A DNA stretch of 60,002 bases from an uncultured Ruminococcus sp. (GTDB lineage Bacteria; Bacillota; Clostridia; Oscillospirales; Ruminococcaceae), in assembly GCA_902776945.1 (NCBI GenBank), contig CACYSH010000016.1, forward strand, positions 1-60,002. Direction: 5' to 3'. The notes below the pieces were generated by a model. That model did not search any database, was not told the DNA's origin, and saw nothing but the letters and a program-made list of their open reading frames with translations. Below, piece by piece: positions 1 through 60,002 of this stretch. The stretch's first letter is position 1; the number at the start of each line of letters is the position of its first letter. Both the position numbers and the translations under genes were made by a program.

Positions 1-34
1 GCGCCCGCAAACTGCGCTATTTATCCTACAAAAC

Positions 35-56
35 GGGCGCACACATAGGTGCGCCC
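35..56. repeat. Hairpin repeat of the CTACA type
   Basis: GGGCGCAC and GTGCGCCC form an 8-bp stem around a 6-nt loop and are followed directly by CTACA. Similar GC-rich hairpins followed by CTACA or CCTACA occur at about 50554, 52753 and 59965. The right half (from position 48) also begins the module shared with the region upstream of cca. Confidence 0.5.
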
Positions 57-144
57 CTACAAGATTTCCAACAAATGGAGCAAAATTGATTTCCGTGATT
101 TTTCACATATTTTTATTGACAGGAGCGACTGTTCATGTTATAAT
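48..144 (+). repeat. Promoter-bearing module shared with 35618-35714
   Basis: This stretch and 35618-35714 line up without gaps over 97 nt. Shared blocks are GGTGCGCCCC at the left end, AAATGGA and TTGATTT in the middle, and a -35/-10 pair at the right end, all at identical spacing. Conservation is good in the left half and weak between TTGATTT and the -35. It may be a small mobile promoter module or a shared upstream control site. Confidence 0.4.
116..144 (+). promoter_or_regulatory. Sigma-A promoter of punA
   Basis: TTGACA (116-121), a 17-nt spacer and TATAAT (139-144) match the housekeeping consensus exactly. A TG one base before the -10 makes it an extended -10 as well. The punA start lies about 35 nt beyond the -10. 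Confidence 0.85.
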
Positions 145-178
145 AGTATCAATAATCTATGAAAGCGAGTGACGACTA

Positions 179-1024
179 ATGAATCAAACACCTGAAGAAA
201 AACTTATGCGCTGCTACGAAAGCCTGCGCGAAAAGACCGACTTTGTGCCTGACATAGCCTTAGTGCTTGGCTCGGGACTGGGCGCGTTCGCCGACGAGCG
301 CGTGAAGCCCGAAGCTATCGTCGATTACGGCAGCATTGAGGGCTTTCCGCTCTCGACCGTGCCGGGACACAAGGGGCGTTTCGTCTTCGGCACCGTCGGC
401 GACACGGGCGCTAAGGTCGCCGTAATGCAGGGCAGAGTGCATTTTTACGAGGGCTATCCCATGACAGACGTTGTTCTTCCGGCGCGGGTGCTGGCGCTCA
501 TGGGCGCAAAGGCTATCTTCCTGACGAACGCCTCCGGCGGCATTGCGGAGGAGCTTAATGCGGGGGATTTCATGCTTATCCGCGACCACATCTCGGTATT
601 TGTGCGTAATCCGCTTATCGGCGCGAACATCGAGCGGCTCGGCACGCGCTTTCCCGATATGTCGGAGGTCTATAACGCGGAAATTTGCGATATGATACGC
701 AAAACGGCGGCGGAGCTTAATATCCCGCTGAAAGAGGGCGTTTACGCGCAGCTCACGGGACCGTCGTTCGAGTCGCCCGCCGAGATAAAAATGCTCGGTA
801 AAATGGGCGTTGACGCGGTGGGAATGTCAACCGTTGTTGAAGCCATAGCCGCCCGTCACGCGGGCATGAAGGTCTGCGGAATTTCCTGCGTGTGCAACAA
901 GGCGGCGGGGATAAGCCCGACACCGCTCACCCATGACGAGGTGCAGGCAGCCGCCAACAAAGCCGCGCCGCTGTTCAAGGAGCTTATCGCAAACTCGATC
1001 GAAAAGATAGCAAACGCGCTGTAA
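179..1024 (+). CDS. punA: Purine-nucleoside phosphorylase (inosine/guanosine type)
   Basis: Cleaves purine (deoxy)ribonucleosides with phosphate to free base and (deoxy)ribose-1-phosphate in cytosolic purine salvage. The 281-residue length fits the trimeric low-molecular-mass family. Visible motifs are the phosphate-binding LGSGLG near residue 31, QGRVHFYEGY near 84, TNASGG near 116, and the base-binding block GPSFESPAE followed by GMSTVVEA and CNKAAG. It stands alone behind a consensus promoter. The ribosome binding site before the ATG is weak (GAAAGCGAG). A repeat element begins at the base after the stop codon. The family is clear; the exact base preference is not. Confidence 0.95.
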   Translation: MNQTPEEKLMRCYESLREKTDFVPDIALVLGSGLGAFADERVKPEAIVDYGSIEGFPLSTVPGHKGRFVFGTVGDTGAKVAVMQGRVHFYEGYPMTDVVLPARVLALMGAKAIFLTNASGGIAEELNAGDFMLIRDHISVFVRNPLIGANIERLGTRFPDMSEVYNAEICDMIRKTAAELNIPLKEGVYAQLTGPSFESPAEIKMLGKMGVDAVGMSTVVEAIAARHAGMKVCGISCVCNKAAGISPTPLTHDEVQAAANKAAPLFKELIANSIEKIANAL

Positions 1025-1220
1025 TAGTTAAAAGTGTATAGTGAATAGTGAATAGTTAAGGTGCGCCTGCGGCGCGATATTATGCAGAAGCTTCGCTCTG
1101 CACTAATACTAATAATCGTATCTCAAATGTAATAAATCAGTGCGGGGCGAAGCCTCCGCATAATATCGTCCGCGAAGCGGACACCATAACTATTCACTAT
1201 TCACTATTCACTATTCACTA
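1025..1220. repeat. Palindromic MITE-like element, copy 1
   Basis: Fills the gap between punA and birA. The ends are inverted arrays of GTGAATAGT: 1039-1063 pairs with 1182-1206 (25 bp, about one mismatch), and extra units extend to 1220. The interior carries GC-rich hairpins, for example GTCCGCGAAGCGGAC. It has no coding potential. Related elements lie at 6021-6210 and 44803-45058. Such elements are usually spread by a transposase encoded elsewhere, but none is in this window, so the mechanism is inferred. Confidence 0.7.
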
Positions 1221-1248
1221 ATTTGATACAAGCAGGAAGGTGTCTGTT

Positions 1249-2193
1249 GTGCCGCTGAAAAACGAGATACTCACACTTATGGAAACCGAACGCGGCAGAT
1301 TTTTCTCCGGAGCCGCCCTCGCAGAAAAGTTCGGCGTATCACGCAACGCAGTCTGGAAAGCCGTAAACGCGCTGAAAGACGAGGGACATCTGATCACCGC
1401 AGTCGGCAAAAAAGGCTATATGCTGTCCGAACAAAGCGACCGCCTTTCCGCCGAGGCTGTCCGTGCGGCGCTCGGCAAAGGCTTTGACGATGTGAAAATA
1501 TTAATATGCGACGAGGTAGATTCCACCAACAACGCCGCCAAACGCCTTCTTGCGGAAGAAAATCTCTCCCGCGCCGTGATCATCGCGGACAGACAGCTTA
1601 ACGGCAGAGGTCATTCGGGGCGGGAGTTCTATTCGCCCGCAGGAACGGGGCTTTATCTCTCGGCGGTTCTGCGCCCCGACAAGCCCTTTCACGAGGCGGT
1701 CATGTACACGGCGGCGGCGGCTGTTGCGGCGGCAAGAGCCATTGAACGCACGGCGGGCGTTTCCACGCAGATAAAATGGATAAACGACCTCTATCTCGGC
1801 GGGCGCAAGGTCTGCGGCATTCTTACCGAAGCCGACACCGATTTTGAGACAGGCAGAGTCCGCAGCATGGTGATAGGCATTGGCATAAACGTCACGACTG
1901 TGAGCTTTCCCGACGAAATGGCGGACAAAGCCGCGTCGCTCGGGATAAACGTCCCGCGCTGCCGGCTTGCCGCCGCTGTCATCGCGGAGCTTTACGGTAT
2001 CATTGATAATCAGTCCGATTTTATGGACGAATACCGCAGAAGATGCTTTATCATCGGCAGAGAGATAGGCTTTTCCGACGGCAGCAGGAGCTTTCGCGGC
2101 ACGGTCGCGGGAATCGGCGAAGGCTGCGAGCTTATCCTCGATACCGACGAGGGGCGTTTCATCTTTCCGCACGGCGAGATAACTGATTTTTGA
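1249..2193 (+). CDS. birA: Biotin-[acetyl-CoA carboxylase] ligase / biotin repressor
   Basis: Activates biotin with ATP and attaches it to the lysine of biotin carboxyl carrier protein. The N-terminal winged helix (about residues 1-65) suggests it also represses biotin genes. The catalytic domain shows DEVDSTNN, the biotinoyl-AMP loop [17 protein letters not shown], the stretch GGRKVCGIL, and a C-terminal SH3-like part. I place the start at GTG 1249 because AGGAAGG (1234-1240) lies 8 nt before it. An in-frame GTG at 1240 overlaps that site. glpK follows 10 nt after the stop. Confidence 0.93.
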
Positions 2194-2203
2194 GGGTAAA
2201 ATA

Positions 2204-3697
2204 ATGGACAAAAAATACATTCTATCGCTCGACCAGGGAACGACCTCCTCGCGGGCGGTGCTTTTTGACGAGGAACAGAACATCGCGGCGATAGCGCAGC
2301 GCGAATTTACCCAGTATTTCCCGAAGGAAGGCTGGGTGGAGCATGACCCTATGGAGATATGGTCGTCGCAGTATTCCGTTGTTACCGAAGCGGTGGCAAA
2401 AAGCGGCATCGACCCCGCCGACATCGCCGCCGTCGGCATTACGAATCAGCGCGAAACTACCATTGTCTGGGAGCGTTTAACAGGCAGACCTGTCTGCAAT
2501 GCCATTGTCTGGCAGTGCCGCCGCACGGCTCCGCTTATCGAAAAGCTCAAAGCCGACGGGCTTTCCGATATGATCCGCGAAAAGACAGGGCTTGTTCCCG
2601 ACGCTTATTTTTCCGCAGCGAAGATACGCTGGATCCTCGACAACGTGGACGGTGCGCAGGAAAAGGCGGAGCGCGGCGAGCTGCTTTTCGGCACCGTTGA
2701 CTGCTGGCTTATCTGGAAGCTGACGGGCGGGCGCACTCACGCTATCGACCGCACAAACGCCTCGCGCACTATGCTTTACAACATAAACACCTGCGAATGG
2801 GACGACGACCTGCTTAAACTGTTCGATATTCCGCGTTCTATGCTGCCCGAAGTGAAATGCTCGGGCGATATTTACGGGATCGCCGACGTTTGCGGCGCGG
2901 CGGTGCCGATAGCGGGTGCGGCGGGCGATCAGCAGGCGGCGCTTTTCGGACAGGGCTGCTTTAACGCGGGCGACGCGAAAAACACCTACGGCACGGGCTG
3001 TTTCCTGCTGATGAACACGGGCGGCGAGCGGCGCGTCAGCGTGAGCGGACTTGTCACGACCATTGCGGCGACCCTGCGAGGCAGACCCGTCCAGTACGCG
3101 CTTGAAGGCAGCGTTTTCGTCGGCGGGGCGGTCATTCAGTGGCTGCGCGACGAGCTGCGGCTCATCACCGAGAGCCGCGACGCGGAATATTTCGCCCGAA
3201 AAGTCCCCGACACGAGCGGCGTTTATCTCGTTCCCGCGTTCACGGGGCTGGGCGCTCCCTACTGGGATATGTACGCACGCGGAACTATCGTCGGCATAAC
3301 CCGCGGCACACGGCGGGAACATATTATCCGCGCCGCGCAGGAGTCGATAGCGTACCAGTCGGCTGACCTGTTCGCGGCTATGGAGAAGGATTCGGGCGCG
3401 GTAATCAGGGAGCTTTACGTTGACGGCGGGGCTTCGCGTGACTCGTTCCTTATGCAGTTTCAGTCCGATATACTGGACAGAAAGCTCATCAAGCCGACAA
3501 ATCACGAAACGACGGCGCTCGGCGCGGCTTACCTTGCGGGGCTGACCGTCGGACTTTGGAGCGACGAAAACAGCCTTATCAAGGCGCGTAAGATCGACCG
3601 CGAGTACACCCCCGACATGACTGCCGAACGCCGTGCGGAGCTGCTTGCGGGCTGGCACAAGGCAGTAGGTCGCAGCGCGGGCTGGGCGGAGGAATAA
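2204..3697 (+). CDS. glpK: Glycerol kinase
   Basis: Phosphorylates glycerol with ATP to sn-glycerol-3-phosphate. It is an FGGY-family kinase of normal length (497 residues). The N-terminus has DQGTTSSRA, then [31 protein letters not shown] near residue 165, and [11 protein letters not shown] in the second domain. The C-terminal half has [18 protein letters not shown]. No glycerol facilitator or glpO/glpA is next to it. It sits in a + strand run birA-glpK-radA with gaps of 10 and 1 nt, so co-transcription is likely. A GAGGG ribosome binding site precedes the ATG. Confidence 0.96.
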
Positions 3698-3698
3698 T

Positions 3699-5081
3699 AT
3701 GGCAAAGCAGAAAATCGTATACGTTTGCAGCTCCTGCGGCTATGAATCGCCCAAGTGGAACGGGCGCTGCCCCGACTGCGGCGAATGGAACACCCTCGAA
3801 GAAGCAACGCCCGCCGCGCAGCTCACGCGCTCGTCGGCGACTTCGGCTTCGGCGGCGGTACGCGACATTTCGGGCAGCATTAAAGAGATAAACGACATCG
3901 ACGCGGACGACAACGAGGTTCGCTGGACGACCGGGCTTAAAGAGCTTGACAGGGTTCTCGGCGGTGGTATCGTCAAGGGCAGCTTAATACTTTTAGGCGG
4001 TGAACCTGGCATCGGCAAATCCACGCTGCTGCTGCAAATCTGTCAGAAATTAGGTGAAGACCACACTATCCTCTACGTTTCGGGCGAGGAATCGCTGCGG
4101 CAGATAAAGCTGCGGGCAAGGCGGCTCGGCGTGGACAGCGGCAATCTTTATCTTGTCAGCGAGAACGACTGCGAGGCGGTATGCTCCGTTATCGCAAAGG
4201 AAAAGCCCGAGATAGCCATTATCGACTCGATACAGACTATGAATATTTCCGCGCTCACCTCCGCGAGCGGCTCGGTAACGCAGGTGCGCGAATGTACAAA
4301 TCTGCTCATGAAGACCGCCAAATCGCTTGAGATACCCATGCTGATAGTCGGTCATGTCAACAAGGACGGCGCGATAGCAGGTCCGAAAGTCATGGAGCAT
4401 ATCGTGGACTGCGTGCTGTATTTCGAGGGGCAGAAAAATCTGCCGTACCGCATTCTGCGCGGGATAAAGAACCGTTTCGGCTCGACAAACGAGATCGGCG
4501 TGTTCGAGATGTGCGGCAGCGGTCTGCGCGAGGTCGCCAATCCGTCGGAAATGCTGCTTTCGGGCAGACCCTCCGACGCTTCGGGCTGCTGCGTCGCCTG
4601 CGTTATTGAAGGCTCGCGCCCTATTCTCGCGGAGGTGCAGGCGCTCGTCACGAAAAGCGCGTTCAATGTGCCGCGCCGCACGGCGACGGGCTTTGACTAC
4701 AACCGCATGGCGATCCTTATCGCGGTGCTTGAAAAGCGGCTGGGATTTTTCTTCGGCGGGCTGGACGTTTATCTGAACGTGGTCGGCGGATTTGACATTG
4801 GCGAGCCTGCCGCCGATCTGTCCGTAGCGCTGGCGCTTTATTCCAGCCTGACCGACAAGATCGTGCCGCCCGACGTTATCACCTTCGGCGAGATAGGTCT
4901 TGCGGGTGAGCTTCGCGCCGTGCAGCGGGCGGAGCAGCGCATAGCGGAGGCACAGCGGCTGGGCTTTAATAAGTGCATTATTCCGTACTCGTCGATGAAG
5001 GGGATCGACACGCGGCGGCTCGGGATCGAGGTCATCGGCGCGGATACGGTGCAGAAGGCTTTCCGGGCGGCGCTGCCGTAA
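3699..5081 (+). CDS. radA: DNA repair protein RadA/Sms
   Basis: A RecA-like ATPase that works on branched recombination intermediates. The N-terminal zinc finger CSSCGYESPKWNGRCPDCG is visible at residues 9-28. Walker A is GEPGIGKST near residue 105, the RadA-specific KNRFGSTNE motif is near 251, and the C-terminal Lon-like domain carries GGFDIGEPAADLSVALAL. The length of 460 is typical. The start follows a GGAGG site and lies one base after the glpK stop. Confidence 0.96.
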   Translation: MAKQKIVYVCSSCGYESPKWNGRCPDCGEWNTLEEATPAAQLTRSSATSASAAVRDISGSIKEINDIDADDNEVRWTTGLKELDRVLGGGIVKGSLILLGGEPGIGKSTLLLQICQKLGEDHTILYVSGEESLRQIKLRARRLGVDSGNLYLVSENDCEAVCSVIAKEKPEIAIIDSIQTMNISALTSASGSVTQVRECTNLLMKTAKSLEIPMLIVGHVNKDGAIAGPKVMEHIVDCVLYFEGQKNLPYRILRGIKNRFGSTNEIGVFEMCGSGLREVANPSEMLLSGRPSDASGCCVACVIEGSRPILAEVQALVTKSAFNVPRRTATGFDYNRMAILIAVLEKRLGFFFGGLDVYLNVVGGFDIGEPAADLSVALALYSSLTDKIVPPDVITFGEIGLAGELRAVQRAEQRIAEAQRLGFNKCIIPYSSMKGIDTRRLGIEVIGADTVQKAFRAALP

Positions 5082-5147
5082 CAGCGGAGCGACCGTGTGC
5101 ATATTATATAATACGCGAAAGCGATTATACATACGGGAGGTCATGTT

Positions 5148-5237
5148 ATGAAGGTCGTTGTTATAAAAAGTCCGCGTGTCTTGGCACCGATGCTCAGACT
5201 TATCTTCAAGATAAAAAAGGAACGCAGGGAATTATAA
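5148..5237 (+). CDS. spoVM: Stage V sporulation protein M (SpoVM), 29 residues
   Basis: A tiny amphipathic-helix protein. The known SpoVM senses convex membrane on the forespore and anchors SpoIVA for coat and cortex assembly. The sequence starts MKVVVIKSP, then a helix with LAPMLRLIFKIKK, and ends in charged residues. This matches the MK-hydrophobic-IK-x-P layout of the 26-residue Bacillus protein. GGGAGG lies 7 nt before the ATG, and a strong terminator follows 12 nt after the stop. SpoVM also lies just beyond thiN in B. subtilis; here it is separated from thiN by a YoaK-like gene and a repeat element. Confidence 0.82.
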   Translation: MKVVVIKSPRVLAPMLRLIFKIKKERREL

Positions 5238-5249
5238 CATCAGTATCAG

Positions 5250-5275
5250 CCGCGGCAGTTCACGCCGCGGTTTTT
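5250..5275 (+). terminator. Rho-independent terminator after spoVM
   Basis: CCGCGGC (5250-5256) and GCCGCGG (5264-5270) form a perfect 7-bp stem with a 7-nt loop, followed by five T. Confidence 0.85.
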
Positions 5276-5328
5276 CTTTGCAAAAAACGGCACTCCCCGC
5301 AATCGGGAAACGCCGCTTGATCTCTGTA

Positions 5329-6006
5329 TTATTTTGCCGCCGCACGAATGGGCTTGATATGTAACGCCGCCGCAATTGCCGGCGCATAAACCGCGCCAAC
5401 AAGAAATACCGTCGGCAAAAGCCCGAAAAACGCCGCCTTAGTGCCGAATCTCTCACAGGCAAAATACGCCGCCGCCGCGCCGATATGGAAAACCAACAGC
5501 GTACCGCCGAAATACTTAGCCTTATCCAAATGCTTACGGTCATGGTCGGCACAATACTCCGCAAGCCCGCCGATAGCCTGCCGATAGTTGTTCGTCGAGA
5601 AGATCGGTGCGCTGGCATATTCTCCCATGCTGCCGAAAACCACCCACACGAACGACATCATTATAAACGAGGGATAAAGCGCGAGACACGGCTCAATATC
5701 CGCAGGCATTACGCCCAGTATCGCAAAGCAGACCGCGCACAGCAAAACGCTTATCAGCCGCGTGTCGGACTTACCCTTGCGGGTCAGATACGCCGCCGTG
5801 AAGACCGTGCCGCCGTAGATCAGCACGCCCAGCGCCCGCAGCAGGAACTCGCGGACATCACGCCCGAACAGCGCCCGCATCGTGTCAAGCAGGCACACCG
5901 TCTGCGACGAGCCGAGATTGAACCGCGTCATAACCGTATACATTCCCGCGAAGCCGCCGACCAGCGTTGCCGCCCTGTGCATCAGCCTTTCATGCGTCAT
6001 TTTCAT
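5329..6006 (-). CDS. YoaK/DUF1275-like integral membrane protein
   Basis: A 225-residue membrane protein with about six hydrophobic segments. It opens with a GGFAGMYTVMTRFNLGSSQT segment, resembling the first helix of the UPF0700 (DUF1275) family, where a G-F-x-D-A stretch is followed by a TGN-like turn. The function of that family is not established. The gene is convergent with spoVM. Its own upstream side is occupied by the second copy of the GTGAATAGT element, which begins 15 nt before the start codon, so expression could be affected by it. An ATG at 6000 is an alternative start. Family assignment is moderate. Confidence 0.6.
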   Translation of the reverse strand: MKMTHERLMHRAATLVGGFAGMYTVMTRFNLGSSQTVCLLDTMRALFGRDVREFLLRALGVLIYGGTVFTAAYLTRKGKSDTRLISVLLCAVCFAILGVMPADIEPCLALYPSFIMMSFVWVVFGSMGEYASAPIFSTNNYRQAIGGLAEYCADHDRKHLDKAKYFGGTLLVFHIGAAAAYFACERFGTKAAFFGLLPTVFLVGAVYAPAIAAALHIKPIRAAAK

Positions 6007-6020
6007 GCCCCCACCCCGAT

Positions 6021-6210
6021 AGTAGTGAATAGTGAATAGTTAATAGTGAATAGTTATGGTGTTCGCTTCGCTCACATATTATGCGGAAGCAGGCACAAAC
6101 AAGTTCGTGCAAGCTCCGCAAAAAAGTTTCTGCTCAAAAGGGGATAATCAGTGCGCGGCGAAGCCGGCGCTCCATAACTATTCACTGTTTACTGTTCACT
6201 GTTAACTATT
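6021..6210. repeat. Palindromic MITE-like element, copy 2
   Basis: Both ends consist of GTGAATAGT-type units facing inward (6021-6060 and 6172-6210; the right end is decayed to GTTTACTGTTCACTG). The interior contains the hairpin GCACAAACAAGTTCGTGC (6093-6110) and GC-rich stems. It lies between the start of the YoaK-like gene and the end of thiN. The rest of the gap (6211-6320) is AT-rich, and I see nothing firm in it. Confidence 0.65.
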
Positions 6211-6320
6211 TGCAAATCTTGATTTATTTTTTATATTCTAATTATAATACTTATGCCGAAAACTGTCAAGACGGGCTTTTGATGAATTTCACAAAAGAAA
6301 AGCATGGATTTTGTGCAACA

Positions 6321-6941
6321 TTACCTTAACTTGCTCATTACCGCCAGCAGCAGACCCTCCGTAAAGCTGACCTCCGCGCAGTCGGCGGTTATCTCGTTCG
6401 AAATGCCGATAGGGAAACGGTTCGTGATACAGCCGTTTTCAAGCGGATATTTCACGCCCGCGATAGTCAGCCCCCTGACCTCGTTAGTATAGGAGAACAG
6501 CGAAAGCGACCTGTCCCCGCGTTTCGGGAACAGATTTCTGCCCGGCGAAAGCATAATGATCTCCTCGTTTACGGAGACTATCCTGCCCTCCGCGCCGTTT
6601 TCCGCGATAAAGCCGAGCGCCTGAACATTGGCAAACGTATGGTCGAAACGCCCGCCCATAGCGCCGAGGATCACGATCTCATCGCAGCCGCGTGAAAGCG
6701 CTTCTTTGACGGCGAGCATAAGGTCGGTGTCGTCCTTTTCCTTCGGATAAACGCGGTGAACGGTATCAGCCGGGATACTTCCGAGCGAATCAAAATCGCC
6801 AAGAACAATATCGGGAACGCAGCCCAGCGCCAAACAGTTTTTATAGCCGCTGTCCGCCGCGATGATAAGCGCTCCGTCGGTCGAAACGCCCTCCGGCAGA
6901 TGCGGCTCGGGGTCGCCGCCCGTAAATATAACGCACCTCAT
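6321..6941 (-). CDS. thiN: Thiamine pyrophosphokinase
   Basis: Transfers pyrophosphate from ATP to thiamine to make the cofactor TPP. It shows AADSGYKNC, GDFDSLGS near residue 48, the acidic KEKDDTDLMLAVKEAL, and LGAMGGRFDHTFANV near 97, all hallmarks of the family. Length 206 is normal. Its ATG overlaps the rsgA stop by 4 nt, so translation is likely coupled. It is the last gene of the conserved yloC-thiN run; rpe, which precedes thiN in B. subtilis, is absent. Confidence 0.95.
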   Translation of the reverse strand: MRCVIFTGGDPEPHLPEGVSTDGALIIAADSGYKNCLALGCVPDIVLGDFDSLGSIPADTVHRVYPKEKDDTDLMLAVKEALSRGCDEIVILGAMGGRFDHTFANVQALGFIAENGAEGRIVSVNEEIIMLSPGRNLFPKRGDRSLSLFSYTNEVRGLTIAGVKYPLENGCITNRFPIGISNEITADCAEVSFTEGLLLAVMSKLR

Positions 6942-7813
6942 TTATGCTCCCACTCCTTAAGCTGCTTTGCTTCCTCGTACATTTCGAGGTAGCTTTGGTG
7001 CCGCGACTGCGCTATAAGCCCCTCGCCCACCGCCTGCAATACTGCGCAGCCCTTGTCGGCGGTGTGCGCACAGTCGGGAAAACGGCATTTGCCCTCATAC
7101 GGGACGAACTCGCGGAAGCAGTCCTTCAGCTCGTCCTTGAAGATTATCTCGTAGCGGTTGGTCTCGAAGCTCGAAAAGCCCGGCGTGTCGGCGATATACC
7201 CGCCGCCCGGCATTTTGAACAGCTCGACATGACGGGTGGTATGCTTGCCGCGCCCTAATTTGCGGCTTATCTCGTTGGTAGAAAGTTCTAATGAAGGGAA
7301 CATACGGTTCAGCAGAGAGGACTTACCTACCCCCGTATTGCCCGTGAAGGCGCAGAGCTTTCCCGCGATAAAGTCCCTTACCTCGCCGCTGCCCTCGCCC
7401 GTCGTGTTGTCGGCGGAAAATACCGTAAATCCCGCCCGGCGGTATATCTCGGCTATCTCCTCGCCGCTGCCCTTGTCGGTCTTGGTTATGACCACGACCG
7501 GCTCGATGCTCTTATGCTCGCATATCGCGATAAACTTATCTATCAGCGTGAGATTCGGGCTTGGCTCCGCCACCGACGCAACATACAAAAGCATATCAAG
7601 GTTGGCGAGCGGCGGACGGATAAGCTCGTTGCGGCGCGGGGCTATCTCCGTGATGACCCGCCCGCCGTTTTCGTCCGTAAATTCGCAGCTGTCGCCGCAC
7701 ATCGGCGAGATACCGCGCTTTCTGAATACACCGCGTGCTTTACATTCATATACACCGTCGGAGGCTTCCACGGTGTAGGAGCCTCCGACTGCTTTGATTA
7801 TCAATCCTGTCAT
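6938..7813 (-). CDS. rsgA: Ribosome small-subunit biogenesis GTPase RsgA
   Basis: A circularly permuted GTPase that checks late 30S maturation. An N-terminal OB fold (residues 1-65) precedes VVITKTDKG (the G4 motif, here before G1), then GNTGVGKSSLLN (G1) and DTPGFSSF (G3). The C-terminal zinc site CRFPDCAHTADKGCAV follows. Length 291 is normal. It lies 19 nt after prkC and overlaps thiN by 4 nt. The prpC-prkC-rsgA order is widely conserved in Firmicutes. Confidence 0.96.
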   Translation of the reverse strand: MTGLIIKAVGGSYTVEASDGVYECKARGVFRKRGISPMCGDSCEFTDENGGRVITEIAPRRNELIRPPLANLDMLLYVASVAEPSPNLTLIDKFIAICEHKSIEPVVVITKTDKGSGEEIAEIYRRAGFTVFSADNTTGEGSGEVRDFIAGKLCAFTGNTGVGKSSLLNRMFPSLELSTNEISRKLGRGKHTTRHVELFKMPGGGYIADTPGFSSFETNRYEIIFKDELKDCFREFVPYEGKCRFPDCAHTADKGCAVLQAVGEGLIAQSRHQSYLEMYEEAKQLKEWEHK

Positions 7814-7832
7814 TTCACAGACCTGTCAGTCA

Positions 7833-10151
7833 TTAAAAACCGAAATAGCTAAATTCCGTAAGGCTGCTGCTGTCGTCGTCCAATGCGGATTCTTCGGTAG
7901 CATAGGGCTGTACGCCCGGATCCTCGGACTCGGTCGTGTCGGGAACGAAGGTGCTGATAGTCGGCTCGGGAGTAGTCGTGGTCGTGGGTGTCTCCGAAGG
8001 AGTGATCTTTCTCAGATCCTCTTCGTTCAGGCTGCCGCTTAACTTGACCTCGTCGGTGTCATAGTTTACATCGTAGGTCGCGTACTTGATATAGTTCTCG
8101 GTGCCGAGATCGTTGCTCTTGATATATACCATGAGGCGCTCGGTCTTCTTGCCCTCGATGTCGATGCCGACGGTGCTGCCCGCTACGGTCTCGGCGTTCT
8201 GAATGGTCTTGAAGTAAACAATGCTGCCGTCGCGGTAAACGTCGATAGTATAGCTGCCGCGTACAAAGCTCGGGAACGGAATGCTCATCTTGAGCTTGGT
8301 GGGATCGGCTTCACCTGTCGAAATGAAGATCGTGATCACTTCGCCTCTGTCAACGTATTCGCCCTCGTTCTTGCTCTGCTCGACAACCTTGCCCTTGTCG
8401 CCGTCCTTCTTGATCTCCGCTACCTCGTAGCCCAGCTTGTTCGCTTTAAGAGCCGCGATAGCCTTTTCACGGGTAAGACCAAGTACGTTAGGCACCTTGA
8501 CCTGAGTTTCAAGCGGTCCCTGGCTTACAAAGTAAAGTACCTCCTTGCCCTCGGGGTGCTGCGTACCCGCCGCAGGCTCGGTCTTTACGACCATGCCTTT
8601 TGCAACGTTATCGTCGTAGGTCTCGCGGAATATCGGGATAAATCCTGCCGTGGTAAGCTCGTTTCTCGCTACCTCCGCGTCCTTGTTTATCATGTTCGGA
8701 ACGGTAAGCAATCGCTGTCCCTTGCTGACTACGACCTTTAAGGTGTAGCCTTCCTTAACTGTCTTTTTGGTCTGCGACTGGGACATTATGGTTCCTTCGT
8801 CGTACTCGTTCGAATATTCCTCGGTCTTTTCGAAATTCAGCTTGCTCTTCCACTGCTGCTCTACCTGAACGATGTTAAGACCGACAAAGTTCGGTATCTC
8901 AACGTTTCCGGAGTGCGTAGCGTCGGGGCTGAAATTCGCTATCGCGTAGTAGGCGATAACAAGCGCCGCGATAATTACTACCGCAACGGTAACAGCGAGC
9001 ATTATCGGTACGACATAGCTGCGGCGCGGTGCCTCGTCATAATCGTCCTCGTAATAGCGGTCGTCATAATATCCGCGGTCATACTGACCGCCATCGTCGT
9101 AGCCGCCGTTATCGTATTCATAGTTATCATAACCGCCGTCGTCGTACTGACCGCCATCATCGTAATAGCCGTCGTCGTAGTACCCGCCGCCGTTATCATA
9201 TTCGTAATTATCGTTATAATCCTTCTGGTCGAACCTGTTGCCGCTGTTGCCGCGCTGATTGCCATTGCCTGAACGACCTGCGCTCTCCGGCACATAATCT
9301 GGTTCGTTGTAGCCGAACACCACGGAAGGGTCGAGCTTGAAGGTATCTATATCGGCGATCATTTCCGCCGCCGACTGGTAGCGCCTGCTGGGTTCCTTTT
9401 CCATAGCGTGAAGGATTATCTCTTCGAGCGCTTCGGGAATGGAGGGCATTATATCTCTCGGGGGAACGCAGTTTTCCTGCATATGCTTCAGCGCTATCGC
9501 CACGGGGGTATCAGCGTCGTAGGGCTTTCTGCCCGTCACCATTTCATAGAGCATTACGCCGACGGAATAAATGTCGCTGCGCTCGTCGGTCATGTCTCCC
9601 CTTGCCTGCTCGGGGCTGATGTAATGCACCGAGCCGACCGTCTTATCCGACATGGTTTTGCCGTCGATACGCGAAAAACGGGCGATGCCGAAATCCATGA
9701 CCTTTATCGTGCCGTCTTCAAGGAGCATGATATTCTGCGGCTTGATGTCGCGGTGAACTATGCCCTTGTCGTGCGCGTGCTGGAGCGCCCTCAGTATCTG
9801 CGTGATGAAGAAAAGCGCGTCCTTCCAGCGAAGCACGCTCTGCTCGCCGATAAAGTCCTTCAGCGTGATTCCGTCGATATATTCCATTACGATGAACTTT
9901 ATATCGTCGGTAAGCCCCACATCGAAGATCTTCACGATATTCTGCTGTGAAAGCACCGCGATAGCCTTGCTCTCGTTGCGGAACCTCCGCAGGAAGTCGG
10001 CGTTCTGCGAAAACTCGTCTCTCAATATCTTGACGGCGACAGTTCGTCCCTCCTCAAGATCGTCGGCTTTGAAAACGTCAGCCATGCCGCCGCTTCCTAT
10101 CTGCTCAATGATCTTGTAACGACCATCAAGCTCCATGCCGATATAATTCAT
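7833..10151 (-). CDS. prkC: Ser/Thr protein kinase with PASTA domains (PrkC/StkP type)
   Basis: A membrane kinase that senses muropeptides or lipid II and controls cell wall growth and, in Bacillus, germination. The kinase domain (residues 5-265) has GSGGMADVF, HRDIKPQN, DFGIAR and SPEQARG. A long Asp/Tyr/Gly-rich linker follows (DNA about 9040-9235), then one TM segment near residue 385, three PASTA repeats (about 415-620), and a C-terminal extracellular domain ending in Thr/Glu/Ser-rich sequence. I place the start at ATG 10151, giving 772 residues. A GTG 24 nt upstream has no ribosome binding site. prpC lies just upstream, the usual pairing. Confidence 0.95.
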   Translation of the reverse strand: MNYIGMELDGRYKIIEQIGSGGMADVFKADDLEEGRTVAVKILRDEFSQNADFLRRFRNESKAIAVLSQQNIVKIFDVGLTDDIKFIVMEYIDGITLKDFIGEQSVLRWKDALFFITQILRALQHAHDKGIVHRDIKPQNIMLLEDGTIKVMDFGIARFSRIDGKTMSDKTVGSVHYISPEQARGDMTDERSDIYSVGVMLYEMVTGRKPYDADTPVAIALKHMQENCVPPRDIMPSIPEALEEIILHAMEKEPSRRYQSAAEMIADIDTFKLDPSVVFGYNEPDYVPESAGRSGNGNQRGNSGNRFDQKDYNDNYEYDNGGGYYDDGYYDDGGQYDDGGYDNYEYDNGGYDDGGQYDRGYYDDRYYEDDYDEAPRRSYVVPIMLAVTVAVVIIAALVIAYYAIANFSPDATHSGNVEIPNFVGLNIVQVEQQWKSKLNFEKTEEYSNEYDEGTIMSQSQTKKTVKEGYTLKVVVSKGQRLLTVPNMINKDAEVARNELTTAGFIPIFRETYDDNVAKGMVVKTEPAAGTQHPEGKEVLYFVSQGPLETQVKVPNVLGLTREKAIAALKANKLGYEVAEIKKDGDKGKVVEQSKNEGEYVDRGEVITIFISTGEADPTKLKMSIPFPSFVRGSYTIDVYRDGSIVYFKTIQNAETVAGSTVGIDIEGKKTERLMVYIKSNDLGTENYIKYATYDVNYDTDEVKLSGSLNEEDLRKITPSETPTTTTTPEPTISTFVPDTTESEDPGVQPYATEESALDDDSSSLTEFSYFGF

Positions 10152-10182
10152 AGCTCCTTCACTCTCCTCTTTCACTTATCCG

Positions 10183-10911
10183 TCAATTCGCGATCACCGC
10201 GGCGGAAATGTTGTCCTTTCCTCCGCAGGCGTTACAATATTCTATCAGATCGGAAACGCCCTTATCGAGATTTTTATTAAAGACGCTCTCGTAAATGATC
10301 TGCGGATGACAATAGTTATACAGCCCGTCGGTGCAGAGAAACAGCGCAAAATTGCCCGTTTCGCTGATCTCGTAGGTATCGGGTTCAACAACGTCGTCAA
10401 CGCCTACCGCCCTTGTGATGATATTCTTCATGCGGTGGGTCTGCATTTCCTCAAAGGTGATCTCGCCGTGTTCGTAAAGCATATTGACATAGGTATGATC
10501 CTTTGTTATCTGCGTTATGCCCGAATCGTTCATAAGATAGGCGCGGCTGTCCCCGACGTTCAGTATATATGCGGTCTTGCCGATAACGAACGCCGCAACG
10601 CAGGTAGTTCCCATGCCGTTCTTTTCGATGTCCTCGCGGCTTTTCTGATACACTATCGCGTTTGCCTGCATCACCGCCGAGATCATCAGTTCCTTGACCT
10701 CCTCGCCGCTCATGCCCTCGCGGTAGCCTTCCGTAACGCGGGTATATATCTCGTTCGCCGCGATGCCGCTCGCCACCGAGCCTGACGCGGCACCGCCCAT
10801 ACCGTCGCAGACGACGGCAAGCGCTATTTCGTCCGCGATGAAACCGGCTACTATCTTATCCTGATTTTCGGCACGTTCCACGCCTCTGTCGGAATTATAT
10901 GACAGATACAT
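10183..10911 (-). CDS. prpC: PP2C-type protein phosphatase (PrpC/Stp1)
   Basis: A Mn/Mg-dependent Ser/Thr phosphatase that reverses PrkC phosphorylation. It has the PP2C layout: ENQDKI near residue 16, VCDGMGGAASG near 36, GDSRAYL near 120, TKDHTYVN, ITRAVG, and CTDGLYNY near 192. The ending GGKDNISAAVI is also typical. The start at ATG 10911 has AAGGA 11 nt upstream; a GTG at 10920 is too close to that site. It sits between rlmN and prkC. Confidence 0.95.
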   Translation of the reverse strand: MYLSYNSDRGVERAENQDKIVAGFIADEIALAVVCDGMGGAASGSVASGIAANEIYTRVTEGYREGMSGEEVKELMISAVMQANAIVYQKSREDIEKNGMGTTCVAAFVIGKTAYILNVGDSRAYLMNDSGITQITKDHTYVNMLYEHGEITFEEMQTHRMKNIITRAVGVDDVVEPDTYEISETGNFALFLCTDGLYNYCHPQIIYESVFNKNLDKGVSDLIEYCNACGGKDNISAAVIAN

Positions 10912-10955
10912 CTCGATCACCGTCCTTAACAGTGTTGATTGCTTTTTGATGAAAT

Positions 10956-12014
10956 TCAGTCCGTTTTGCCGGACTTTTCCGCCTCGCGTCTGAGCTGACC
11001 GCAGGCTGCCTCGATGTCTGCGCCGAGAGTTCTTCTCACGGTGGCGTTTATGCCAAGCTCTTCCAGATACTTGCGGAAGCGCTGCGCCGAGGCTCTGTCG
11101 GAGCGGAAATCGCGCTCCTTTATCTTATTAACCGGTATTATATTCACATGGCACACGAAGTCTTTAAGCAGCGCCGCCAGCTTTGCCGCGTCGGCGCGGG
11201 AATCGTTATGCCCGTTTATCAGCGCATACTCAAAGCTGATGCGCCGTCCTGTTTTCGCAAAGTAATGTCTGCACGCGGTCATAAGCTCGTCCACGCCCCA
11301 GCGGTCGTTTACGGGCATTATGGCGCTGCGGCTCTCGTCGTCGGGGGCGTGCAGGGAGATCGAAAGCGTTATCCCAAGCCCCAGCTCCGCCAGCTCGTAA
11401 ATTCTCGGCACTATCCCGCAGGTAGACACCGAAACGTGCCGGAGCGACATTCCGAAGCCCTCGGGGTCGGAAAGCAGCCGCAGAAAGCTGACCACGTTAT
11501 CATAATTATCAAGCGGCTCGCCGATGCCCATAAGCACCACGCCCGCAATTTTCCTGCCGCTGTCCGCCTGCGCGGTGTAGATCTGCCGCAGTATCTCGGA
11601 GGGCGCTAAGTCGCGCTTGTAGCCCGCGATAGTCGAGGCGCAGAAACGGCAGCCCATTTTGCAGCCCACCTGCGTTGAAACGCAGATAGTGTTGCCGTAG
11701 CTGTATTCCATAAGCACGCTTTCGACATGATTGCCGTCGGGGAGCCTATATAAATATTTTACCGTATTATCTATGTCGGATTCAAGTCTTTTTTCGATAA
11801 ATAGGTTATTTAAACAAAATTTTTCTTTAAGCCTGTTGCGCAGTTGTGCAGAAAGATCGGTCATTTCGTCAAAAGAAGCGGCGTTTCTCCGGTGCAGCCA
11901 CTTGAAGACCTGTGCGGCGCGGAATTTCTTCTCGCCCATGCCGACAAGCTGCTCCGCAAGCTCTTCCCTTGACAGACTTAAAATATCGGTCATCTCACCG
12001 CATTTTATTATCAT
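10956..12014 (-). CDS. rlmN: Dual-specificity 23S rRNA/tRNA adenine-C2 methyltransferase RlmN
   Basis: A radical-SAM enzyme that methylates A2503 of 23S rRNA (and A37 of some tRNAs). The cluster motif CKMGCRFCAS lies near residue 118. GVVLMGIGEPLDNYDNV and the GHND stretch in the C-terminal part are typical. A Cys near the C-terminus (EAACGQLR) corresponds to the methyl-carrying cysteine. The start at 12014 follows GGAGGT at 7 nt. Length 352 is normal. Confidence 0.95.
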   Translation of the reverse strand: MIIKCGEMTDILSLSREELAEQLVGMGEKKFRAAQVFKWLHRRNAASFDEMTDLSAQLRNRLKEKFCLNNLFIEKRLESDIDNTVKYLYRLPDGNHVESVLMEYSYGNTICVSTQVGCKMGCRFCASTIAGYKRDLAPSEILRQIYTAQADSGRKIAGVVLMGIGEPLDNYDNVVSFLRLLSDPEGFGMSLRHVSVSTCGIVPRIYELAELGLGITLSISLHAPDDESRSAIMPVNDRWGVDELMTACRHYFAKTGRRISFEYALINGHNDSRADAAKLAALLKDFVCHVNIIPVNKIKERDFRSDRASAQRFRKYLEELGINATVRRTLGADIEAACGQLRREAEKSGKTD

Positions 12015-12035
12015 TCCCGCACCTCCCCGCTGAAT

Positions 12036-12749
12036 TTATCTGCGCTTTGAAATATCAATGTTCTTTGCGCGTTTTTCCTTTTTTCTGCCGCGACCGCTGC
12101 CGCCCTTGCCGAATTTTTTCCGGAAGAAGTACCTGACATTTACATACATATCCCCGCCGAAAAACAGGAGCAGATTCACAAACGAGAATACGATCAGCAG
12201 CTTTGTCCCCGGAGCGCCCATGATGAGCGTCCATATCATGAACACCGCGTCCGCGGCGGCTATCCATTTCATCTTGATCGGGAGAAAAAAGAACAGCAGT
12301 ATCTCGTGGTCGGGGTAGATCATCGCAAACGCGATAAGCAGGCTCATGTTCAGAAAATGATTCGAAGCGCCGCCCGTGATAAAGCCCGAAATTATCGCCC
12401 CAAGCGTTCCCAGTAAATAGTAAACGTTGAACCGAAAGCTGCCCCAATGCTCTTCAAGGCTGTTGCCGAAGAGCCAACAGAAATAAAGCTCGAATATCAT
12501 GAACAGCGGGCGAACGTCCATTGGCGGAAGAAATATGAACGAGATCAGCCGCCACACCTGCCCGCGCAGGATCAATTCGCGGTCGAAATTCAGAAACGAG
12601 TAAATCGAACCCTGTACGTTCGGCATACTTTCCGCCACCATTTCGCCGACGAAAAGCATGAACATTCCCGCGACGATGTAGAGCATCAGCTTGTTTACCG
12701 CGAATTTGCCGAATTTTCTTTCGAGCTTTTTTAGCTGTTTGTCAAGCAT
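12036..12749 (-). CDS. Rhomboid-like membrane protein, probably without protease activity
   Basis: 237 residues with about six TM segments. LRGQVWRLISFIF and GNSLEEHWGSFRFNVYYLLG match the rhomboid/Derlin fold around TM1-TM3. The catalytic motif GxSG appears as GASN, and I see no His in the helix that should carry the second catalytic residue. I therefore infer a pseudo-rhomboid or Derlin-like scaffold. The tail is very basic. The start at 12749 overlaps the rsmB end by 8 nt (AGAGAGG at 6 nt). The gene is an insertion relative to the Bacillus rsmB-rlmN order, and its role is unknown. Confidence 0.7.
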   Translation of the reverse strand: MLDKQLKKLERKFGKFAVNKLMLYIVAGMFMLFVGEMVAESMPNVQGSIYSFLNFDRELILRGQVWRLISFIFLPPMDVRPLFMIFELYFCWLFGNSLEEHWGSFRFNVYYLLGTLGAIISGFITGGASNHFLNMSLLIAFAMIYPDHEILLFFFLPIKMKWIAAADAVFMIWTLIMGAPGTKLLIVFSFVNLLLFFGGDMYVNVRYFFRKKFGKGGSGRGRKKEKRAKNIDISKRR

Positions 12750-14094
12750 TTTGTACCTCTCTGTCTGTGCGGACGAGCTTCGCAATGAAAAAGCCGTCCG
12801 AGCCGAAATACTCCGGCAGCACGGTAAGCGCGGTCTCGCCGCCGAACCTGCCGAAGCCCTCGCCGAATGCCGCCGGCTGGAACTCGGGGTGCGCTTCAAG
12901 GAATTTCCGCACAACGTCAATGTTTTCCGCGTCGGAGACCGTGCAGGTAGAATATACCAGTACGCCGCCCGGCTTGACATACCGCGAGGAAACGTCCAGA
13001 ATTTCGTACTGTACCTCCGGCAGCCGCTCAAACTCCGTCAAGTCCTTGTACTTGATCTCGGGCTTGCGGCGGATAACGCCCAGCCCCGAACAAGGCACGT
13101 CGCAAAGCACCCTGTCAGCCGCAGGCAAATCGTCACGGAATGTCTTTGCGTCGTTCTCGTCTGCCGAAATTATCGTCAGCCCGAGCCGCTCCGCGCCCGC
13201 CGCGATAAGTCCGGCGCGTTTTTTGTGAAGGTCGAAAGCCGAAACACTGCCACTGTTTTTCATCATTTCGGCAATGGTGAACGTCTTGCCGCCGGGAGCC
13301 GCGCACATATCAAGCACCGTCATTCCCGGCTCTGCGCCCAGCGCCTTGCAACAGAGCATACACGAAACGTCTTGAACGTGGAAAAGCCCCTCCGCGTAGG
13401 CGGCAGTCTTTTCGGGAGCGGCACCCGATATTTCAAGCGCCTCGCCGACATATTTATTTTTGTAGACAGTCAGTCCCTCAGCCGCGAGCTTTTCGGCAAG
13501 CTCGTCGGGAGTAATGCGGGTCGTGTTCGTCCGTATCGTCACGGGAGCGCGACCGAGCGAATCGTCAAGCAGCTGCGCGGTCTTTTTCTCGCCAAGCTCC
13601 GAAAGCCATTTATTGACGAGCGGCAGCGGACAGGAATACTTTACGGAAAGCTCCTCCGCAGTCCCTTTTGCTTCGGGCAGCCGCTTTTCATCGCGTATAA
13701 ACGCCCGCAGAACGCCGTTCACGAAGCCCTTTACCGCCGGATTGCGGTTCTTTGAGGCGAGCTTCACCGCCTCGTTTACAGCCGCCGAATCGGGCACGCT
13801 GTCCATATATAACAGCTGATACATCGCGGTGCGGATAATGTTGCGCACTTCGAGCGAGAGCTTGTCGCCCGGGCGCGTGATGTACCGCTTTATTATCTCG
13901 TCAAAGGTCAGCCGCCGTTCGAGAGTGCCGTAAAACAGCGCGGTGCAGAACGCGGTGTCTCTCGCGTCCATTCTGCTGCGCTTGAAATGCTCGTCGAGGA
14001 CGAGGTTCGAATAAGCGTTCCCCTCCTCCACGCGGCATAGCAGCTTTACCGCCGTTTTGCGCGGATTTTCGGGTCTTATCGTATTTTCCGCCAT
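12742..14094 (-). CDS. rsmB: 16S rRNA m5C967 methyltransferase RsmB
   Basis: Methylates C967 of 16S rRNA using SAM. The N-terminal NusB-like RNA-binding domain (residues 8-150) includes DARDTAFCTALFYGTLE. The methyltransferase domain has VQDVSCMLC, DMCAAPGGKTF near 270, DVPCSGLGVIRRKPE with the catalytic Cys, and YSTCT with the second Cys. Length 450 is normal. The start codon shares one base with the fmt stop (TAATG). Confidence 0.95.
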   Translation of the reverse strand: MAENTIRPENPRKTAVKLLCRVEEGNAYSNLVLDEHFKRSRMDARDTAFCTALFYGTLERRLTFDEIIKRYITRPGDKLSLEVRNIIRTAMYQLLYMDSVPDSAAVNEAVKLASKNRNPAVKGFVNGVLRAFIRDEKRLPEAKGTAEELSVKYSCPLPLVNKWLSELGEKKTAQLLDDSLGRAPVTIRTNTTRITPDELAEKLAAEGLTVYKNKYVGEALEISGAAPEKTAAYAEGLFHVQDVSCMLCCKALGAEPGMTVLDMCAAPGGKTFTIAEMMKNSGSVSAFDLHKKRAGLIAAGAERLGLTIISADENDAKTFRDDLPAADRVLCDVPCSGLGVIRRKPEIKYKDLTEFERLPEVQYEILDVSSRYVKPGGVLVYSTCTVSDAENIDVVRKFLEAHPEFQPAAFGEGFGRFGGETALTVLPEYFGSDGFFIAKLVRTDREVQNA

Positions 14095-15041
14095 TATTTC
14101 AGCACCGTTCCCGCCGCGACGGGCTTTCCGTTAAGATAGGCAGCCGCGTCCATGCGCTTGCCGCCCTCAGCCTGGATCTCGGTGAATCTTATCACACCGT
14201 CAGAGCAGGCAACGTCGAATTTCTTTTTGCCGACAAACTCGCCGGGCTGCGCCGAAGGCTTATCCCCGGAAATAATTTCCGAATGATATACCTTGATACG
14301 GTTCTCCCCGAGCATACAGTTAGCGCAGGGCGAATCCGAAAGCGCACATATCTGATGATGGATATTCTCCACCGGCTGCGTGAAGTCGATAGGACACATT
14401 TCCTTTGTTATCATAGCGGCATAGCTCGAAAGCGAGTCGTCCTGCTTTTCGGGGGCAAGGTCTCCCCTTTCGAGATGAGCCAGCACTTCGGGCAGCATAT
14501 CCGCGCCGAGAGCCGCCAGCCTGTCGAAAAGCTCGGCGCTGGTCTCGTTTTCGCCTATCGTCACGGCTTTTTTCAGCAGCATATCGCCCGTGTCAAGCCC
14601 CTCTGCCATTTGCATTATCGTGATGCCCGTTTCTTTTTCGCCGTCCATTATCGCACGCTGAATAGGCGCGGCACCGCGGTATTTCGGCAGCAGCGAGCCG
14701 TGGATATTTATGCAGCCGAATTTCGGCAGCTCAAGCACCTCTTTCGGCAGAATTTTGCCGTAAGCCGCAACAATTATCACATCCGGGGCGATGTCTTTAA
14801 GCGCCGCAAGATATTCCTCCGCGTCCTTTTTAAGGCTCTGCGGCTGATAGACGGGCGTGCCGTGCTTTTCGGCAAGCGACTTTACGGGCGTGGGGACGAG
14901 CTTGTGTCCCCTGCCGCGTGGCTTGTCGGGCTGAGTAAACACCGCCGCAACCTCGACGGGGCTTTCAAACGCCGCGCTGTCGTAGAGCTTTTCGAGCGCT
15001 TTTTCGGCAAAATCAGGCGAACCCATGAAAACTATCTTCAT
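14094..15041 (-). CDS. fmt: Methionyl-tRNA formyltransferase
   Basis: Formylates initiator Met-tRNA using 10-formyl-THF. The N-terminus MKIVFMGSPDFA, then AYGKILPKEVLELP, the catalytic NIHGSLLPKYRGAAPIQRAI and the C-terminal OB domain are clear. The start is ATG 15041, giving 315 residues. It overlaps the def stop by 4 nt. An in-frame extension to 15083 lies inside def and is not needed. The def-fmt pairing is near universal. Confidence 0.95.
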   Translation of the reverse strand: MKIVFMGSPDFAEKALEKLYDSAAFESPVEVAAVFTQPDKPRGRGHKLVPTPVKSLAEKHGTPVYQPQSLKKDAEEYLAALKDIAPDVIIVAAYGKILPKEVLELPKFGCINIHGSLLPKYRGAAPIQRAIMDGEKETGITIMQMAEGLDTGDMLLKKAVTIGENETSAELFDRLAALGADMLPEVLAHLERGDLAPEKQDDSLSSYAAMITKEMCPIDFTQPVENIHHQICALSDSPCANCMLGENRIKVYHSEIISGDKPSAQPGEFVGKKKFDVACSDGVIRFTEIQAEGGKRMDAAAYLNGKPVAAGTVLK

Positions 15042-15523
15042 TTCCTGTCGTCCTGCTCCTCTAAATCCTCGGGTTTCAGCCATTCCTCGACTATATCAAT
15101 GAACAGCTTGCCGTCAAGATGCTCCAGCTCGTGGCAGATCGCCTGCGCCAGGAGCTGCTCGCCCTCGACCTCGAACCAGTTGCCGTGCCTGTCCTGTGCC
15201 TTCGCCTTGATCTTTACGGGGCGGGTCGTCATGCCCCACTTGCCCGGCACGGAAAGGCAGCCCTCGCGGCAATACTGCGTTTCCTTCGATACCTCGACGA
15301 TCTCGGGGTTTATCATCTCGATAACTCCTTCGCCAACGTCGATAACGACCACGCGGCGCAGATAGCTGATCTGCGGACCCGCAAGCCCTACTCCGTCGGC
15401 ATGGTGCATGGTCTCCGCCATATCGTCAAGGACTGTCCATAATCTTTCGTTAAATTCTGTAACGGGGCGGCAGACCTTCCTTAAAATAGGGTCGCCCTCC
15501 TTAGTAATGGTTCTGAGCGCCAT
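15038..15523 (-). CDS. def: Peptide deformylase
   Basis: Removes the formyl group from nascent proteins. The three family motifs are present: GVGLAGPQI (motif 1), EGCLSVP (motif 2 with the metal Cys) and CHELEHLDG (motif 3, HExxH). The 161-residue length fits the clostridial form. AAAGGA lies 10 nt before the ATG. The gap to priA upstream is 35 nt, one of the larger ones in this run. Confidence 0.96.
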   Translation of the reverse strand: MALRTITKEGDPILRKVCRPVTEFNERLWTVLDDMAETMHHADGVGLAGPQISYLRRVVVIDVGEGVIEMINPEIVEVSKETQYCREGCLSVPGKWGMTTRPVKIKAKAQDRHGNWFEVEGEQLLAQAICHELEHLDGKLFIDIVEEWLKPEDLEEQDDRK

Positions 15524-15558
15524 TTTTCAGCTTTCCTTTCGGTTTACAATTCATATAT

Positions 15559-18039
15559 TTACAGGCTTATATCGCCGTTGATGTCGGCGAAAATTCTTAC
15601 CTCCGAAAACTTCCTTTCGGCAAAAAATCCGCCAAGACAGCAGGAGATCATGTCCCTGAACTGCTGCGATACCCTGCATTTGATTATCAGCCGGTAGCGG
15701 TAGCGGTTGTTTATCCTGCCCAGCGTACACGGCGAGGGTCCCAGAACCCTCAGCGGTATCTTTATATTATTGGCGGAAATGTATTCCTTTAACAGCTCCA
15801 GGAAAAATCCCGAGCCTTCGATCACGCGGCTTTCCATTATCGACGAAAAGCTCACCGCGCATATATCGCAGTACGGCGGGTAAAGCAGCGCTTTTCTGAG
15901 CGCCGACTCCTGCACGAAAAACTCGTCGTAATTCTGCTCCGCCGCAAGATTTATCACATAATGATCGGGAACGTATGTTTGTATGAACGCCCTTCCCGGC
16001 TTGTCTCCGCGCCCCGAGCGCCCCGCGACCTGCGTGATCAGCGAGAACGTCCGTTCGTAGCTGCGGAAATCCCCCGTGAAAAGCGCCTTGTCTATCGAGA
16101 TTATCCCGACAAGCGTTACGTTCGGGAAATTCAAGCCCTTTGCTATCATCTGCGTGCCGAGCATGATGTCATACTCGCCGCGCTCGAATGCCGTGAAGCT
16201 CTCCTCGTAAGCGCCGCGTGTAAAGGTCGTGTCTGCGTCCATGCGCAGCAGCCTTGCCTGTGGAAAGAGCTTCGAAAGCTCGTCCTCGATGCGCTGCGTT
16301 CCCGCGCCGCTCTGCCGCAGGTGAGTGTCGCCGCATTTGGGGCATTTATCGGGTACGGATATACTGTAACCGCAGTAATGACACATCAGGCGGTCGTTTT
16401 TCTTATGATATGTAAGCGGCAGACTGCAATTCGGGCAGGAAATCGGCTCACGGCAGACCATGCAGGACATATACGTCGTAAAGCCGCGCCTGTTCAGCAG
16501 AAGAATAGCCTGTTCGCCGCGTGAAAGCGTTTCGCCCACCGCGTTCGCCAGCTTTGCGCTGAAAAGACTTCCCGCGCCCGCGTGTTCCTCGCTCTGCATA
16601 TCAAGTATCTCGACATCGGGCAGAGTAGCGTTTGCATAGCGCTGTTTCATCTCGAAAAGCGAAAACCTGCCGACCTCTTTGGCGAAAAAAAAGCTCTCGA
16701 TCGAAGGCGTAGCCGAAGCCAGCAGCATAAGGCAGTTGTGATAACCGCACCGCTGCACGGCAACGTCCCTCGCGTGGTAGCGCGGCGACATATCCGACTT
16801 GTAGGTGCGCTCGCCTTCCTCGTCTAAGATTATCACGCCGATATTTTCAAGCGGCGCGAAAACGGCGCTCCTTGTGCCGATGACTATTTTTGCCTCGCCC
16901 GAACGTATGCGCTTGAACTCGTCCGCCCGCTGACCCAGCGAAAGCGACGAATGCAGCAGCGCTATACCGTCGCCGAAGCAGAGCTTGAACCGCTTCACCA
17001 TCTGCGGCGTGAGCGAGATCTCCGGCACCAGCATGATCGCGGTCTTTCCCGCTTTAAGCACCGAATCTATCACGCGGAAAAACACCGCCGTCTTGCCGCT
17101 GCCCGTAACTCCGTAAAGCAGAGCGCCCGCAGGCTTTTCCGCATTTATAAGCGACATTATCCCGTCATAAGCCGCCGTCTGCTCGCCGTTAAGCTCTATC
17201 GAGGCGGGGTCGCGCCTTTCGTCTGCGTCTTCGGTCGCCTTGCGCATGACTTCAACGCTGTAAATCCTCACAACGCCCTTTTCCGCAAGCCGCTTGACGA
17301 CCGCCCTTGTGCAGCCCGCCATGTAGCAAAGCTCGCCCACCGAAGCGGCGGTATACTCTTCAAGCAGCGAAACGACCGTCTTTTGCTTGGCGCTTAACTT
17401 TTCGCGCAGCTCCTCATTTTCCGACAAGCGAAATTCCTGCGTAAGAGTTACGTTCTGCTCGCTTGCGTCGCCGACCGCCCTTGTAAATACAGCTTCTTCC
17501 TCGACGGCTCCCTTGTCGCAGAGCGACGCAGTAAGCGCTTTGATGCGCTTTTTCTCCGCCGCCGAAGCGGTACTTGGCGGTATCAGCAGGCTGTCAATAT
17601 CCTTCTGCTTTTCGGCTTTGAGCAGCTTGACGTAGACCTCTGTTTCCTCGTCGGTCAGCCCGCACTCGGCGGGGTCGATGCCCGCGGGACGGTAATGCAC
17701 CGCCGCTTTCACCGAAAAACCGCCCGGCACCATGCTTCTGTAAGCGTCAAAATAGGTGCAGAAGGTCGTTTTTTTCAGCCAGCGGATAAGCCCGAGCATT
17801 TCCTCGCCCACAAGCGGCTCGTTATCTATAACCGAGATTATCGGCTTGGTACCCGCGCCCGGCTCGCCCTCCGTCAGCGAGAGGATAAGCCCCACGTCGC
17901 GCCTGCCGCCCCTGCCGAACGGCACGAACACCCGCGAGCCTGCCCGCGCCGACAGCACCAGTCTTTCGGGTACGGAATACGAATATTCCTTGTCAAAGCT
18001 GAGTGCCGCGCCGCTCACCGCCACTCCGGCAAGCAACAT
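15559..18039 (-). CDS. priA: Primosomal replication-restart helicase PriA
   Basis: A 3'-5' superfamily 2 helicase that reloads the replisome at stalled forks. The N-terminal DNA-binding domain occupies residues 1-105. The helicase core has GVTGSGKTAV, and motif II reads DEEGERTYKSD. The zinc modules (CMVC, CPNC, CHYCG, CPKCGD) lie near residues 535-580, followed by GTQMIAKGLNFPNVTLV and AGRSGRGDKPG. The usual DEEH of motif II is DEEG here, which is uncommon. coaBC, normally between rpoZ and priA, is absent; priA follows rpoZ by 7 nt. Confidence 0.95.
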   Translation of the reverse strand: MLLAGVAVSGAALSFDKEYSYSVPERLVLSARAGSRVFVPFGRGGRRDVGLILSLTEGEPGAGTKPIISVIDNEPLVGEEMLGLIRWLKKTTFCTYFDAYRSMVPGGFSVKAAVHYRPAGIDPAECGLTDEETEVYVKLLKAEKQKDIDSLLIPPSTASAAEKKRIKALTASLCDKGAVEEEAVFTRAVGDASEQNVTLTQEFRLSENEELREKLSAKQKTVVSLLEEYTAASVGELCYMAGCTRAVVKRLAEKGVVRIYSVEVMRKATEDADERRDPASIELNGEQTAAYDGIMSLINAEKPAGALLYGVTGSGKTAVFFRVIDSVLKAGKTAIMLVPEISLTPQMVKRFKLCFGDGIALLHSSLSLGQRADEFKRIRSGEAKIVIGTRSAVFAPLENIGVIILDEEGERTYKSDMSPRYHARDVAVQRCGYHNCLMLLASATPSIESFFFAKEVGRFSLFEMKQRYANATLPDVEILDMQSEEHAGAGSLFSAKLANAVGETLSRGEQAILLLNRRGFTTYMSCMVCREPISCPNCSLPLTYHKKNDRLMCHYCGYSISVPDKCPKCGDTHLRQSGAGTQRIEDELSKLFPQARLLRMDADTTFTRGAYEESFTAFERGEYDIMLGTQMIAKGLNFPNVTLVGIISIDKALFTGDFRSYERTFSLITQVAGRSGRGDKPGRAFIQTYVPDHYVINLAAEQNYDEFFVQESALRKALLYPPYCDICAVSFSSIMESRVIEGSGFFLELLKEYISANNIKIPLRVLGPSPCTLGRINNRYRYRLIIKCRVSQQFRDMISCCLGGFFAERKFSEVRIFADINGDISL

Positions 18040-18046
18040 CGTCCGC

Positions 18047-18253
18047 TTAACCCCTCAGCTTGGGGCTTTCGATAAGCTTGTATTCTCCCGAAGCGAATTC
18101 ATCGACCGCTATCTTGACGGGACGTTCGTTAAGCACTGTCTTGTTCTCGGCAGCCTCCTCGGTTATCGCCCTTGCGCGTTTGGCAACTGCCACAACAAGG
18201 GAATAATAGCTTTCGTTATTCTTTAAGATCTGTATAGCTGCGGGTCTAAGCAT
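18047..18253 (-). CDS. rpoZ: RNA polymerase omega subunit
   Basis: A 68-residue protein starting MLRPAAIQILKNNESYYSLV, with AVAKRARAI, the core motif of omega, which helps assemble RNA polymerase. The ATG at 18253 has GAGGTG 7 nt upstream and overlaps the gmk end by 8 nt. A longer frame to 18271 lies inside gmk and lacks a site. The position after gmk matches Bacillus. Confidence 0.93.
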   Translation of the reverse strand: MLRPAAIQILKNNESYYSLVVAVAKRARAITEEAAENKTVLNERPVKIAVDEFASGEYKLIESPKLRG

Positions 18254-18893
18254 TTTCAAGCACCTCATCAATCGTTTCTTTCATGTTCGCCGCGGAAAAC
18301 TCTTCAAGCCCCGCGCCGCCTTCCTTTGCCAGCCGATATATCTTCACAAGGTCTTCAACCGCCTTGTCAAGGTCTCCGTTCACCATTACATAATCGTAAT
18401 CATACGCTCTTTCTATGTCGGGAACAACGGTTTTGAGCCGCGCCTGTATCTGCTCCTCGGTCTCGCCCGATTCGAGCGCCCTTCTGCGCAGCCGCCTTTC
18501 TATTGAAGCGACACTGGGCGGCAAAATGAACAGCATCACCGCGTCGGGGCGTTTCTTCTTTACCTGAAAAGCGCCGTTAGGCTCAATTTCAAGCAGTACG
18601 TCCCTGCCCTCGCTCAGGTTTTCCTCAACGGGCTTGCGCGGAGTACCGTAGCTGTGATCGCTGAAATCGGCGTATTCGAGGAAACCTTCGCTATCCGCAA
18701 GCGCTTTAAATTCATCGTCCGTGATAAAGAAATAATGCACTTTATCTACTTCGCCCTCACGCGGCTTGCGGGTAGTGCAGGAGATCGAATAGTAATAATC
18801 GAACCTCTTTGACAGCTCATTCAGAAGCGTACCCTTGCCGCAGCCCGAAGGCGCGGAGATCACAAACAGCTTTGCCTTTGCTTCATTACCCAT
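18246..18893 (-). CDS. gmk: Guanylate kinase
   Basis: Phosphorylates GMP to GDP with ATP. The P-loop is SAPSGCGKGTL near residue 13, followed by SCTTRKPREGEVDKVHYFF for GMP binding and DVLLEIEPNGAFQVKK in the core. A 215-residue length with the C-terminal lid is normal. Its start shares one base with the remA stop (TAATG). Confidence 0.96.
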   Translation of the reverse strand: MGNEAKAKLFVISAPSGCGKGTLLNELSKRFDYYYSISCTTRKPREGEVDKVHYFFITDDEFKALADSEGFLEYADFSDHSYGTPRKPVEENLSEGRDVLLEIEPNGAFQVKKKRPDAVMLFILPPSVASIERRLRRRALESGETEEQIQARLKTVVPDIERAYDYDYVMVNGDLDKAVEDLVKIYRLAKEGGAGLEEFSAANMKETIDEVLENA

Positions 18894-19177
18894 TATTCCT
18901 CACCCTCCTCGTTGTCGTTTGTATCATCATCGAGCGACCTTACGTCCATGCCTATCCTGCCTGCAAGGCTTACCGCCGATACCGCCGAAAGCACAACATG
19001 GTCGCTGTCCATAATAAGCACCGATTTTGTACGCCTGCCGCATGAAGCGTCGATAAGCGTTCCCCTGTCGCGAGCCTCCTGAACGAGCCGCTTGACGGGC
19101 GCGGAGCCGGGCGTTACTATCGAAATGAGCCGCTCGGCAGAAACAAGATTGCCGTAGCCGATATTAAGCAGCCGCAT
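18893..19177 (-). CDS. remA: Extracellular matrix regulator RemA-like (DUF370)
   Basis: 94 residues. The known homologue is a ring-forming DNA-binding activator of biofilm-matrix operons in Bacillus; its role in clostridia is less clear. [21 protein letters not shown], the [15 protein letters not shown] stretch and [21 protein letters not shown] are diagnostic. AAGGAG lies 8 nt before ATG 19177. The C-terminus ends in a short acidic tail (Asp/Asn/Glu-rich). It sits between yloC and gmk as in Bacillus. Confidence 0.93.
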
Positions 19178-19189
19178 CACGCTCACTCC

Positions 19190-20083
19190 TTATTCGATGT
19201 TCTGTATCTGTTCGCGTATCTTCTCGATCTCGCTTTTCATATCAACGACCGTGCGGGTTATGTCAAGGTCGCTGCATTTCGAGCCTGTGGTGTTTACCTC
19301 GCGGTTCATCTCCTGCACGAGAAAATCGAGCTTTCTGCCGACGGGTTCGTCGCTTTCGATAAGCTGCCTGAACTGCGCGATGTGGCTGTGCAGGCGGACG
19401 GTCTCCTCGTCAACGGCGGTCTTTTCGGAGAAGATAGCCGCTTCGGTGAGTATCCTCGCGTCGTCGATGTTCCTGTCTCCCACTACTTCTGCTATCTTCG
19501 CCGCGAGCTTTTCGCGGTAGGTCTCCGTCACCGTCGGTGAGCGCTCCTCGACAAAGCGCACCATTTCCTCGATAGTGTTTAACCGAGAGGAAATATCGGC
19601 GTGCATTTTTTCGCCTTCGGTCTCGCGCATTTCAACGAAATATCCGAGCGCTTTTTCGGCAGTCTGCCTTACCTGCTCCCAGACCTGCTCTTCGTTTTCC
19701 TGCGTTTTTACGACGGTAAACAGATCGGGCAGCCGCATTACGTCCGAGAGCTTCAGATCGTCCTCAACGCCCAAATCGGGCGCGGCGGCTCTTAGCGCGT
19801 CAAGATACCCGTGCGCCAGCTCGCGGTTTACGGTTATATCGGCATTAACGCCCTCTTTATTATAAATATAAACGCTGACCTCTACTTTTCCGCGTGATAT
19901 GGCGCGAACGTCGTTCGTGCTGCCAAGCAGAGATTTCAGCTTTTCGTCAAGGTAGCCGTAAGCGCGGGGGGTACGCGCCGTAAATTCATAAAAGCGGTGA
20001 TTGACCGAGCGTATCTCGACAAGTATCTCCCTTTCGTCGAACGCGAGCCTTTCCCTGCCGAAGCCCGTCATTGATCTGAGCAT
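19190..20083 (-). CDS. yloC: YicC/YloC family endoribonuclease
   Basis: 297 residues beginning MLRSMTGFGR, the family signature, with VEIRSVNHRFYE following. The C-terminal block has KLDFLVQEMNREVNTTGSK and the acidic helix that in YicC forms the catalytic site. The characterised members are oligomeric RNases. It is the first gene of the long conserved minus-strand run and is preceded by a sigma-A-like promoter about 130 nt upstream. Confidence 0.93.
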   Translation of the reverse strand: MLRSMTGFGRERLAFDEREILVEIRSVNHRFYEFTARTPRAYGYLDEKLKSLLGSTNDVRAISRGKVEVSVYIYNKEGVNADITVNRELAHGYLDALRAAAPDLGVEDDLKLSDVMRLPDLFTVVKTQENEEQVWEQVRQTAEKALGYFVEMRETEGEKMHADISSRLNTIEEMVRFVEERSPTVTETYREKLAAKIAEVVGDRNIDDARILTEAAIFSEKTAVDEETVRLHSHIAQFRQLIESDEPVGRKLDFLVQEMNREVNTTGSKCSDLDITRTVVDMKSEIEKIREQIQNIE

Positions 20084-20209
20084 TTCAAACGCCTGCCTTT
20101 CGTTTTTCTTATCATATATCGTAAACGTCGGAATAGATCAAACTTGAAATTATCGAAACTGCCGTGATTTTTCGCTGCCTTGCGGTTTTTTATTCTGACG
20201 CTTATTATA

Positions 20210-20238
20210 ATTATATCATTTCCGTGCGCTGATAGCAA
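20210..20238 (-). promoter_or_regulatory. Sigma-A-like promoter for the yloC-thiN cluster
   Basis: Read on the minus strand: TTGCTA (20233-20238), 17-nt spacer, TATAAT (20210-20215), with TG before the -10. The leader to yloC would be about 120 nt; it has no obvious conserved RNA fold. Confidence 0.6.
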
Positions 20239-20267
20239 TAGTTGTTAATACAATGTTGAATATGATT

Positions 20268-20921
20268 TTACTTCAACTTAATATTTCTAAGCAAGTCTGC
20301 CAGTTCCTGACATATCGCCACATGAGGAAACGTTTCAAACTCCTCCCTTGTGGTAAAGCCTGTCAGCACGGCGGCGAAATCAACGCCCGCATTCATGGCG
20401 GTCTCCGCGTCGATATGGTTATCCCCGACATAAAGCACATCGCGCTTATCAACGCCCATTTTACTTATACATTTGAGCAGCCCCGAGGGGTCGGGCTTGG
20501 GCGTATCCGCGTCGTCAAGCCCTATCAGCACATCGACAGGCATACACCCCGCCTTTTTCTCAAAGCTCTCCACGATGCGAAAGCGCATTTTCGACGAGCA
20601 TACTCCCACCTTAACACCGCGCTCACGCAGCGCCTTCAAGCCTTCTATAACGCCGTCGTAAAAGAAGGTGTTTTTTGCCATTTCATCATTGGCTTTGAGT
20701 ATATACTCATCGCGCATTTCGCGCCGCTGCGGATTATCGGGAATACCCGTCAGCACATCGAAAGCGTCGATAAGCGGCATACCTATCGTGTCGCAAATGG
20801 TCTTGTCGTCGGGGACGGCATATCCGAATTTTGCCAGCGTGTGCTTAAAGCAGATCAGTATGCCGACCGACGAATCGGCAAGAGTCAGATCGAAATCAAA
20901 TATACAGGCAGAATATTCCAT
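20268..20921 (-). CDS. HAD-superfamily phosphatase (phosphoglycolate phosphatase-like)
   Basis: A small-molecule phosphatase of the HAD class with a helical cap. Motif I is FDFDLTLADSS (nucleophile and acid Asp near residues 9 and 11), motif II VCSSK, motif III lysine in KPDPSG, motif IV VGDNHIDAETAMNAG. Substrate cannot be told from sequence. It starts on the last base of the glmS stop (TAATG), so it is translated with glmS; a link to amino-sugar phosphate metabolism is possible but not shown. Confidence 0.85.
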   Translation of the reverse strand: MEYSACIFDFDLTLADSSVGILICFKHTLAKFGYAVPDDKTICDTIGMPLIDAFDVLTGIPDNPQRREMRDEYILKANDEMAKNTFFYDGVIEGLKALRERGVKVGVCSSKMRFRIVESFEKKAGCMPVDVLIGLDDADTPKPDPSGLLKCISKMGVDKRDVLYVGDNHIDAETAMNAGVDFAAVLTGFTTREEFETFPHVAICQELADLLRNIKLK

Positions 20922-22759
20922 TATTCCACCGTTACCGACTTGGCAAGATTTCTCGGCTTGTCAACGTCAAAGCCCTTGCCGACCGATACATAATAGCCCA
21001 TGAGCTGGAGCGGCACAACAGAAAGGCTTCCCGCAAACAGCGGGTCGATCTTCGGGATATATACGGTAAAGTCAGCCGTGTCCTCCATAGCGTAATTACC
21101 ATAAGTCGTAAGCCCCATAACGTGAGCGCCGCGGCTCTTTACCTCTACCATGTTGCTGACGGTCTTTTCGTAAAGATCGGGCTGGGTGACAACGCTTACA
21201 ACAACCGTGCCGTCCTCGATAAGGCTGATAGGTCCGTGTTTCAGCTCTCCGGCGGCGTATGCCTCCGAATGGATATAGCTTATCTCCTTCATTTTAAGGC
21301 TGCCCTCCATGCTTATCGCGTAGTCGATGCCGCGACCGATGAAGAATGCGTCCCTGATGCCCGTGAGCTTGGTCGAGAACCACTGTATGCGCTCCTTATC
21401 CTCAAGGATACGCGCCACCTTGCCGGGGATAGTGTTTATCTCCGCGATAAGCTCGGCATATCTTTCGTCCTCTATCTCGCCGCGAGCCTTTGCGAACTGG
21501 AGCGCCAGCAGATAGCCCGCCACGAGCTGAGTGCTGTAAGCCTTGGTAGTCGCAACGGAAATCTCGGGACCCGCAAGCGTATAGAACACATTGTCCGCCT
21601 CTCTCGCTATGGAAGAACCTACCACATTCACGATACCGAGCGTCTTAACGCCCTGCTCCTTCGAGGAACGCAGCGCCGCAAGGCTGTCGGCGGTCTCGCC
21701 CGACTGACTGATGATTATAACAAGGCTGTTCGGTTTCAGCTTCATCTTTCTGTAACGGAACTCACTTGCCAGCTCGACGCGCACCGAAACGCTCGTCAGC
21801 TGCTCGATAACGTACTGCGCCGCCATTCCTACATGATAAGCCGAACCGCAGGCAACAATGTATATCTGCTCGATATTACGCATTTCCTCGTCGGTAAGAC
21901 CAACGCCCTCAAAGCTGATAACGCCGTCCTTGACAACGGAATTGATAGTGTCCTTGATGACCTTGGGCTGCTCGTGGATCTCTTTGAGCATGAAATGCTC
22001 GTAGCCGCCCTTTTCTGCGGATTCCGCGTCCCATTTGATCTCGGTAACGGGCTTTTCTATCTCTTCCTGATCGATATTGTAGAAGGTAGCCTTGCCCTTT
22101 TCAAGCCTTGCTATCTCGTTATTGCCGATGTAGTAAACGTTTCTTGTATATTTCAGGATAGCGGGAACATCGGAAGCAACGTATGTTTCGCCGTCGGTGA
22201 TGCCGATTATCATGGGGCTGTCCTTGCGGGCGGTGTAGATCTCTTCGGGGAAGTCCCTGAACATAACGCAGAGCGCATAAGAACCGCGGATACGCAGCAT
22301 AGCGCGGACGATAGAATCAACGGGACCCTCGCCGTACTTCTTATAATAGTAGTCGATGAGATTTACGGCTACCTCTGTATCGGTCTGCGACTTGAACGAA
22401 TAACCCTTCTTTGTGAGCTTGTCGCGCAGTTCCTGATAGTTCTCGATGATACCGTTATGCACGGCGATAACATTTTCATCGTCGGAAGCGTGGGGGTGAG
22501 CGTTCAGCGCGGAAGGCTCTCCGTGAGTAGCCCAACGGGTGTGACCTATACCGCAGCAGCCCTTTACGGCATTGCCGTTATCTGTCATTTCCGCAAGCAC
22601 GCGCAGCTTGCCTTTTTCCTTGATTATCTCCGTTTCCCTGTCGCCGTCGCGGACTGCAAGACCCGCAGAGTCGTAGCCTCTGTATTCGAGCTTTGCAAGA
22701 CCGTCAAGAAGGATAGGAGCCGCCTGTCTCATACCGGTAAAACCTACTATACCGCACAT
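20921..22759 (-). CDS. glmS: Glutamine-fructose-6-phosphate aminotransferase
   Basis: Makes glucosamine-6-phosphate for peptidoglycan. The N-terminal nucleophile is Cys2 in MCGIVGFTG, then GHTRWATHG and HNGIIENY of the glutaminase domain. Two SIS domains follow, with SQSGETADSL and the C-terminal ending LAKSVTVE. Length 612 is normal. GGGAGG precedes the ATG. The leader is only about 75 nt and has no glmS-ribozyme features. Confidence 0.97.
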   Translation of the reverse strand: MCGIVGFTGMRQAAPILLDGLAKLEYRGYDSAGLAVRDGDRETEIIKEKGKLRVLAEMTDNGNAVKGCCGIGHTRWATHGEPSALNAHPHASDDENVIAVHNGIIENYQELRDKLTKKGYSFKSQTDTEVAVNLIDYYYKKYGEGPVDSIVRAMLRIRGSYALCVMFRDFPEEIYTARKDSPMIIGITDGETYVASDVPAILKYTRNVYYIGNNEIARLEKGKATFYNIDQEEIEKPVTEIKWDAESAEKGGYEHFMLKEIHEQPKVIKDTINSVVKDGVISFEGVGLTDEEMRNIEQIYIVACGSAYHVGMAAQYVIEQLTSVSVRVELASEFRYRKMKLKPNSLVIIISQSGETADSLAALRSSKEQGVKTLGIVNVVGSSIAREADNVFYTLAGPEISVATTKAYSTQLVAGYLLALQFAKARGEIEDERYAELIAEINTIPGKVARILEDKERIQWFSTKLTGIRDAFFIGRGIDYAISMEGSLKMKEISYIHSEAYAAGELKHGPISLIEDGTVVVSVVTQPDLYEKTVSNMVEVKSRGAHVMGLTTYGNYAMEDTADFTVYIPKIDPLFAGSLSVVPLQLMGYYVSVGKGFDVDKPRNLAKSVTVE

Positions 22760-22841
22760 AAAAATACCTCCCGAATAGTATGTAACAATTGTTATTTAAA
22801 TTTACGACGTTCCGCCTGCCGCGAAGCACAAACATAAAATC

Positions 22842-22870
22842 ATTATATCATATCTTGCAGATGATTTCAA
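22842..22870 (-). promoter_or_regulatory. Sigma-A promoter of glmS
   Basis: Minus strand: TTGAAA (22865-22870), 17-nt spacer, TATAAT (22842-22847), with TG before the -10. Confidence 0.75.
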
Positions 22871-22903
22871 GTATTTTTTATGAATTGTTTTCATTAACGT
22901 ACA

Positions 22904-22932
22904 TAAAAGCCGTTTCCGGCACGGAAACGGCT
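22904..22932 (-). terminator. Terminator after the acyl-CoA synthetase gene
   Basis: AGCCGTTTCC and GGAAACGGCT make a 10-bp stem with a 5-nt loop. On the minus strand it is followed by TTTTATG, a short T-run. It separates the acyl-CoA synthetase from glmS. Confidence 0.7.
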
Positions 22933-22981
22933 GAATCGTCAATATTACGTTTTTATGAATATTGCGCCTGTCTTTGACATA

Positions 22982-24640
22982 TCAATCGTCATCATCTTCC
23001 ATATCGCGCCTTCTTATCTCGCCGCGCTTTATCTTACCGCTATGAGTCTTCGGCAGCTCCTTCACAAACTCCACAATACGGGGATACTTATACGGCGCAG
23101 TAGACTTCTTCACATAATCCTGCAACTCCTTCACAAGCTCCTCCGACGGCTGATAATCCTTCGTAAGCACGATTGTCGCCTTGACAACATTTCCGCGTAT
23201 CGGGTCGGCGGCGGCGGTTATCGCGCACTCCATAACAGCGGGGTGTTCCATAAGAATACTCTCTATCTCAAAGGGTCCTATGCGGTAGCCCGAAGCCTTG
23301 ATAAGGTCGTCCGTGCGCCCCACATACCAGTAATAACCGTCCTTGTCCATATACGCCGTATCGCCCGTGTGATAAACGCCGTACTTCCAGGCGCGTTCGT
23401 TCTCGGCGGGATTGCGGTAATACTCTTTCAGCAGACCGGGCGTTTTGCCCTCCTCGCCGTAGACTACTATCTCGCCCACCTCGCCCTGCGGAGTAAGCTC
23501 GCCGTCGCTGTCCATAAGCGCGACTTTGTAAAGCGGCGTGGGCTTGCCCATAGAGCCTGCTTTCGGCTCCATGCCGTACAGATTGCCCAGTATGACAGCC
23601 GATTCCGTCTGCCCGAAGCCCTCCATGAGCTTCAAGCCCGTATATTCGAACCAGCGGCGGTAAACGGTGGGATTGAGCGCCTCGCCAGCGATACAGCTGT
23701 ACTTTATCGAGCTAAGGTCGTACTTCGACATACCCGCCTTGATGAAAAAGCGGTACATCGTCGGCGGCGCACAGAACGAGGTTATCTTGTAGTCCTGTAT
23801 CATCTTCATGAGCTTGTCGGGGTCGAAGCGGTCGAAATCGTAAATGAACGAGGTCGCCCCCGCCACATACTGACCGAACATCTTGCCCCACGCGCATTTC
23901 GCCCAGCCTGTCTCGGAGACAGTCAGGTGCAGCGAGTTCTCGTCGAGGTGATGCCAGTGCTTGCCCGTGAGGATATGCGCGGCGGCTATCGAGTAATTAT
24001 GCAGCGCCATTTTCGGATAGCCCGTCGTGCCGCTCGAAAAGTACATGAGCATCGGCTCGGCAACGTGCGTTTCTATGCGCTCGCGCTCGGGTGAATATTT
24101 GGCGATTTCGGGGAGAAAATCCGTCCAGCCCTCGCGGCTGCCGTGAGTGATGAACTTTTCTTTAATGCCGCCGTATACTTTAAGCGCCGCGTCGATCTTT
24201 TCGGCAACACCGTTTTCGCCCGTAGCGACAACATAGCTTATGTCAGCCGCTTTAAAACGGTAAATGTAGTCCTTTGTCGTGAGCTGATTCGTCGCCGGAA
24301 CGAGTATCGCGCCGATCTTCATAAGCCCGTAAGCCAGGAACCAAAATTCGTAATGCCTTTTCAGCACTGCAAGCACGAAATCGCCCTTTTTAACGCCGTG
24401 AGCAAGCATCATATTTGCAACGCGGCTGCTCTGCTCCATAATGTCCTTGTAGGAAAAGCGGTGTTCCTCACCGTTCTCGCCCACCCACAAAATAGCGGTC
24501 TTGTCGGGTTCAAGTTTGCCAAGCTCGTCCACAACGTCGTAGGAAAAATTGAAATCGTCCTTGATGTCGAGAGCAAAGCTGACGAGCCTGCCTTGCGCGT
24601 CAAGCTCCTCCTTAACGAACCGCTTGTAAAAATCCTTCAT
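22982..24640 (-). CDS. AMP-forming acyl-CoA synthetase
   Basis: An ANL-superfamily ligase (552 residues) making acyl-CoA from a carboxylic acid, ATP and CoA through an acyl-adenylate. Motif A3 is MYFSSGTTGYPKMA near residue 195, A5 GFGQTES near 335, A8 YVGRTDDLIKASGYRIGP near 440, and the catalytic Lys is in HSGKIKRGEIR near 540. The layout resembles medium-chain/aromatic acyl-CoA synthetases more than acetyl-CoA synthetase. The tail ends in an acidic MEDDDD. It overlaps the upstream HAD gene by 4 nt. The substrate is unknown. Confidence 0.85.
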   Translation of the reverse strand: MKDFYKRFVKEELDAQGRLVSFALDIKDDFNFSYDVVDELGKLEPDKTAILWVGENGEEHRFSYKDIMEQSSRVANMMLAHGVKKGDFVLAVLKRHYEFWFLAYGLMKIGAILVPATNQLTTKDYIYRFKAADISYVVATGENGVAEKIDAALKVYGGIKEKFITHGSREGWTDFLPEIAKYSPERERIETHVAEPMLMYFSSGTTGYPKMALHNYSIAAAHILTGKHWHHLDENSLHLTVSETGWAKCAWGKMFGQYVAGATSFIYDFDRFDPDKLMKMIQDYKITSFCAPPTMYRFFIKAGMSKYDLSSIKYSCIAGEALNPTVYRRWFEYTGLKLMEGFGQTESAVILGNLYGMEPKAGSMGKPTPLYKVALMDSDGELTPQGEVGEIVVYGEEGKTPGLLKEYYRNPAENERAWKYGVYHTGDTAYMDKDGYYWYVGRTDDLIKASGYRIGPFEIESILMEHPAVMECAITAAADPIRGNVVKATIVLTKDYQPSEELVKELQDYVKKSTAPYKYPRIVEFVKELPKTHSGKIKRGEIRRRDMEDDDD

Positions 24641-25326
24641 AATCTTTCCTTTCTGTTCAGCGCGAAATTTTCCATACCTATGCCGATAATGTCGGCTATT
24701 TCCTGCGGCTTACGCGCTATATAGTCCGCCCCCGCCCGCGAAAGCTCCTCCTCGCCGCGAAAACCCCACGCGCAGCCGATACATTCAAGCCCCGCGTTAT
24801 GAGCCGTCTGCACATCAACGTCCGAATCTCCGATATACACGGCGTTTTTCAGGTCGCAGCCTAACTCCGCCGCTATCGAATAGACAATATCCGGCGCGGG
24901 CTTTACGGGCGTACCCTCGCGCTTGCCCCTTATCACCGAAAAAACGTCCTTTCCGAAAAGGCTTTCGACGATGTAGCGGGAAAATTCGTCGGGCTTGTTC
25001 GAAGCCACCGCGCATAGAACGCCCTCCCCGCGCAGCCGCCCGATAAGCTCGGGAATGCCGTCGTAGAGCTTTGTTTTGTCAAGACAGCAGGCGCGGTAAT
25101 TTTCCGAGAATGCCGCGTGTATCTTATCGCGCAGCTCCGGCGGGGAGCCGCCCGGCAGAGCGCGTTCGATGAGCTTTTTTGCGCCGTTGCCGACTAAATG
25201 GCGGTATTCGTCGTAATCGTGCGTGGGAAAGCCGCCGTCGGCGAGCGCCTTGTTCACGGCATCTGCGAGATCGTATATCGAATTGGCGAGCGTGCCGTCA
25301 AGGTCAAATATAGCAAGGGTCATCAT
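24637..25326 (-). CDS. HAD-superfamily phosphatase (Gph-like)
   Basis: About 229 residues. Motif I is AIFDLDGTLANS, motif II VASNKPDEF, motif III KPAPDIV, motif IV YIGDSDVDVQTAHNAG. This matches phosphoglycolate-phosphatase-type HAD enzymes with a helical cap. The start is uncertain among closely spaced ATGs at 25332, 25326 and 25323; AAGGA gives the best spacing to 25326. Its end overlaps the acyl-CoA synthetase start by 4 nt, so the two are co-expressed. This is the second HAD phosphatase paired with a larger enzyme in this region. Confidence 0.85.
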   Translation of the reverse strand: MMTLAIFDLDGTLANSIYDLADAVNKALADGGFPTHDYDEYRHLVGNGAKKLIERALPGGSPPELRDKIHAAFSENYRACCLDKTKLYDGIPELIGRLRGEGVLCAVASNKPDEFSRYIVESLFGKDVFSVIRGKREGTPVKPAPDIVYSIAAELGCDLKNAVYIGDSDVDVQTAHNAGLECIGCAWGFRGEEELSRAGADYIARKPQEIADIIGIGMENFALNRKERL

Positions 25327-25411
25327 TTTCATCTTTCCTTATATTATAATTATTATAAATCACAAACCTGCAAAAAATGCAAAGCACGGGCAAAAATGGG
25401 GTCAAGGGGGC

Positions 25412-25428
25412 ATGGGGCAGCGCCCCAT
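25412..25428. other. Short GC-rich hairpin in intergenic DNA
   Basis: ATGGGGC and GCCCCAT form a 7-bp stem around AGC. It lies between two minus-strand genes and lacks a T-run, so it is not a convincing terminator. Confidence 0.4.
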
Positions 25429-25461
25429 ATGCGCCGCATGCGCATCAAAAGCCCGATATTT

Positions 25462-26214
25462 TCACCCGCTGTAAAACTCATAGCGCGGGTCGTCGCTATT
25501 AAACACCGCCGACACGCCATGCTCGCTGATATGATCCATAATGTCGTTTTTCATATCGCCGGAAATCAAGGCGCTCCATTTTCCGCTGCCTTCAAGGGTC
25601 AGATACCCGTGGTCGAGCGTCAGCCGCTCAAGAATATAATCTTTATTAATTGCGAGTCCCAGAATCGGGTCAAAGTTCAGTCCCTCGTCGTAGTAGATCT
25701 CGGCGACCATTTTGAAAATACACCTGACTATCTTCTTCTTGTCTTTAAGAACGCGCTTTACGCATTCCACGACGGGTGTGGTGTTCATGCCGCTTTCCTC
25801 CGTGACGATCTCAAGCTCGCCCTCGCCCGAAAGCGCGGGAACACCCTTTTTCAGCGTCAGCGAACGCAGCTTGCTGTCATGAATGAAGATCAGCTCGCCC
25901 AGCTCCAGATCGCGCAGACGTATCTCGGTGATGTATTTCATGCGGTAATCGCGCATTTCCTCGGCGGCGCGGCGTTCCTCGCGCTTCGTGATGAAATGCA
26001 CAAACACTCCGCACACGACCGCCAGTAAAAACAGCGCCAGCCCGATAAGCGCCTTTCCGCTGAAAAGCAGCTTGAACCCTACAATAACGCTGATAAATAT
26101 CACCGTAATGGCAGCAAAAGTGACCGCCTGCATGAGCGGTTCACGCAGGTTCCACACTTTATCAACGTTCTTATTCATGTCAAATTTTGTATCAAGAGTA
26201 GTTTTGTCCAACAT
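25462..26214 (-). CDS. Hypothetical two-TM membrane protein
   Basis: 250 residues; I do not recognise the family. Two TM segments (about residues 28-50 and 54-75) are followed by a basic stretch KREERRAAEEMRDYR and a soluble domain of about 165 residues, predicted cytosolic. This domain contains alternating hydrophobic strands, for example LGELIFIHDSKLRSLTLKKG. AGAGGA lies 8 nt before ATG 26214; the frame upstream of it lacks coding character. It stands alone between a HAD gene and tgt. Confidence 0.7.
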   Translation of the reverse strand: MLDKTTLDTKFDMNKNVDKVWNLREPLMQAVTFAAITVIFISVIVGFKLLFSGKALIGLALFLLAVVCGVFVHFITKREERRAAEEMRDYRMKYITEIRLRDLELGELIFIHDSKLRSLTLKKGVPALSGEGELEIVTEESGMNTTPVVECVKRVLKDKKKIVRCIFKMVAEIYYDEGLNFDPILGLAINKDYILERLTLDHGYLTLEGSGKWSALISGDMKNDIMDHISEHGVSAVFNSDDPRYEFYSG

Positions 26215-26379
26215 TGTTTTTATCCTCTTTAATTCGTGCAGGGCGGCGGGCTTACTCACGCTTCTGACACGAAATGCAATTATTGACGAATTATCGCTAA
26301 TATTGCAGGGGTACGCTTTGCACGTTCGTGAGTTTCCCCGCCTTATCGAATATACCGGGCTTCTCACTTAGCGCGAACG

Positions 26380-26397
26380 GCACGAACGAGTTTGTGC
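26380..26397. repeat. 18-bp hairpin repeat
   Basis: GCACGAACGAGTTTGTGC is one of six related hairpins in the window (others at 6093, 44905, 50377, 52584, 58340). Here the stem contains a G-T pair. It lies in the gap between tgt and the two-TM protein, which otherwise shows GC-rich sequence with no gene. Confidence 0.55.
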
Positions 26398-26470
26398 AAG
26401 CGTGCGGTTGACCCCTCGCCGGCGCACGGGTGCCGGACTCCGCGTCCGTCCCGCCGATAGCTTTTCTTGC

Positions 26471-27622
<1,152 letters not shown>

Positions 27623-27796
27623 TTATCAAAAATCAAAACAACACAGCGCGGCAAAACCGACGCAATGCCTGTGCATTGACGTACAAAATATCAGAGCCTT
27701 ACTTTCGCATAGCGCAAAACGAAGTTTTGTGCGGCAGCCTTGAAATCGACTAAATCCTTTCGAAGATTCGCGCACAAAAAGTTGCCAAACAGGCTC

Positions 27797-28285
27797 TCAG
27801 CCGCTGAATTTATCCAACCGGCACAACATTACATATTCCTCGTCGTTTTCGGAATATTTTTCAAATCCGACGGCAAGATACATTTTAACAGCGTAATTGG
27901 CTTTCTGCACCGCGAGCGACGCACGCACATACCCCGCCGCTTTAAGCTCCGAAAGCATGGCTCTCATCAGCGCCGTGCCAATCCCCATGCCGCGGTACTC
28001 CCTGTAAAGCGAGATCGCAAACGAAGGCGTTTCGTCGTCGATATGCCCGTAATCGTCCATGATACGCACCCACACCGCACCGACTATCTTTCCGTCAGCC
28101 ACCGCCGCAAGCGCCCTGTCGCACTTTCCAGCGCCGAAATCCTCGGTATAGACCCTGAGCTCGGGACGGCAGACTATCTCACGCGGCGGAGGTTCCACGC
28201 CCTCCGGCAGAAAAATCGCCTCATACAAAAAGTCGTCAAGCACGGGATATTCGCTTTTTTCAAGTCTCCGTATGGTAAAATCCAT
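27797..28285 (-). CDS. GNAT-family N-acetyltransferase
   Basis: 162 residues with a GNAT acetyl-CoA binding motif YREYRGMGIGTALMRAML near residue 95. It opens MDFTIRRLEKSEYPVLDDFLYEA, the usual beta-1/alpha-1 of these enzymes. Substrate is unknown. GGAGG precedes the ATG. It is monocistronic, about 180 nt from tgt. The spacer holds nothing I can name. Confidence 0.85.
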   Translation of the reverse strand: MDFTIRRLEKSEYPVLDDFLYEAIFLPEGVEPPPREIVCRPELRVYTEDFGAGKCDRALAAVADGKIVGAVWVRIMDDYGHIDDETPSFAISLYREYRGMGIGTALMRAMLSELKAAGYVRASLAVQKANYAVKMYLAVGFEKYSENDEEYVMLCRLDKFSG

Positions 28286-28479
28286 AGTTCCTCCATATCA
28301 AAAATTTTCCGGACATAAAATTATTTTATCATAAGCGGTCTTTTTTGTCAAACGGATTTTAGACATTACCCGAAAAGTGGGACAAACCGCCCGGCGAAAA
28401 AGCACGGTTCACGGCGTTTCCTGATGACCCGTCAAGTGTAAATTCTTTATTAAACGTTTACATAACCTGACATTTATTG

Positions 28480-28508
28480 TTGACAAGTCCGACATAATGT
28501 GATATAAT
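28480..28508 (+). promoter_or_regulatory. Sigma-A promoter of the Na/Pi cotransporter gene
   Basis: TTGACA (28480-28485), 17-nt spacer, TATAAT (28503-28508): a perfect match. The leader to the ATG at 28644 is about 130 nt and carries no recognised riboswitch. The rest of the gap back to 28286 is AT-rich and empty. Confidence 0.85.
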
Positions 28509-28643
28509 ATCCACGGTATACTAAAGAAGTGAATTAATTATTAATTGAACGGAAATACAGTGAGGTATCTCTATGGTTTACGGACGACCCGGCACAGCAC
28601 GGCAATTCTGCGCGATTTTCAGCCGAAAGGCAGGTGCCGTTTA

Positions 28644-30419
28644 ATGAATATCACGAATCTGTTCAGTCTTTTTTGCGGACTGTCGCTTTTCATGTTCGGT
28701 ATGTCGCTTATGGGCGACGCGCTTAAAAAGGCGGCGGGCAACAAGCTCGAAACGCTGCTCGCAAAGCTCACGAACACACCTCTTAAAGGAATAATTCTCG
28801 GCACGGGCGTAACGGCTATCATACAATCCTCATCGGCTACGTCGGTAATGACCGTCGGCTTTGTAAACTCGGGCATGATGAAGTTCAGGCAGTCAATAGG
28901 CATTATTTTAGGCTCGCTTCTGGGCACGAGCATCACGGGCTGGATAATCGCGATGTCCGATCTTCCCGGCGGCGAAAACGGCTGGCTCGCGCTCTTTTCG
29001 ACCAATACCATTATGGGAATAGTTGCCGTCGCGGGCATAGGCTTCCGTTCGTTCTCCAAAAAGCACAAGAACGTCGGCGAAATAATGCTTGGCTTCGCGG
29101 TGCTGATGATCGGCATCGAGACCATGAGCGCTTCAATGGCTCCCTTAAAGGACAGCCAGTCCTTCCGCAATATACTCACAATGTTCTCAAATCCGTTTTT
29201 GGGCATACTTGCGGGCGCTTTATTCACGGCGGTATTGCAGAGCGCTTCCGCCGCAGTAGGTATCCTGCAAACGCTGGCAAAATCAGGCTCTATCGACTTC
29301 GGGACGGCTTTCCCGATACTTCTCGGCATTTCGATAGGCGCGGCGGTGCCTGTGCTTCTTTCGGCGCTTGCGGCGAACACAGCGGGCAAACGAACCTCAT
29401 TCGTATATCTGCTTGCTTCGGTGCTTGGCGTTCTCGTCTGCGGCAGCGCGTTCTATATCGTCAACGCATTTTATCCGCTCGGGATAATGGACAGCACCCA
29501 AACACCGTTCACTATCGCTATGATCAATACTCTTTTCAGGCTTGTCAATGTTATCGTGCTTATGCCGTTTATCGGTCTGCTTGAAAAGCTCACCTGCCTT
29601 ATCATCAAGGAAAAGCAGACTGAGGAAAAGAAAAGCACGCAGATCAAGCTCGAAGAACGCTTTCTGCCGTACCCCTCGCTTGCCATTTCGCAGACGAGGA
29701 ACGCTATTTTCGACCTGGCGGAAACGTCGGTCAAGAGCGTGCGGCTCTCGTTTGAAACGCTTAAGGAATTTTCAGAGGACAATTTCACCGAGATCGGCGA
29801 ATATGAACAGCTTGCCGACTGCTACGAAAACGACATCGGCACCTATTTGATGAAGCTGTCAAGGCGCGAACTTGGCAAAGGCGAAAACGCAGACATATTC
29901 AAATATCTGCGCACGCTGACCGAGTTCGAGCGCATCACCGACCACGCCATGAGTATCGCTTATATCTCGCAGTCGAATCTTAACGAAGGAATAAGCTACT
30001 CGGAAAAAGGACAGCACGACCTGCGCGTTATCATGTCCGCCGTGACGGAAACGCTTGATATGACCGTCAAGGGCTTTATGCAGGACAACTGGCAGAGCGA
30101 CGGCAGGGTCGAGGCTCTGAGCAGCGTGGTGCGCCGTCTTTGCAGCAAGGCGGAGACCAACCATGTGGCAAGGCTGCAATCGGGAGAATGCTCGCCCAAG
30201 CAGGGTACGGGCTTTGTCGATCTGCTGACAAACCTTGAAAGACTCGCCGTTCACTGCAATAAGATCGTGCTGGCTATCATGGAGGTACACGAGGACAGCT
30301 ACCGTATTCATAATATCTCTGATGACGACCCCGGCATGATGAAGTCTGCCTTTTCCGAAGAGACATATAAGGAGTACCATGATAAGTACAAACTCAGTGC
30401 CGCTCCGGGTACGGCTTAA
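28644..30419 (+). CDS. Na/Pi cotransporter family protein with PhoU-like tail
   Basis: 591 residues. The N-terminal half (1-320) has about eight TM segments and the two inverted Na/Pi-II signature repeats: IIQSSSATSVMTVGF near residue 50 and VLQSASAAVGILQTLA near 195. The C-terminal half (about 350-560) is a soluble helical PhoU-like domain. This domain order is typical of NptA/YjbB-like proteins that move phosphate with sodium. I start at ATG 28644, where MNITNLFSLFCGLSLFMFG begins the first TM; upstream in-frame sequence is not protein-like. Confidence 0.9.
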   Translation: MNITNLFSLFCGLSLFMFGMSLMGDALKKAAGNKLETLLAKLTNTPLKGIILGTGVTAIIQSSSATSVMTVGFVNSGMMKFRQSIGIILGSLLGTSITGWIIAMSDLPGGENGWLALFSTNTIMGIVAVAGIGFRSFSKKHKNVGEIMLGFAVLMIGIETMSASMAPLKDSQSFRNILTMFSNPFLGILAGALFTAVLQSASAAVGILQTLAKSGSIDFGTAFPILLGISIGAAVPVLLSALAANTAGKRTSFVYLLASVLGVLVCGSAFYIVNAFYPLGIMDSTQTPFTIAMINTLFRLVNVIVLMPFIGLLEKLTCLIIKEKQTEEKKSTQIKLEERFLPYPSLAISQTRNAIFDLAETSVKSVRLSFETLKEFSEDNFTEIGEYEQLADCYENDIGTYLMKLSRRELGKGENADIFKYLRTLTEFERITDHAMSIAYISQSNLNEGISYSEKGQHDLRVIMSAVTETLDMTVKGFMQDNWQSDGRVEALSSVVRRLCSKAETNHVARLQSGECSPKQGTGFVDLLTNLERLAVHCNKIVLAIMEVHEDSYRIHNISDDDPGMMKSAFSEETYKEYHDKYKLSAAPGTA

Positions 30420-30436
30420 AATATGTGATATGTCCC

Positions 30437-30464
30437 CTGACCGTTTAAAGCGGTCAGTTTTTTT
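30437..30464 (+). terminator. Terminator after the Na/Pi cotransporter
   Basis: CTGACCG and CGGTCAG form a 7-bp stem with loop TTTAAAG, followed by seven T. Confidence 0.88.
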
Positions 30465-30473
30465 ATGCAAAGA

Positions 30474-30505
30474 CAAAAAATGCGGCTCCCCACGAGAGGA
30501 ACCGC
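30474..30505 (-). terminator. Terminator after the ROK gene
   Basis: On the minus strand GCGGTTCC pairs with GGAGCCGC (one mismatch), followed by ATTTTTTG. It lies 8 nt after the ROK stop codon. Confidence 0.8.
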
Positions 30506-30512
30506 TTTTATC

Positions 30513-31775
30513 TTATTCATCGTAATGTATGACCTCGCCCGAGTCAAAAGAATATCCGCCGCAGTTATAGAAAAGCTCGCGTATCGCCAGCGCACACCCC
30601 GAAAGGAAATGGTGCTTATCCTCAACAAACGAAAGACACACCGACTCGGCAACATTATCGCCGCCGACCCTCTGAATGGTCTCTTTCAGCTTTTCAAAGC
30701 TCAGATCGCCGATAAATCCGAACTTATGCAGCACGATCTTCTGCGGGTTCGTGGAAAAATACAGATTATTTATCAGCACCGCCAGCAGCATAAAGCTGTT
30801 ATCCATGATAGAAACGATAGCGGGGTCGTGCTTGCTATACGCCGCGCTTACCAGTTCGGGTGTTATATAATCCGAATCGCCCTTTGCCGCCTGCCACAAA
30901 AACGGCATTTTTTCCTTTGAGAACGCCCTTACGATCTTGCGCTTTATCGAGCCGGGCGCTATCTCGTTCTCAACGCAGCCGCGCCGCCCGCACTGGCACA
31001 CCCTGTCGGATTCGGGGGCAATTATCATTTTGTTCACAAAGTCGGTACGGTTATCGTAAGCCACGATAGGCTCGTTTAAGTTCGTGAACACGAAGTTCAG
31101 GTTCCTGCCGTACTGCAAAAACGCGATATTGCGGGCTTCGGGGTCTCTGTCCTTGCGGAAGTCGATATTCGCCATAGCCGTACCCTTTACGGAGTTGTCG
31201 AACACCATAGGCAGCTCGGTATAGTTGCTCATGAAGCGCTGGAGGTGCGAGAAATCCGGGAAGCCGTCCTTGATCGGAATATCCATTTTCATGAACATTG
31301 TGGGATAAATGGCAAAGCCTATCCCCAGCAGGGCACTCTGTTCAAGGCAGTTATCACTTAAAACATCGTTCATCGACTTGATGAAGAAGTTATAGATATT
31401 CTTGCGGTCGGTGTTGTCTGTGAGTTTAAGAATGCGCTTATCGAGAACATCGCCCGAAATGGTCGAAAGACCGACGCTGGCTAATTCTTCCTCAACGGTG
31501 ATACCCAGCGCGAACTTATAATGATGATTGATGTCGATAAGAATTTTCTTCCTGCCGCGGGGAGCCTTTTCCGAGGTGTGTTTATACTCGCCTATCTCGG
31601 TGATTATGCCCTGATCTATCATCTCGTTGGTGATAATGGTAACGGCAGCCCTTGTAAGCTCCAGAGCGCAGGCAATATCTATACGCGAGGTAGGTCCACG
31701 CTGTTTCAATATTTTAAGCACCTGCATTCTGTTGCGCCGTTTAAGATCGAGTTTGCTTATACCATGCTGTTCCAC
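30513..31775 (-). CDS. ROK-family transcriptional regulator (NagC/XylR type)
   Basis: 420 residues. An N-terminal winged helix (residues 12-75: RNRMQVLKILKQRGPTSRIDIA, LTRAAVTIITNEMIDQG) is followed by a ROK domain containing CQCGRRGCVE, the zinc site near residue 262. Family members bind sugars and repress carbohydrate genes. The typical sugar-kinase residues are only partly recognisable, so it is a regulator, not a kinase. The start is GTG 31775 with GGAGG 8 nt upstream. No sugar operon is adjacent; its target is unknown. Confidence 0.88.
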   Translation of the reverse strand: MEQHGISKLDLKRRNRMQVLKILKQRGPTSRIDIACALELTRAAVTIITNEMIDQGIITEIGEYKHTSEKAPRGRKKILIDINHHYKFALGITVEEELASVGLSTISGDVLDKRILKLTDNTDRKNIYNFFIKSMNDVLSDNCLEQSALLGIGFAIYPTMFMKMDIPIKDGFPDFSHLQRFMSNYTELPMVFDNSVKGTAMANIDFRKDRDPEARNIAFLQYGRNLNFVFTNLNEPIVAYDNRTDFVNKMIIAPESDRVCQCGRRGCVENEIAPGSIKRKIVRAFSKEKMPFLWQAAKGDSDYITPELVSAAYSKHDPAIVSIMDNSFMLLAVLINNLYFSTNPQKIVLHKFGFIGDLSFEKLKETIQRVGGDNVAESVCLSFVEDKHHFLSGCALAIRELFYNCGGYSFDSGEVIHYDE

Positions 31776-31999
31776 TAATACGTCCTCCGATTTAATTAAC
31801 TATATTAATTATAATAGCACATATTTGTGAACTATGTATTAAGTGAGTGAGAATTTTAAACTTTATTTTTTTAAATCTCCTTTGTTCGGTTTACATAATT
31901 TTTCAGCAGAGGTATCCGAGAACATAGTAAAACCGTTGTAAAGATGTGTGACGGCAAAGAATAAATGGATAATCTGTTATTTTATTTACACTATCCATA

Positions 32000-32139
32000 A
32001 GGAACTGCCATGAAATAAATTGCACATTTATGCTTGTCTGTTTTTCCTTGTGCGTCGTTGAACGCACTTGAAATACGACAGTATTCCTGCGTGCGTACAT
32101 CCTGCGCCTAAATGCACAATTTATTTCATGGCAGTTCCT
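32000..32139. repeat. Inverted-repeat (MITE-like) element
   Basis: A 23-bp arm at 32000-32022 (aggaactgccatgaaataaa and three more bases) is perfectly complementary to 32117-32139. The 94-bp interior holds a small hairpin (GTGCGT / ACGCAC). There is no coding sequence. The surrounding gap 31776-32306 also contains a partial copy (about 32175-32205) of the GCAAAGTGAGG sequence seen before other repeats. Confidence 0.6.
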
Positions 32140-32264
32140 AACTTAAAATTGATATGGTGTAGAACGGTCTGATAGCAAAGCCCGCAAAAAAAACGCAAAA
32201 TGAGGACGGACACGGGGTACAGCGCCCGTGCGCCGGCGAATTTTGCGGTTTCGTGATGTGAATA

Positions 32265-32300
32265 CAAAAATATTCCCCGCCTGTCATAGACCGCGGGGAA
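32265..32300 (-). terminator. Terminator after the SCP2-like gene
   Basis: TTCCCCGC (32273-32280) and GCGGGGAA (32293-32300) form an 8-bp stem. On the minus strand it is followed by TATTTTTG. Confidence 0.82.
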
Positions 32301-32306
32301 CAGCTA

Positions 32307-32633
32307 TTACAAATTCTTACCAACTATCCTTGAAAACTCCAGCGCCTTGCCAAGATCTCCGTCAACCTTAAGCCTGCCCGCGGTAAAAGCCTTAACCGCA
32401 TCAAGCTCGCCGTTCATCATCTTGACAAAATCATCATTCGAAAGGGTAACTCCGCAGCTGCGGTCGATATAATCGTAAGGCTCAACGGAAATCCTGCCGT
32501 CCTTGACCTCGATATAAAATACGCCGCCGTCATTGCCCGTAAGGTTCACCTGAACCGCAAGAAAGCCAATACCGCTTATATCAGCATTGGCAGCCTTTCC
32601 GCGCACTGTTTCAAGAATCTCGTTAAATGTCAT
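32307..32633 (-). CDS. SCP2 sterol-transfer-like domain protein
   Basis: 108 residues; the fold resembles sterol carrier protein 2. Visible features are GVFYIEVKDGRISVEPYDY, DRSCGVTLSNDDFVKMMNGELDAVKAFTAGRLKVDGDLGKAL, the classic SCP2 C-terminal half. In bacteria such domains are thought to bind lipids; the exact role is unknown. AAGGAG precedes ATG 32633 by 11 nt. It is monocistronic and divergent from the LRR gene. Confidence 0.82.
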   Translation of the reverse strand: MTFNEILETVRGKAANADISGIGFLAVQVNLTGNDGGVFYIEVKDGRISVEPYDYIDRSCGVTLSNDDFVKMMNGELDAVKAFTAGRLKVDGDLGKALEFSRIVGKNL

Positions 32634-32782
32634 AGTACAAAACACTCCTTTACAATGAGTCGGGACATCTGCCCCATATTTGATTATACCCGATTTTGCT
32701 CTTACTGTCAACCCCTGTAAAACGATTTTTCCCGCTTATCAAATATAATTCGTAAATTTTTTCTTTTAATTACACAAAATCA

Positions 32783-32811
32783 TTGACTTTCGCTCAAAAA
32801 TATTGTATAAT
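32783..32811 (+). promoter_or_regulatory. Sigma-A promoter of the LRR gene
   Basis: TTGACT (32783-32788), 17-nt spacer, TATAAT (32806-32811). Confidence 0.78.
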
Positions 32812-32857
32812 GATACTAAGTACAAAGTTTTCGACGTAAATTATAAGGAGGACAGCC

Positions 32858-34843
32858 ATGGAATTGATAGATTGCCCCGTCTGCGAAAGTGAAATACCTG
32901 CCGACAGCATAATCTGCTGCTACTGCGGCTCAAAGGCAGGCTCCGCCGAAGAGCTGCTCCTGCGCCTTTCCTCCGGAAAAAAAGCGCCCGCCGACGACCG
33001 CTGGAATGAATATGTCTACAAAAAACTGCACGGCACCGAAGATGTGAAGCTGATAAAATATACCGGCTCGGGCGGAGATGTTACCGTCCCCGACGGTGCC
33101 GCCGAGATAGGCGAAAACTGCTTTGCCGAGCTTTTCAGCCTGAGAACCGTCACCCTGCCTGACGGTCTGCGCGAAATCGGCGCGGGGGCTTTCTCGAACT
33201 GCACCCGCCTGAACTCGATCAATATCCCCGACACGGTGAAACGTATCCGCAAGGGCGCTTTCAGCGGCTGCACTTCGCTCACGAGCGCCGTTATCCCCGA
33301 AGGCGTGAACGTCATCTCCGAACAGGTGTTTACGGGCTGCACAGCGCTTGAAAGCGTTACCCTGCCCGCAGAAGCCTCTGAGATAGGCGACGAGGCTTTC
33401 AACGGCTGCTCCGCGCTGAAAGCCGTCACGATACCGCAGGGCGTTACAAAGATCGGCAGCAAGGCTTTCGGGCGCTGCTCGCTTATCGAAAGCGTGAACC
33501 TGCCCGATACCGTAGAGGAGATAGGCGAACGTGCGTTCAGGTACTGCTCGTCGCTGAAAGAGCTTCATATGTCCGCCGGGCTTCGCTCTGTCGGCAGCAC
33601 GGCGTTCGGTTCATGCACTTCTCTTGCAAAAGCCGACCTGCCCGAAGGGCTTGCTTCGGTGGAGTCGTCGCTGTTCAACAAATGCACCTCGCTCAAAGAA
33701 ATTACTATACCCGCCAGCGTTTCGGAGATAGGCGAAGCGGCGTTCCTGAACTGCACTTCGCTCGAAACGGTCGATATAAAAGAGGGCGCGTCGCTGATAG
33801 GGCCTTATGCGTTCAGCGGCTGCGGAGCGCTCAGGCGGGTGACTATCCCTTCAAGCATCAGGACGATAGAGGGCAGCGCGTTTGCGGGCTGTTCGTCGCT
33901 TGAAAATCTGTATGTCCCCGACGGTCTGGAAAAGATAGGCAGAAAGGCTTTCCAGAAATGCTCCTCGATGAAAAACGCCGTCCTGCCCGACACCGTGCGC
34001 GAGATCGGCGAGCTGGCATTCGCCGACTGCACGGCACTCACGAACGCGCTTATCCCCGACGGCGTTACGCGGCTCGGCAAGCGCACGTTCAGGAACTGCG
34101 CCGCGCTCGAAAGCGCCGTGATACCTTCGGGCATAGAAAAGCTCGAAACCGAGGTATTTTACGGCTGTACGGGGCTTTCGTCGCTGATGATACCGCCCGG
34201 AATGACGGCTATCGGCGTTAGCGCCTTCTTCGGCTGCGCAAGTCTGAAACACCTGAAACTGCCGCAGGGCGTGACTGAGATCGACGCAGACGCTTTCACG
34301 GGCTGCTCCTCGCTTACGACGGTCGAGCTGCCCGAAGGCTTGCAGCTGCTCGGGAGGGGCGCTTTCGCTATGTGCGGCTCGCTTGAAAGCATCAACCTGC
34401 CCGACAGCATAACTGTCATCGGCGCGGCGGCGTTCGCGCAATGCACGTCGCTTACCGAAATAGTTATCCCCGCTGGCGTGGCGGAGCTGGAGGACGGTCT
34501 GTTTTTCGACTGCACGTCGCTCAAACGGGTGATAATTCCGATGACGGTTCGTCGCATCTGCCAGAACGTTTTCCGCAATTGTACGAGCCTTTCGGATATA
34601 ATGCTCCCCGTAAGCATCGTGGAGATAATGGCGGCGGCGTTTGCGGGTTGTACATCGCTGCTGACGTTTACCGTTCCCGACGCGGTTACGAAGCTCGACT
34701 GGTACGCTTTTTCGGGCTGTTCGGCACTCAAGAAAATATCTTTGCCGTATTTCTCGCTTATTTCAGATTCGGCGTTTCCGGTGGGGTGCGAGGTCGAGCG
34801 GCGCGGTTCGGACTATTACATAAATCAGCATCATAAAGCATAA
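32858..34843 (+). CDS. Zinc-ribbon plus BspA-type leucine-rich repeat protein
   Basis: 661 residues. The N-terminus is a zinc ribbon, CPVC near residue 7 and CCYCG near 21. A linker leads to about 24 tandem repeats of 23 residues (about 65-640) of the form IPxxVxxIGxxAFxxCxSLxxVx, the LRR_5 / Treponema pallidum repeat. There is no signal peptide, TM segment or sortase motif, so it should be cytosolic, unlike most BspA proteins, which are surface adhesins. GGAGGACAGCC precedes the ATG. The function is not known; protein binding is likely. Confidence 0.88.
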   Translation: MELIDCPVCESEIPADSIICCYCGSKAGSAEELLLRLSSGKKAPADDRWNEYVYKKLHGTEDVKLIKYTGSGGDVTVPDGAAEIGENCFAELFSLRTVTLPDGLREIGAGAFSNCTRLNSINIPDTVKRIRKGAFSGCTSLTSAVIPEGVNVISEQVFTGCTALESVTLPAEASEIGDEAFNGCSALKAVTIPQGVTKIGSKAFGRCSLIESVNLPDTVEEIGERAFRYCSSLKELHMSAGLRSVGSTAFGSCTSLAKADLPEGLASVESSLFNKCTSLKEITIPASVSEIGEAAFLNCTSLETVDIKEGASLIGPYAFSGCGALRRVTIPSSIRTIEGSAFAGCSSLENLYVPDGLEKIGRKAFQKCSSMKNAVLPDTVREIGELAFADCTALTNALIPDGVTRLGKRTFRNCAALESAVIPSGIEKLETEVFYGCTGLSSLMIPPGMTAIGVSAFFGCASLKHLKLPQGVTEIDADAFTGCSSLTTVELPEGLQLLGRGAFAMCGSLESINLPDSITVIGAAAFAQCTSLTEIVIPAGVAELEDGLFFDCTSLKRVIIPMTVRRICQNVFRNCTSLSDIMLPVSIVEIMAAAFAGCTSLLTFTVPDAVTKLDWYAFSGCSALKKISLPYFSLISDSAFPVGCEVERRGSDYYINQHHKA

Positions 34844-34852
34844 TAAAAACAG

Positions 34853-34883
34853 CGCCCCTGTCTGACGGACACGGGGCGTTTTT
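34853..34883 (+). terminator. Terminator after the LRR gene
   Basis: CGCCCCTGTC pairs with GACACGGGGCG (one bulge) followed by five T. The remaining gap to 35101 holds nothing I can support. Confidence 0.82.
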
Positions 34884-35101
34884 AATGAGCTTTGGTAATA
34901 CTGTTCCTCGACCGAATTTGCAACGATCTTCACCCCCTTCCTAAGATTTTCAGTATGCCCTTGCTTTGCGTGTTTTGTGGGTTTTGTGATGCGCAATCTA
35001 TTCCGAAACAGCCGAAAATGCTCATCAGGTCAAAAAAAATCCGGGAAAGCACAAAGCTCCCCCGACAATCAATAACAATCATTTTTTACGGCAAGTTCCT
35101 C

Positions 35102-35395
35102 TCACGCCCTGACCATTACCTCATCTGTCAGAGCTTCCTCGCTGCGCGAACGGGCAAGTATCGACAGACCGCCCTCCGAAACCGATTCGCGCATTCCGCA
35201 GCAGAACACAAACTCGCCTATCCCCTTCTGCCGGTATCTCAGTTCGCCGTTAAGATAAAGCTCAACTATGCTTTCATCAGAACGAACGGTTATCTCGCAG
35301 ATATTGCCCCGCAGCCCGACACGCTCGATATAAAGATACCGATTCTTCGCGCTCTTCCGCAAAGCGTCCGCCTCATATAATACAACATAGTTCAT
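35102..35395 (-). CDS. Hypothetical protein, 97 residues
   Basis: I do not recognise this protein. It begins MNYVVLYEADALRKSAKN and has alternating hydrophobic and charged residues suggesting a small beta-rich cytosolic fold. No TM segment or Cys cluster is visible beyond one CC pair. AAGGAGAG lies about 15 nt before the ATG, a long spacing, so the start is uncertain. It is divergent from cca. Confidence 0.55.
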   Translation of the reverse strand: MNYVVLYEADALRKSAKNRYLYIERVGLRGNICEITVRSDESIVELYLNGELRYRQKGIGEFVFCCGMRESVSEGGLSILARSRSEEALTDEVMVRA

Positions 35396-35617
35396 ATCCG
35401 AGGTGATCTCTCCTTACTAAAATGTCACATAAATATCGGTCAGACGGCTCAAACAGCCGCGCTTTTACGCACTTTTCTATATTAATTATAATCTATCCGT
35501 CCGATTTTTTCATGAACAATCGTGTAACAATCATATACTAATGAGCAACTTTTTATCATGAACATCTTACACATACATCAATTCATATTATATTAATCTG
35601 TTTTGATGAATAATACA

Positions 35618-35714
35618 GGTGCGCCCCCGCGCTGCTCCTAATAAATGGAACAATTTTGATTTATATGTTAATATTTTATTTGGGGTTGCATTTTCTTACC
35701 GGATATGATATAAT
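35618..35714 (+). repeat. Promoter-bearing module shared with 48-144
   Basis: Aligns without gaps with the region upstream of punA. GGTGCGCCCC (35618), AAATGGA (35643), TTGATTT (35656) and the promoter hexamers are at the same spacing in both. Confidence 0.4.
35686..35714 (+). promoter_or_regulatory. Sigma-A promoter of cca
   Basis: TTGCAT (35686-35691), 17-nt spacer, TATAAT (35709-35714), with TG one base before the -10. The ATG of cca lies about 40 nt further. Confidence 0.75.
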
Positions 35715-35754
35715 AAAATTTACACGCTGCATTTGACCGAAAGGAAAGTATTTA

Positions 35755-37098
35755 ATGGAAAATATTGAGATAAAGATCCCCGAAAACGCCCGTATCGCGC
35801 TTGAACGGCTCGAAAAGGCGGGCTTTGAGGCGTGGTGCGTCGGCGGCTGCGTGCGCGATGCTGTAAGGGGTACAGCGCCGCACGACTGGGACATCTGCAC
35901 CTCCGCGCAGCCCGACGAGATGCTCGCGGTGTTCAGGGAGTTCCGCACCATACCCACCGGACTGAAACACGGCACCCTTACCGTGCTTATCCGCGGCGAG
36001 CAGATCGAGATAACCACCTACCGCTGCGACGGCGACTACACCGACCACCGCCGCCCCGACAGCGTTAAATTCGTCCGCGATATAAAAAGCGACCTCGAAC
36101 GCCGCGACTTCACGATGAACGCCATGTGCGTTGATCTGCGCGGGAATATCCTCGACCTTTTCGGCGGCAGAGAGGATATGAAAAACCGTGTTATCCGCTG
36201 CGTGGGCGAACCCGCAAAGCGCTTTGACGAGGACGCGCTGCGAATCTTCCGCGCCGTCCGCTTCGCCGCAAAGACGGGCTTCGAGATCGAGGAAAACACC
36301 GCCGCCGCCGCTCTTGATATGCGCGGCGACCTGAAAAATGTCTCCGAAGAAAGGCTCTATTCCGAGCTGAAAGCGATGCTCGTTCAGCCTTACGCGGGGA
36401 AAGTTCTCCGCGAATACAGGGAGATAATCGGCACGGTTATCCCCGAGCTGACCGCCTGCTTCGACTTTGCGCAGAACAATCCCCACCATTGCTACGACGT
36501 TTGGGAGCATATCACCCGTTCGGTGGATAATGCTCCTCCCGACGAAACACTCAGGCTTACCATGCTTTTCCACGACATCGCCAAGCCGAAATGCTTTTTC
36601 GCCGACGAACAGGGCGTTTCGCACTTCAAGGGACACCCCGCCGAAAGCGCCGTTATGGCTGACAATATACTGCGGCGGCTGAAATCCGACAACGCCTCAC
36701 GCGAGAAGATCTGCGCACTTATCCGCGAACATGACAACCGTTTGCCGCCTTTAAGGAAAGCCGTGCGGCGGTTCCTTTCCAAATACGACAGCGAATTTTT
36801 CGCCGACTGGCTGACCATAAGACGCGCCGACACCTTAGCGCAGTCCGACTACTTCCGCAAGGAAAAGCTCGAAGAGCTTGACGCGCTTGAACGCCTTTGC
36901 GCGGAGATACTCGCCGAAGACCCCTGCTTAAAGCTCGGCAAAATGGCGGTGCGCGGCGAGGACATCGCGGCGCTGGGGCTTAAAGGCAGGGAGATCGGGC
37001 AGATGCTCGGCGACCTGCTGCTGCTGGTGGTTGATGAAAGAATACCCAACGAGAGACAGGCTCTGTTAAGCGCCGCCGAAAGGATAATGAATCAATGA
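35755..37098 (+). CDS. cca: CCA-adding tRNA nucleotidyltransferase with HD domain
   Basis: Adds or repairs the 3'-CCA of tRNAs. The nucleotidyltransferase head has AWCVGGCVRDAVRG near residue 24 and the catalytic HDWDICTSA, then ERRDFTMNAMCVD and the RNA-binding DEDALRIFRAVRFAAKTGFEIE. A C-terminal HD domain (LFHDIAKPKCF, AESAVMADNILRRLK) suggests extra phosphatase activity. Length 447 is typical of the clostridial form. GAAAGG precedes the ATG. It overlaps the VanZ-like gene by 4 nt. Confidence 0.94.
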   Translation: MENIEIKIPENARIALERLEKAGFEAWCVGGCVRDAVRGTAPHDWDICTSAQPDEMLAVFREFRTIPTGLKHGTLTVLIRGEQIEITTYRCDGDYTDHRRPDSVKFVRDIKSDLERRDFTMNAMCVDLRGNILDLFGGREDMKNRVIRCVGEPAKRFDEDALRIFRAVRFAAKTGFEIEENTAAAALDMRGDLKNVSEERLYSELKAMLVQPYAGKVLREYREIIGTVIPELTACFDFAQNNPHHCYDVWEHITRSVDNAPPDETLRLTMLFHDIAKPKCFFADEQGVSHFKGHPAESAVMADNILRRLKSDNASREKICALIREHDNRLPPLRKAVRRFLSKYDSEFFADWLTIRRADTLAQSDYFRKEKLEELDALERLCAEILAEDPCLKLGKMAVRGEDIAALGLKGREIGQMLGDLLLLVVDERIPNERQALLSAAERIMNQ

Positions 37099-38072
37099 CA
37101 ATTAAAACGACCAACAAGCTGACAAAAGCCATTGTGATATTCGGCATACTGGTTATTGCGACCTGCATTATGATATATCTTTTTTCGGCACAGGACAGCG
37201 CTAAGTCGTCGCTCACAAGCGGTAAAATTTCCGGACTGGTAAGCAAGCTGCTCTTTCCCGAACTCGACACTATGCCGCCGAATGTCCGCGACGAGATAAT
37301 GACCGACGTTTCGCACAGGATAAGGAAATGCGCCCATTTTACGGAATATCTGCTCTTGGCACAGTTTACGTTTCAGCTGCTTTTGGCGCTGCCAAGACCC
37401 CGCACCGATATTGTCTGCGCAATAGGCTCGCTGATTTTCTCGGCGGTTTTCGCCATGACGGACGAATATCATCAGAGCTTTGTTCCCGGGCGTGCAATGG
37501 CGGCTAAAGACGTTATGATAGACTCATCGGGCGCGATTTTGGGATTGGCGCTGGTGCTGTTTGTCAGGCATTCTTTGCGAAAGCGAAAAAGAATGGTGGC
37601 GGCGGAAAGCGTCGTATTCGGTACGGCTGAAACAGATAATATTTCGGATTCTGAAACCGACGATATTTCGGATTTTGAAACTGACGATACTTCGGATTTT
37701 GAATCAGACGATATTCCGGACATTGAAACTGACGATATTCCGGACATTAAAACTGACGACATTTCGGATATTGAATCAGACGACATTCCGGACATTGAAA
37801 CTGACGACATTCCGGATATTGAAACTGACGACATTCCGGATTTTGAATCAGACGACATTTCGGACATTGAAACTGACGACATTCCGGACATTGAAACTGA
37901 CGACATTCCGGATATTGAAACTGACGACATTCCGGACATTGAAACTGACGACATTTCGGATATTGAAGCAGATGATATTTCGGATTTTGAAACTGACGAC
38001 ATTTCGGATATTGAAACCGACGATATTGCGGACATTGATAAAGACGATACGACCGAAAACACCGATATATAA
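37095..38072 (+). CDS. VanZ-like membrane protein with acidic octapeptide-repeat tail
   Basis: The first 165 residues are a VanZ-family domain with four TM segments: KAIVIFGILVIATCIMIYLF, HRIRKCAHFTEYLLLA (the family motif), IVCAIGSLIFSAVFAMTDEYHQ and VMIDSSGAILGLALVLF. A basic stop-transfer RKRKRM follows, then about 17 tandem octads of the type ETDDIPDI (residues 179-314), giving a very acidic tail. VanZ in glycopeptide resistance gives low-level teicoplanin resistance, but most relatives have unknown function. The start overlaps cca by 4 nt (ATGA). Confidence 0.88.
   Translation: MTIKTTNKLTKAIVIFGILVIATCIMIYLFSAQDSAKSSLTSGKISGLVSKLLFPELDTMPPNVRDEIMTDVSHRIRKCAHFTEYLLLAQFTFQLLLALPRPRTDIVCAIGSLIFSAVFAMTDEYHQSFVPGRAMAAKDVMIDSSGAILGLALVLFVRHSLRKRKRMVAAESVVFGTAETDNISDSETDDISDFETDDTSDFESDDIPDIETDDIPDIKTDDISDIESDDIPDIETDDIPDIETDDIPDFESDDISDIETDDIPDIETDDIPDIETDDIPDIETDDISDIEADDISDFETDDISDIETDDIADIDKDDTTENTDI
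37629..38036. repeat. 24-bp tandem repeat array, about 17 units
   Basis: Units of the type gacattccggacattgaaac repeat every 24 nt. They encode ETDDIPDI, ETDDISDI and ESDDIPDI variants. Many units are nearly identical at the DNA level, so slippage could change copy number. No stop occurs in several other frames, which explains spurious open frames here on both strands. Confidence 0.92.
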
Positions 38073-38169
38073 AGCCCGCAAAAACAAGAGAATTGCCGGT
38101 TTTCGCAAAGGATTTGCGCTAATGTCGTAATCTCTGCCGCACTGCTTTTTTAGCTTTTTATAAAATCAA

Positions 38170-38202
38170 AGCCCGACCGGCTCAAACCGGACGGGCTTTT
38201 TC
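38170..38202. terminator. Terminator between convergent genes
   Basis: AGCCCGACCGG pairs with CCGGACGGGCT (one mismatch, loop CTCAAA), followed by TTTTTC on the + strand. On the minus strand the T-run is weaker. Confidence 0.82.
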
Positions 38203-38220
38203 ATTATCGGAACGTCTTTT

Positions 38221-38424
38221 TCAGTCATTGCGGGGAATATCGTACTGCTTCCTGGGTATCCTCTTGATAGGATCATAAACCCACTTCTTACAGCTGAAAT
38301 CGGGCTTTACATTGCCGCTTTTCTCGCAGATCACCTGGTCGCCCTCCTTGGAAAGGTCGCCGAACTGACAGTAGGCACAGGCGGGCTTGATCTCGTTTCC
38401 GAAATACGCTTTTTTCTTTGCCAT
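38221..38424 (-). CDS. Small four-cysteine protein, putative zinc-binding
   Basis: 67 residues with CAYCQFGDLSKEGDQVICEKSG and SCKKWVYDPIKRIPRK. The four Cys could bind one zinc. The ending YDP-x-x-R-x-P I recall from conserved short clostridial proteins of unknown function. N- and C-termini are basic, so nucleic-acid contact is possible. AAGGAG lies 10 nt before the ATG. It is monocistronic. Confidence 0.75.
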   Translation of the reverse strand: MAKKKAYFGNEIKPACAYCQFGDLSKEGDQVICEKSGNVKPDFSCKKWVYDPIKRIPRKQYDIPRND

Positions 38425-38575
38425 AATCTAACATCTCCTTGGAAAAGAAATTCATTTTACATAGTCTATTATATCATATAACCGCTCAAAAAGCTATAAC
38501 TTTAAAAAAAATGTCACAAAAATCATCACAATCAAGCAATCACACTATCATTATTTGTGCATTATGCCAAATTGT

Positions 38576-40015
38576 TTACTTGTAAAGGATATTGAAATCC
38601 GTGTCGTTCGATATGCCCGGAATCTTTCCGTAGCAGCGCTGCCACAAAATGTACTCGCCCGCGTAATCGGTCTGATCGACATAGTGAGCCAGCCACACGG
38701 GGCGGTGATAGGTGTTGTCCCAGAAGGTTTCCAGAAAATTCTTGCTGCTGTAAAGCATGGTCTCCTGACCGTAAAGCGAAAGCTCGTCGGCGAAAGCCTC
38801 GAAAAGCTCGTTTAAGTCGTCGATGCTCATGCCGTAGTTCTGGAAATGCTCAAAGTCCTCCCAGTCGAACGCTATCGGGAAATCGAGCTTGCGCCCCGCA
38901 AGCAGACCCGCTATCCAGCGCGCATGGTCGCGCACATCGTCGGGGTCGTTGTCCTCGCTGTAAAAATATATCCCGACCGGGATACCAGCCGCGGTAGCGT
39001 TGTCGATATTTTCCATATAACGGCTGTCAAGCGTCATGCCGCTGTTGTCGCCGTAGGATATGCGCATGATGACGAACTCGCAGCCCGCTTCCTTCACGGC
39101 GTTGAAGTCGATGCTCCCCTGCCAGTGGGAAACGTCGATGCCGAAGGCGCGGTTCTCGCCCGCGTAGGCGGTGCGGAACTCTTCAAAGCTCATGCCGTCG
39201 CCCGTCATGCTGTCGTAAACGGGCGGGTCGATGCCGACATACACGGTAAGCTCCCAGCTGTACGAATTGTCGCTCGAATCGGTAAGCGTGGCGGTTATCG
39301 TGTAAGTGCCTGCCGTGGAAGTATCCACCACGCCCTCGTAGGAGAGCTTCGGGCTGCGGTCGTAGTTGTCGGCGTAGCTTATGTAATTGTCAAGTTCGAA
39401 ATAGCTGCCGAGCGGCACCGCCGCGCCGTCGCCCGTACTCAATACTATCGGTGCGCGGGTATCCTGCACCGTGTAGCGGACGGTCGCACTGTATGTCTCG
39501 CCGCCGTATCTCAGCGCCACCGAAGCCTCATGCTTGCCGAGCGAACGGGTATCAACGAGCGCGTCGGGCTGCAAGATCTCGGCATTGGTGCGCTCGATGA
39601 AATCGCGCATTTTTACTTTGGAGTAGACCTCCAGCGTGTTATTGTAATTAAGGATTATCTCCCCCGAGCGGTCGCCCGAAGGCTGGTCGGCGGCAGAGCT
39701 TGAATCAAGGTCTGTGACCGCATTCTCCTTCTTCTTGCTTTTCTTCTTTTTCTTTCCTGTGGAAACGGTGTCGGCGGCTGACGACGAGCTGTCGCCAAGC
39801 TCCGTAACGGCACTAACTTCGGAATATGAGCTGTCCGACAAGCTGTCAGACCTGTGTTCGGTGCCGACCTCGGTAATGGCAAGTTCCCCGCCAACGGACA
39901 GCAAAAGCTCCTCACGCGAGGGGATAGCCGCTAAATCGACAGGCGCTATCTCGTTCCCGCAGGAGCAAAACAGCATCATCGCCGCGGCGCACAAAGCCGT
40001 GATCTTCTTTTTCAT
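38576..40015 (-). CDS. GH25 family lysozyme-like lipoprotein
   Basis: 479 residues. The signal peptide MKKKITALCAAAMMLFCSC has a lipobox-like Cys, though LFCSC departs from the LxGC consensus. A Ser/Asp-rich low-complexity linker containing KKKKKSKKKE follows (about 50-125), then an Ig-like/cadherin-like beta domain (about 140-270), then the GH25 muramidase domain (about 290-479) with FGIDVSHWQG (catalytic Asp) and FDWEDF (catalytic Glu). It would cut peptidoglycan at the cell surface. AAGGAAGG lies 6 nt before ATG 40015. Confidence 0.88.
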   Translation of the reverse strand: MKKKITALCAAAMMLFCSCGNEIAPVDLAAIPSREELLLSVGGELAITEVGTEHRSDSLSDSSYSEVSAVTELGDSSSSAADTVSTGKKKKKSKKKENAVTDLDSSSAADQPSGDRSGEIILNYNNTLEVYSKVKMRDFIERTNAEILQPDALVDTRSLGKHEASVALRYGGETYSATVRYTVQDTRAPIVLSTGDGAAVPLGSYFELDNYISYADNYDRSPKLSYEGVVDTSTAGTYTITATLTDSSDNSYSWELTVYVGIDPPVYDSMTGDGMSFEEFRTAYAGENRAFGIDVSHWQGSIDFNAVKEAGCEFVIMRISYGDNSGMTLDSRYMENIDNATAAGIPVGIYFYSEDNDPDDVRDHARWIAGLLAGRKLDFPIAFDWEDFEHFQNYGMSIDDLNELFEAFADELSLYGQETMLYSSKNFLETFWDNTYHRPVWLAHYVDQTDYAGEYILWQRCYGKIPGISNDTDFNILYK

Positions 40016-40072
40016 TCTAAACCTTCCTTCTTCAATCTGCCCGTCAAAGCCCCAAAGCATCGGACAAAAACT

Positions 40073-40101
40073 ATTATACCACAAAGCGCATTTCTTGTCA
40101 A
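40073..40101 (-). promoter_or_regulatory. Sigma-A promoter of the GH25 gene
   Basis: Minus strand: TTGACA (40096-40101), 17-nt spacer, TATAAT (40073-40078), with TG before the -10. It is divergent from the purA promoter 66 nt away. Confidence 0.85.
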
Positions 40102-40167
40102 TAGAGCATACGGCGCGTTTTTATGCAACATTTATCCGTATTTTTGTAATTTTTATGAATTACCCCC

Positions 40168-40196
40168 TTGACAAACCGTTCAAAAGGTGTTATAAT
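40168..40196 (+). promoter_or_regulatory. Sigma-A promoter of purA
   Basis: TTGACA (40168-40173), 17-nt spacer, TATAAT (40191-40196). The leader is about 60 nt. I see no PurR box or purine riboswitch in it. Confidence 0.88.
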
Positions 40197-40260
40197 AAAT
40201 TGTTGTGGCGGGTGAACGTCTCCGCCGCAGTTTCCGTAATATGAAAGGAATGATAAATTA

Positions 40261-41547
40261 ATGGTAAGAGCAATCGTAGGCGCTTCATGGGGCGACGAGG
40301 GCAAGGGCAAGATCACCGATATGATGGCTCAGGAGTCCGATATTGTCATAAGGTTCCAGGGCGGCGCAAATGCGGGTCACACTATACACAATCACTATGG
40401 CAGATTCGCGCTGCATACTCTGCCGTCGGGTATTTTCTACGACCACACCACCAACATCATCGGCAACGGAGTGGCACTCAATATCCCCATTCTTTTCAAG
40501 GAACTGGCGGACATCACCTCGCAGGGCGTACCCGCTCCCAGGCTGCTCGTTTCCGACAGGGCGCAGATGGTAATGCCCTATCACATCGACTTCGACAAGT
40601 TCGAGGAGGAAAGGCTCGGCAAGGCGAGCTTCGGTTCCACCAAGTCGGGCATAGCTCCGTTCTACTCCGATAAGTACGCAAAGATCGGCTTCCAGGTACA
40701 GGAGCTTTTCGACGAGGAGGCGCTCAAGGTAAAGATCGCCCGCGTTCTTGAGACAAAGAACATTCTCTTAAAGCACCTCTACAACAAGCCGCCCATTGAC
40801 GCGGACGAGCTTTTTGAGACGCTCATGTCCTACAAGAAAATGGTAGAGCCTTATGTCTGCGACACCTCCGCTTTCCTCTGGAAGGCTATTCAGGAGGGCA
40901 AGAACATATTGCTCGAAGGTCAGCTCGGTTCGCTGAAAGACCCAGATCACGGCATTTATCCTATGGTAACTTCTTCCTCGCCGCTCGCGGGCTACGGCGC
41001 TGTCGGCGCGGGTATACCTCCCTATGAGATAAAGCAGATCGTTACCGTTGTCAAGGCTTATTCGTCGGCGGTAGGCGCAGGCGCTTTCGTTTCCGAGATA
41101 TTCGGCGACGAAGCAGAAGAGCTTCGCAAGCGCGGCGGCGACAAGGGCGAATACGGCGCTACTACGGGCAGACCCCGCAGAATGGGCTGGTTCGACTGCG
41201 TTGCGAACAGATACGGCTGCCGTTTGCAGGGTACTACGGACATCGCGTTCACGGTAGTTGACGCGCTGGGCTATCTCGACAAGATCCCCGTATGCGTGGG
41301 CTACGAGATCGACGGCGTTGTTACCGACGACTTCCCGACCACCGGCAAGCTCGAAAAGGCAAAGCCCGTTCTCGAAGTGCTTGACGGCTGGAAGAGCGAC
41401 ATCAAGGGCATAAAGAACTATGACGAGCTGCCCGAGAACTGCCGCAAGTACATTGACTTCATCGAAAAGAAGCTCGGTTTCCCGATAACTATGGTTTCGA
41501 ACGGTCCCAAGCGTGAGGACATGATGAAGCGCACTCCCAAGCTCTGA
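40261..41547 (+). CDS. purA: Adenylosuccinate synthetase
   Basis: Joins IMP and aspartate with GTP to form adenylosuccinate in AMP synthesis. The N-terminus has GASWGDEGKGKITD, then FQGGANAGHTIH, LPSGIF, STKSGIAP, and TTGRPRRMGWFD near residue 301. Length 428 is normal. AAAGGA is 11 nt before the ATG. It stands alone. Confidence 0.97.
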   Translation: MVRAIVGASWGDEGKGKITDMMAQESDIVIRFQGGANAGHTIHNHYGRFALHTLPSGIFYDHTTNIIGNGVALNIPILFKELADITSQGVPAPRLLVSDRAQMVMPYHIDFDKFEEERLGKASFGSTKSGIAPFYSDKYAKIGFQVQELFDEEALKVKIARVLETKNILLKHLYNKPPIDADELFETLMSYKKMVEPYVCDTSAFLWKAIQEGKNILLEGQLGSLKDPDHGIYPMVTSSSPLAGYGAVGAGIPPYEIKQIVTVVKAYSSAVGAGAFVSEIFGDEAEELRKRGGDKGEYGATTGRPRRMGWFDCVANRYGCRLQGTTDIAFTVVDALGYLDKIPVCVGYEIDGVVTDDFPTTGKLEKAKPVLEVLDGWKSDIKGIKNYDELPENCRKYIDFIEKKLGFPITMVSNGPKREDMMKRTPKL

Positions 41548-41658
41548 TATAACGGTCACTGATACATAAAAACACGAGCCACATTGTTACTGGTGTTATC
41601 ATCAGAAATATTGTGGCTTTTTGTGTTGACAGCCGTTATAAAACCGCAAAGTGAGGAC

Positions 41659-41680
41659 AAACCAAAAGTCTTAGGAAGGG
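41659..41680. repeat. Intergenic repeat, copy 1 (accaaaagtcttaggaagg)
   Basis: One of four copies of a 22-bp motif; others are at 50348, 52559 and 58313. It is preceded, as in the other copies, by GTGAGG-CAA-like sequence. This copy is not followed by the hairpin seen in the other three. Confidence 0.7.
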
Positions 41681-41761
41681 TTTCCCCCGGAAAAGCTGTC
41701 GGCATTCGCGAACTAACGATAAAAAGAAAATTGTCAGGTTCAAAATAAAAATCGGCAATCC

Positions 41762-41902
41762 CATAAAAAAAGCGGAAAATGCAGGAAGGCTTGTCCGATG
41801 AATGTCGATATGACAGATAATTCAAGAAAGCGCGAGAACGGCACGGAATGTATTCTGTGTGCGGAATGTAAGAAGGTATGTCCGAAAAATGCGCTGAAAT
41901 AA
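41762..41902 (+). pseudogene. 3' remnant of a 4Fe-4S ferredoxin-like gene
   Basis: In frame from about 41762 to TAA 41900: KCRKACPMNVDMTDNSRKR, then ECILCAECKKVCPKNALK. The second half is a complete CxxCxxCxxxCP cluster, and the first keeps the end (KACP) of another. This is the usual end of bicluster [4Fe-4S] polyferredoxins. Upstream the frame becomes AT-rich and meaningless, and no start codon with a ribosome binding site fits. An internal ATG at 41798 could make 34 residues, but I regard the whole as a remnant. A strong terminator follows. Confidence 0.65.
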
Positions 41903-41911
41903 CAAAAAATC

Positions 41912-41945
41912 TCAGCCCCGGAACACTCTCCGGGGCTGATTTTTT
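41912..41945. terminator. Bidirectional terminator
   Basis: TCAGCCCCGG and CCGGGGCTGA form a 10-bp stem with an 8-nt loop. T-runs flank it on both strands, so it can end transcription from the ferredoxin remnant and from the gene at 41944. Confidence 0.88.
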
Positions 41946-42210
41946 ACATATTCTTGAAATCCTCCCACTCCGCCTGCGAAAGGTCTCCTCCTGACGGCAC
42001 ACTCCCCGTCATTTCATTCGCCGACGCAGTATTCATCATATCGGTAAGCTCTGCGCTGTTCTCCGCCGAAACGCAGTCATAAAGCGCCTTTAAATCCCTT
42101 ACCCCCTTACGGTGCAGCCGCCTTTGCATCGGCAGCGAAAGCGAGTTATAAAACGCCATTGCGCGGCTGTCGGATTCAAGCAGTTCGGAAATGTCTCCGT
42201 ATTCGTTCAT
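41944..42210 (-). CDS. Small hypothetical protein, 88 residues
   Basis: Starts MNEYGDISELLESDSRAMAF and continues with a helical stretch LSLPMQRRLHRKGVRDLKALYDC, then an acidic and polar tail. No TM segment or known motif is present. GGAGGT lies 6 nt before ATG 42210. Small helical clostridial proteins with the pattern RAxAFYxSL-P are known to me only as hypothetical. It is divergent from the REC-GGDEF-REC-HD-GYP gene. Confidence 0.6.
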   Translation of the reverse strand: MNEYGDISELLESDSRAMAFYNSLSLPMQRRLHRKGVRDLKALYDCVSAENSAELTDMMNTASANEMTGSVPSGGDLSQAEWEDFKNM

Positions 42211-42323
42211 AATGATACCTCCTGTTCTTTCATACCGCATTATTATTCCCCGCCGCCGCCGTATAATACAGACGTAACTACTAAAAAAATCATGTCACAA
42301 GCAATTATTTTTTGCAATAATCC

Positions 42324-42352
42324 TTGATTTATAGATAATAGTATGATATAAT
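42324..42352 (+). promoter_or_regulatory. Sigma-A promoter of the REC-GGDEF-HD-GYP gene
   Basis: TTGATT (42324-42329), 17-nt spacer, TATAAT (42347-42352), with TG before the -10. Confidence 0.7.
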
Positions 42353-42432
42353 AAAAATATATACGCTTACTTTTGGTCGAGGAATAGTATAAACGTTTGA
42401 AAAGACTCGCTTCATTTCCGGAGGAATGACTT

Positions 42433-44808
42433 ATGGCATATAAAATCATCGTCGTTGACGACGACAGCACAAATCTCCGTATGGCTGAACATATCCTGAG
42501 CAAAAACGATATGGACGTGACCGCGCTCGGCTCGGGGCAGGCTCTTCTCGACCACATCGGAAGGAACGACCCGCCCGATTTGATTCTTCTTGATATAAAT
42601 ATGCCCGAAATGGACGGCTTTCAGACGCTTGAGGAACTGCGCATCAAAGAAAACGCCGAAGGTCTTGAAGAAACGCCCGTAATATTTCTTACCGCCTCCG
42701 AAGGTATCGAGACCGAGACCCACGGCTTTGAAGCCGGCGTTTCCGATTACATAAAAAAACCTTTCAACCCCGATATTCTGCTAAAACGCATAGACAATAT
42801 AATCACGCGGCAGAACAGGATAAAGCTGCTGCGCACCGCCGCTTCCACCGATAAGCTGACGGGACTGCTCAACAAGTCGGCGGCGGCTTCCGAGCTTGGA
42901 CACTCCTGCGCCAATGAAAGCGGCTGTCTGCTGATGATAGACCTCGATTCGTTCAAGCTCGTGAACGATCTTTACGGTCACAAAATGGGCGACCGCGTGC
43001 TTATCGCCTTCGCTAAGATGATAAGCGAAAACGCCCCCGAAGGCAGCCGCTGCGCCCGTATCGGCGGCGACGAATTTGCGGCTTTCTATAAAGATATGAA
43101 CGGCGAGACCGAGCTTGCGGCACTTGCGGAAAGGCTCAACAAAAGCATCACCGCCGAAGCGAAACGGCTCATGGGCAACGATATGGAGATACCTCTCGGC
43201 GCGTCGCTGGGCGGAGTTTCCGTTCCCGAATGCGGCAGAGAATACGAAAAGCTGCTGTCCTTAGCCGACAAGGCGCTTTACAACGTCAAGCAGAACGGCA
43301 AGCACGGCGGTGAGATGTATTCCCGCGAAAGAGCCGACGGCACGAGGTATGCTCGTGCAAACGCCGCAGAGATAGACTCGATAGAAAAGGAGCTTTCCAC
43401 GCTTTCGGCGATATTCGGCGAAAGAAATATACCCAACTCGGCACTGCGGCTCGACAAGCAGATTTTTTCCAGCGTATACCAGTATATAATGCGATACGTC
43501 ACGCGCAGCCACCGCAAGGCTTGTAAAATGCTGCTGACCATTTCACGCGGCTCCGAGACCGACCCCGACAAATACGAGGAGCTGTGCTCCGAGTTCGGCG
43601 ACCACATCAAAAACTGCCTGAGAAAATCCGACATACTTATGCGCAACAAGCACGACCAGTATTTTGTACTGCTTGCCGACATACGCGAGGCGGCGGTCAG
43701 CGCGGTAATCAGCAATATGATTGGCAGCTGGAAGGAGCTGCACGGCGACGCGGTAAAGCTGAACAGCGTGACCGAATTTGTCGGCGGGAGCGCCGTTTCC
43801 ACCGAACCGGAAAAGGAATCCCGCATACTTATACTTGACAGCGACGTTGAAGAGATAAAGCGCATGGGACAGATACTGAGCAGCGGCGGCTTTTATGTAT
43901 CGGCGATGAAATCCGCGATGCCGCTGTTTGAATACCTGAAAAAAAGCATACCCGAGCTGCTTATAATCGGCGCGGAGCTGCCCTCGCTCAACTGCCTTGA
44001 CATACTGAACAGGTTAAAGGAGATAGGCGGCGAGACCTCCGACATTCCCGTGCTGATAATCGGCTCGGAGGAGCAGGGCGAGCTTATGTCGGGCGGACTG
44101 CTTCACGGAGCCTGCGACATTCTGCAAAAGCCCGTGAACGCGGGTGTGCTTCTGCAAAGAGTGCGAAACACTATCGAGCTTTCGGCGCTTCGCCACACAA
44201 TGAGCTGCGAAGTGGAAAAAAAGCTGCACGGCAGCAGAGAGCTTTTCTTAAATGTAGTACGTTCGTTCTCGGAATTTATCGACGAAAAGGATCACTATGC
44301 GCACGGACATTCGGTGCAGGTGGCGGAGCTTTCGCGTGAGATAGCAAAACGCGCAGGGCTGACCGAGACCCGTCAGAACGAGATATACACGGCGGCGCTG
44401 CTGCACGATGTGGGAAAGCTGAGTATCCCCGACGCGGTTATCAGCAAGCCTGCCGCGCTCACCAGCGAGGAATTTGAGATAGTTAAAGATCATTCGAATC
44501 TTGGAGCGAGAACGCTGGAGGGCATTTACTCGATGCCTGTTCTTGCCGCAGGGGCGAGGTGGCACCATGAGCGCTATGGGGGCGGCGGTTATCCCGACGG
44601 GCTTTCGGGCAAGGAGATTCCGATAGAAGCGAGGATAATCGCAGTAGCTGACGCTTACTCCGCGATGATGAGCAATCATACGTTTCGGGGGAGTCTTACG
44701 GCGGCTCAGGCGGCGGAGGAATTGCGTAAAGGCAGAGGAACGCAGTTTGATCCGGAATTTACGGATATAATGTTAAAAATCGCAGAGGAACAAAACAAAA
44801 AAAGTTAA
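42433..44808 (+). CDS. REC-GGDEF-REC-HD-GYP cyclic-di-GMP enzyme
   Basis: 791 residues, soluble. REC1 (4-125) has DDD and the phospho-acceptor Asp54 in LLDINMPEMDG. The GGDEF domain (about 135-295) has an intact GGDEF at 211-215 and should make c-di-GMP. A helical linker follows. REC2 (about 470-590) looks decayed: the acceptor position reads IIGAELP. The HD-GYP domain (about 605-785) has HD at 658-659 and HHERYGGGGYP at 711-721 and should hydrolyse c-di-GMP. GGAGGA lies 7 nt before the ATG. The stop codon lies inside the following repeat element. Confidence 0.9.
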   Translation: MAYKIIVVDDDSTNLRMAEHILSKNDMDVTALGSGQALLDHIGRNDPPDLILLDINMPEMDGFQTLEELRIKENAEGLEETPVIFLTASEGIETETHGFEAGVSDYIKKPFNPDILLKRIDNIITRQNRIKLLRTAASTDKLTGLLNKSAAASELGHSCANESGCLLMIDLDSFKLVNDLYGHKMGDRVLIAFAKMISENAPEGSRCARIGGDEFAAFYKDMNGETELAALAERLNKSITAEAKRLMGNDMEIPLGASLGGVSVPECGREYEKLLSLADKALYNVKQNGKHGGEMYSRERADGTRYARANAAEIDSIEKELSTLSAIFGERNIPNSALRLDKQIFSSVYQYIMRYVTRSHRKACKMLLTISRGSETDPDKYEELCSEFGDHIKNCLRKSDILMRNKHDQYFVLLADIREAAVSAVISNMIGSWKELHGDAVKLNSVTEFVGGSAVSTEPEKESRILILDSDVEEIKRMGQILSSGGFYVSAMKSAMPLFEYLKKSIPELLIIGAELPSLNCLDILNRLKEIGGETSDIPVLIIGSEEQGELMSGGLLHGACDILQKPVNAGVLLQRVRNTIELSALRHTMSCEVEKKLHGSRELFLNVVRSFSEFIDEKDHYAHGHSVQVAELSREIAKRAGLTETRQNEIYTAALLHDVGKLSIPDAVISKPAALTSEEFEIVKDHSNLGARTLEGIYSMPVLAAGARWHHERYGGGGYPDGLSGKEIPIEARIIAVADAYSAMMSNHTFRGSLTAAQAAEELRKGRGTQFDPEFTDIMLKIAEEQNKKS

Positions 44809-45058
44809 TAGTGAACAGTTAAGGTGTCCGCACAAAAAAGTGAATAGTGAATAGTGAATAATGAACAGTTAAGGTGTCCGCTTCGCGGACGTTGCGCGGC
44901 GATGGCATGAACAAGTTCATGCAGCCGCGCATTGACTCGCTTACGCTCGTCAGCTTTGAACCGTAGTATGTATTTAAAATAATGCGGAGCGAAGCGTCCG
45001 CAATAATGCGCCGCAGGCGCTCCTTAACTATTCACTATTCACTCTGCACTATTAACTT
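44803..45058. repeat. Palindromic MITE-like element, copy 3
   Basis: GTGAATAGT arrays face inward at 44803-44875 and 45021-45058. The interior has GTCCGCTTCGCGGAC, the hairpin GCATGAACAAGTTCATGC (44905-44922) and a GCGCCGCAGGCGC stem. The element begins at the stop codon of the upstream gene (TAA 44806-44808), so part of it replaced or supplied the end of that gene. It fills the gap to the next kinase gene. Confidence 0.7.
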
Positions 45059-45117
45059 AATTAACTGATTTTCCGTGCCGTAACAACTGTCAAACGATCT
45101 ATGATTGGACAAAAGCT

Positions 45118-47676
45118 ATGAAAAAGGACTTTGGTATCAACAGAGAAATAGGCTTTGTTTCACACCTTGTAACGATAATCACGCTCACGGTGTTTTCAGC
45201 CGTGCTTATCCTCCTGAACATTATCCTCGGCTGGGAAAAATGGACTATCCCCGTAATAATCGCAGGAGCCGCTATCTGTCTCGGCGTGCATATCTCGGGA
45301 AAAGGCTCGGCACGGGCGCGTATCTACTGCTACGGACTGTTCCTGATCTTCGAAATATTCTACTACTCCGTGAACATCAGCACGCTCTACGACAGCACCG
45401 GGCTTATCGTTATAATGTGCTTCGTCTTTGCCATGTCGGGCGAAAGAACGCTCGTCGCGGTGGGTTCGCTGGGCGGCATAGGCGGAATGCTCCTGCACCT
45501 GTGGATGATAAGCGACAGCAAGGGGCTTATACCGGAGCCTGCAAGCATCGTGCGGTCGGTGTGGCAGTTCGCACTCGTCGCGCTGGGCGCTGTTCTCGCC
45601 GACAGACTTTCCTCCGCGTGGTTCAATACCGAAAAGCTCTATCAGGACAGGATAGGCACTATACTTGAGGAAAACGAACGCGCAAATAACTTTCTCGCCA
45701 ACGTATCGCACGAAATACGCACTCCTATAAACGCCGTTATGGGTCTTGCCGCCATTATGGAAAAGGAAAAGCTCCCCGAAGGCGTAAAGGGGAATATGTC
45801 CGCTATCGCCGAAGCGGGACACCGCGTTGCCGATCAGATCGGCGATATTATGGATTACACCGAGATCGACATGAAAAAGCTCTCCGTTTCGAACGAGAGA
45901 TATATGATAAACTCCGTCGTGAACGACCTTGTTTCTCAGCTGCGTTTTACGGAGGATTACGGGCTTGACCTCGTTATCGACCTTGACCCGCGTGTTCCCT
46001 GCGAGCTTATCGGCGACGACAGCAAGATCAAAAAGATTCTGCGCCACCTGATTACCAACGGCTTCAAATTCACCGCGCAGGGCGGCGTGAACGTGCATAT
46101 CTTCGCGAAAAAGCGCGGCTACGGCATAAACCTGGAGCTTGAAGTCACCGACACAGGCTCGGGAATGACCGATACGGAGATAGAGCATATCTATGATAAA
46201 TTTTACCAGTCAAACTCGGGACGTTCGCGCTCGGCGGGCGGTCTCGGACTTGGCATACCCATTGTGAACGGCATAGCGCGGGCTATGGGCGGATTTATCC
46301 ATATCGAAAGCACGCCCGGGCGCGGAACGCTCGTCAGGGTAAGTATCCCGCAGGAGGTCTCCGACAATACCCCCTGCATAACAGTCGGCAGCAAGGACGA
46401 TATACGCGCCGCAGGCTTTCTTAGCTTTATGACGACGAGCGATTCCCGCATCAAGGACTTCCACATGGAAATGGTCTCGCACTTCGTAAAGGCGCTGGAT
46501 ATTCAGTTCAGGCGCGTAAGATCGGTTGACGAGCTGAAAAGGCTCACGGGCGAATGGAACATAACTCACCTTTTCGTCGGCACGGGCGAATATCTCGAAA
46601 ACCGCGAATACATCGAAAGCCTTTGCGGCAGCATGAACATAATACTCGTTGAGGACAAGGATTTCAGAGGTGCCGCCGACCGTAGGATAGCTTTAATGAA
46701 AAAGCCGTTTTACGGTATGCAGATCGCCAATTTCCTCAATCAGTCGAACATCAAGGGACAGAGTACCAGCCGCGAACGCATGACCTGTCCGGGCGTTAAA
46801 GTCCTTGTGGTTGACGACGAGCCGATGAACCTGCTCGTTGCACGCGGCATTTTCGAGGCTTACGGCATGGAGGTACACACGGCGGCGAGCGGTACGGAAT
46901 CTATCGAGATGTGCCGCGCCGACAGATTTGACATAATATTCATGGATCACATGATGCCCGGGCTTGACGGCGTTGAAACAATGAAGCGCCTGCGGCTAAA
47001 TGCGGCGCGGGTGAACGACGAGCTTTGCATAGTGGCGCTCACGGCGAACGCTATCAGCTCGGCGAAGGAGATGTTCATAGCGGAGGGCTTCAACGCCTTT
47101 CTGCCAAAGCCTATCGAGCTTATGGAGCTTGAAAGGGTATTGAAGCACGTTCTGCCGCGTTCAAGCGTGGTCTACGAGACCGTCCCCATAACCATAAAGG
47201 AAACAGAGACCCCGCCCGCGGCAGAGACAGCACCCGTTCCTGCGGAACCTGCTCCCGAAGCACCCGCTGTCCGCGACCCGTGGGCGGTGCTTAAAGAATG
47301 CGGCGTGGACATCGGCGAGGGGCTTGGCTATTGTCAGGACGATGAAGACTTTTACAGGGAGATATTAGCCGAATATGCCGCCGAGCCTGACGAAAAGCTA
47401 AAGGTCTTAAACGAGCTTTTCGGTTCGGAGGACTGGAAAGATTACGGCATAAAAGTCCACGCGATAAAAAGCAGCTCAAAGACGATAGGCGCGGACGCTG
47501 TGTCCGAAATGGCAAAGGAGCTTGAATTTGCCGCGAAATCGGATAACGCAGACCTTATCCGCGAGCGTCATGCCGCGTTTACTGCGGAATACTCGCGGCT
47601 GCTCGGAGCTGTCGCGGAGGTATTGGCAGACGGCTCTGATAAAACGAATGATCCCGAAACCGGAGGCGGCGTATGA
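45118..47676 (+). CDS. Hybrid histidine kinase: six TM, HisKA, HATPase, REC, Hpt
   Basis: 852 residues. Six TM segments (about 12-165) have only short loops, so the signal is probably sensed within the membrane. HisKA carries NVSHEIRTPINA with His198. HATPase shows DTGSGM and GGLGLGI (about 300-425). A decayed receiver-like stretch (about 430-545) lacks an acceptor Asp. A full REC has DDE at 566-568 and Asp610 in MDHMMPG. A C-terminal Hpt has His781 in KVHAIKSSSK. A complete phosphorelay is thus in one chain. The start follows GGACAAAAGCT. It overlaps the next kinase by 4 nt. Confidence 0.9.
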   Translation: MKKDFGINREIGFVSHLVTIITLTVFSAVLILLNIILGWEKWTIPVIIAGAAICLGVHISGKGSARARIYCYGLFLIFEIFYYSVNISTLYDSTGLIVIMCFVFAMSGERTLVAVGSLGGIGGMLLHLWMISDSKGLIPEPASIVRSVWQFALVALGAVLADRLSSAWFNTEKLYQDRIGTILEENERANNFLANVSHEIRTPINAVMGLAAIMEKEKLPEGVKGNMSAIAEAGHRVADQIGDIMDYTEIDMKKLSVSNERYMINSVVNDLVSQLRFTEDYGLDLVIDLDPRVPCELIGDDSKIKKILRHLITNGFKFTAQGGVNVHIFAKKRGYGINLELEVTDTGSGMTDTEIEHIYDKFYQSNSGRSRSAGGLGLGIPIVNGIARAMGGFIHIESTPGRGTLVRVSIPQEVSDNTPCITVGSKDDIRAAGFLSFMTTSDSRIKDFHMEMVSHFVKALDIQFRRVRSVDELKRLTGEWNITHLFVGTGEYLENREYIESLCGSMNIILVEDKDFRGAADRRIALMKKPFYGMQIANFLNQSNIKGQSTSRERMTCPGVKVLVVDDEPMNLLVARGIFEAYGMEVHTAASGTESIEMCRADRFDIIFMDHMMPGLDGVETMKRLRLNAARVNDELCIVALTANAISSAKEMFIAEGFNAFLPKPIELMELERVLKHVLPRSSVVYETVPITIKETETPPAAETAPVPAEPAPEAPAVRDPWAVLKECGVDIGEGLGYCQDDEDFYREILAEYAAEPDEKLKVLNELFGSEDWKDYGIKVHAIKSSSKTIGADAVSEMAKELEFAAKSDNADLIRERHAAFTAEYSRLLGAVAEVLADGSDKTNDPETGGGV

Positions 47677-50336
47677 ACAGGCTTACCAACGCAATTCGCG
47701 ATGAAAACAGACCCATGCACGAACGAATGTTCATGCTGCTCGGCTCTCTCGCCCTTACCGCAATGGCGGCTGTGGTGATGATAGGTTTTATCACAGGCGA
47801 CGACCCTTTTGACCTGTTGACGATAAGCTCGTGCTTTACTGTCTTTCTGATTCTGATGCTTATTGCGGGGAAAACAAAGAACTATAATTTTATCGCTGTG
47901 ATAGTATCTGTTATACTTATCTTCGTGCTGCTGCCCGTGACGTTCTTTGCGGGCGGAGGGATACAGGGCGGCGCTCCGATGTGGTTCATTTTCAGCACGC
48001 TGTGTATAACAATGATAGTGAACGGCAAGGGAAAATTCGTGCTGCTGCTGTTAAACTTCGTCTCGGCGGGCGTGTGCTGCTTTACAGCATACAGACATCC
48101 CGCGCTGCTGACGGAGCATTCCGTCAAAACCTGCTACATAGACACCTATATGTCGATAATACTTGTCGGGCTTATCCTTTCGCTTATGGTGGGCTTTGAG
48201 ATACTTACGCTGAAACGCGAAAAAGAACGCTCCGACGAGCAGAGCCGCAAGATAGCCGATCTCAACAAGGCACAGAACCGTTTCTTCTCCAGCATGAGCC
48301 ACGAGATACGCACCCCGATAAATACGATAATCGGGCTTGACGAGATGATACTCCGCGAGGACATCTCGGAGGAGGTTGCCGACGACGCACGGAACATTCA
48401 GTCGGCTTCGAAAATACTGCTTTCACTAATAAACGACATACTCGATATGTCAAAAATGGAATCGGGCAAAATGGAGCTTGTCCCCGTCATCTACGACGTG
48501 GGGAATATGCTTTCGGACATCGTGACGATGATCTCGGTAACAGCGGAAAAAAAGGGTCTGGAATTTATGATAGACGTTGACCCCACGCTGCCCTCGCAGC
48601 TGCTTTCCGACGAGGTGCGAATAAAGCAGATACTTATAAATCTGCTCAACAACGCCGTTAAATACACCCAGTCGGGCAGCGTGAGCCTTTCGGTACACTC
48701 CCACCGCACCGACAACAACCGTGCGCTGGTGACATACTCCGTTGAGGACACGGGCATGGGTATACGCAAGGAAAGCATTCCCCACCTTTTCGACGCATTC
48801 AAGCGCGTGGACGAGCGCCGCAACCGCTACATCGAAGGCACGGGGCTGGGGCTTTCGATAGTAAAGCAGCTCTGCGACCTGCTGGGCGGCGAAATATCGG
48901 TGAACAGCATCTACACCAAAGGCTCGACGTTCGTTTTCACGCTGGAGCAGGAGACCGTCGGCGACCAGCAGATAGGCACATTCAGCCCCGAGCGTTTCCG
49001 CAGGGGCGGCAAAGCCGCTAAGGGACAGCGTTTCGAGGCTCCCGAAGCGAGAGTGCTGATAGTTGACGACAACCGCACGAATATCCTTGTCGCGGAAAAG
49101 CTGCTGCGCCGAACGAAGGTCATCACCGAGACCGCCGAAAGCGGCGAGGAATGTCTGCGAATGACCCTGCAAAAGCACTATGACGCGATATTCATGGATC
49201 ACATGATGCCCGGTATGGACGGCATTGAATGCCTGCACGCCGTGCGCTCGCAGTCGGGAGGACTTTGCCGCGAAACGCCTATGGTGGTGCTTACCGCGAA
49301 TGCGGGCAGCGAGGAACAGGCGCTCTATCGCCGCGAGGGCTTTGACGCTTATATGCTAAAGCCTATCGACACGGCGGTGCTTGAAGAAACGCTGCTCAAT
49401 ATCCTGCCCGCCGAGCTTGTTACCGTCATGGAGCATGGCATTACCAAATTCGAGCAGGTAGAGCTTGTGAGGGCGGCAAAACGCAAGGTTCCGCTCGTCA
49501 TAACTACCGAGAGCGTTTCGGATATTCCGCAGAAGCTCGCCAACGAACTTGGTATACCCGTTATTCCGTACAAGATCGGCACCGACAACGGACTTTTTGA
49601 CGACGGCTTCGAGGCTGACGGCGACGTACTTATCCGCTGCATGAACGAGGAAACGATAACCGTCCGCAGCGAGCCGCCCTCCGTCGCCGACTACGAGGCT
49701 TTCTTTGCCGAGCAGCTCTCGGATGCGCAGCACATCATACACATCTCCATGGCAAGGCGCAGCGGCGAGGGCTTTGCAAACGCAAGCGAGGCGGCGCTGG
49801 CTTTCTACAACGTAAACGTGGTTGATTCGGGACATCTTTCAAGCGGAATGGGGCTTATGGCTATTCGTGCGGCGTACCGCATGAAGGGCGAGCCTTTCTC
49901 GGACGCTGCCGAGATAAAGCGCGGCATCGAGGAAATGCGCGGCAGAGTTTCAACGAGCTTCATTATGCGCGACACCAATTATCTCTGCCGCAGCGGGAGG
50001 CTTTCCGAGCGTATCAACAGGCTGTGTTCGGCTTTCATGATACACCCTGTCATTGTGATGAAGGACAGCACTATGACCATTGGAAAGGTATTTTTTGGCA
50101 ACTTAAAGCAGGCGCGGCGCACCTACATAAAAAAAGCGTTATACGACCTGCACGGCATAAATACCGAAGCGCTTTTTATAACCTATGTAGGCATGAAAAA
50201 GGACGAGGTGGAGGAAATACGCGATATTGTGGCGGAGTTTGTGAAGTTTGACAAGGTATATCTTCAGAAAGCCTCACCAGCGATCTGTGCCAACTGCGGC
50301 GAAGGAACATTCGGTTTGATTTTTGAAAGAAAATAA
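47673..50336 (+). CDS. Hybrid histidine kinase-REC fused to a DegV domain
   Basis: 887 residues. Six TM segments (about 18-190) are followed by a short coiled linker, HisKA with SMSHEIRTPINT and His210, HATPase with DTGMGI and GTGLGLSI, and REC with Asp509 in MDHMMPG. From about residue 605 to the end lies a full-length DegV domain: VITTESVSDIP, VVDSGHLSSGMG, the YLCRSGRLS motif, HPVIVMKD and the end GEGTFGLIFE. DegV/FakB proteins bind fatty acids. I infer that lipid binding modulates the phosphorelay or is controlled by it. It starts within the upstream kinase stop (ATGA). Confidence 0.9.
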   Translation: MNRLTNAIRDENRPMHERMFMLLGSLALTAMAAVVMIGFITGDDPFDLLTISSCFTVFLILMLIAGKTKNYNFIAVIVSVILIFVLLPVTFFAGGGIQGGAPMWFIFSTLCITMIVNGKGKFVLLLLNFVSAGVCCFTAYRHPALLTEHSVKTCYIDTYMSIILVGLILSLMVGFEILTLKREKERSDEQSRKIADLNKAQNRFFSSMSHEIRTPINTIIGLDEMILREDISEEVADDARNIQSASKILLSLINDILDMSKMESGKMELVPVIYDVGNMLSDIVTMISVTAEKKGLEFMIDVDPTLPSQLLSDEVRIKQILINLLNNAVKYTQSGSVSLSVHSHRTDNNRALVTYSVEDTGMGIRKESIPHLFDAFKRVDERRNRYIEGTGLGLSIVKQLCDLLGGEISVNSIYTKGSTFVFTLEQETVGDQQIGTFSPERFRRGGKAAKGQRFEAPEARVLIVDDNRTNILVAEKLLRRTKVITETAESGEECLRMTLQKHYDAIFMDHMMPGMDGIECLHAVRSQSGGLCRETPMVVLTANAGSEEQALYRREGFDAYMLKPIDTAVLEETLLNILPAELVTVMEHGITKFEQVELVRAAKRKVPLVITTESVSDIPQKLANELGIPVIPYKIGTDNGLFDDGFEADGDVLIRCMNEETITVRSEPPSVADYEAFFAEQLSDAQHIIHISMARRSGEGFANASEAALAFYNVNVVDSGHLSSGMGLMAIRAAYRMKGEPFSDAAEIKRGIEEMRGRVSTSFIMRDTNYLCRSGRLSERINRLCSAFMIHPVIVMKDSTMTIGKVFFGNLKQARRTYIKKALYDLHGINTEALFITYVGMKKDEVEEIRDIVAEFVKFDKVYLQKASPAICANCGEGTFGLIFERK

Positions 50337-50347
50337 TAACTGAGGGC

Positions 50348-50460
50348 AAACCAAGAGTCTTAGGAAGGGAGTGACTGCATTAACTATGTTAATGCCAGCA
50401 AGCTCGTGCAGGGGAAAACCCTTCTTCAGAAGGGTTTTCCAAAAAGACTGAGCGGTTCAG
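50348..50460. repeat. Intergenic repeat, copy 2
   Basis: The motif (50348-50369) is followed by the hairpin GCATTAACTATGTTAATGC (50377-50395) and then a second hairpin, AAAACCCTTCT / AGAAGGGTTTT, which can act as a terminator-like stem. It ends with TGAGCGGTTCA. It lies between the DegV-fused kinase and the EAL-like gene. Confidence 0.65.
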
Positions 50461-50553
50461 GCAATCAACCCGGAGAATGAAAGAGCGCAGCGATTTTCGC
50501 AAACGATTTGCGCGAATGTAAGGATTTTCGCACGGGTCTGGAGCAAGTCGAAA

Positions 50554-50576
50554 GCGGGAGCAAGCCCCCGCCCTAC
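50554..50576. repeat. Hairpin repeat of the CTACA type
   Basis: GCGGG and CCCGC around a 7-to-8-nt loop, followed by CCTACAAG. Same family as 35-56. Confidence 0.45.
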
Positions 50577-50630
50577 AAGAATTGCGCGGGGTAAATAACG
50601 AACGTTTGCTATAAGAACTGAGGAAAGAAT

Positions 50631-52553
50631 ATGTTTGATAAGATATTGCTGTTTGACGTATGTGCAGTTCCAGTCTACCTTATCATTATTGCGACGACCA
50701 TTATCCGCAAAATGTATAAGGGCAGATCGAACCGCCTTTACCTTGAGGTAGCGGTCTTTGCTTTTGCCGCCGACCTCTGCGAGATAGTCGAAAAGCTCGC
50801 GTTTGTAGGCTACACCTTCGGCACGGGATTTGTGTTTTGGGTGAAAATGTGCGAATACGCCTATTTTATCACCCGAAACGCCGTGAACGTTTCGTACCTT
50901 TTCTTTATCATCTCGACTACCAAAACATGGTATAAGATAGACAAGGTACTGCCGAGACTGTTCATTATGCTCCCCTATCTCAGCATAGTTACAATGCTCG
51001 CCACCAACGAGATAACAGGCTGGGTTTTCACCGTCACCATTGAGCAGGGCTACCAGCGCGGCTCGAATATGATCGTTGTTTACGCCTTTGCGGCTTGCTA
51101 TCTTGTAATCGGCGTTATCTATCTTATCGTTCACCGCCACACGCTCGATCTCGGTTCTTTTATAACGCTCATGCTGATGTACGTTATAAACCTGACATCG
51201 GTGCTTTTGCAGTATCTTTATCCGAGATATATAATAGAATCGTTCGCCACCTCGCTGACCGTGCTTTTTGTCGTGCTGTATGTACAGCGCCCCGAATTGC
51301 AGGTAGATACAAGCACAGGTCTGCCCGGCTACCGCGCCTACTGCGAGGAGATCGGCAAGATAAGAGTGACGGGTCACGATACGCGCATTGTCATGATAAG
51401 TCTTAGAAACGCCGCCGAGATGAGCAGCTATTTAAGAGAATCGTATTCAAGCTACATACACATAATCGACACGGAGATACGCGCTTTCGCAAAGCGCGAA
51501 AAAATATCCTGCGAGCTTTATTTCGAGCCGCCCGGCAATTTCTACGCCGTGCTTGACGACGACACCTACAACCCCGTGCAGGCGATACCCTCGATAAAAG
51601 ACCGCATCCGCACGATCGCCGCCGATATACTCGAAACAGGCGCACAGCCCGATATGCACATTGTCAGCGTGACTTTCCCGAAGGAGATACGCACCATTGA
51701 CGAGCTGCTGCGGTTCGGACATAACTTTGCGCGTTTCTCAGATTACAGCCGCATATACGTCCGCGCAGAAGCGATAACCGACAGCCGCGATTATCAGATA
51801 GAAACGCACATCGACGAGATACTTAACCGCGCAGTAGTATCGGGAAAGCTCGGTATACGCTATCAGCCTATATGGTCAGTCGCGGAAAACGGCTTCAACT
51901 GCGCGGAGGCGGTCATCGAGCTTAAAGACGTAGTTTACGGCAGCATCGACCCCGAACTGCTGATAAACGCCGCCGAAGAGCGCGGTCTTATAGTCAGCCT
52001 GAGCAACCGCTATCTTGAAGAGGTATTCACTTTCATGGGCAGCGAGAGCTTCAAAAAGCTGGGCTACAAGCACATCTGCGTGCGGCTGCCCGTTTCTCAG
52101 TGCATGAGAATGGATCTGACCGACACTATATGGAATCTGCGCGAGCGTTTCAGGGTAAATCCCGCGCACATCGCCTTTGAGATCAAAGAGACCTCTTACG
52201 AGAACATGAGCCGCGTATTCAACGAAAATCTGAAAAAGCTCTCGACGCAGGGGTTCAGGATAGTGCTTGACGGCTTCGGCAGCGGATATTCAAACTTCAT
52301 GCACCTGCTTGATATGCCGATAAACGCGGTGCGCCTTGACAAAAGCATAGTAAAGGCTTCGGATTCCGAAGACGGCAAGAAGATACTGAGCGGCGTTATA
52401 GACATTCTGCGCGGCATTTCGCTCACGGTCATGGTTCAGGGTGCCGACGATCAGCAGACATCGTTAATGCTTGCGGGTTCGGGCTGCGATATGATACAGG
52501 GGAGTTACTACTCACCGCCCGTAGAAAAGGACGAGCTTGAAAACGTAAAGTGA
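50631..52553 (+). CDS. Membrane protein with decayed GGDEF and EAL domains
   Basis: 640 residues. Seven or so TM segments (1-220) are followed by a GGDEF-like domain lacking the GGDEF motif (about 225-385) and an EAL-like domain (about 390-640). The EAL motif reads EAV (426-428), DDFGTG is LDGFGSGYSN, and the second Glu of the later EGVE motif is replaced by QGAD. Several metal-binding acids are missing, so c-di-GMP hydrolysis is unlikely. I infer a c-di-GMP receptor or a partner of the other proteins in this island. GAGGAAAG precedes the ATG. Confidence 0.85.
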   Translation: MFDKILLFDVCAVPVYLIIIATTIIRKMYKGRSNRLYLEVAVFAFAADLCEIVEKLAFVGYTFGTGFVFWVKMCEYAYFITRNAVNVSYLFFIISTTKTWYKIDKVLPRLFIMLPYLSIVTMLATNEITGWVFTVTIEQGYQRGSNMIVVYAFAACYLVIGVIYLIVHRHTLDLGSFITLMLMYVINLTSVLLQYLYPRYIIESFATSLTVLFVVLYVQRPELQVDTSTGLPGYRAYCEEIGKIRVTGHDTRIVMISLRNAAEMSSYLRESYSSYIHIIDTEIRAFAKREKISCELYFEPPGNFYAVLDDDTYNPVQAIPSIKDRIRTIAADILETGAQPDMHIVSVTFPKEIRTIDELLRFGHNFARFSDYSRIYVRAEAITDSRDYQIETHIDEILNRAVVSGKLGIRYQPIWSVAENGFNCAEAVIELKDVVYGSIDPELLINAAEERGLIVSLSNRYLEEVFTFMGSESFKKLGYKHICVRLPVSQCMRMDLTDTIWNLRERFRVNPAHIAFEIKETSYENMSRVFNENLKKLSTQGFRIVLDGFGSGYSNFMHLLDMPINAVRLDKSIVKASDSEDGKKILSGVIDILRGISLTVMVQGADDQQTSLMLAGSGCDMIQGSYYSPPVEKDELENVK

Positions 52554-52558
52554 AAGCA

Positions 52559-52621
52559 AAACCAAAAGTCTTAGGAAGGGGTGGCACGAACAAGTTCGTG
52601 CAGGGGGAAACTGAGCGGTTC
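52559..52621. repeat. Intergenic repeat, copy 3
   Basis: The motif (52559-52580) is followed after 3 nt by the hairpin GCACGAACAAGTTCGTGC (52584-52601), a G-run and CTGAGCGGTTCA. Confidence 0.7.
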
Positions 52622-52752
52622 ACATCTCGTGAGAAATAGCAAGAAGAGCGGTCTGAACAAGTTTGCATGAACAGAGTTCATTCCGACAGGCGATATTTCG
52701 CAAACGATTTGCGCGAAGGTCAGAAAATCGCGGCGGTGGGAAAAATCGTGCC

Positions 52753-52786
52753 GACAAGCGGCGGGAGCAATCCCCTGCCCTACAAT
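52753..52786. repeat. Hairpin repeat of the CTACA type
   Basis: GGCGGG-AGCAAT-CCCCTGCC, followed by CTACAA. Same family as 35-56. Confidence 0.4.
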
Positions 52787-52798
52787 ATTTACCTATAA

Positions 52799-52950
52799 AT
52801 GAGCGTTTTTGGTAAAATAAAAAAATCCAGACTATCACAAGGGACGAATACGCACAGAGCGGCTTTTTTACGCTTGTAAGGGAAAACGACGGGCGCGACA
52901 CCCGCGAGGAGGTCTTAGCCGCGCTTGCAGAACATTTCCGACTTGAATGA
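52799..52950 (+). pseudogene. Possible frameshifted small gene, fragment
   Basis: A short frame starts at ATG 52799 (MSVFGKIKK). After a run of seven A (52819-52825), the coding-like sequence continues one frame over as IQTITRDEYAQSGFF, TLVRENDGRDTREEV and LAALAEHFRLE, ending at TGA 52948. One extra A would join them into a 50-residue protein. The second part has good protein character but no start codon of its own. No ribosome binding site is visible. Family not recognised. The GNAT start overlaps just downstream. Confidence 0.4.
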
Positions 52951-52960
52951 GGTGATCAAT

Positions 52961-53407
52961 ATGAAGCTGACAAAACTTGACATACGCGACAAGGAGATAA
53001 TAAAGGAGCTTTTCCGCGCCGTCTTTACAAACGAACCCTGGAATGACGACTGGAGCGACGAGGAGCAGCTTGACGCATACATTACCGACCTTACGGGAAA
53101 TCCCAACTCGCTGACGTTCGGATATTTCGAAAACGGACGGCTGATCGGCATGACAATGGGCTGCATAAAGCACTGGTTCCGCGGAACGGAGTATGTCATC
53201 GACGAATTTTGCATACTGACGGAACGGCAGGGCTGCGGGATAGGCAGCGCGTTTTTCAACGAGCTGGAGCGCGCACTTACCGGAATGGGGATATATCACA
53301 TATTCTTGCAGACCGACGAAAATATGCCCGCTTACGGCTTTTACAAAAAGCGCGGTCTGACCGAGCTTAAAGGACACGTTTCGTTTGCAAAAAGTCTGCG
53401 CGAGTGA
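52961..53407 (+). CDS. GNAT-family N-acetyltransferase
   Basis: 148 residues. Begins MKLTKLDIRDKEIIKELF; the acetyl-CoA loop is ERQGCGIGSAFFNELE near residue 87, and the end YGFYKKRGLTEL is typical of GNAT beta-7. Substrate unknown. GAGGTG lies 6 nt before ATG 52961. It is followed by a strong terminator. Confidence 0.85.
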   Translation: MKLTKLDIRDKEIIKELFRAVFTNEPWNDDWSDEEQLDAYITDLTGNPNSLTFGYFENGRLIGMTMGCIKHWFRGTEYVIDEFCILTERQGCGIGSAFFNELERALTGMGIYHIFLQTDENMPAYGFYKKRGLTELKGHVSFAKSLRE

Positions 53408-53426
53408 TTATTATATGCAAACAAAT

Positions 53427-53460
53427 ACCCCTCACAAATGCTGTGAGGGGTTCTTTTTTT
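53427..53460 (+). terminator. Terminator after the GNAT gene
   Basis: CCCCTCAC and GTGAGGGG form an 8-bp stem, loop AAATGCT, followed by TTC and seven T. Confidence 0.88.
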
Positions 53461-53715
53461 CGTTTTATTCCCCAAATTGCAATACCAACCTGCAACTTGG
53501 GGGTGGGAAAATTATGCCGTCTGTAGCAAGACGGCTTTTTGGCGTTGTGGGGGAGGGTTTGACGATTACCAAGGACGATTCTGCCGACGGAAAAGCGCGA
53601 GGACTTATTTGCCTTGCATCGGGCTTTATCGTGTTCGCGGTATCGAAGGCTTATACGCTCAACTGCGGCATAACTTCGGTGAGCTGCACATTTTCTTCGA
53701 AAGCTGCACAGTTTT
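53461..53715. other. Intergenic stretch with hairpins, no clear gene
   Basis: Holds GCCGTCT-GTAGCA-AGACGGC followed by five T (53515-53539), another terminator-like stem. A frame starting at ATG 53514 reads through to 53768 but has no ribosome binding site, no recognisable family and runs through the terminator stem below, so I do not call it. Confidence 0.4.
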
Positions 53716-53757
53716 ACCAAAAAGCAAACCGCCCCATTCTCTTTCGGAACGGGGCGG
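53716..53757 (-). terminator. Terminator after the dCache/GGDEF-like gene
   Basis: CCGCCCC (53729-53735) and GGGGCGG (53751-53757) form a stem with further partial pairing. On the minus strand it is followed by TTTGCTTTTTGG. Confidence 0.75.
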
Positions 53758-53821
53758 TCAAACTGTAAAAGGATACTATAAATCAGCCGAATATTCTCAT
53801 CAGCAAACAGAGAACTGTGAA

Positions 53822-55363
53822 TTACATCGAATCGAGATTTAAGAACGCAAACTGACCCAGCGGGCTGCTGCCGTTTTGTTCTGCCATATCCTTGAGAACT
53901 GCAACGATCGTGGTGGAAAGTTCATCGGCAGTACATACGGCTGCGATCTTATAGGCAACACTGATCTCGCCGTCAGGGATCTCCTGTTTCTTGATCAATT
54001 CGCTCTGTGCTTTTAAGATCTCGCCGGCAACCTGATTATAGGAAAGGGAAGAACTGTCATTTTTCAGGATCGTGATAACAAATTCGTCGTCACCTGTTCT
54101 GTAAACCTTTCCGTCCGGGAATGCTTCCGTCAAAACCTGTGCAGTACGGCAGAGTACCGCGTCGCCTGCATCATTGCCGAACTGCATATTGATCGCAGCG
54201 AGATCTTTAATATCGAACATAACGCAGTAGCAGGGGTGATTGGAGTCAGTCTTGATATTATCAATATCGACAGAGAACGACACACGGTTCTTTACTTCTG
54301 TCAGAATATCCTGGAACATCGCTGCCTGGAGAGAATCTTCAGTTGCGGCGTTTTTCTGGATCTGGAGACCGAGCTTACGGTTGACGCTCTCCTGGTGCGC
54401 ATTGATGATACCGAAAATACCAACCAGCAGCAGGATCAGGATGCCGAAGATCAAAACAAAGATCTGGAGCTGGTTTCTCATGCCGTAAACTTCCGAAGAA
54501 GGCGCATTAAAGAGCAGCGTCCAGCCATAATCATTCAGATAAACATAGGTGGAAAGCATCTTTGTACCGGTGCTGTCATCCTTGAATTCACCAATGCCTT
54601 CATATTCTCCCGAACCCGAAAGGATCGTAGCATTGATATTCTGAATATCCGGTAATGTGCAGACTTGACCGATCTTCGAAGGATCCGAATCATACAGGTA
54701 CACATTATCCTTGGCATTGATCAGCAGGTAGGAGGCGTTTTCAAGACCGGAGATCTGCATTGTCGCGAGGTCACTCAGCGTTTTTTCAGACTGGACAGCG
54801 AGACCGACAAAGCCGATCGGCTTGTTGCCGTCGAAAATACCCTTATAGATCGCAACGACCTGTTTGCCGGTGGACGGGGAGATCAGAATGCCGGCGGTAT
54901 AGGTATCATCGCCCGCTTCGTTCAGCGCATTATGGAGCTGCTCCAGACGATCGCCCTCACGGATGACTACGCCGACTGTGTCCAGATTGCTGTGCGTCAG
55001 AGTTTTGGAATTCCAGTCACAGATGTAGAGACCTTCAAGGTCGCCAATATCGGATGCAAAATCGGAGTTATATTGCTGTGCCTGCTTCGTTGCTTCGGGA
55101 TCATTCGGGTTGAGCAGCAGATTTTTGACATCACTTGAATGACTGAAGTTATCCAGAGTATCTTCAGCCCAGACCACATAGTCTTTGATGACCTTTGCAC
55201 GCTCGGCAGCAACGGTCTGCATATTGTTCTGTGCATTTTTTGCCGTGATCCGGCTGACTGAAACCGTCATAAATGTAATCAGGATCGCCATGACTGCCAG
55301 AACACCGATCAGAATCCAGGTGATCGGTGAGAGCTTTTTCGGTTTTTTTTCCTTTGTAGCCAT
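53822..55363 (-). CDS. dCache sensor with decayed GGDEF domain
   Basis: 513 residues. A short basic N-terminus, TM1 (about 13-35), an extracytoplasmic double-Cache-type sensor (about 40-290) that often binds small ligands, TM2 (about 298-322), then a GGDEF-like domain. The active-site motif reads GDDEF instead of GGDEF, and the usual DxLTGLxNR is DILTEVKNR. I infer reduced or no cyclase activity. AAAGGA lies 9 nt before the ATG. It follows the deaminase-fold gene by 47 nt on the same strand. Base composition appears AT-richer than the core genes. Confidence 0.85.
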   Translation of the reverse strand: MATKEKKPKKLSPITWILIGVLAVMAILITFMTVSVSRITAKNAQNNMQTVAAERAKVIKDYVVWAEDTLDNFSHSSDVKNLLLNPNDPEATKQAQQYNSDFASDIGDLEGLYICDWNSKTLTHSNLDTVGVVIREGDRLEQLHNALNEAGDDTYTAGILISPSTGKQVVAIYKGIFDGNKPIGFVGLAVQSEKTLSDLATMQISGLENASYLLINAKDNVYLYDSDPSKIGQVCTLPDIQNINATILSGSGEYEGIGEFKDDSTGTKMLSTYVYLNDYGWTLLFNAPSSEVYGMRNQLQIFVLIFGILILLLVGIFGIINAHQESVNRKLGLQIQKNAATEDSLQAAMFQDILTEVKNRVSFSVDIDNIKTDSNHPCYCVMFDIKDLAAINMQFGNDAGDAVLCRTAQVLTEAFPDGKVYRTGDDEFVITILKNDSSSLSYNQVAGEILKAQSELIKKQEIPDGEISVAYKIAAVCTADELSTTIVAVLKDMAEQNGSSPLGQFAFLNLDSM

Positions 55364-55410
55364 ATTATCTAATCCTTTCTATAATAAATTTTTGTATGAT
55401 GATGCTTGAT

Positions 55411-56091
55411 TTACTTCTTCTTGAAGAGCTTTTTAATGAACTCGCTCTCTTCCGGTTCGTCGTTGCCAATGTCCTTTCCGGCATTTGCCAATCCGTTGAC
55501 TCTGTCCTTCAGCTTGCTGCCGCTGGATTTTTTGGCACGCACATATGCACTGCTATACTTGGATGTCACGCTCGGATTCTGCGGCGAGAACGGCATATTG
55601 ACAAAGCCGGACATCGAAGCCTGCCCGAACATCCCGTTCTGCGGCTGTGCGCCGTTCTGCATATTTCCGTACATCTGACCGCCTGCGGGCATACCCTGAT
55701 TAAATCCGGCATTGCCGTTCATCTGACCAAGCTGTGCAAGCGGTATCATACGATCGGGCAGGACTATCTGACAATTTGCATTCTGCGGAGCCAGGCTGAT
55801 AATAAAGCCGGCACATTGGGCGCATGGGAGCATCGCCTGTAATGACATGACATTGATCAGCAGGATAAACTCCGCAATAAATTCCCCGCTTGCCTGCATA
55901 CGCTGCATCGCATCAACTTCAGCATGAACATTCACCTGCATACCATTTTGCATTTCAAAATGATTGACGCCAAAGAATACGCGCTGTGATGCCGCCGAGA
56001 TTACGCAAACAGTGTCCTCCGGTGTACATTGACCAGTGTTTAGTTTTTGCATTGCGATGTCTTGTGCGACTTTGTACAGTTTCTGAAACAT
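55411..56091 (-). CDS. Cytidine-deaminase-fold protein with low-complexity tail
   Basis: 226 residues. Residues 1-120 have the deaminase zinc signatures VHAEVDAM (HAE) near residue 55 and LPCAQCAGF (PCxxC) near 89. In the family these bind zinc and supply the catalytic Glu. Residues about 125-200 are rich in Asn, Gln, Gly, Met and Pro (MNGNAGFNQGMPAGGQMYGN and similar), an unusual extension. The end is acidic, then lysine-rich. The substrate is unknown; nucleoside, nucleotide or nucleic acid are possible. AAGGAGG lies 8 nt before the ATG. Confidence 0.72.
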   Translation of the reverse strand: MFQKLYKVAQDIAMQKLNTGQCTPEDTVCVISAASQRVFFGVNHFEMQNGMQVNVHAEVDAMQRMQASGEFIAEFILLINVMSLQAMLPCAQCAGFIISLAPQNANCQIVLPDRMIPLAQLGQMNGNAGFNQGMPAGGQMYGNMQNGAQPQNGMFGQASMSGFVNMPFSPQNPSVTSKYSSAYVRAKKSSGSKLKDRVNGLANAGKDIGNDEPEESEFIKKLFKKK

Positions 56092-56174
56092 TCACAACTC
56101 CTCCTTCTTTTTTCACATTTCGCAGCAGTTCCCGTGACAAGAACTGATGTCCTCGCATTCGTTTTACGAGTTGT

Positions 56175-56204
56175 CTACATTATACCACATTATTCCACAT
56201 TTTG
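56175..56204 (-). promoter_or_regulatory. Three 10-bp direct repeats over the promoter of the deaminase gene
   Basis: On the + strand three 10-bp units (CTACATTATA, CCACATTATT, CCACATTTTG) lie head to tail at 56175, 56185 and 56195. The first contains the -10 TATAAT of the minus strand (56179-56184). One helical turn per repeat suggests a protein binding site. The -35 is weak, consistent with an activator or repressor site. Confidence 0.45.
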
Positions 56205-56390
56205 TATTATATATCTACTAATAAAGTGTAGAAAAAATGTAAAATATAAACGAGCGTTTTTGAGCAAATTGCATAAATAATTATCGCTAATTTAAGCCTT
56301 TTCATGAAAAAAGCGGGAGTAACCCCCCGCCATACAGGCTTTGTGATAGTCTGAATTTGTGCAAATTGATTATACTGCTCATTTATAGTT

Positions 56391-56537
56391 TTAAATTATC
56401 CTATCCTCATTGACGATCCTGCGAAGCCTGTCAGGGTACTTGCTGTCAGAATAGTGAAGATGATACCTGATGAAGCCGGTACTGTATGTCTTGCTTTCGA
56501 CAGCGAGCGGATCGGTGTTGAAGTGCGTGATAGTCAC
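56391..56537 (-). pseudogene. C-terminal gene remnant
   Basis: An open stretch reads ITHFNTDPLAVESKTYSTG, then FIRYHLHYSDSKYPDRLRRI and VNEDRII before TAA. It has good protein character but only a GTG (56535-56537) and no ribosome binding site; a TGA lies five codons upstream. I take it as the end of a lost gene. It lies just beyond the GIY-YIG gene. The rest of the gap 56205-56390 is AT-rich with a CCCCCCGCC-type hairpin near 56312 and nothing else. Confidence 0.4.
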
Positions 56538-56593
56538 GCTGTTGATGATTCAACTGGATTCGGGAATATTTAGGCAGATCATATTGATTCTCT

Positions 56594-57445
56594 TTAGTTG
56601 TCATTCATTCCGAACTTGTTGCTCAATAGTCTTGCTTTCCATTTGCTCTCTATTCTTATAACATCTTCGGGGATTATTGTTTTGGGGAGTATTTGAAGTA
56701 TAGAAAACTGAAAAGCGTGGTATCTTTCGGGATAGTCACAGATAAGCTCTTCCATTTTCTTGTTATGCCCGTGATGTGAGTTTACATAGCAGCACCATCT
56801 GCCGAATAAACCATCTTCACCGTAAGCCGAGCCTACATATTGTTTGCCTGTTTCCGTATCAACGATAAGATAGACAGCATTTACAGATTTCAGCGCAACG
56901 TGCCATGCCTCGTAAATCTCTTTGTTATCCACAATCTCTTTCAACTGGTCATACGAAAGAAGCACATCTTCATATCCCATAAATACTTTCTTCTCATCTG
57001 GCATTAGTGAAATAATAGGTTTTTCGGTCGTTCCCTTTTGATGCCACATACGGGTAGAGGTGCCCCAGTCTATGGTCAGCTTTCCCTCGTATTCCTTTAA
57101 TATATCTATTTTGGTTAGATCGTATATTGCTCCATTTCCTTTGTAACCGTCGGCCTCTTTGGCGGGCATTCCTTCCGGCAGCATATCGGGAGTATCTGCA
57201 ACATAACCTCCGACTTTGTATATTGTGTAAAGTTGAGCCAATGTGCCTTTGCCGCTTATAAACACAACCCAGTAGTCATATCCTTTTTTAAAGTCTTTTC
57301 TTTGATGACGAGTGTATTCATATATTTTTCCTCTGTCAGCACATTCCTTAAAAACTGTATCTGAAAGCGCGTGTCTGATTAGTTTGACTTTTGTTGGGTC
57401 TAAACCCACTTTTTTCAGGACATCGGAAAAATAGAGAATTGCCAT
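56594..57445 (-). CDS. GIY-YIG domain protein
   Basis: 283 residues. The C-terminal third (about 185-275) is a GIY-YIG nuclease-type domain: AVYLIVDTETGKQYVGSAYG, FGRWCCYV and IESKWKARLL, the last with the family Glu. The N-terminal 180 residues (SDVLKKVGLDPTKVKLIRHA, then a WVVFISG segment) I do not recognise; they may bind DNA. Such proteins occur as stand-alone nucleases in mobile or defence settings, but function here is unknown. GAGGTG lies 8 nt before ATG 57445. The sequence is AT-rich compared with the core genes. Confidence 0.75.
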   Translation of the reverse strand: MAILYFSDVLKKVGLDPTKVKLIRHALSDTVFKECADRGKIYEYTRHQRKDFKKGYDYWVVFISGKGTLAQLYTIYKVGGYVADTPDMLPEGMPAKEADGYKGNGAIYDLTKIDILKEYEGKLTIDWGTSTRMWHQKGTTEKPIISLMPDEKKVFMGYEDVLLSYDQLKEIVDNKEIYEAWHVALKSVNAVYLIVDTETGKQYVGSAYGEDGLFGRWCCYVNSHHGHNKKMEELICDYPERYHAFQFSILQILPKTIIPEDVIRIESKWKARLLSNKFGMNDN

Positions 57446-57513
57446 ATTATTCACACCTCTCAAATCTAATGAATGACTTTCCGTCCTTTTCAGCAGGAGC
57501 TTTGTGCAGTAAT

Positions 57514-58209
57514 CTACATCAAAGTCTGCTCGTTGATTATCAGATGAAATTCAAGATCAAGAAAACCGGCTGCTTTGCGGCAAAGCAGCATACGCTCCAT
57601 AAATATTTCGAAATATTCGCCAATTTCTCCGTATCTTGTATCAATATCGAGCTTTAGCTTTATGGCTGTATGTTCCTGGTTTATCTTTAACACGGAAGAC
57701 TTAACGGAATAGTTCACCCTGTCATGAATATCATAATTTCTTTTGTCATTATCCTGAACTCTGCTTCTTCTGACATCGGATTTATCAGCTAAAATAAGCG
57801 CCGCGGCGATATTGCTTACGGGCAAGCCGCAGCCTTCGTCATGGTTGCCGATCGCTTTGATTATAGGCGCTATATCCTCGGCAGGGATACCCATTTTATC
57901 AAGCAGATAAAATGTCATCATAGCGCCCGACTGACTGTGATCCTCGCGGTTTATGACATTTCCAAGATCGTGCATCCATGCTGCCGTTAATGCAAGGTCA
58001 ATTGTATGGTCGTCAAAACCCAATGTCTCTAAAATATATCCCACGCGATCGGCAACAACGCCGATGTGAGCAAAGCTGTGTTCCGTATAACCAATTGCCT
58101 GCATGGATTCGTTCTGCGCTTTTATATACACGCTTATATCGTGGTCATGTTTTATCCTGTTGAAAAGCGGAAATCTGTCTGCATTATCCTGATCGCTACT
58201 CATTTTCAT
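57514..58209 (-). CDS. HD-domain phosphohydrolase
   Basis: 231 residues. HD-type metal residues are visible: EHSFAHIG near residue 43, WMHDLGNVI near 80, GNHDEG near 128 and ADKSDVRR near 147. The family hydrolyses nucleotide or other phosphates; the substrate is unknown. The C-terminal 60 residues are strand-rich (TAIKLKLDIDTRYGEIGEYF). The start is uncertain between ATG 58209 and 58203; GAGGAG lies 13 nt upstream. The same family is found near GGDEF proteins in gut clostridia by my recollection, not checked. Confidence 0.8.
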   Translation of the reverse strand: MKMSSDQDNADRFPLFNRIKHDHDISVYIKAQNESMQAIGYTEHSFAHIGVVADRVGYILETLGFDDHTIDLALTAAWMHDLGNVINREDHSQSGAMMTFYLLDKMGIPAEDIAPIIKAIGNHDEGCGLPVSNIAAALILADKSDVRRSRVQDNDKRNYDIHDRVNYSVKSSVLKINQEHTAIKLKLDIDTRYGEIGEYFEIFMERMLLCRKAAGFLDLEFHLIINEQTLM

Positions 58210-58312
58210 GGCTTAAAATCAACTCCTCTGAAAGATATTTTATTGTGTGAATTATAGTAAACAACAAAATAAATTGCACATCACAAAGCCCACAAAAACG
58301 CAAAGTGAGGGC

Positions 58313-58400
58313 AAACCAAAAGTCTTAGGAAGGGGGGCTGCATTAACTATGTTAATGCCAGCAAGCTCGTACAAAGAGTCTTCCCCCAAAGAATGAGCGG
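58313..58400. repeat. Intergenic repeat, copy 4
   Basis: The motif (58313-58334) is followed by the hairpin GCATTAACTATGTTAATGC (58340-58358) and TGAGCGGTCACA. The flank carries AAATAAATTGCACAT, also found beside the inverted-repeat element at 32014. Confidence 0.68.
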
Positions 58401-58439
58401 TCACAGTCTCATAAGAAATAGCAAGAAGCCAATCTGTAC

Positions 58440-58539
58440 AAAATTAAAATCGGCAATTTTTTTGTTTCCGTCACGTTATGCAGAACTATTCAATTGTGTG
58501 TTTTTGTTGGATTTTCTTGAAATTGCCGATTTTAATTTT
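58440..58539. repeat. Inverted-repeat (MITE-like) element
   Basis: AAAATTAAAATCGGCAATTT at 58440-58459 is perfectly complementary to 58520-58539, with 60 bp between. No coding sequence. A near-copy of one arm (caaaataaaaatcggcaat) occurs near 41733, next to the ferredoxin remnant. Confidence 0.65.
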
Positions 58540-58626
58540 AACTGTTCAGATTGCGGCTATTACCCGGAGCTTGCGTTTTTTGCGGGCTTTGTCATTTTTA
58601 CGAAATCGCTTATTTATATTACAGCA

Positions 58627-59904
58627 TCAGGCATTCTGCATACGTCTGTTCTTTTTCGGATTTTTCTGATAGTATTCCTGCTTATTCTTATACATTTTTT
58701 CATCGGCAGTCTTCATAGCGTCGCGAATATCATAATCTCCGTCGGTATATACGGAACCGACCGCAAAGCTCACATCGGGCGTGCTGTTTGCAAGAGACAA
58801 AAGCTCCCCTACCCTCTGTTTCAGTTCCTCTTCGGTGATACCCGGGCAGAGAACATAAAATTCATCTCCTCCGGCACGGTATATCTCGTATTCGCCGAAA
58901 GCCAGCTTCAAAAGGGTCGCCGCTCTTATCAGCAGTTTATCGCCTGCGTCATGACCCTCATCGTCGTTTATTGTTTTCAGCCCGTTCAGGTCAGCCAAAA
59001 CAACTCCCATTCTGTCAGGCTTGTCATAAATGAGCTTATCCACACGGTCATTCATGGCGTTGCGGTTGAGCAGCTGCGTAAGACCGTCCATAGTGCTTTT
59101 GATCTCAAGCTGCGAAACGAGCTGGTGATTGGCTATTACCGCAGCGATCAGGTATGATGTCAGTTCAAGCGTTTCCTTTATCTGCACCATTTTTGCCGCG
59201 TCATAATTTGCAGCCCAGATGAAGCCGACAAGATTGTGATTGTTTCTGACAGCATACAAGATGATATTTTTCATATCGTAGCCCTTCATGGATTCATACC
59301 ATTTCGGATCGCGTTCTTTGATTATATCGAGGTCGTCAAGCAGCAGACAGTCGCTGCCGTCAAGGTCGTACTCCCACGCAGCCGCTATTTCAAAAGGAGA
59401 GCGTGACATTTCCTGACACATCACATCAAGGTACTCCTTCTGTATGCCTTTGTTGCTGATAAGCGTACAGCACTGCCGCCCTGGATCTACTGTATAGAGC
59501 ATACAGCTTACAGCGCCGCAGACCTTTTGAAGCTCGCCCATTGCCGCCGCCATTGCCTGATAATAATTCTGCGTTTCATGAAGTCTTACGCTGATGTTCG
59601 TGACTGCGGCAGCCACTTCGGGCGAATGTCCCGCCATTGAGTCAGGCTCAAACTGTTCCGAAAACGTTCCTGTATAGAGACAGTACAGGGTCTTAACGCT
59701 GCCGTCAGACCGAACAGCGGCATCATTGTCGGTGATCTCCATAGGCATATAAAATCCCTTTACCCAATGACCGTGTGCATTGGTATAGGAATACAGAAAT
59801 TCATTGAAGGACGCGCACTTGTAAATATAGCTCTCAAAATTGAGATCGGTATAGTATCGTCTCCACGGAATGCCGGGATAGAACTCCGGCGCACCCGGGT
59901 CCAT
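58627..59904 (-). CDS. Diguanylate cyclase: GAF-like sensor plus GGDEF, N-terminus short
   Basis: 425 residues. Residues about 20-90 have a PAS-like stretch (YYTDLNFESYIYKC, SYTNAHGHWVKGFY), about 95-245 a GAF-like domain, then GGDEF with DGLTQLLNRNAM and an intact RAGGDEFYV near residue 360, so it should be an active cyclase. The first codon at 59904 has no ribosome binding site and only 13 nt separate it from an in-frame stop, and the protein opens in mid-domain (GAPEFYPGIPW). I infer that the N-terminus is truncated or frameshifted. Confidence 0.82.
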   Translation of the reverse strand: MDPGAPEFYPGIPWRRYYTDLNFESYIYKCASFNEFLYSYTNAHGHWVKGFYMPMEITDNDAAVRSDGSVKTLYCLYTGTFSEQFEPDSMAGHSPEVAAAVTNISVRLHETQNYYQAMAAAMGELQKVCGAVSCMLYTVDPGRQCCTLISNKGIQKEYLDVMCQEMSRSPFEIAAAWEYDLDGSDCLLLDDLDIIKERDPKWYESMKGYDMKNIILYAVRNNHNLVGFIWAANYDAAKMVQIKETLELTSYLIAAVIANHQLVSQLEIKSTMDGLTQLLNRNAMNDRVDKLIYDKPDRMGVVLADLNGLKTINDDEGHDAGDKLLIRAATLLKLAFGEYEIYRAGGDEFYVLCPGITEEELKQRVGELLSLANSTPDVSFAVGSVYTDGDYDIRDAMKTADEKMYKNKQEYYQKNPKKNRRMQNA

Positions 59905-59964
59905 GCCCCATACGCATTAACCTAATATAAAACTATTGAAAATACGGCAATTTCAGGGTCACAC

Positions 59965-59983
59965 GGGCGAGCGATGCTCGCCC
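59965..59983. repeat. Hairpin repeat of the CTACA type
   Basis: GGGCGAGC-GAT-GCTCGCCC forms a perfect 8-bp stem and is followed by CTACACC and then a run of T at the window end, possibly a terminator for a gene beyond the window. Confidence 0.5.
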
Positions 59984-60002
59984 CTACACCGTTTTTTTTC
60001 TC

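Follow-up and report, generated by a model that had tools for sequence, protein, structure and literature searches.

The open reading frame at positions 47673 to 50336 encodes a hybrid histidine kinase with a receiver (REC) and a C-terminal DegV domain. This fusion is real and conserved, and it is more interesting as one member of a pair than as a fusion. It lies in a 60,002-nucleotide stretch of DNA from an uncultured Ruminococcus sp., referred to below as the window. DegV proteins are fatty-acid carriers. By a modest preference over other explanations, we regard the fusion as one half of a two-kinase relay, in which DegV would serve as a captive ligand-sensing module. The architecture, the pairing with a second kinase, the single Hpt domain, the residue losses in DegV and the persistence of the fusion without detectable FakA are established by sequence. 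The features concerned are the following.

42433 to 44808, plus strand: response regulator with REC-GGDEF-REC-HD-GYP domains (Pfam), likely relay output
45118 to 47676, plus strand: partner TM-HisKA-HATPase-REC-Hpt hybrid kinase, 852 aa, with Hpt His781 (Pfam)
47673 to 50336, plus strand: hybrid histidine kinase-REC-DegV fusion, 887 aa, ATG start (ORF call, Pfam, NCBIfam, AF2)
47673 to 48230, plus strand: N-terminal membrane region of the fusion, residues 1-186, probably six TM helices (AF2 helices, hydropathy)
48270 to 48950, plus strand: HisKA and HATPase_c, residues 200-426, phospho-acceptor His210 (Pfam, aligned kinases)
49053 to 49391, plus strand: REC domain, residues 461-573, phospho-acceptor Asp509 (Pfam, aligned kinases)
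49431 to 49475, plus strand: REC-DegV linker, residues 587-601, probably a flexible tether (pLDDT below 50 in the full-length AF2 model)
49497 to 50330, plus strand: DegV (EDD-fold) domain, residues 609-886 (Pfam, NCBIfam, AF2, Foldseek)
50088 to 50096, plus strand: codons of V806-F-F808 at the K-x-R docking patch of FakB (FakB1 Lys203 and Arg205)
50292 to 50294, plus strand: codon of Asn874, at the place of FakB1 His270
50631 to 52553, plus strand: membrane EAL-domain protein downstream, motifs apparently degenerate, association weak (Pfam)

The initial annotation described 47673..50336 as a hybrid kinase-REC protein fused to DegV, which is borne out by profile matches and predicted fold, and every detail of it that was checked is correct. 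Pfam locates HisKA at residues 200-265 (E 1.8e-16), HATPase_c at 313-426 (E 7e-27) and Response_reg at 461-573 (E 4.5e-20). His210 and Asp509, both named in that annotation, are indeed conserved phospho-acceptor positions in the aligned fusion kinases. His210 is present in 66 of 67 rows (the remaining one has a gap), while Asn327, Asp359, Gly361 and Gly389 are conserved in all 67, and so are Asp465, Asp466, Asp509, Thr541 and Lys563 of the receiver. The window fusion has the H, N, D and G-box of HisKA/HATPase_c together with the acceptor Asp of REC, the marks of a hybrid histidine kinase, and its kinase and receiver look active. Six TM segments had been proposed as well. This is consistent with helices of the full-length AF2 model (15-41, 45-68, 71-93, 101-115, 120-141 and 151-228), whereas a crude hydropathy scan gave five segments. 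The full-length model has a pTM of 0.52, so the position of DegV relative to REC was not taken from it. In 44700-45200 and 50250-50700, no promoter or terminator signal clearly exceeding chance was detected.

A complete DegV domain, claimed for residues 605-887, was recovered by domain search and by structure prediction. PF02645 matches residues 609-886 (E 3.1e-34, 119 bits against a cut-off of 27) over 277 of 280 model positions, and TIGR00762 from NCBIfam matches residues 610-884 (130.5 bits against a cut-off of 99.7). The expected motifs are all there: DSG at 718-720, SGRLS at 774-778 and GEGTFG at 876-881. The AF2 model of residues 599-887 has mean pLDDT 94.7 and pTM 0.92. Its best PDB match is the fatty-acid-binding DegV protein 2dt8 (TM 0.86/0.89, E 3.2e-24), and the top 45 entries of the Foldseek PDB list are DegV/FakB chains without exception. 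A sequence search with residues 605-887 finds nine different DegV-family chains of known structure at E <= 0.001, including 2dt8 (Thermus), 4x9x (MW1315) and 6dj6 (FakB2), and a profile built from 61 fusion DegV domains gives 25 solved-chain matches. The idea that the domain is too diverged to be a genuine DegV is ruled out by the Pfam score, the AF2 model and the Foldseek matches.

Contigs of 84,980 species, one genome per species, were searched for the kinase-REC-DegV architecture, as the initial annotation had proposed, and the best 80 of 585 confirmed stretches were taken. Together with loci of the window's own genome, these contain at least 68 ORFs with REC and DegV, that is, at least 67 besides the window copy, far beyond chance. 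Four near-copy pairs occur among the 67 (98-100% identical in the DegV domain). Within these best 80 stretches, carriers are mostly Lachnospiraceae and Oscillospiraceae of rumen or gut, with few other labels. The window genome itself holds a second copy of the fusion on another contig, again with a partner kinase. In a draw of 391 genomes sampled evenly across the class, at least 11 fusion ORFs were detected in 9 genomes, both own copies included; the two sets are not disjoint, since at least G380 of the draw also appears in the first, as locus L065. An order-wide PF02645 search of 295 genomes gave, among the matches listed, a longest open frame of 428 aa.

An assembly or gene-calling artefact that joins neighbouring genes is practically out of the question. 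Nothing speaks for it except that most carriers are metagenome assemblies. Most of the 67 ORFs hold the fusion in an uninterrupted frame, those of MAGs and of non-MAG records alike (among the latter Butyrivibrio sp. XPD2002, L043; VCB2006, L048; Lachnospiraceae bacterium AC3007, L051), and these non-MAG records together with the single clade contradict the artefact. The frame is split in L027 and L065, in both of which the partner sits before the split-off part, and it is cut by the contig end in L066. The clade is seen in a tree calculated for the DegV domains of 62 fusions and 28 standalone proteins, midpoint-rooted for drawing and with a bootstrap not fully settled, in which one branch (length 0.9, support 100/100) separates all fusions from the standalones. 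This placement fits a single origin.

In the window, the stop of the upstream kinase and the start of the fusion overlap by 4 nt (ATGA). Such a partner recurs: wherever a fusion ORF is preceded by 1 kb of contig or more, a hybrid kinase is encoded upstream of it (63 of 63). Four of the 67 were unscored, namely L004 (minus strand) and L021, L057 and L066 (no room). In the class draw, a partner accompanies 10 of 10 fusion ORFs with enough contig; the eleventh locus, L123, begins 578 nt before the fusion and has a REC piece there. Key residues of the partners are mostly kept (61 rows). The second Asp is A in one row, the Thr is S in one, the kinase His falls in a gap in one, and the G2 stretch that was chosen varies at its first position. 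The Hpt His is represented in the same rows by 52 H, 7 gaps, one I and one N.

The Hpt domain is located on the partner only in 55 of the 63 pairs, on the fusion only in 7, on neither in 1 and on both in 0. The pair with Hpt on neither kinase is the second one of L014, which has a separate Pfam-Hpt ORF just upstream. Two further loci carry Hpt on the fusion, the unscored L057 and G405, whose partner has none. Two of the seven scored pairs with Hpt on the fusion, L033 and L036, are near-copies. On the tree, the Hpt-on-fusion rows, seven in number, form one clade (100/98). Constant pairing and an exclusive, relocated single Hpt argue that each pair makes up one relay with one Hpt. We hold it highly likely that fusion and partner share one two-kinase, one-Hpt phosphorelay. 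Evolutionary distances of fusion kinases and partners correlate closely (r 0.863 for 60 pairs, a value that none of 999 permutations reached; r 0.835 for two domains of one protein), which, as no outside control protein was included, indicates joint inheritance and not contact. Sister kinases with a similar TM region and no DegV have Hpt in the DegV slot (L070, L074 and L081) or nothing after REC (L071 and L072). The initial annotation mentioned neither the partner kinase nor the shared Hpt.

What could the DegV domain do in such a relay? According to the relevant passages of PMC8892158, Thr62, Ser95, Ser171 and His270 of FakB1 constitute the carboxylate network, Arg173 is a latch that is also required for catalysis, and Arg205 is the key residue for FakA binding and membrane encounter. 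These residues were placed on the fusions by alignment and by the numbering of the printed FakB1 chain. Counts refer to 62 fusion DegV domains, window included, and 28 standalone DegV proteins; the latter were taken from among the best fusion-profile matches in the class draw, with the own genome, L028 and L059 added, so that the comparison is one with near kin. L004 and L005 are substituted in the fusion set by the own paralogue (from L087) and the window. Left out were L010, L022, L036 and L041 (98 to 100% identical to retained rows), L026 (mistaken for a near-copy, its nearest row being 63% identical) and the partial L066.

The most uniform loss concerns Arg205. Its place is basic in 0 of 62 fusions compared with 28 of 28 standalones (R 27, K 1), although fusion rows stem from one ancestor and neither this count nor the following ones are independent. 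The fusions have F 30, L 8, M 7, I 6, V 3, A 3, W 2, T 2 and G 1 there, with F808 in the window. The column was chosen by the K-x-R-G motif of the standalones and not by the HMMER profile alignment, which sets Arg205 one column further, at the nearly invariant Gly809, likewise non-basic. At the His270 place, fusions have N 56, S 3, H 1, I 1 and T 1 (N874 in the window), whereas the 28 standalones have H 27 and N 1. That one N belongs to the C6 protein of the window genome, so Asn alone is no mark of a signalling domain. Arg173 is retained in 16 of 62 fusions, the window's R776 among them, against 28 of 28 standalones; the 46 losses include Q in 32 and Lys in 3. None of the 62 fusions combines His270 with Arg173 and a basic residue at position 205, whereas 27 of 28 standalones do. 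The six left-out rows agree: in all of them Asn replaces His270 and the position of Arg205 is hydrophobic, with Arg173 kept in L010, L036 and L066 and replaced by Gln in L022, L026 and L041. As to the rest of the network, Thr62 is conservatively represented by S666 in the window (T or S in 50 of 62 fusions), Ser95 by G698 (S in 23 of 62), and Ser171 is kept as S774. With R776, S774 and S666, the window DegV is closer to FakB than most fusions are.

These data bear on the proposal of the initial annotation that phosphorylation sets lipid hand-over, i.e. that DegV is a tethered FakB which binds a fatty acid and passes it to FakA under control of the kinase. A complete fold, fatty-acid binders as closest solved structures and the retained R776, S774 and S666 of the window agree with this proposal, and so does the presence of FakA (TIGR03599) in 7 of the 9 class-draw genomes with a fusion, the window's included. 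However, the uniform lack of a basic residue at the Arg205 place (62 of 62 fusions), Asn for His270 in 56 of 62 and the joint absence of the three carrier residues disfavour it. Two genomes, G426 (97% complete) and G380 (100%), have neither a TIGR03599 nor a Dak2-domain match, and the fusion is the sole DegV match in each. Hand-over to FakA is thus unlikely there, unless the gene lies in a missing part of the assembly. The G426 fusion is an open frame of 911 aa; in G380, the membrane part is encoded in another frame that overlaps the rest, and this copy could be damaged or the result of misassembly. The window genome encodes three standalone DegV proteins, which also counts against a tethered carrier. 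Altogether we consider the hand-over proposal improbable, and the fusion DegV is very probably not a FakA carrier. The other mechanism of the initial annotation, in which lipid supply sets signalling, may still apply. Judged by its residues, the domain lacks some of the parts with which carriers pass on lipid and probably senses rather than delivers.

Alternatively, DegV could be a ligand-free structural or protein-docking module, for example a clamp that places REC near the partner Hpt, with the former basic patch now a hydrophobic interface. Most fusions have hydrophobic residues where FakB1 has Lys203 and Arg205 (V806 and F808 in the window), as would be expected for a new buried contact. 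DegV is also the most variable part compared, with mean identity of 0.40 against 0.60 for HK-REC of the fusion and 0.48 for HK-REC of the partner. On the other hand, the frequent T/S at 666 and Asn at 874 suggest that polar positions of the head-group site are constrained, and S723, F763 and S868 are held as well (59, 55 and 58 of 62). We rate the structural role as unlikely and lean towards DegV being a sensor rather than an inert or merely structural part. Whether its ligand is an acyl compound is nearly an even matter, with the balance slightly against. The fold is kept, and both the residue for FakA and membrane docking and the His of the carboxylate network are lost, which suggests that the domain reads an acyl-type or altered ligand.

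For the relay with a captive sensor, which we prefer, the following sequence of events can be envisaged; phosphate flow, ligand binding, direction of control and c-di-GMP output are what we infer here. Phosphate would pass from H210 to D509 of the fusion, after which an Hpt would be needed. In the window this would be H781 of the upstream partner kinase. From the Hpt, phosphate would reach a response regulator, for which the REC-GGDEF-REC-HD-GYP protein nearby is the most likely candidate, and c-di-GMP turnover would change. DegV, originally a FakB-like lipid carrier, would follow the receiver on a tether, at the position that sister kinases fill with Hpt or leave empty, and act as a captive cytosolic ligand-sensing module. 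By reading an acyl-type or altered ligand, it may tune either the kinase or the REC-to-Hpt step.

The putative output is suggested by gene neighbourhood. GGDEF, HD and GYP motifs of the window regulator are intact by eye. It ends 309 nt before the partner, a gap that counts against its being the relay output. Of 54 pairs with enough contig, 34 have a GGDEF, HD-GYP or EAL gene next to them (upstream in 31, downstream in 2, on both sides in 1), and this gene mostly encodes a response regulator. For the remaining 20 of 54 no adjoining c-di-GMP gene was seen, which counts against c-di-GMP output. In L011 and L013, an EAL gene that shares the N-terminal part of the window EAL protein is located directly downstream. 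All in all, c-di-GMP is the likely output of the relay in this window. The c-di-GMP regulator had not been mentioned in the initial annotation.

A TM-HK-REC-Hpt kinase beside a REC-HD-GYP regulator is the layout of RpfC/RpfG. This raises another reading, one that overlaps with ours: both kinases would respond to fatty acids, the partner through its membrane part and the fusion through DegV, and drive an HD-GYP phosphodiesterase, as RpfC and RpfG do with DSF. Upstream neighbours are in favour of it, REC-HD-GYP (15 of 54 pairs) and REC-GGDEF-mid-REC-HD-GYP (8) being the commonest. Against it, the next commonest, REC-GGDEF-mid-REC (6 of 54), is without HD-GYP, and the 25 best NCBIfam rows (of 86 and 67) include no RpfC/RpfG model, although the library may have none. 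Lipid sensing of this kind by both kinases appears rather doubtful to us.

Sensing of their own lipid state by gut anaerobes is, to our knowledge, poorly known. The fusions define a clade in which a carrier became part of a signalling machine. They also provide a natural contrast, carrier residues being lost in fusions and kept in nearly all compared standalones. From an evolutionary viewpoint, an Hpt that is present only once per pair and has changed place speaks for two hybrid kinases acting as one relay. In a tentative scenario, a single capture event would have brought a lipid carrier into a kinase of the Lachnospiraceae/Oscillospiraceae group, where it lost its delivery functions and became a cytosolic acyl-ligand sensor behind the receiver of a two-kinase, one-Hpt relay that sets c-di-GMP. 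If true, this sensor would work even in bacteria without fatty-acid kinase. The initial annotation knew of no characterised example, and full-text literature searches, whose coverage leaves subscription journals mostly outside, likewise found, among the papers listed, no description of the fusion. Passages on DegV in PMC10138225 and PMC3146951 do not describe a kinase-DegV fusion.

With FakB/DegV proteins (PF02645, TIGR00762) the fusion has in common the complete fold and the family profile. It differs from them in its linkage to a kinase and in the one long branch that separates the 62 fusions from the 28 standalones; in the window, equivalents of Arg205 and His270 are lost and that of Arg173 is kept. 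Another DegV fusion, Dak2-FakA_M-DegV (L129), combines kinase and carrier and looks metabolic, not signalling. The RpfC/RpfG system is resembled by positions 42433-47676 of the window, with a TM-HK-REC-Hpt kinase and a REC-HD-GYP-type regulator, but the window adds a second kinase with DegV, and its regulator contains GGDEF and a further REC in addition.

RpfC is a kinase bound and activated by a fatty-acid signal, DSF, as reported in PMC5391125. In Staphylococcus aureus, the two-component system SaeRS is affected by the free fatty-acid pool; there, the fatty acid kinase acts indirectly, via fatty-acid levels, and the abstract of PMC5539427 mentions no fused DegV. Hpt borrowing has a tested case in Pseudomonas aeruginosa, where LadS uses the Hpt of GacS (PMC4866733, abstract). 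In the window, as judged from sequence, a hybrid kinase without Hpt is likewise combined with a partner that has one. The same abstract on LadS/GacS/GacA mentions neither an adjacent gene pair nor a lipid-type domain, whereas our kinases are adjacent in 63 of 63 scored cases and Hpt has moved between the partners. LadS/GacS may be taken as a tested precedent, by analogy, for fusion and partner working as one relay.

Among genes neighbouring the fusion (the hybrid kinase-receiver-DegV protein), that of an EAL-domain protein was found to have deviating motifs:

window 50631-52553: EAL-domain protein, downstream of the fusion

EAL and DDFG are the usual motifs of this domain; here 'EAV' replaces the former, and 'LDGFGSG' stands in place of the latter. 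With both motifs altered, the protein may bind c-di-GMP rather than cleave it. The fusion is likewise followed by a similar EAL gene in L011 and L013, loci from other contigs.

At three further loci, receiver proteins of about 255 aa adjoin the kinase pair (fusion and upstream partner hybrid kinase):

L073 11887-12669: receiver protein
L125 4389-5159 (-): receiver protein
L065 11427-12191: receiver protein

In all three, Pfam confines the receiver domain to the C-terminal half and gives no match in the N-terminal half, whereas response regulators are not usually built in this way. These proteins are perhaps the output at their loci.

L014 carries a tandem of two complete kinase pairs, each with a DegV fusion, and a separate Hpt ORF between them. 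Near-identical repeats were observed at the ends of two proteins, forming a long acidic run in the first and short units (FSPADNAAADVLD...) in the second:

window 37095-38072: predicted membrane protein
L087 2842-5670 (-): partner kinase, window genome's second pair

DegV also occurs outside the kinase fusion:

L129 2372-4174 (-): Dak2-FakA middle-DegV fusion, 600 aa
L059 7536-8429: standalone DegV gene, 118 nt behind a kinase-receiver-DegV fusion gene

The former holds portions of both the Fak kinase and the Fak carrier in a single polypeptide; in the latter, the positions Arg173, His270 and K-x-R are still as in FakB.
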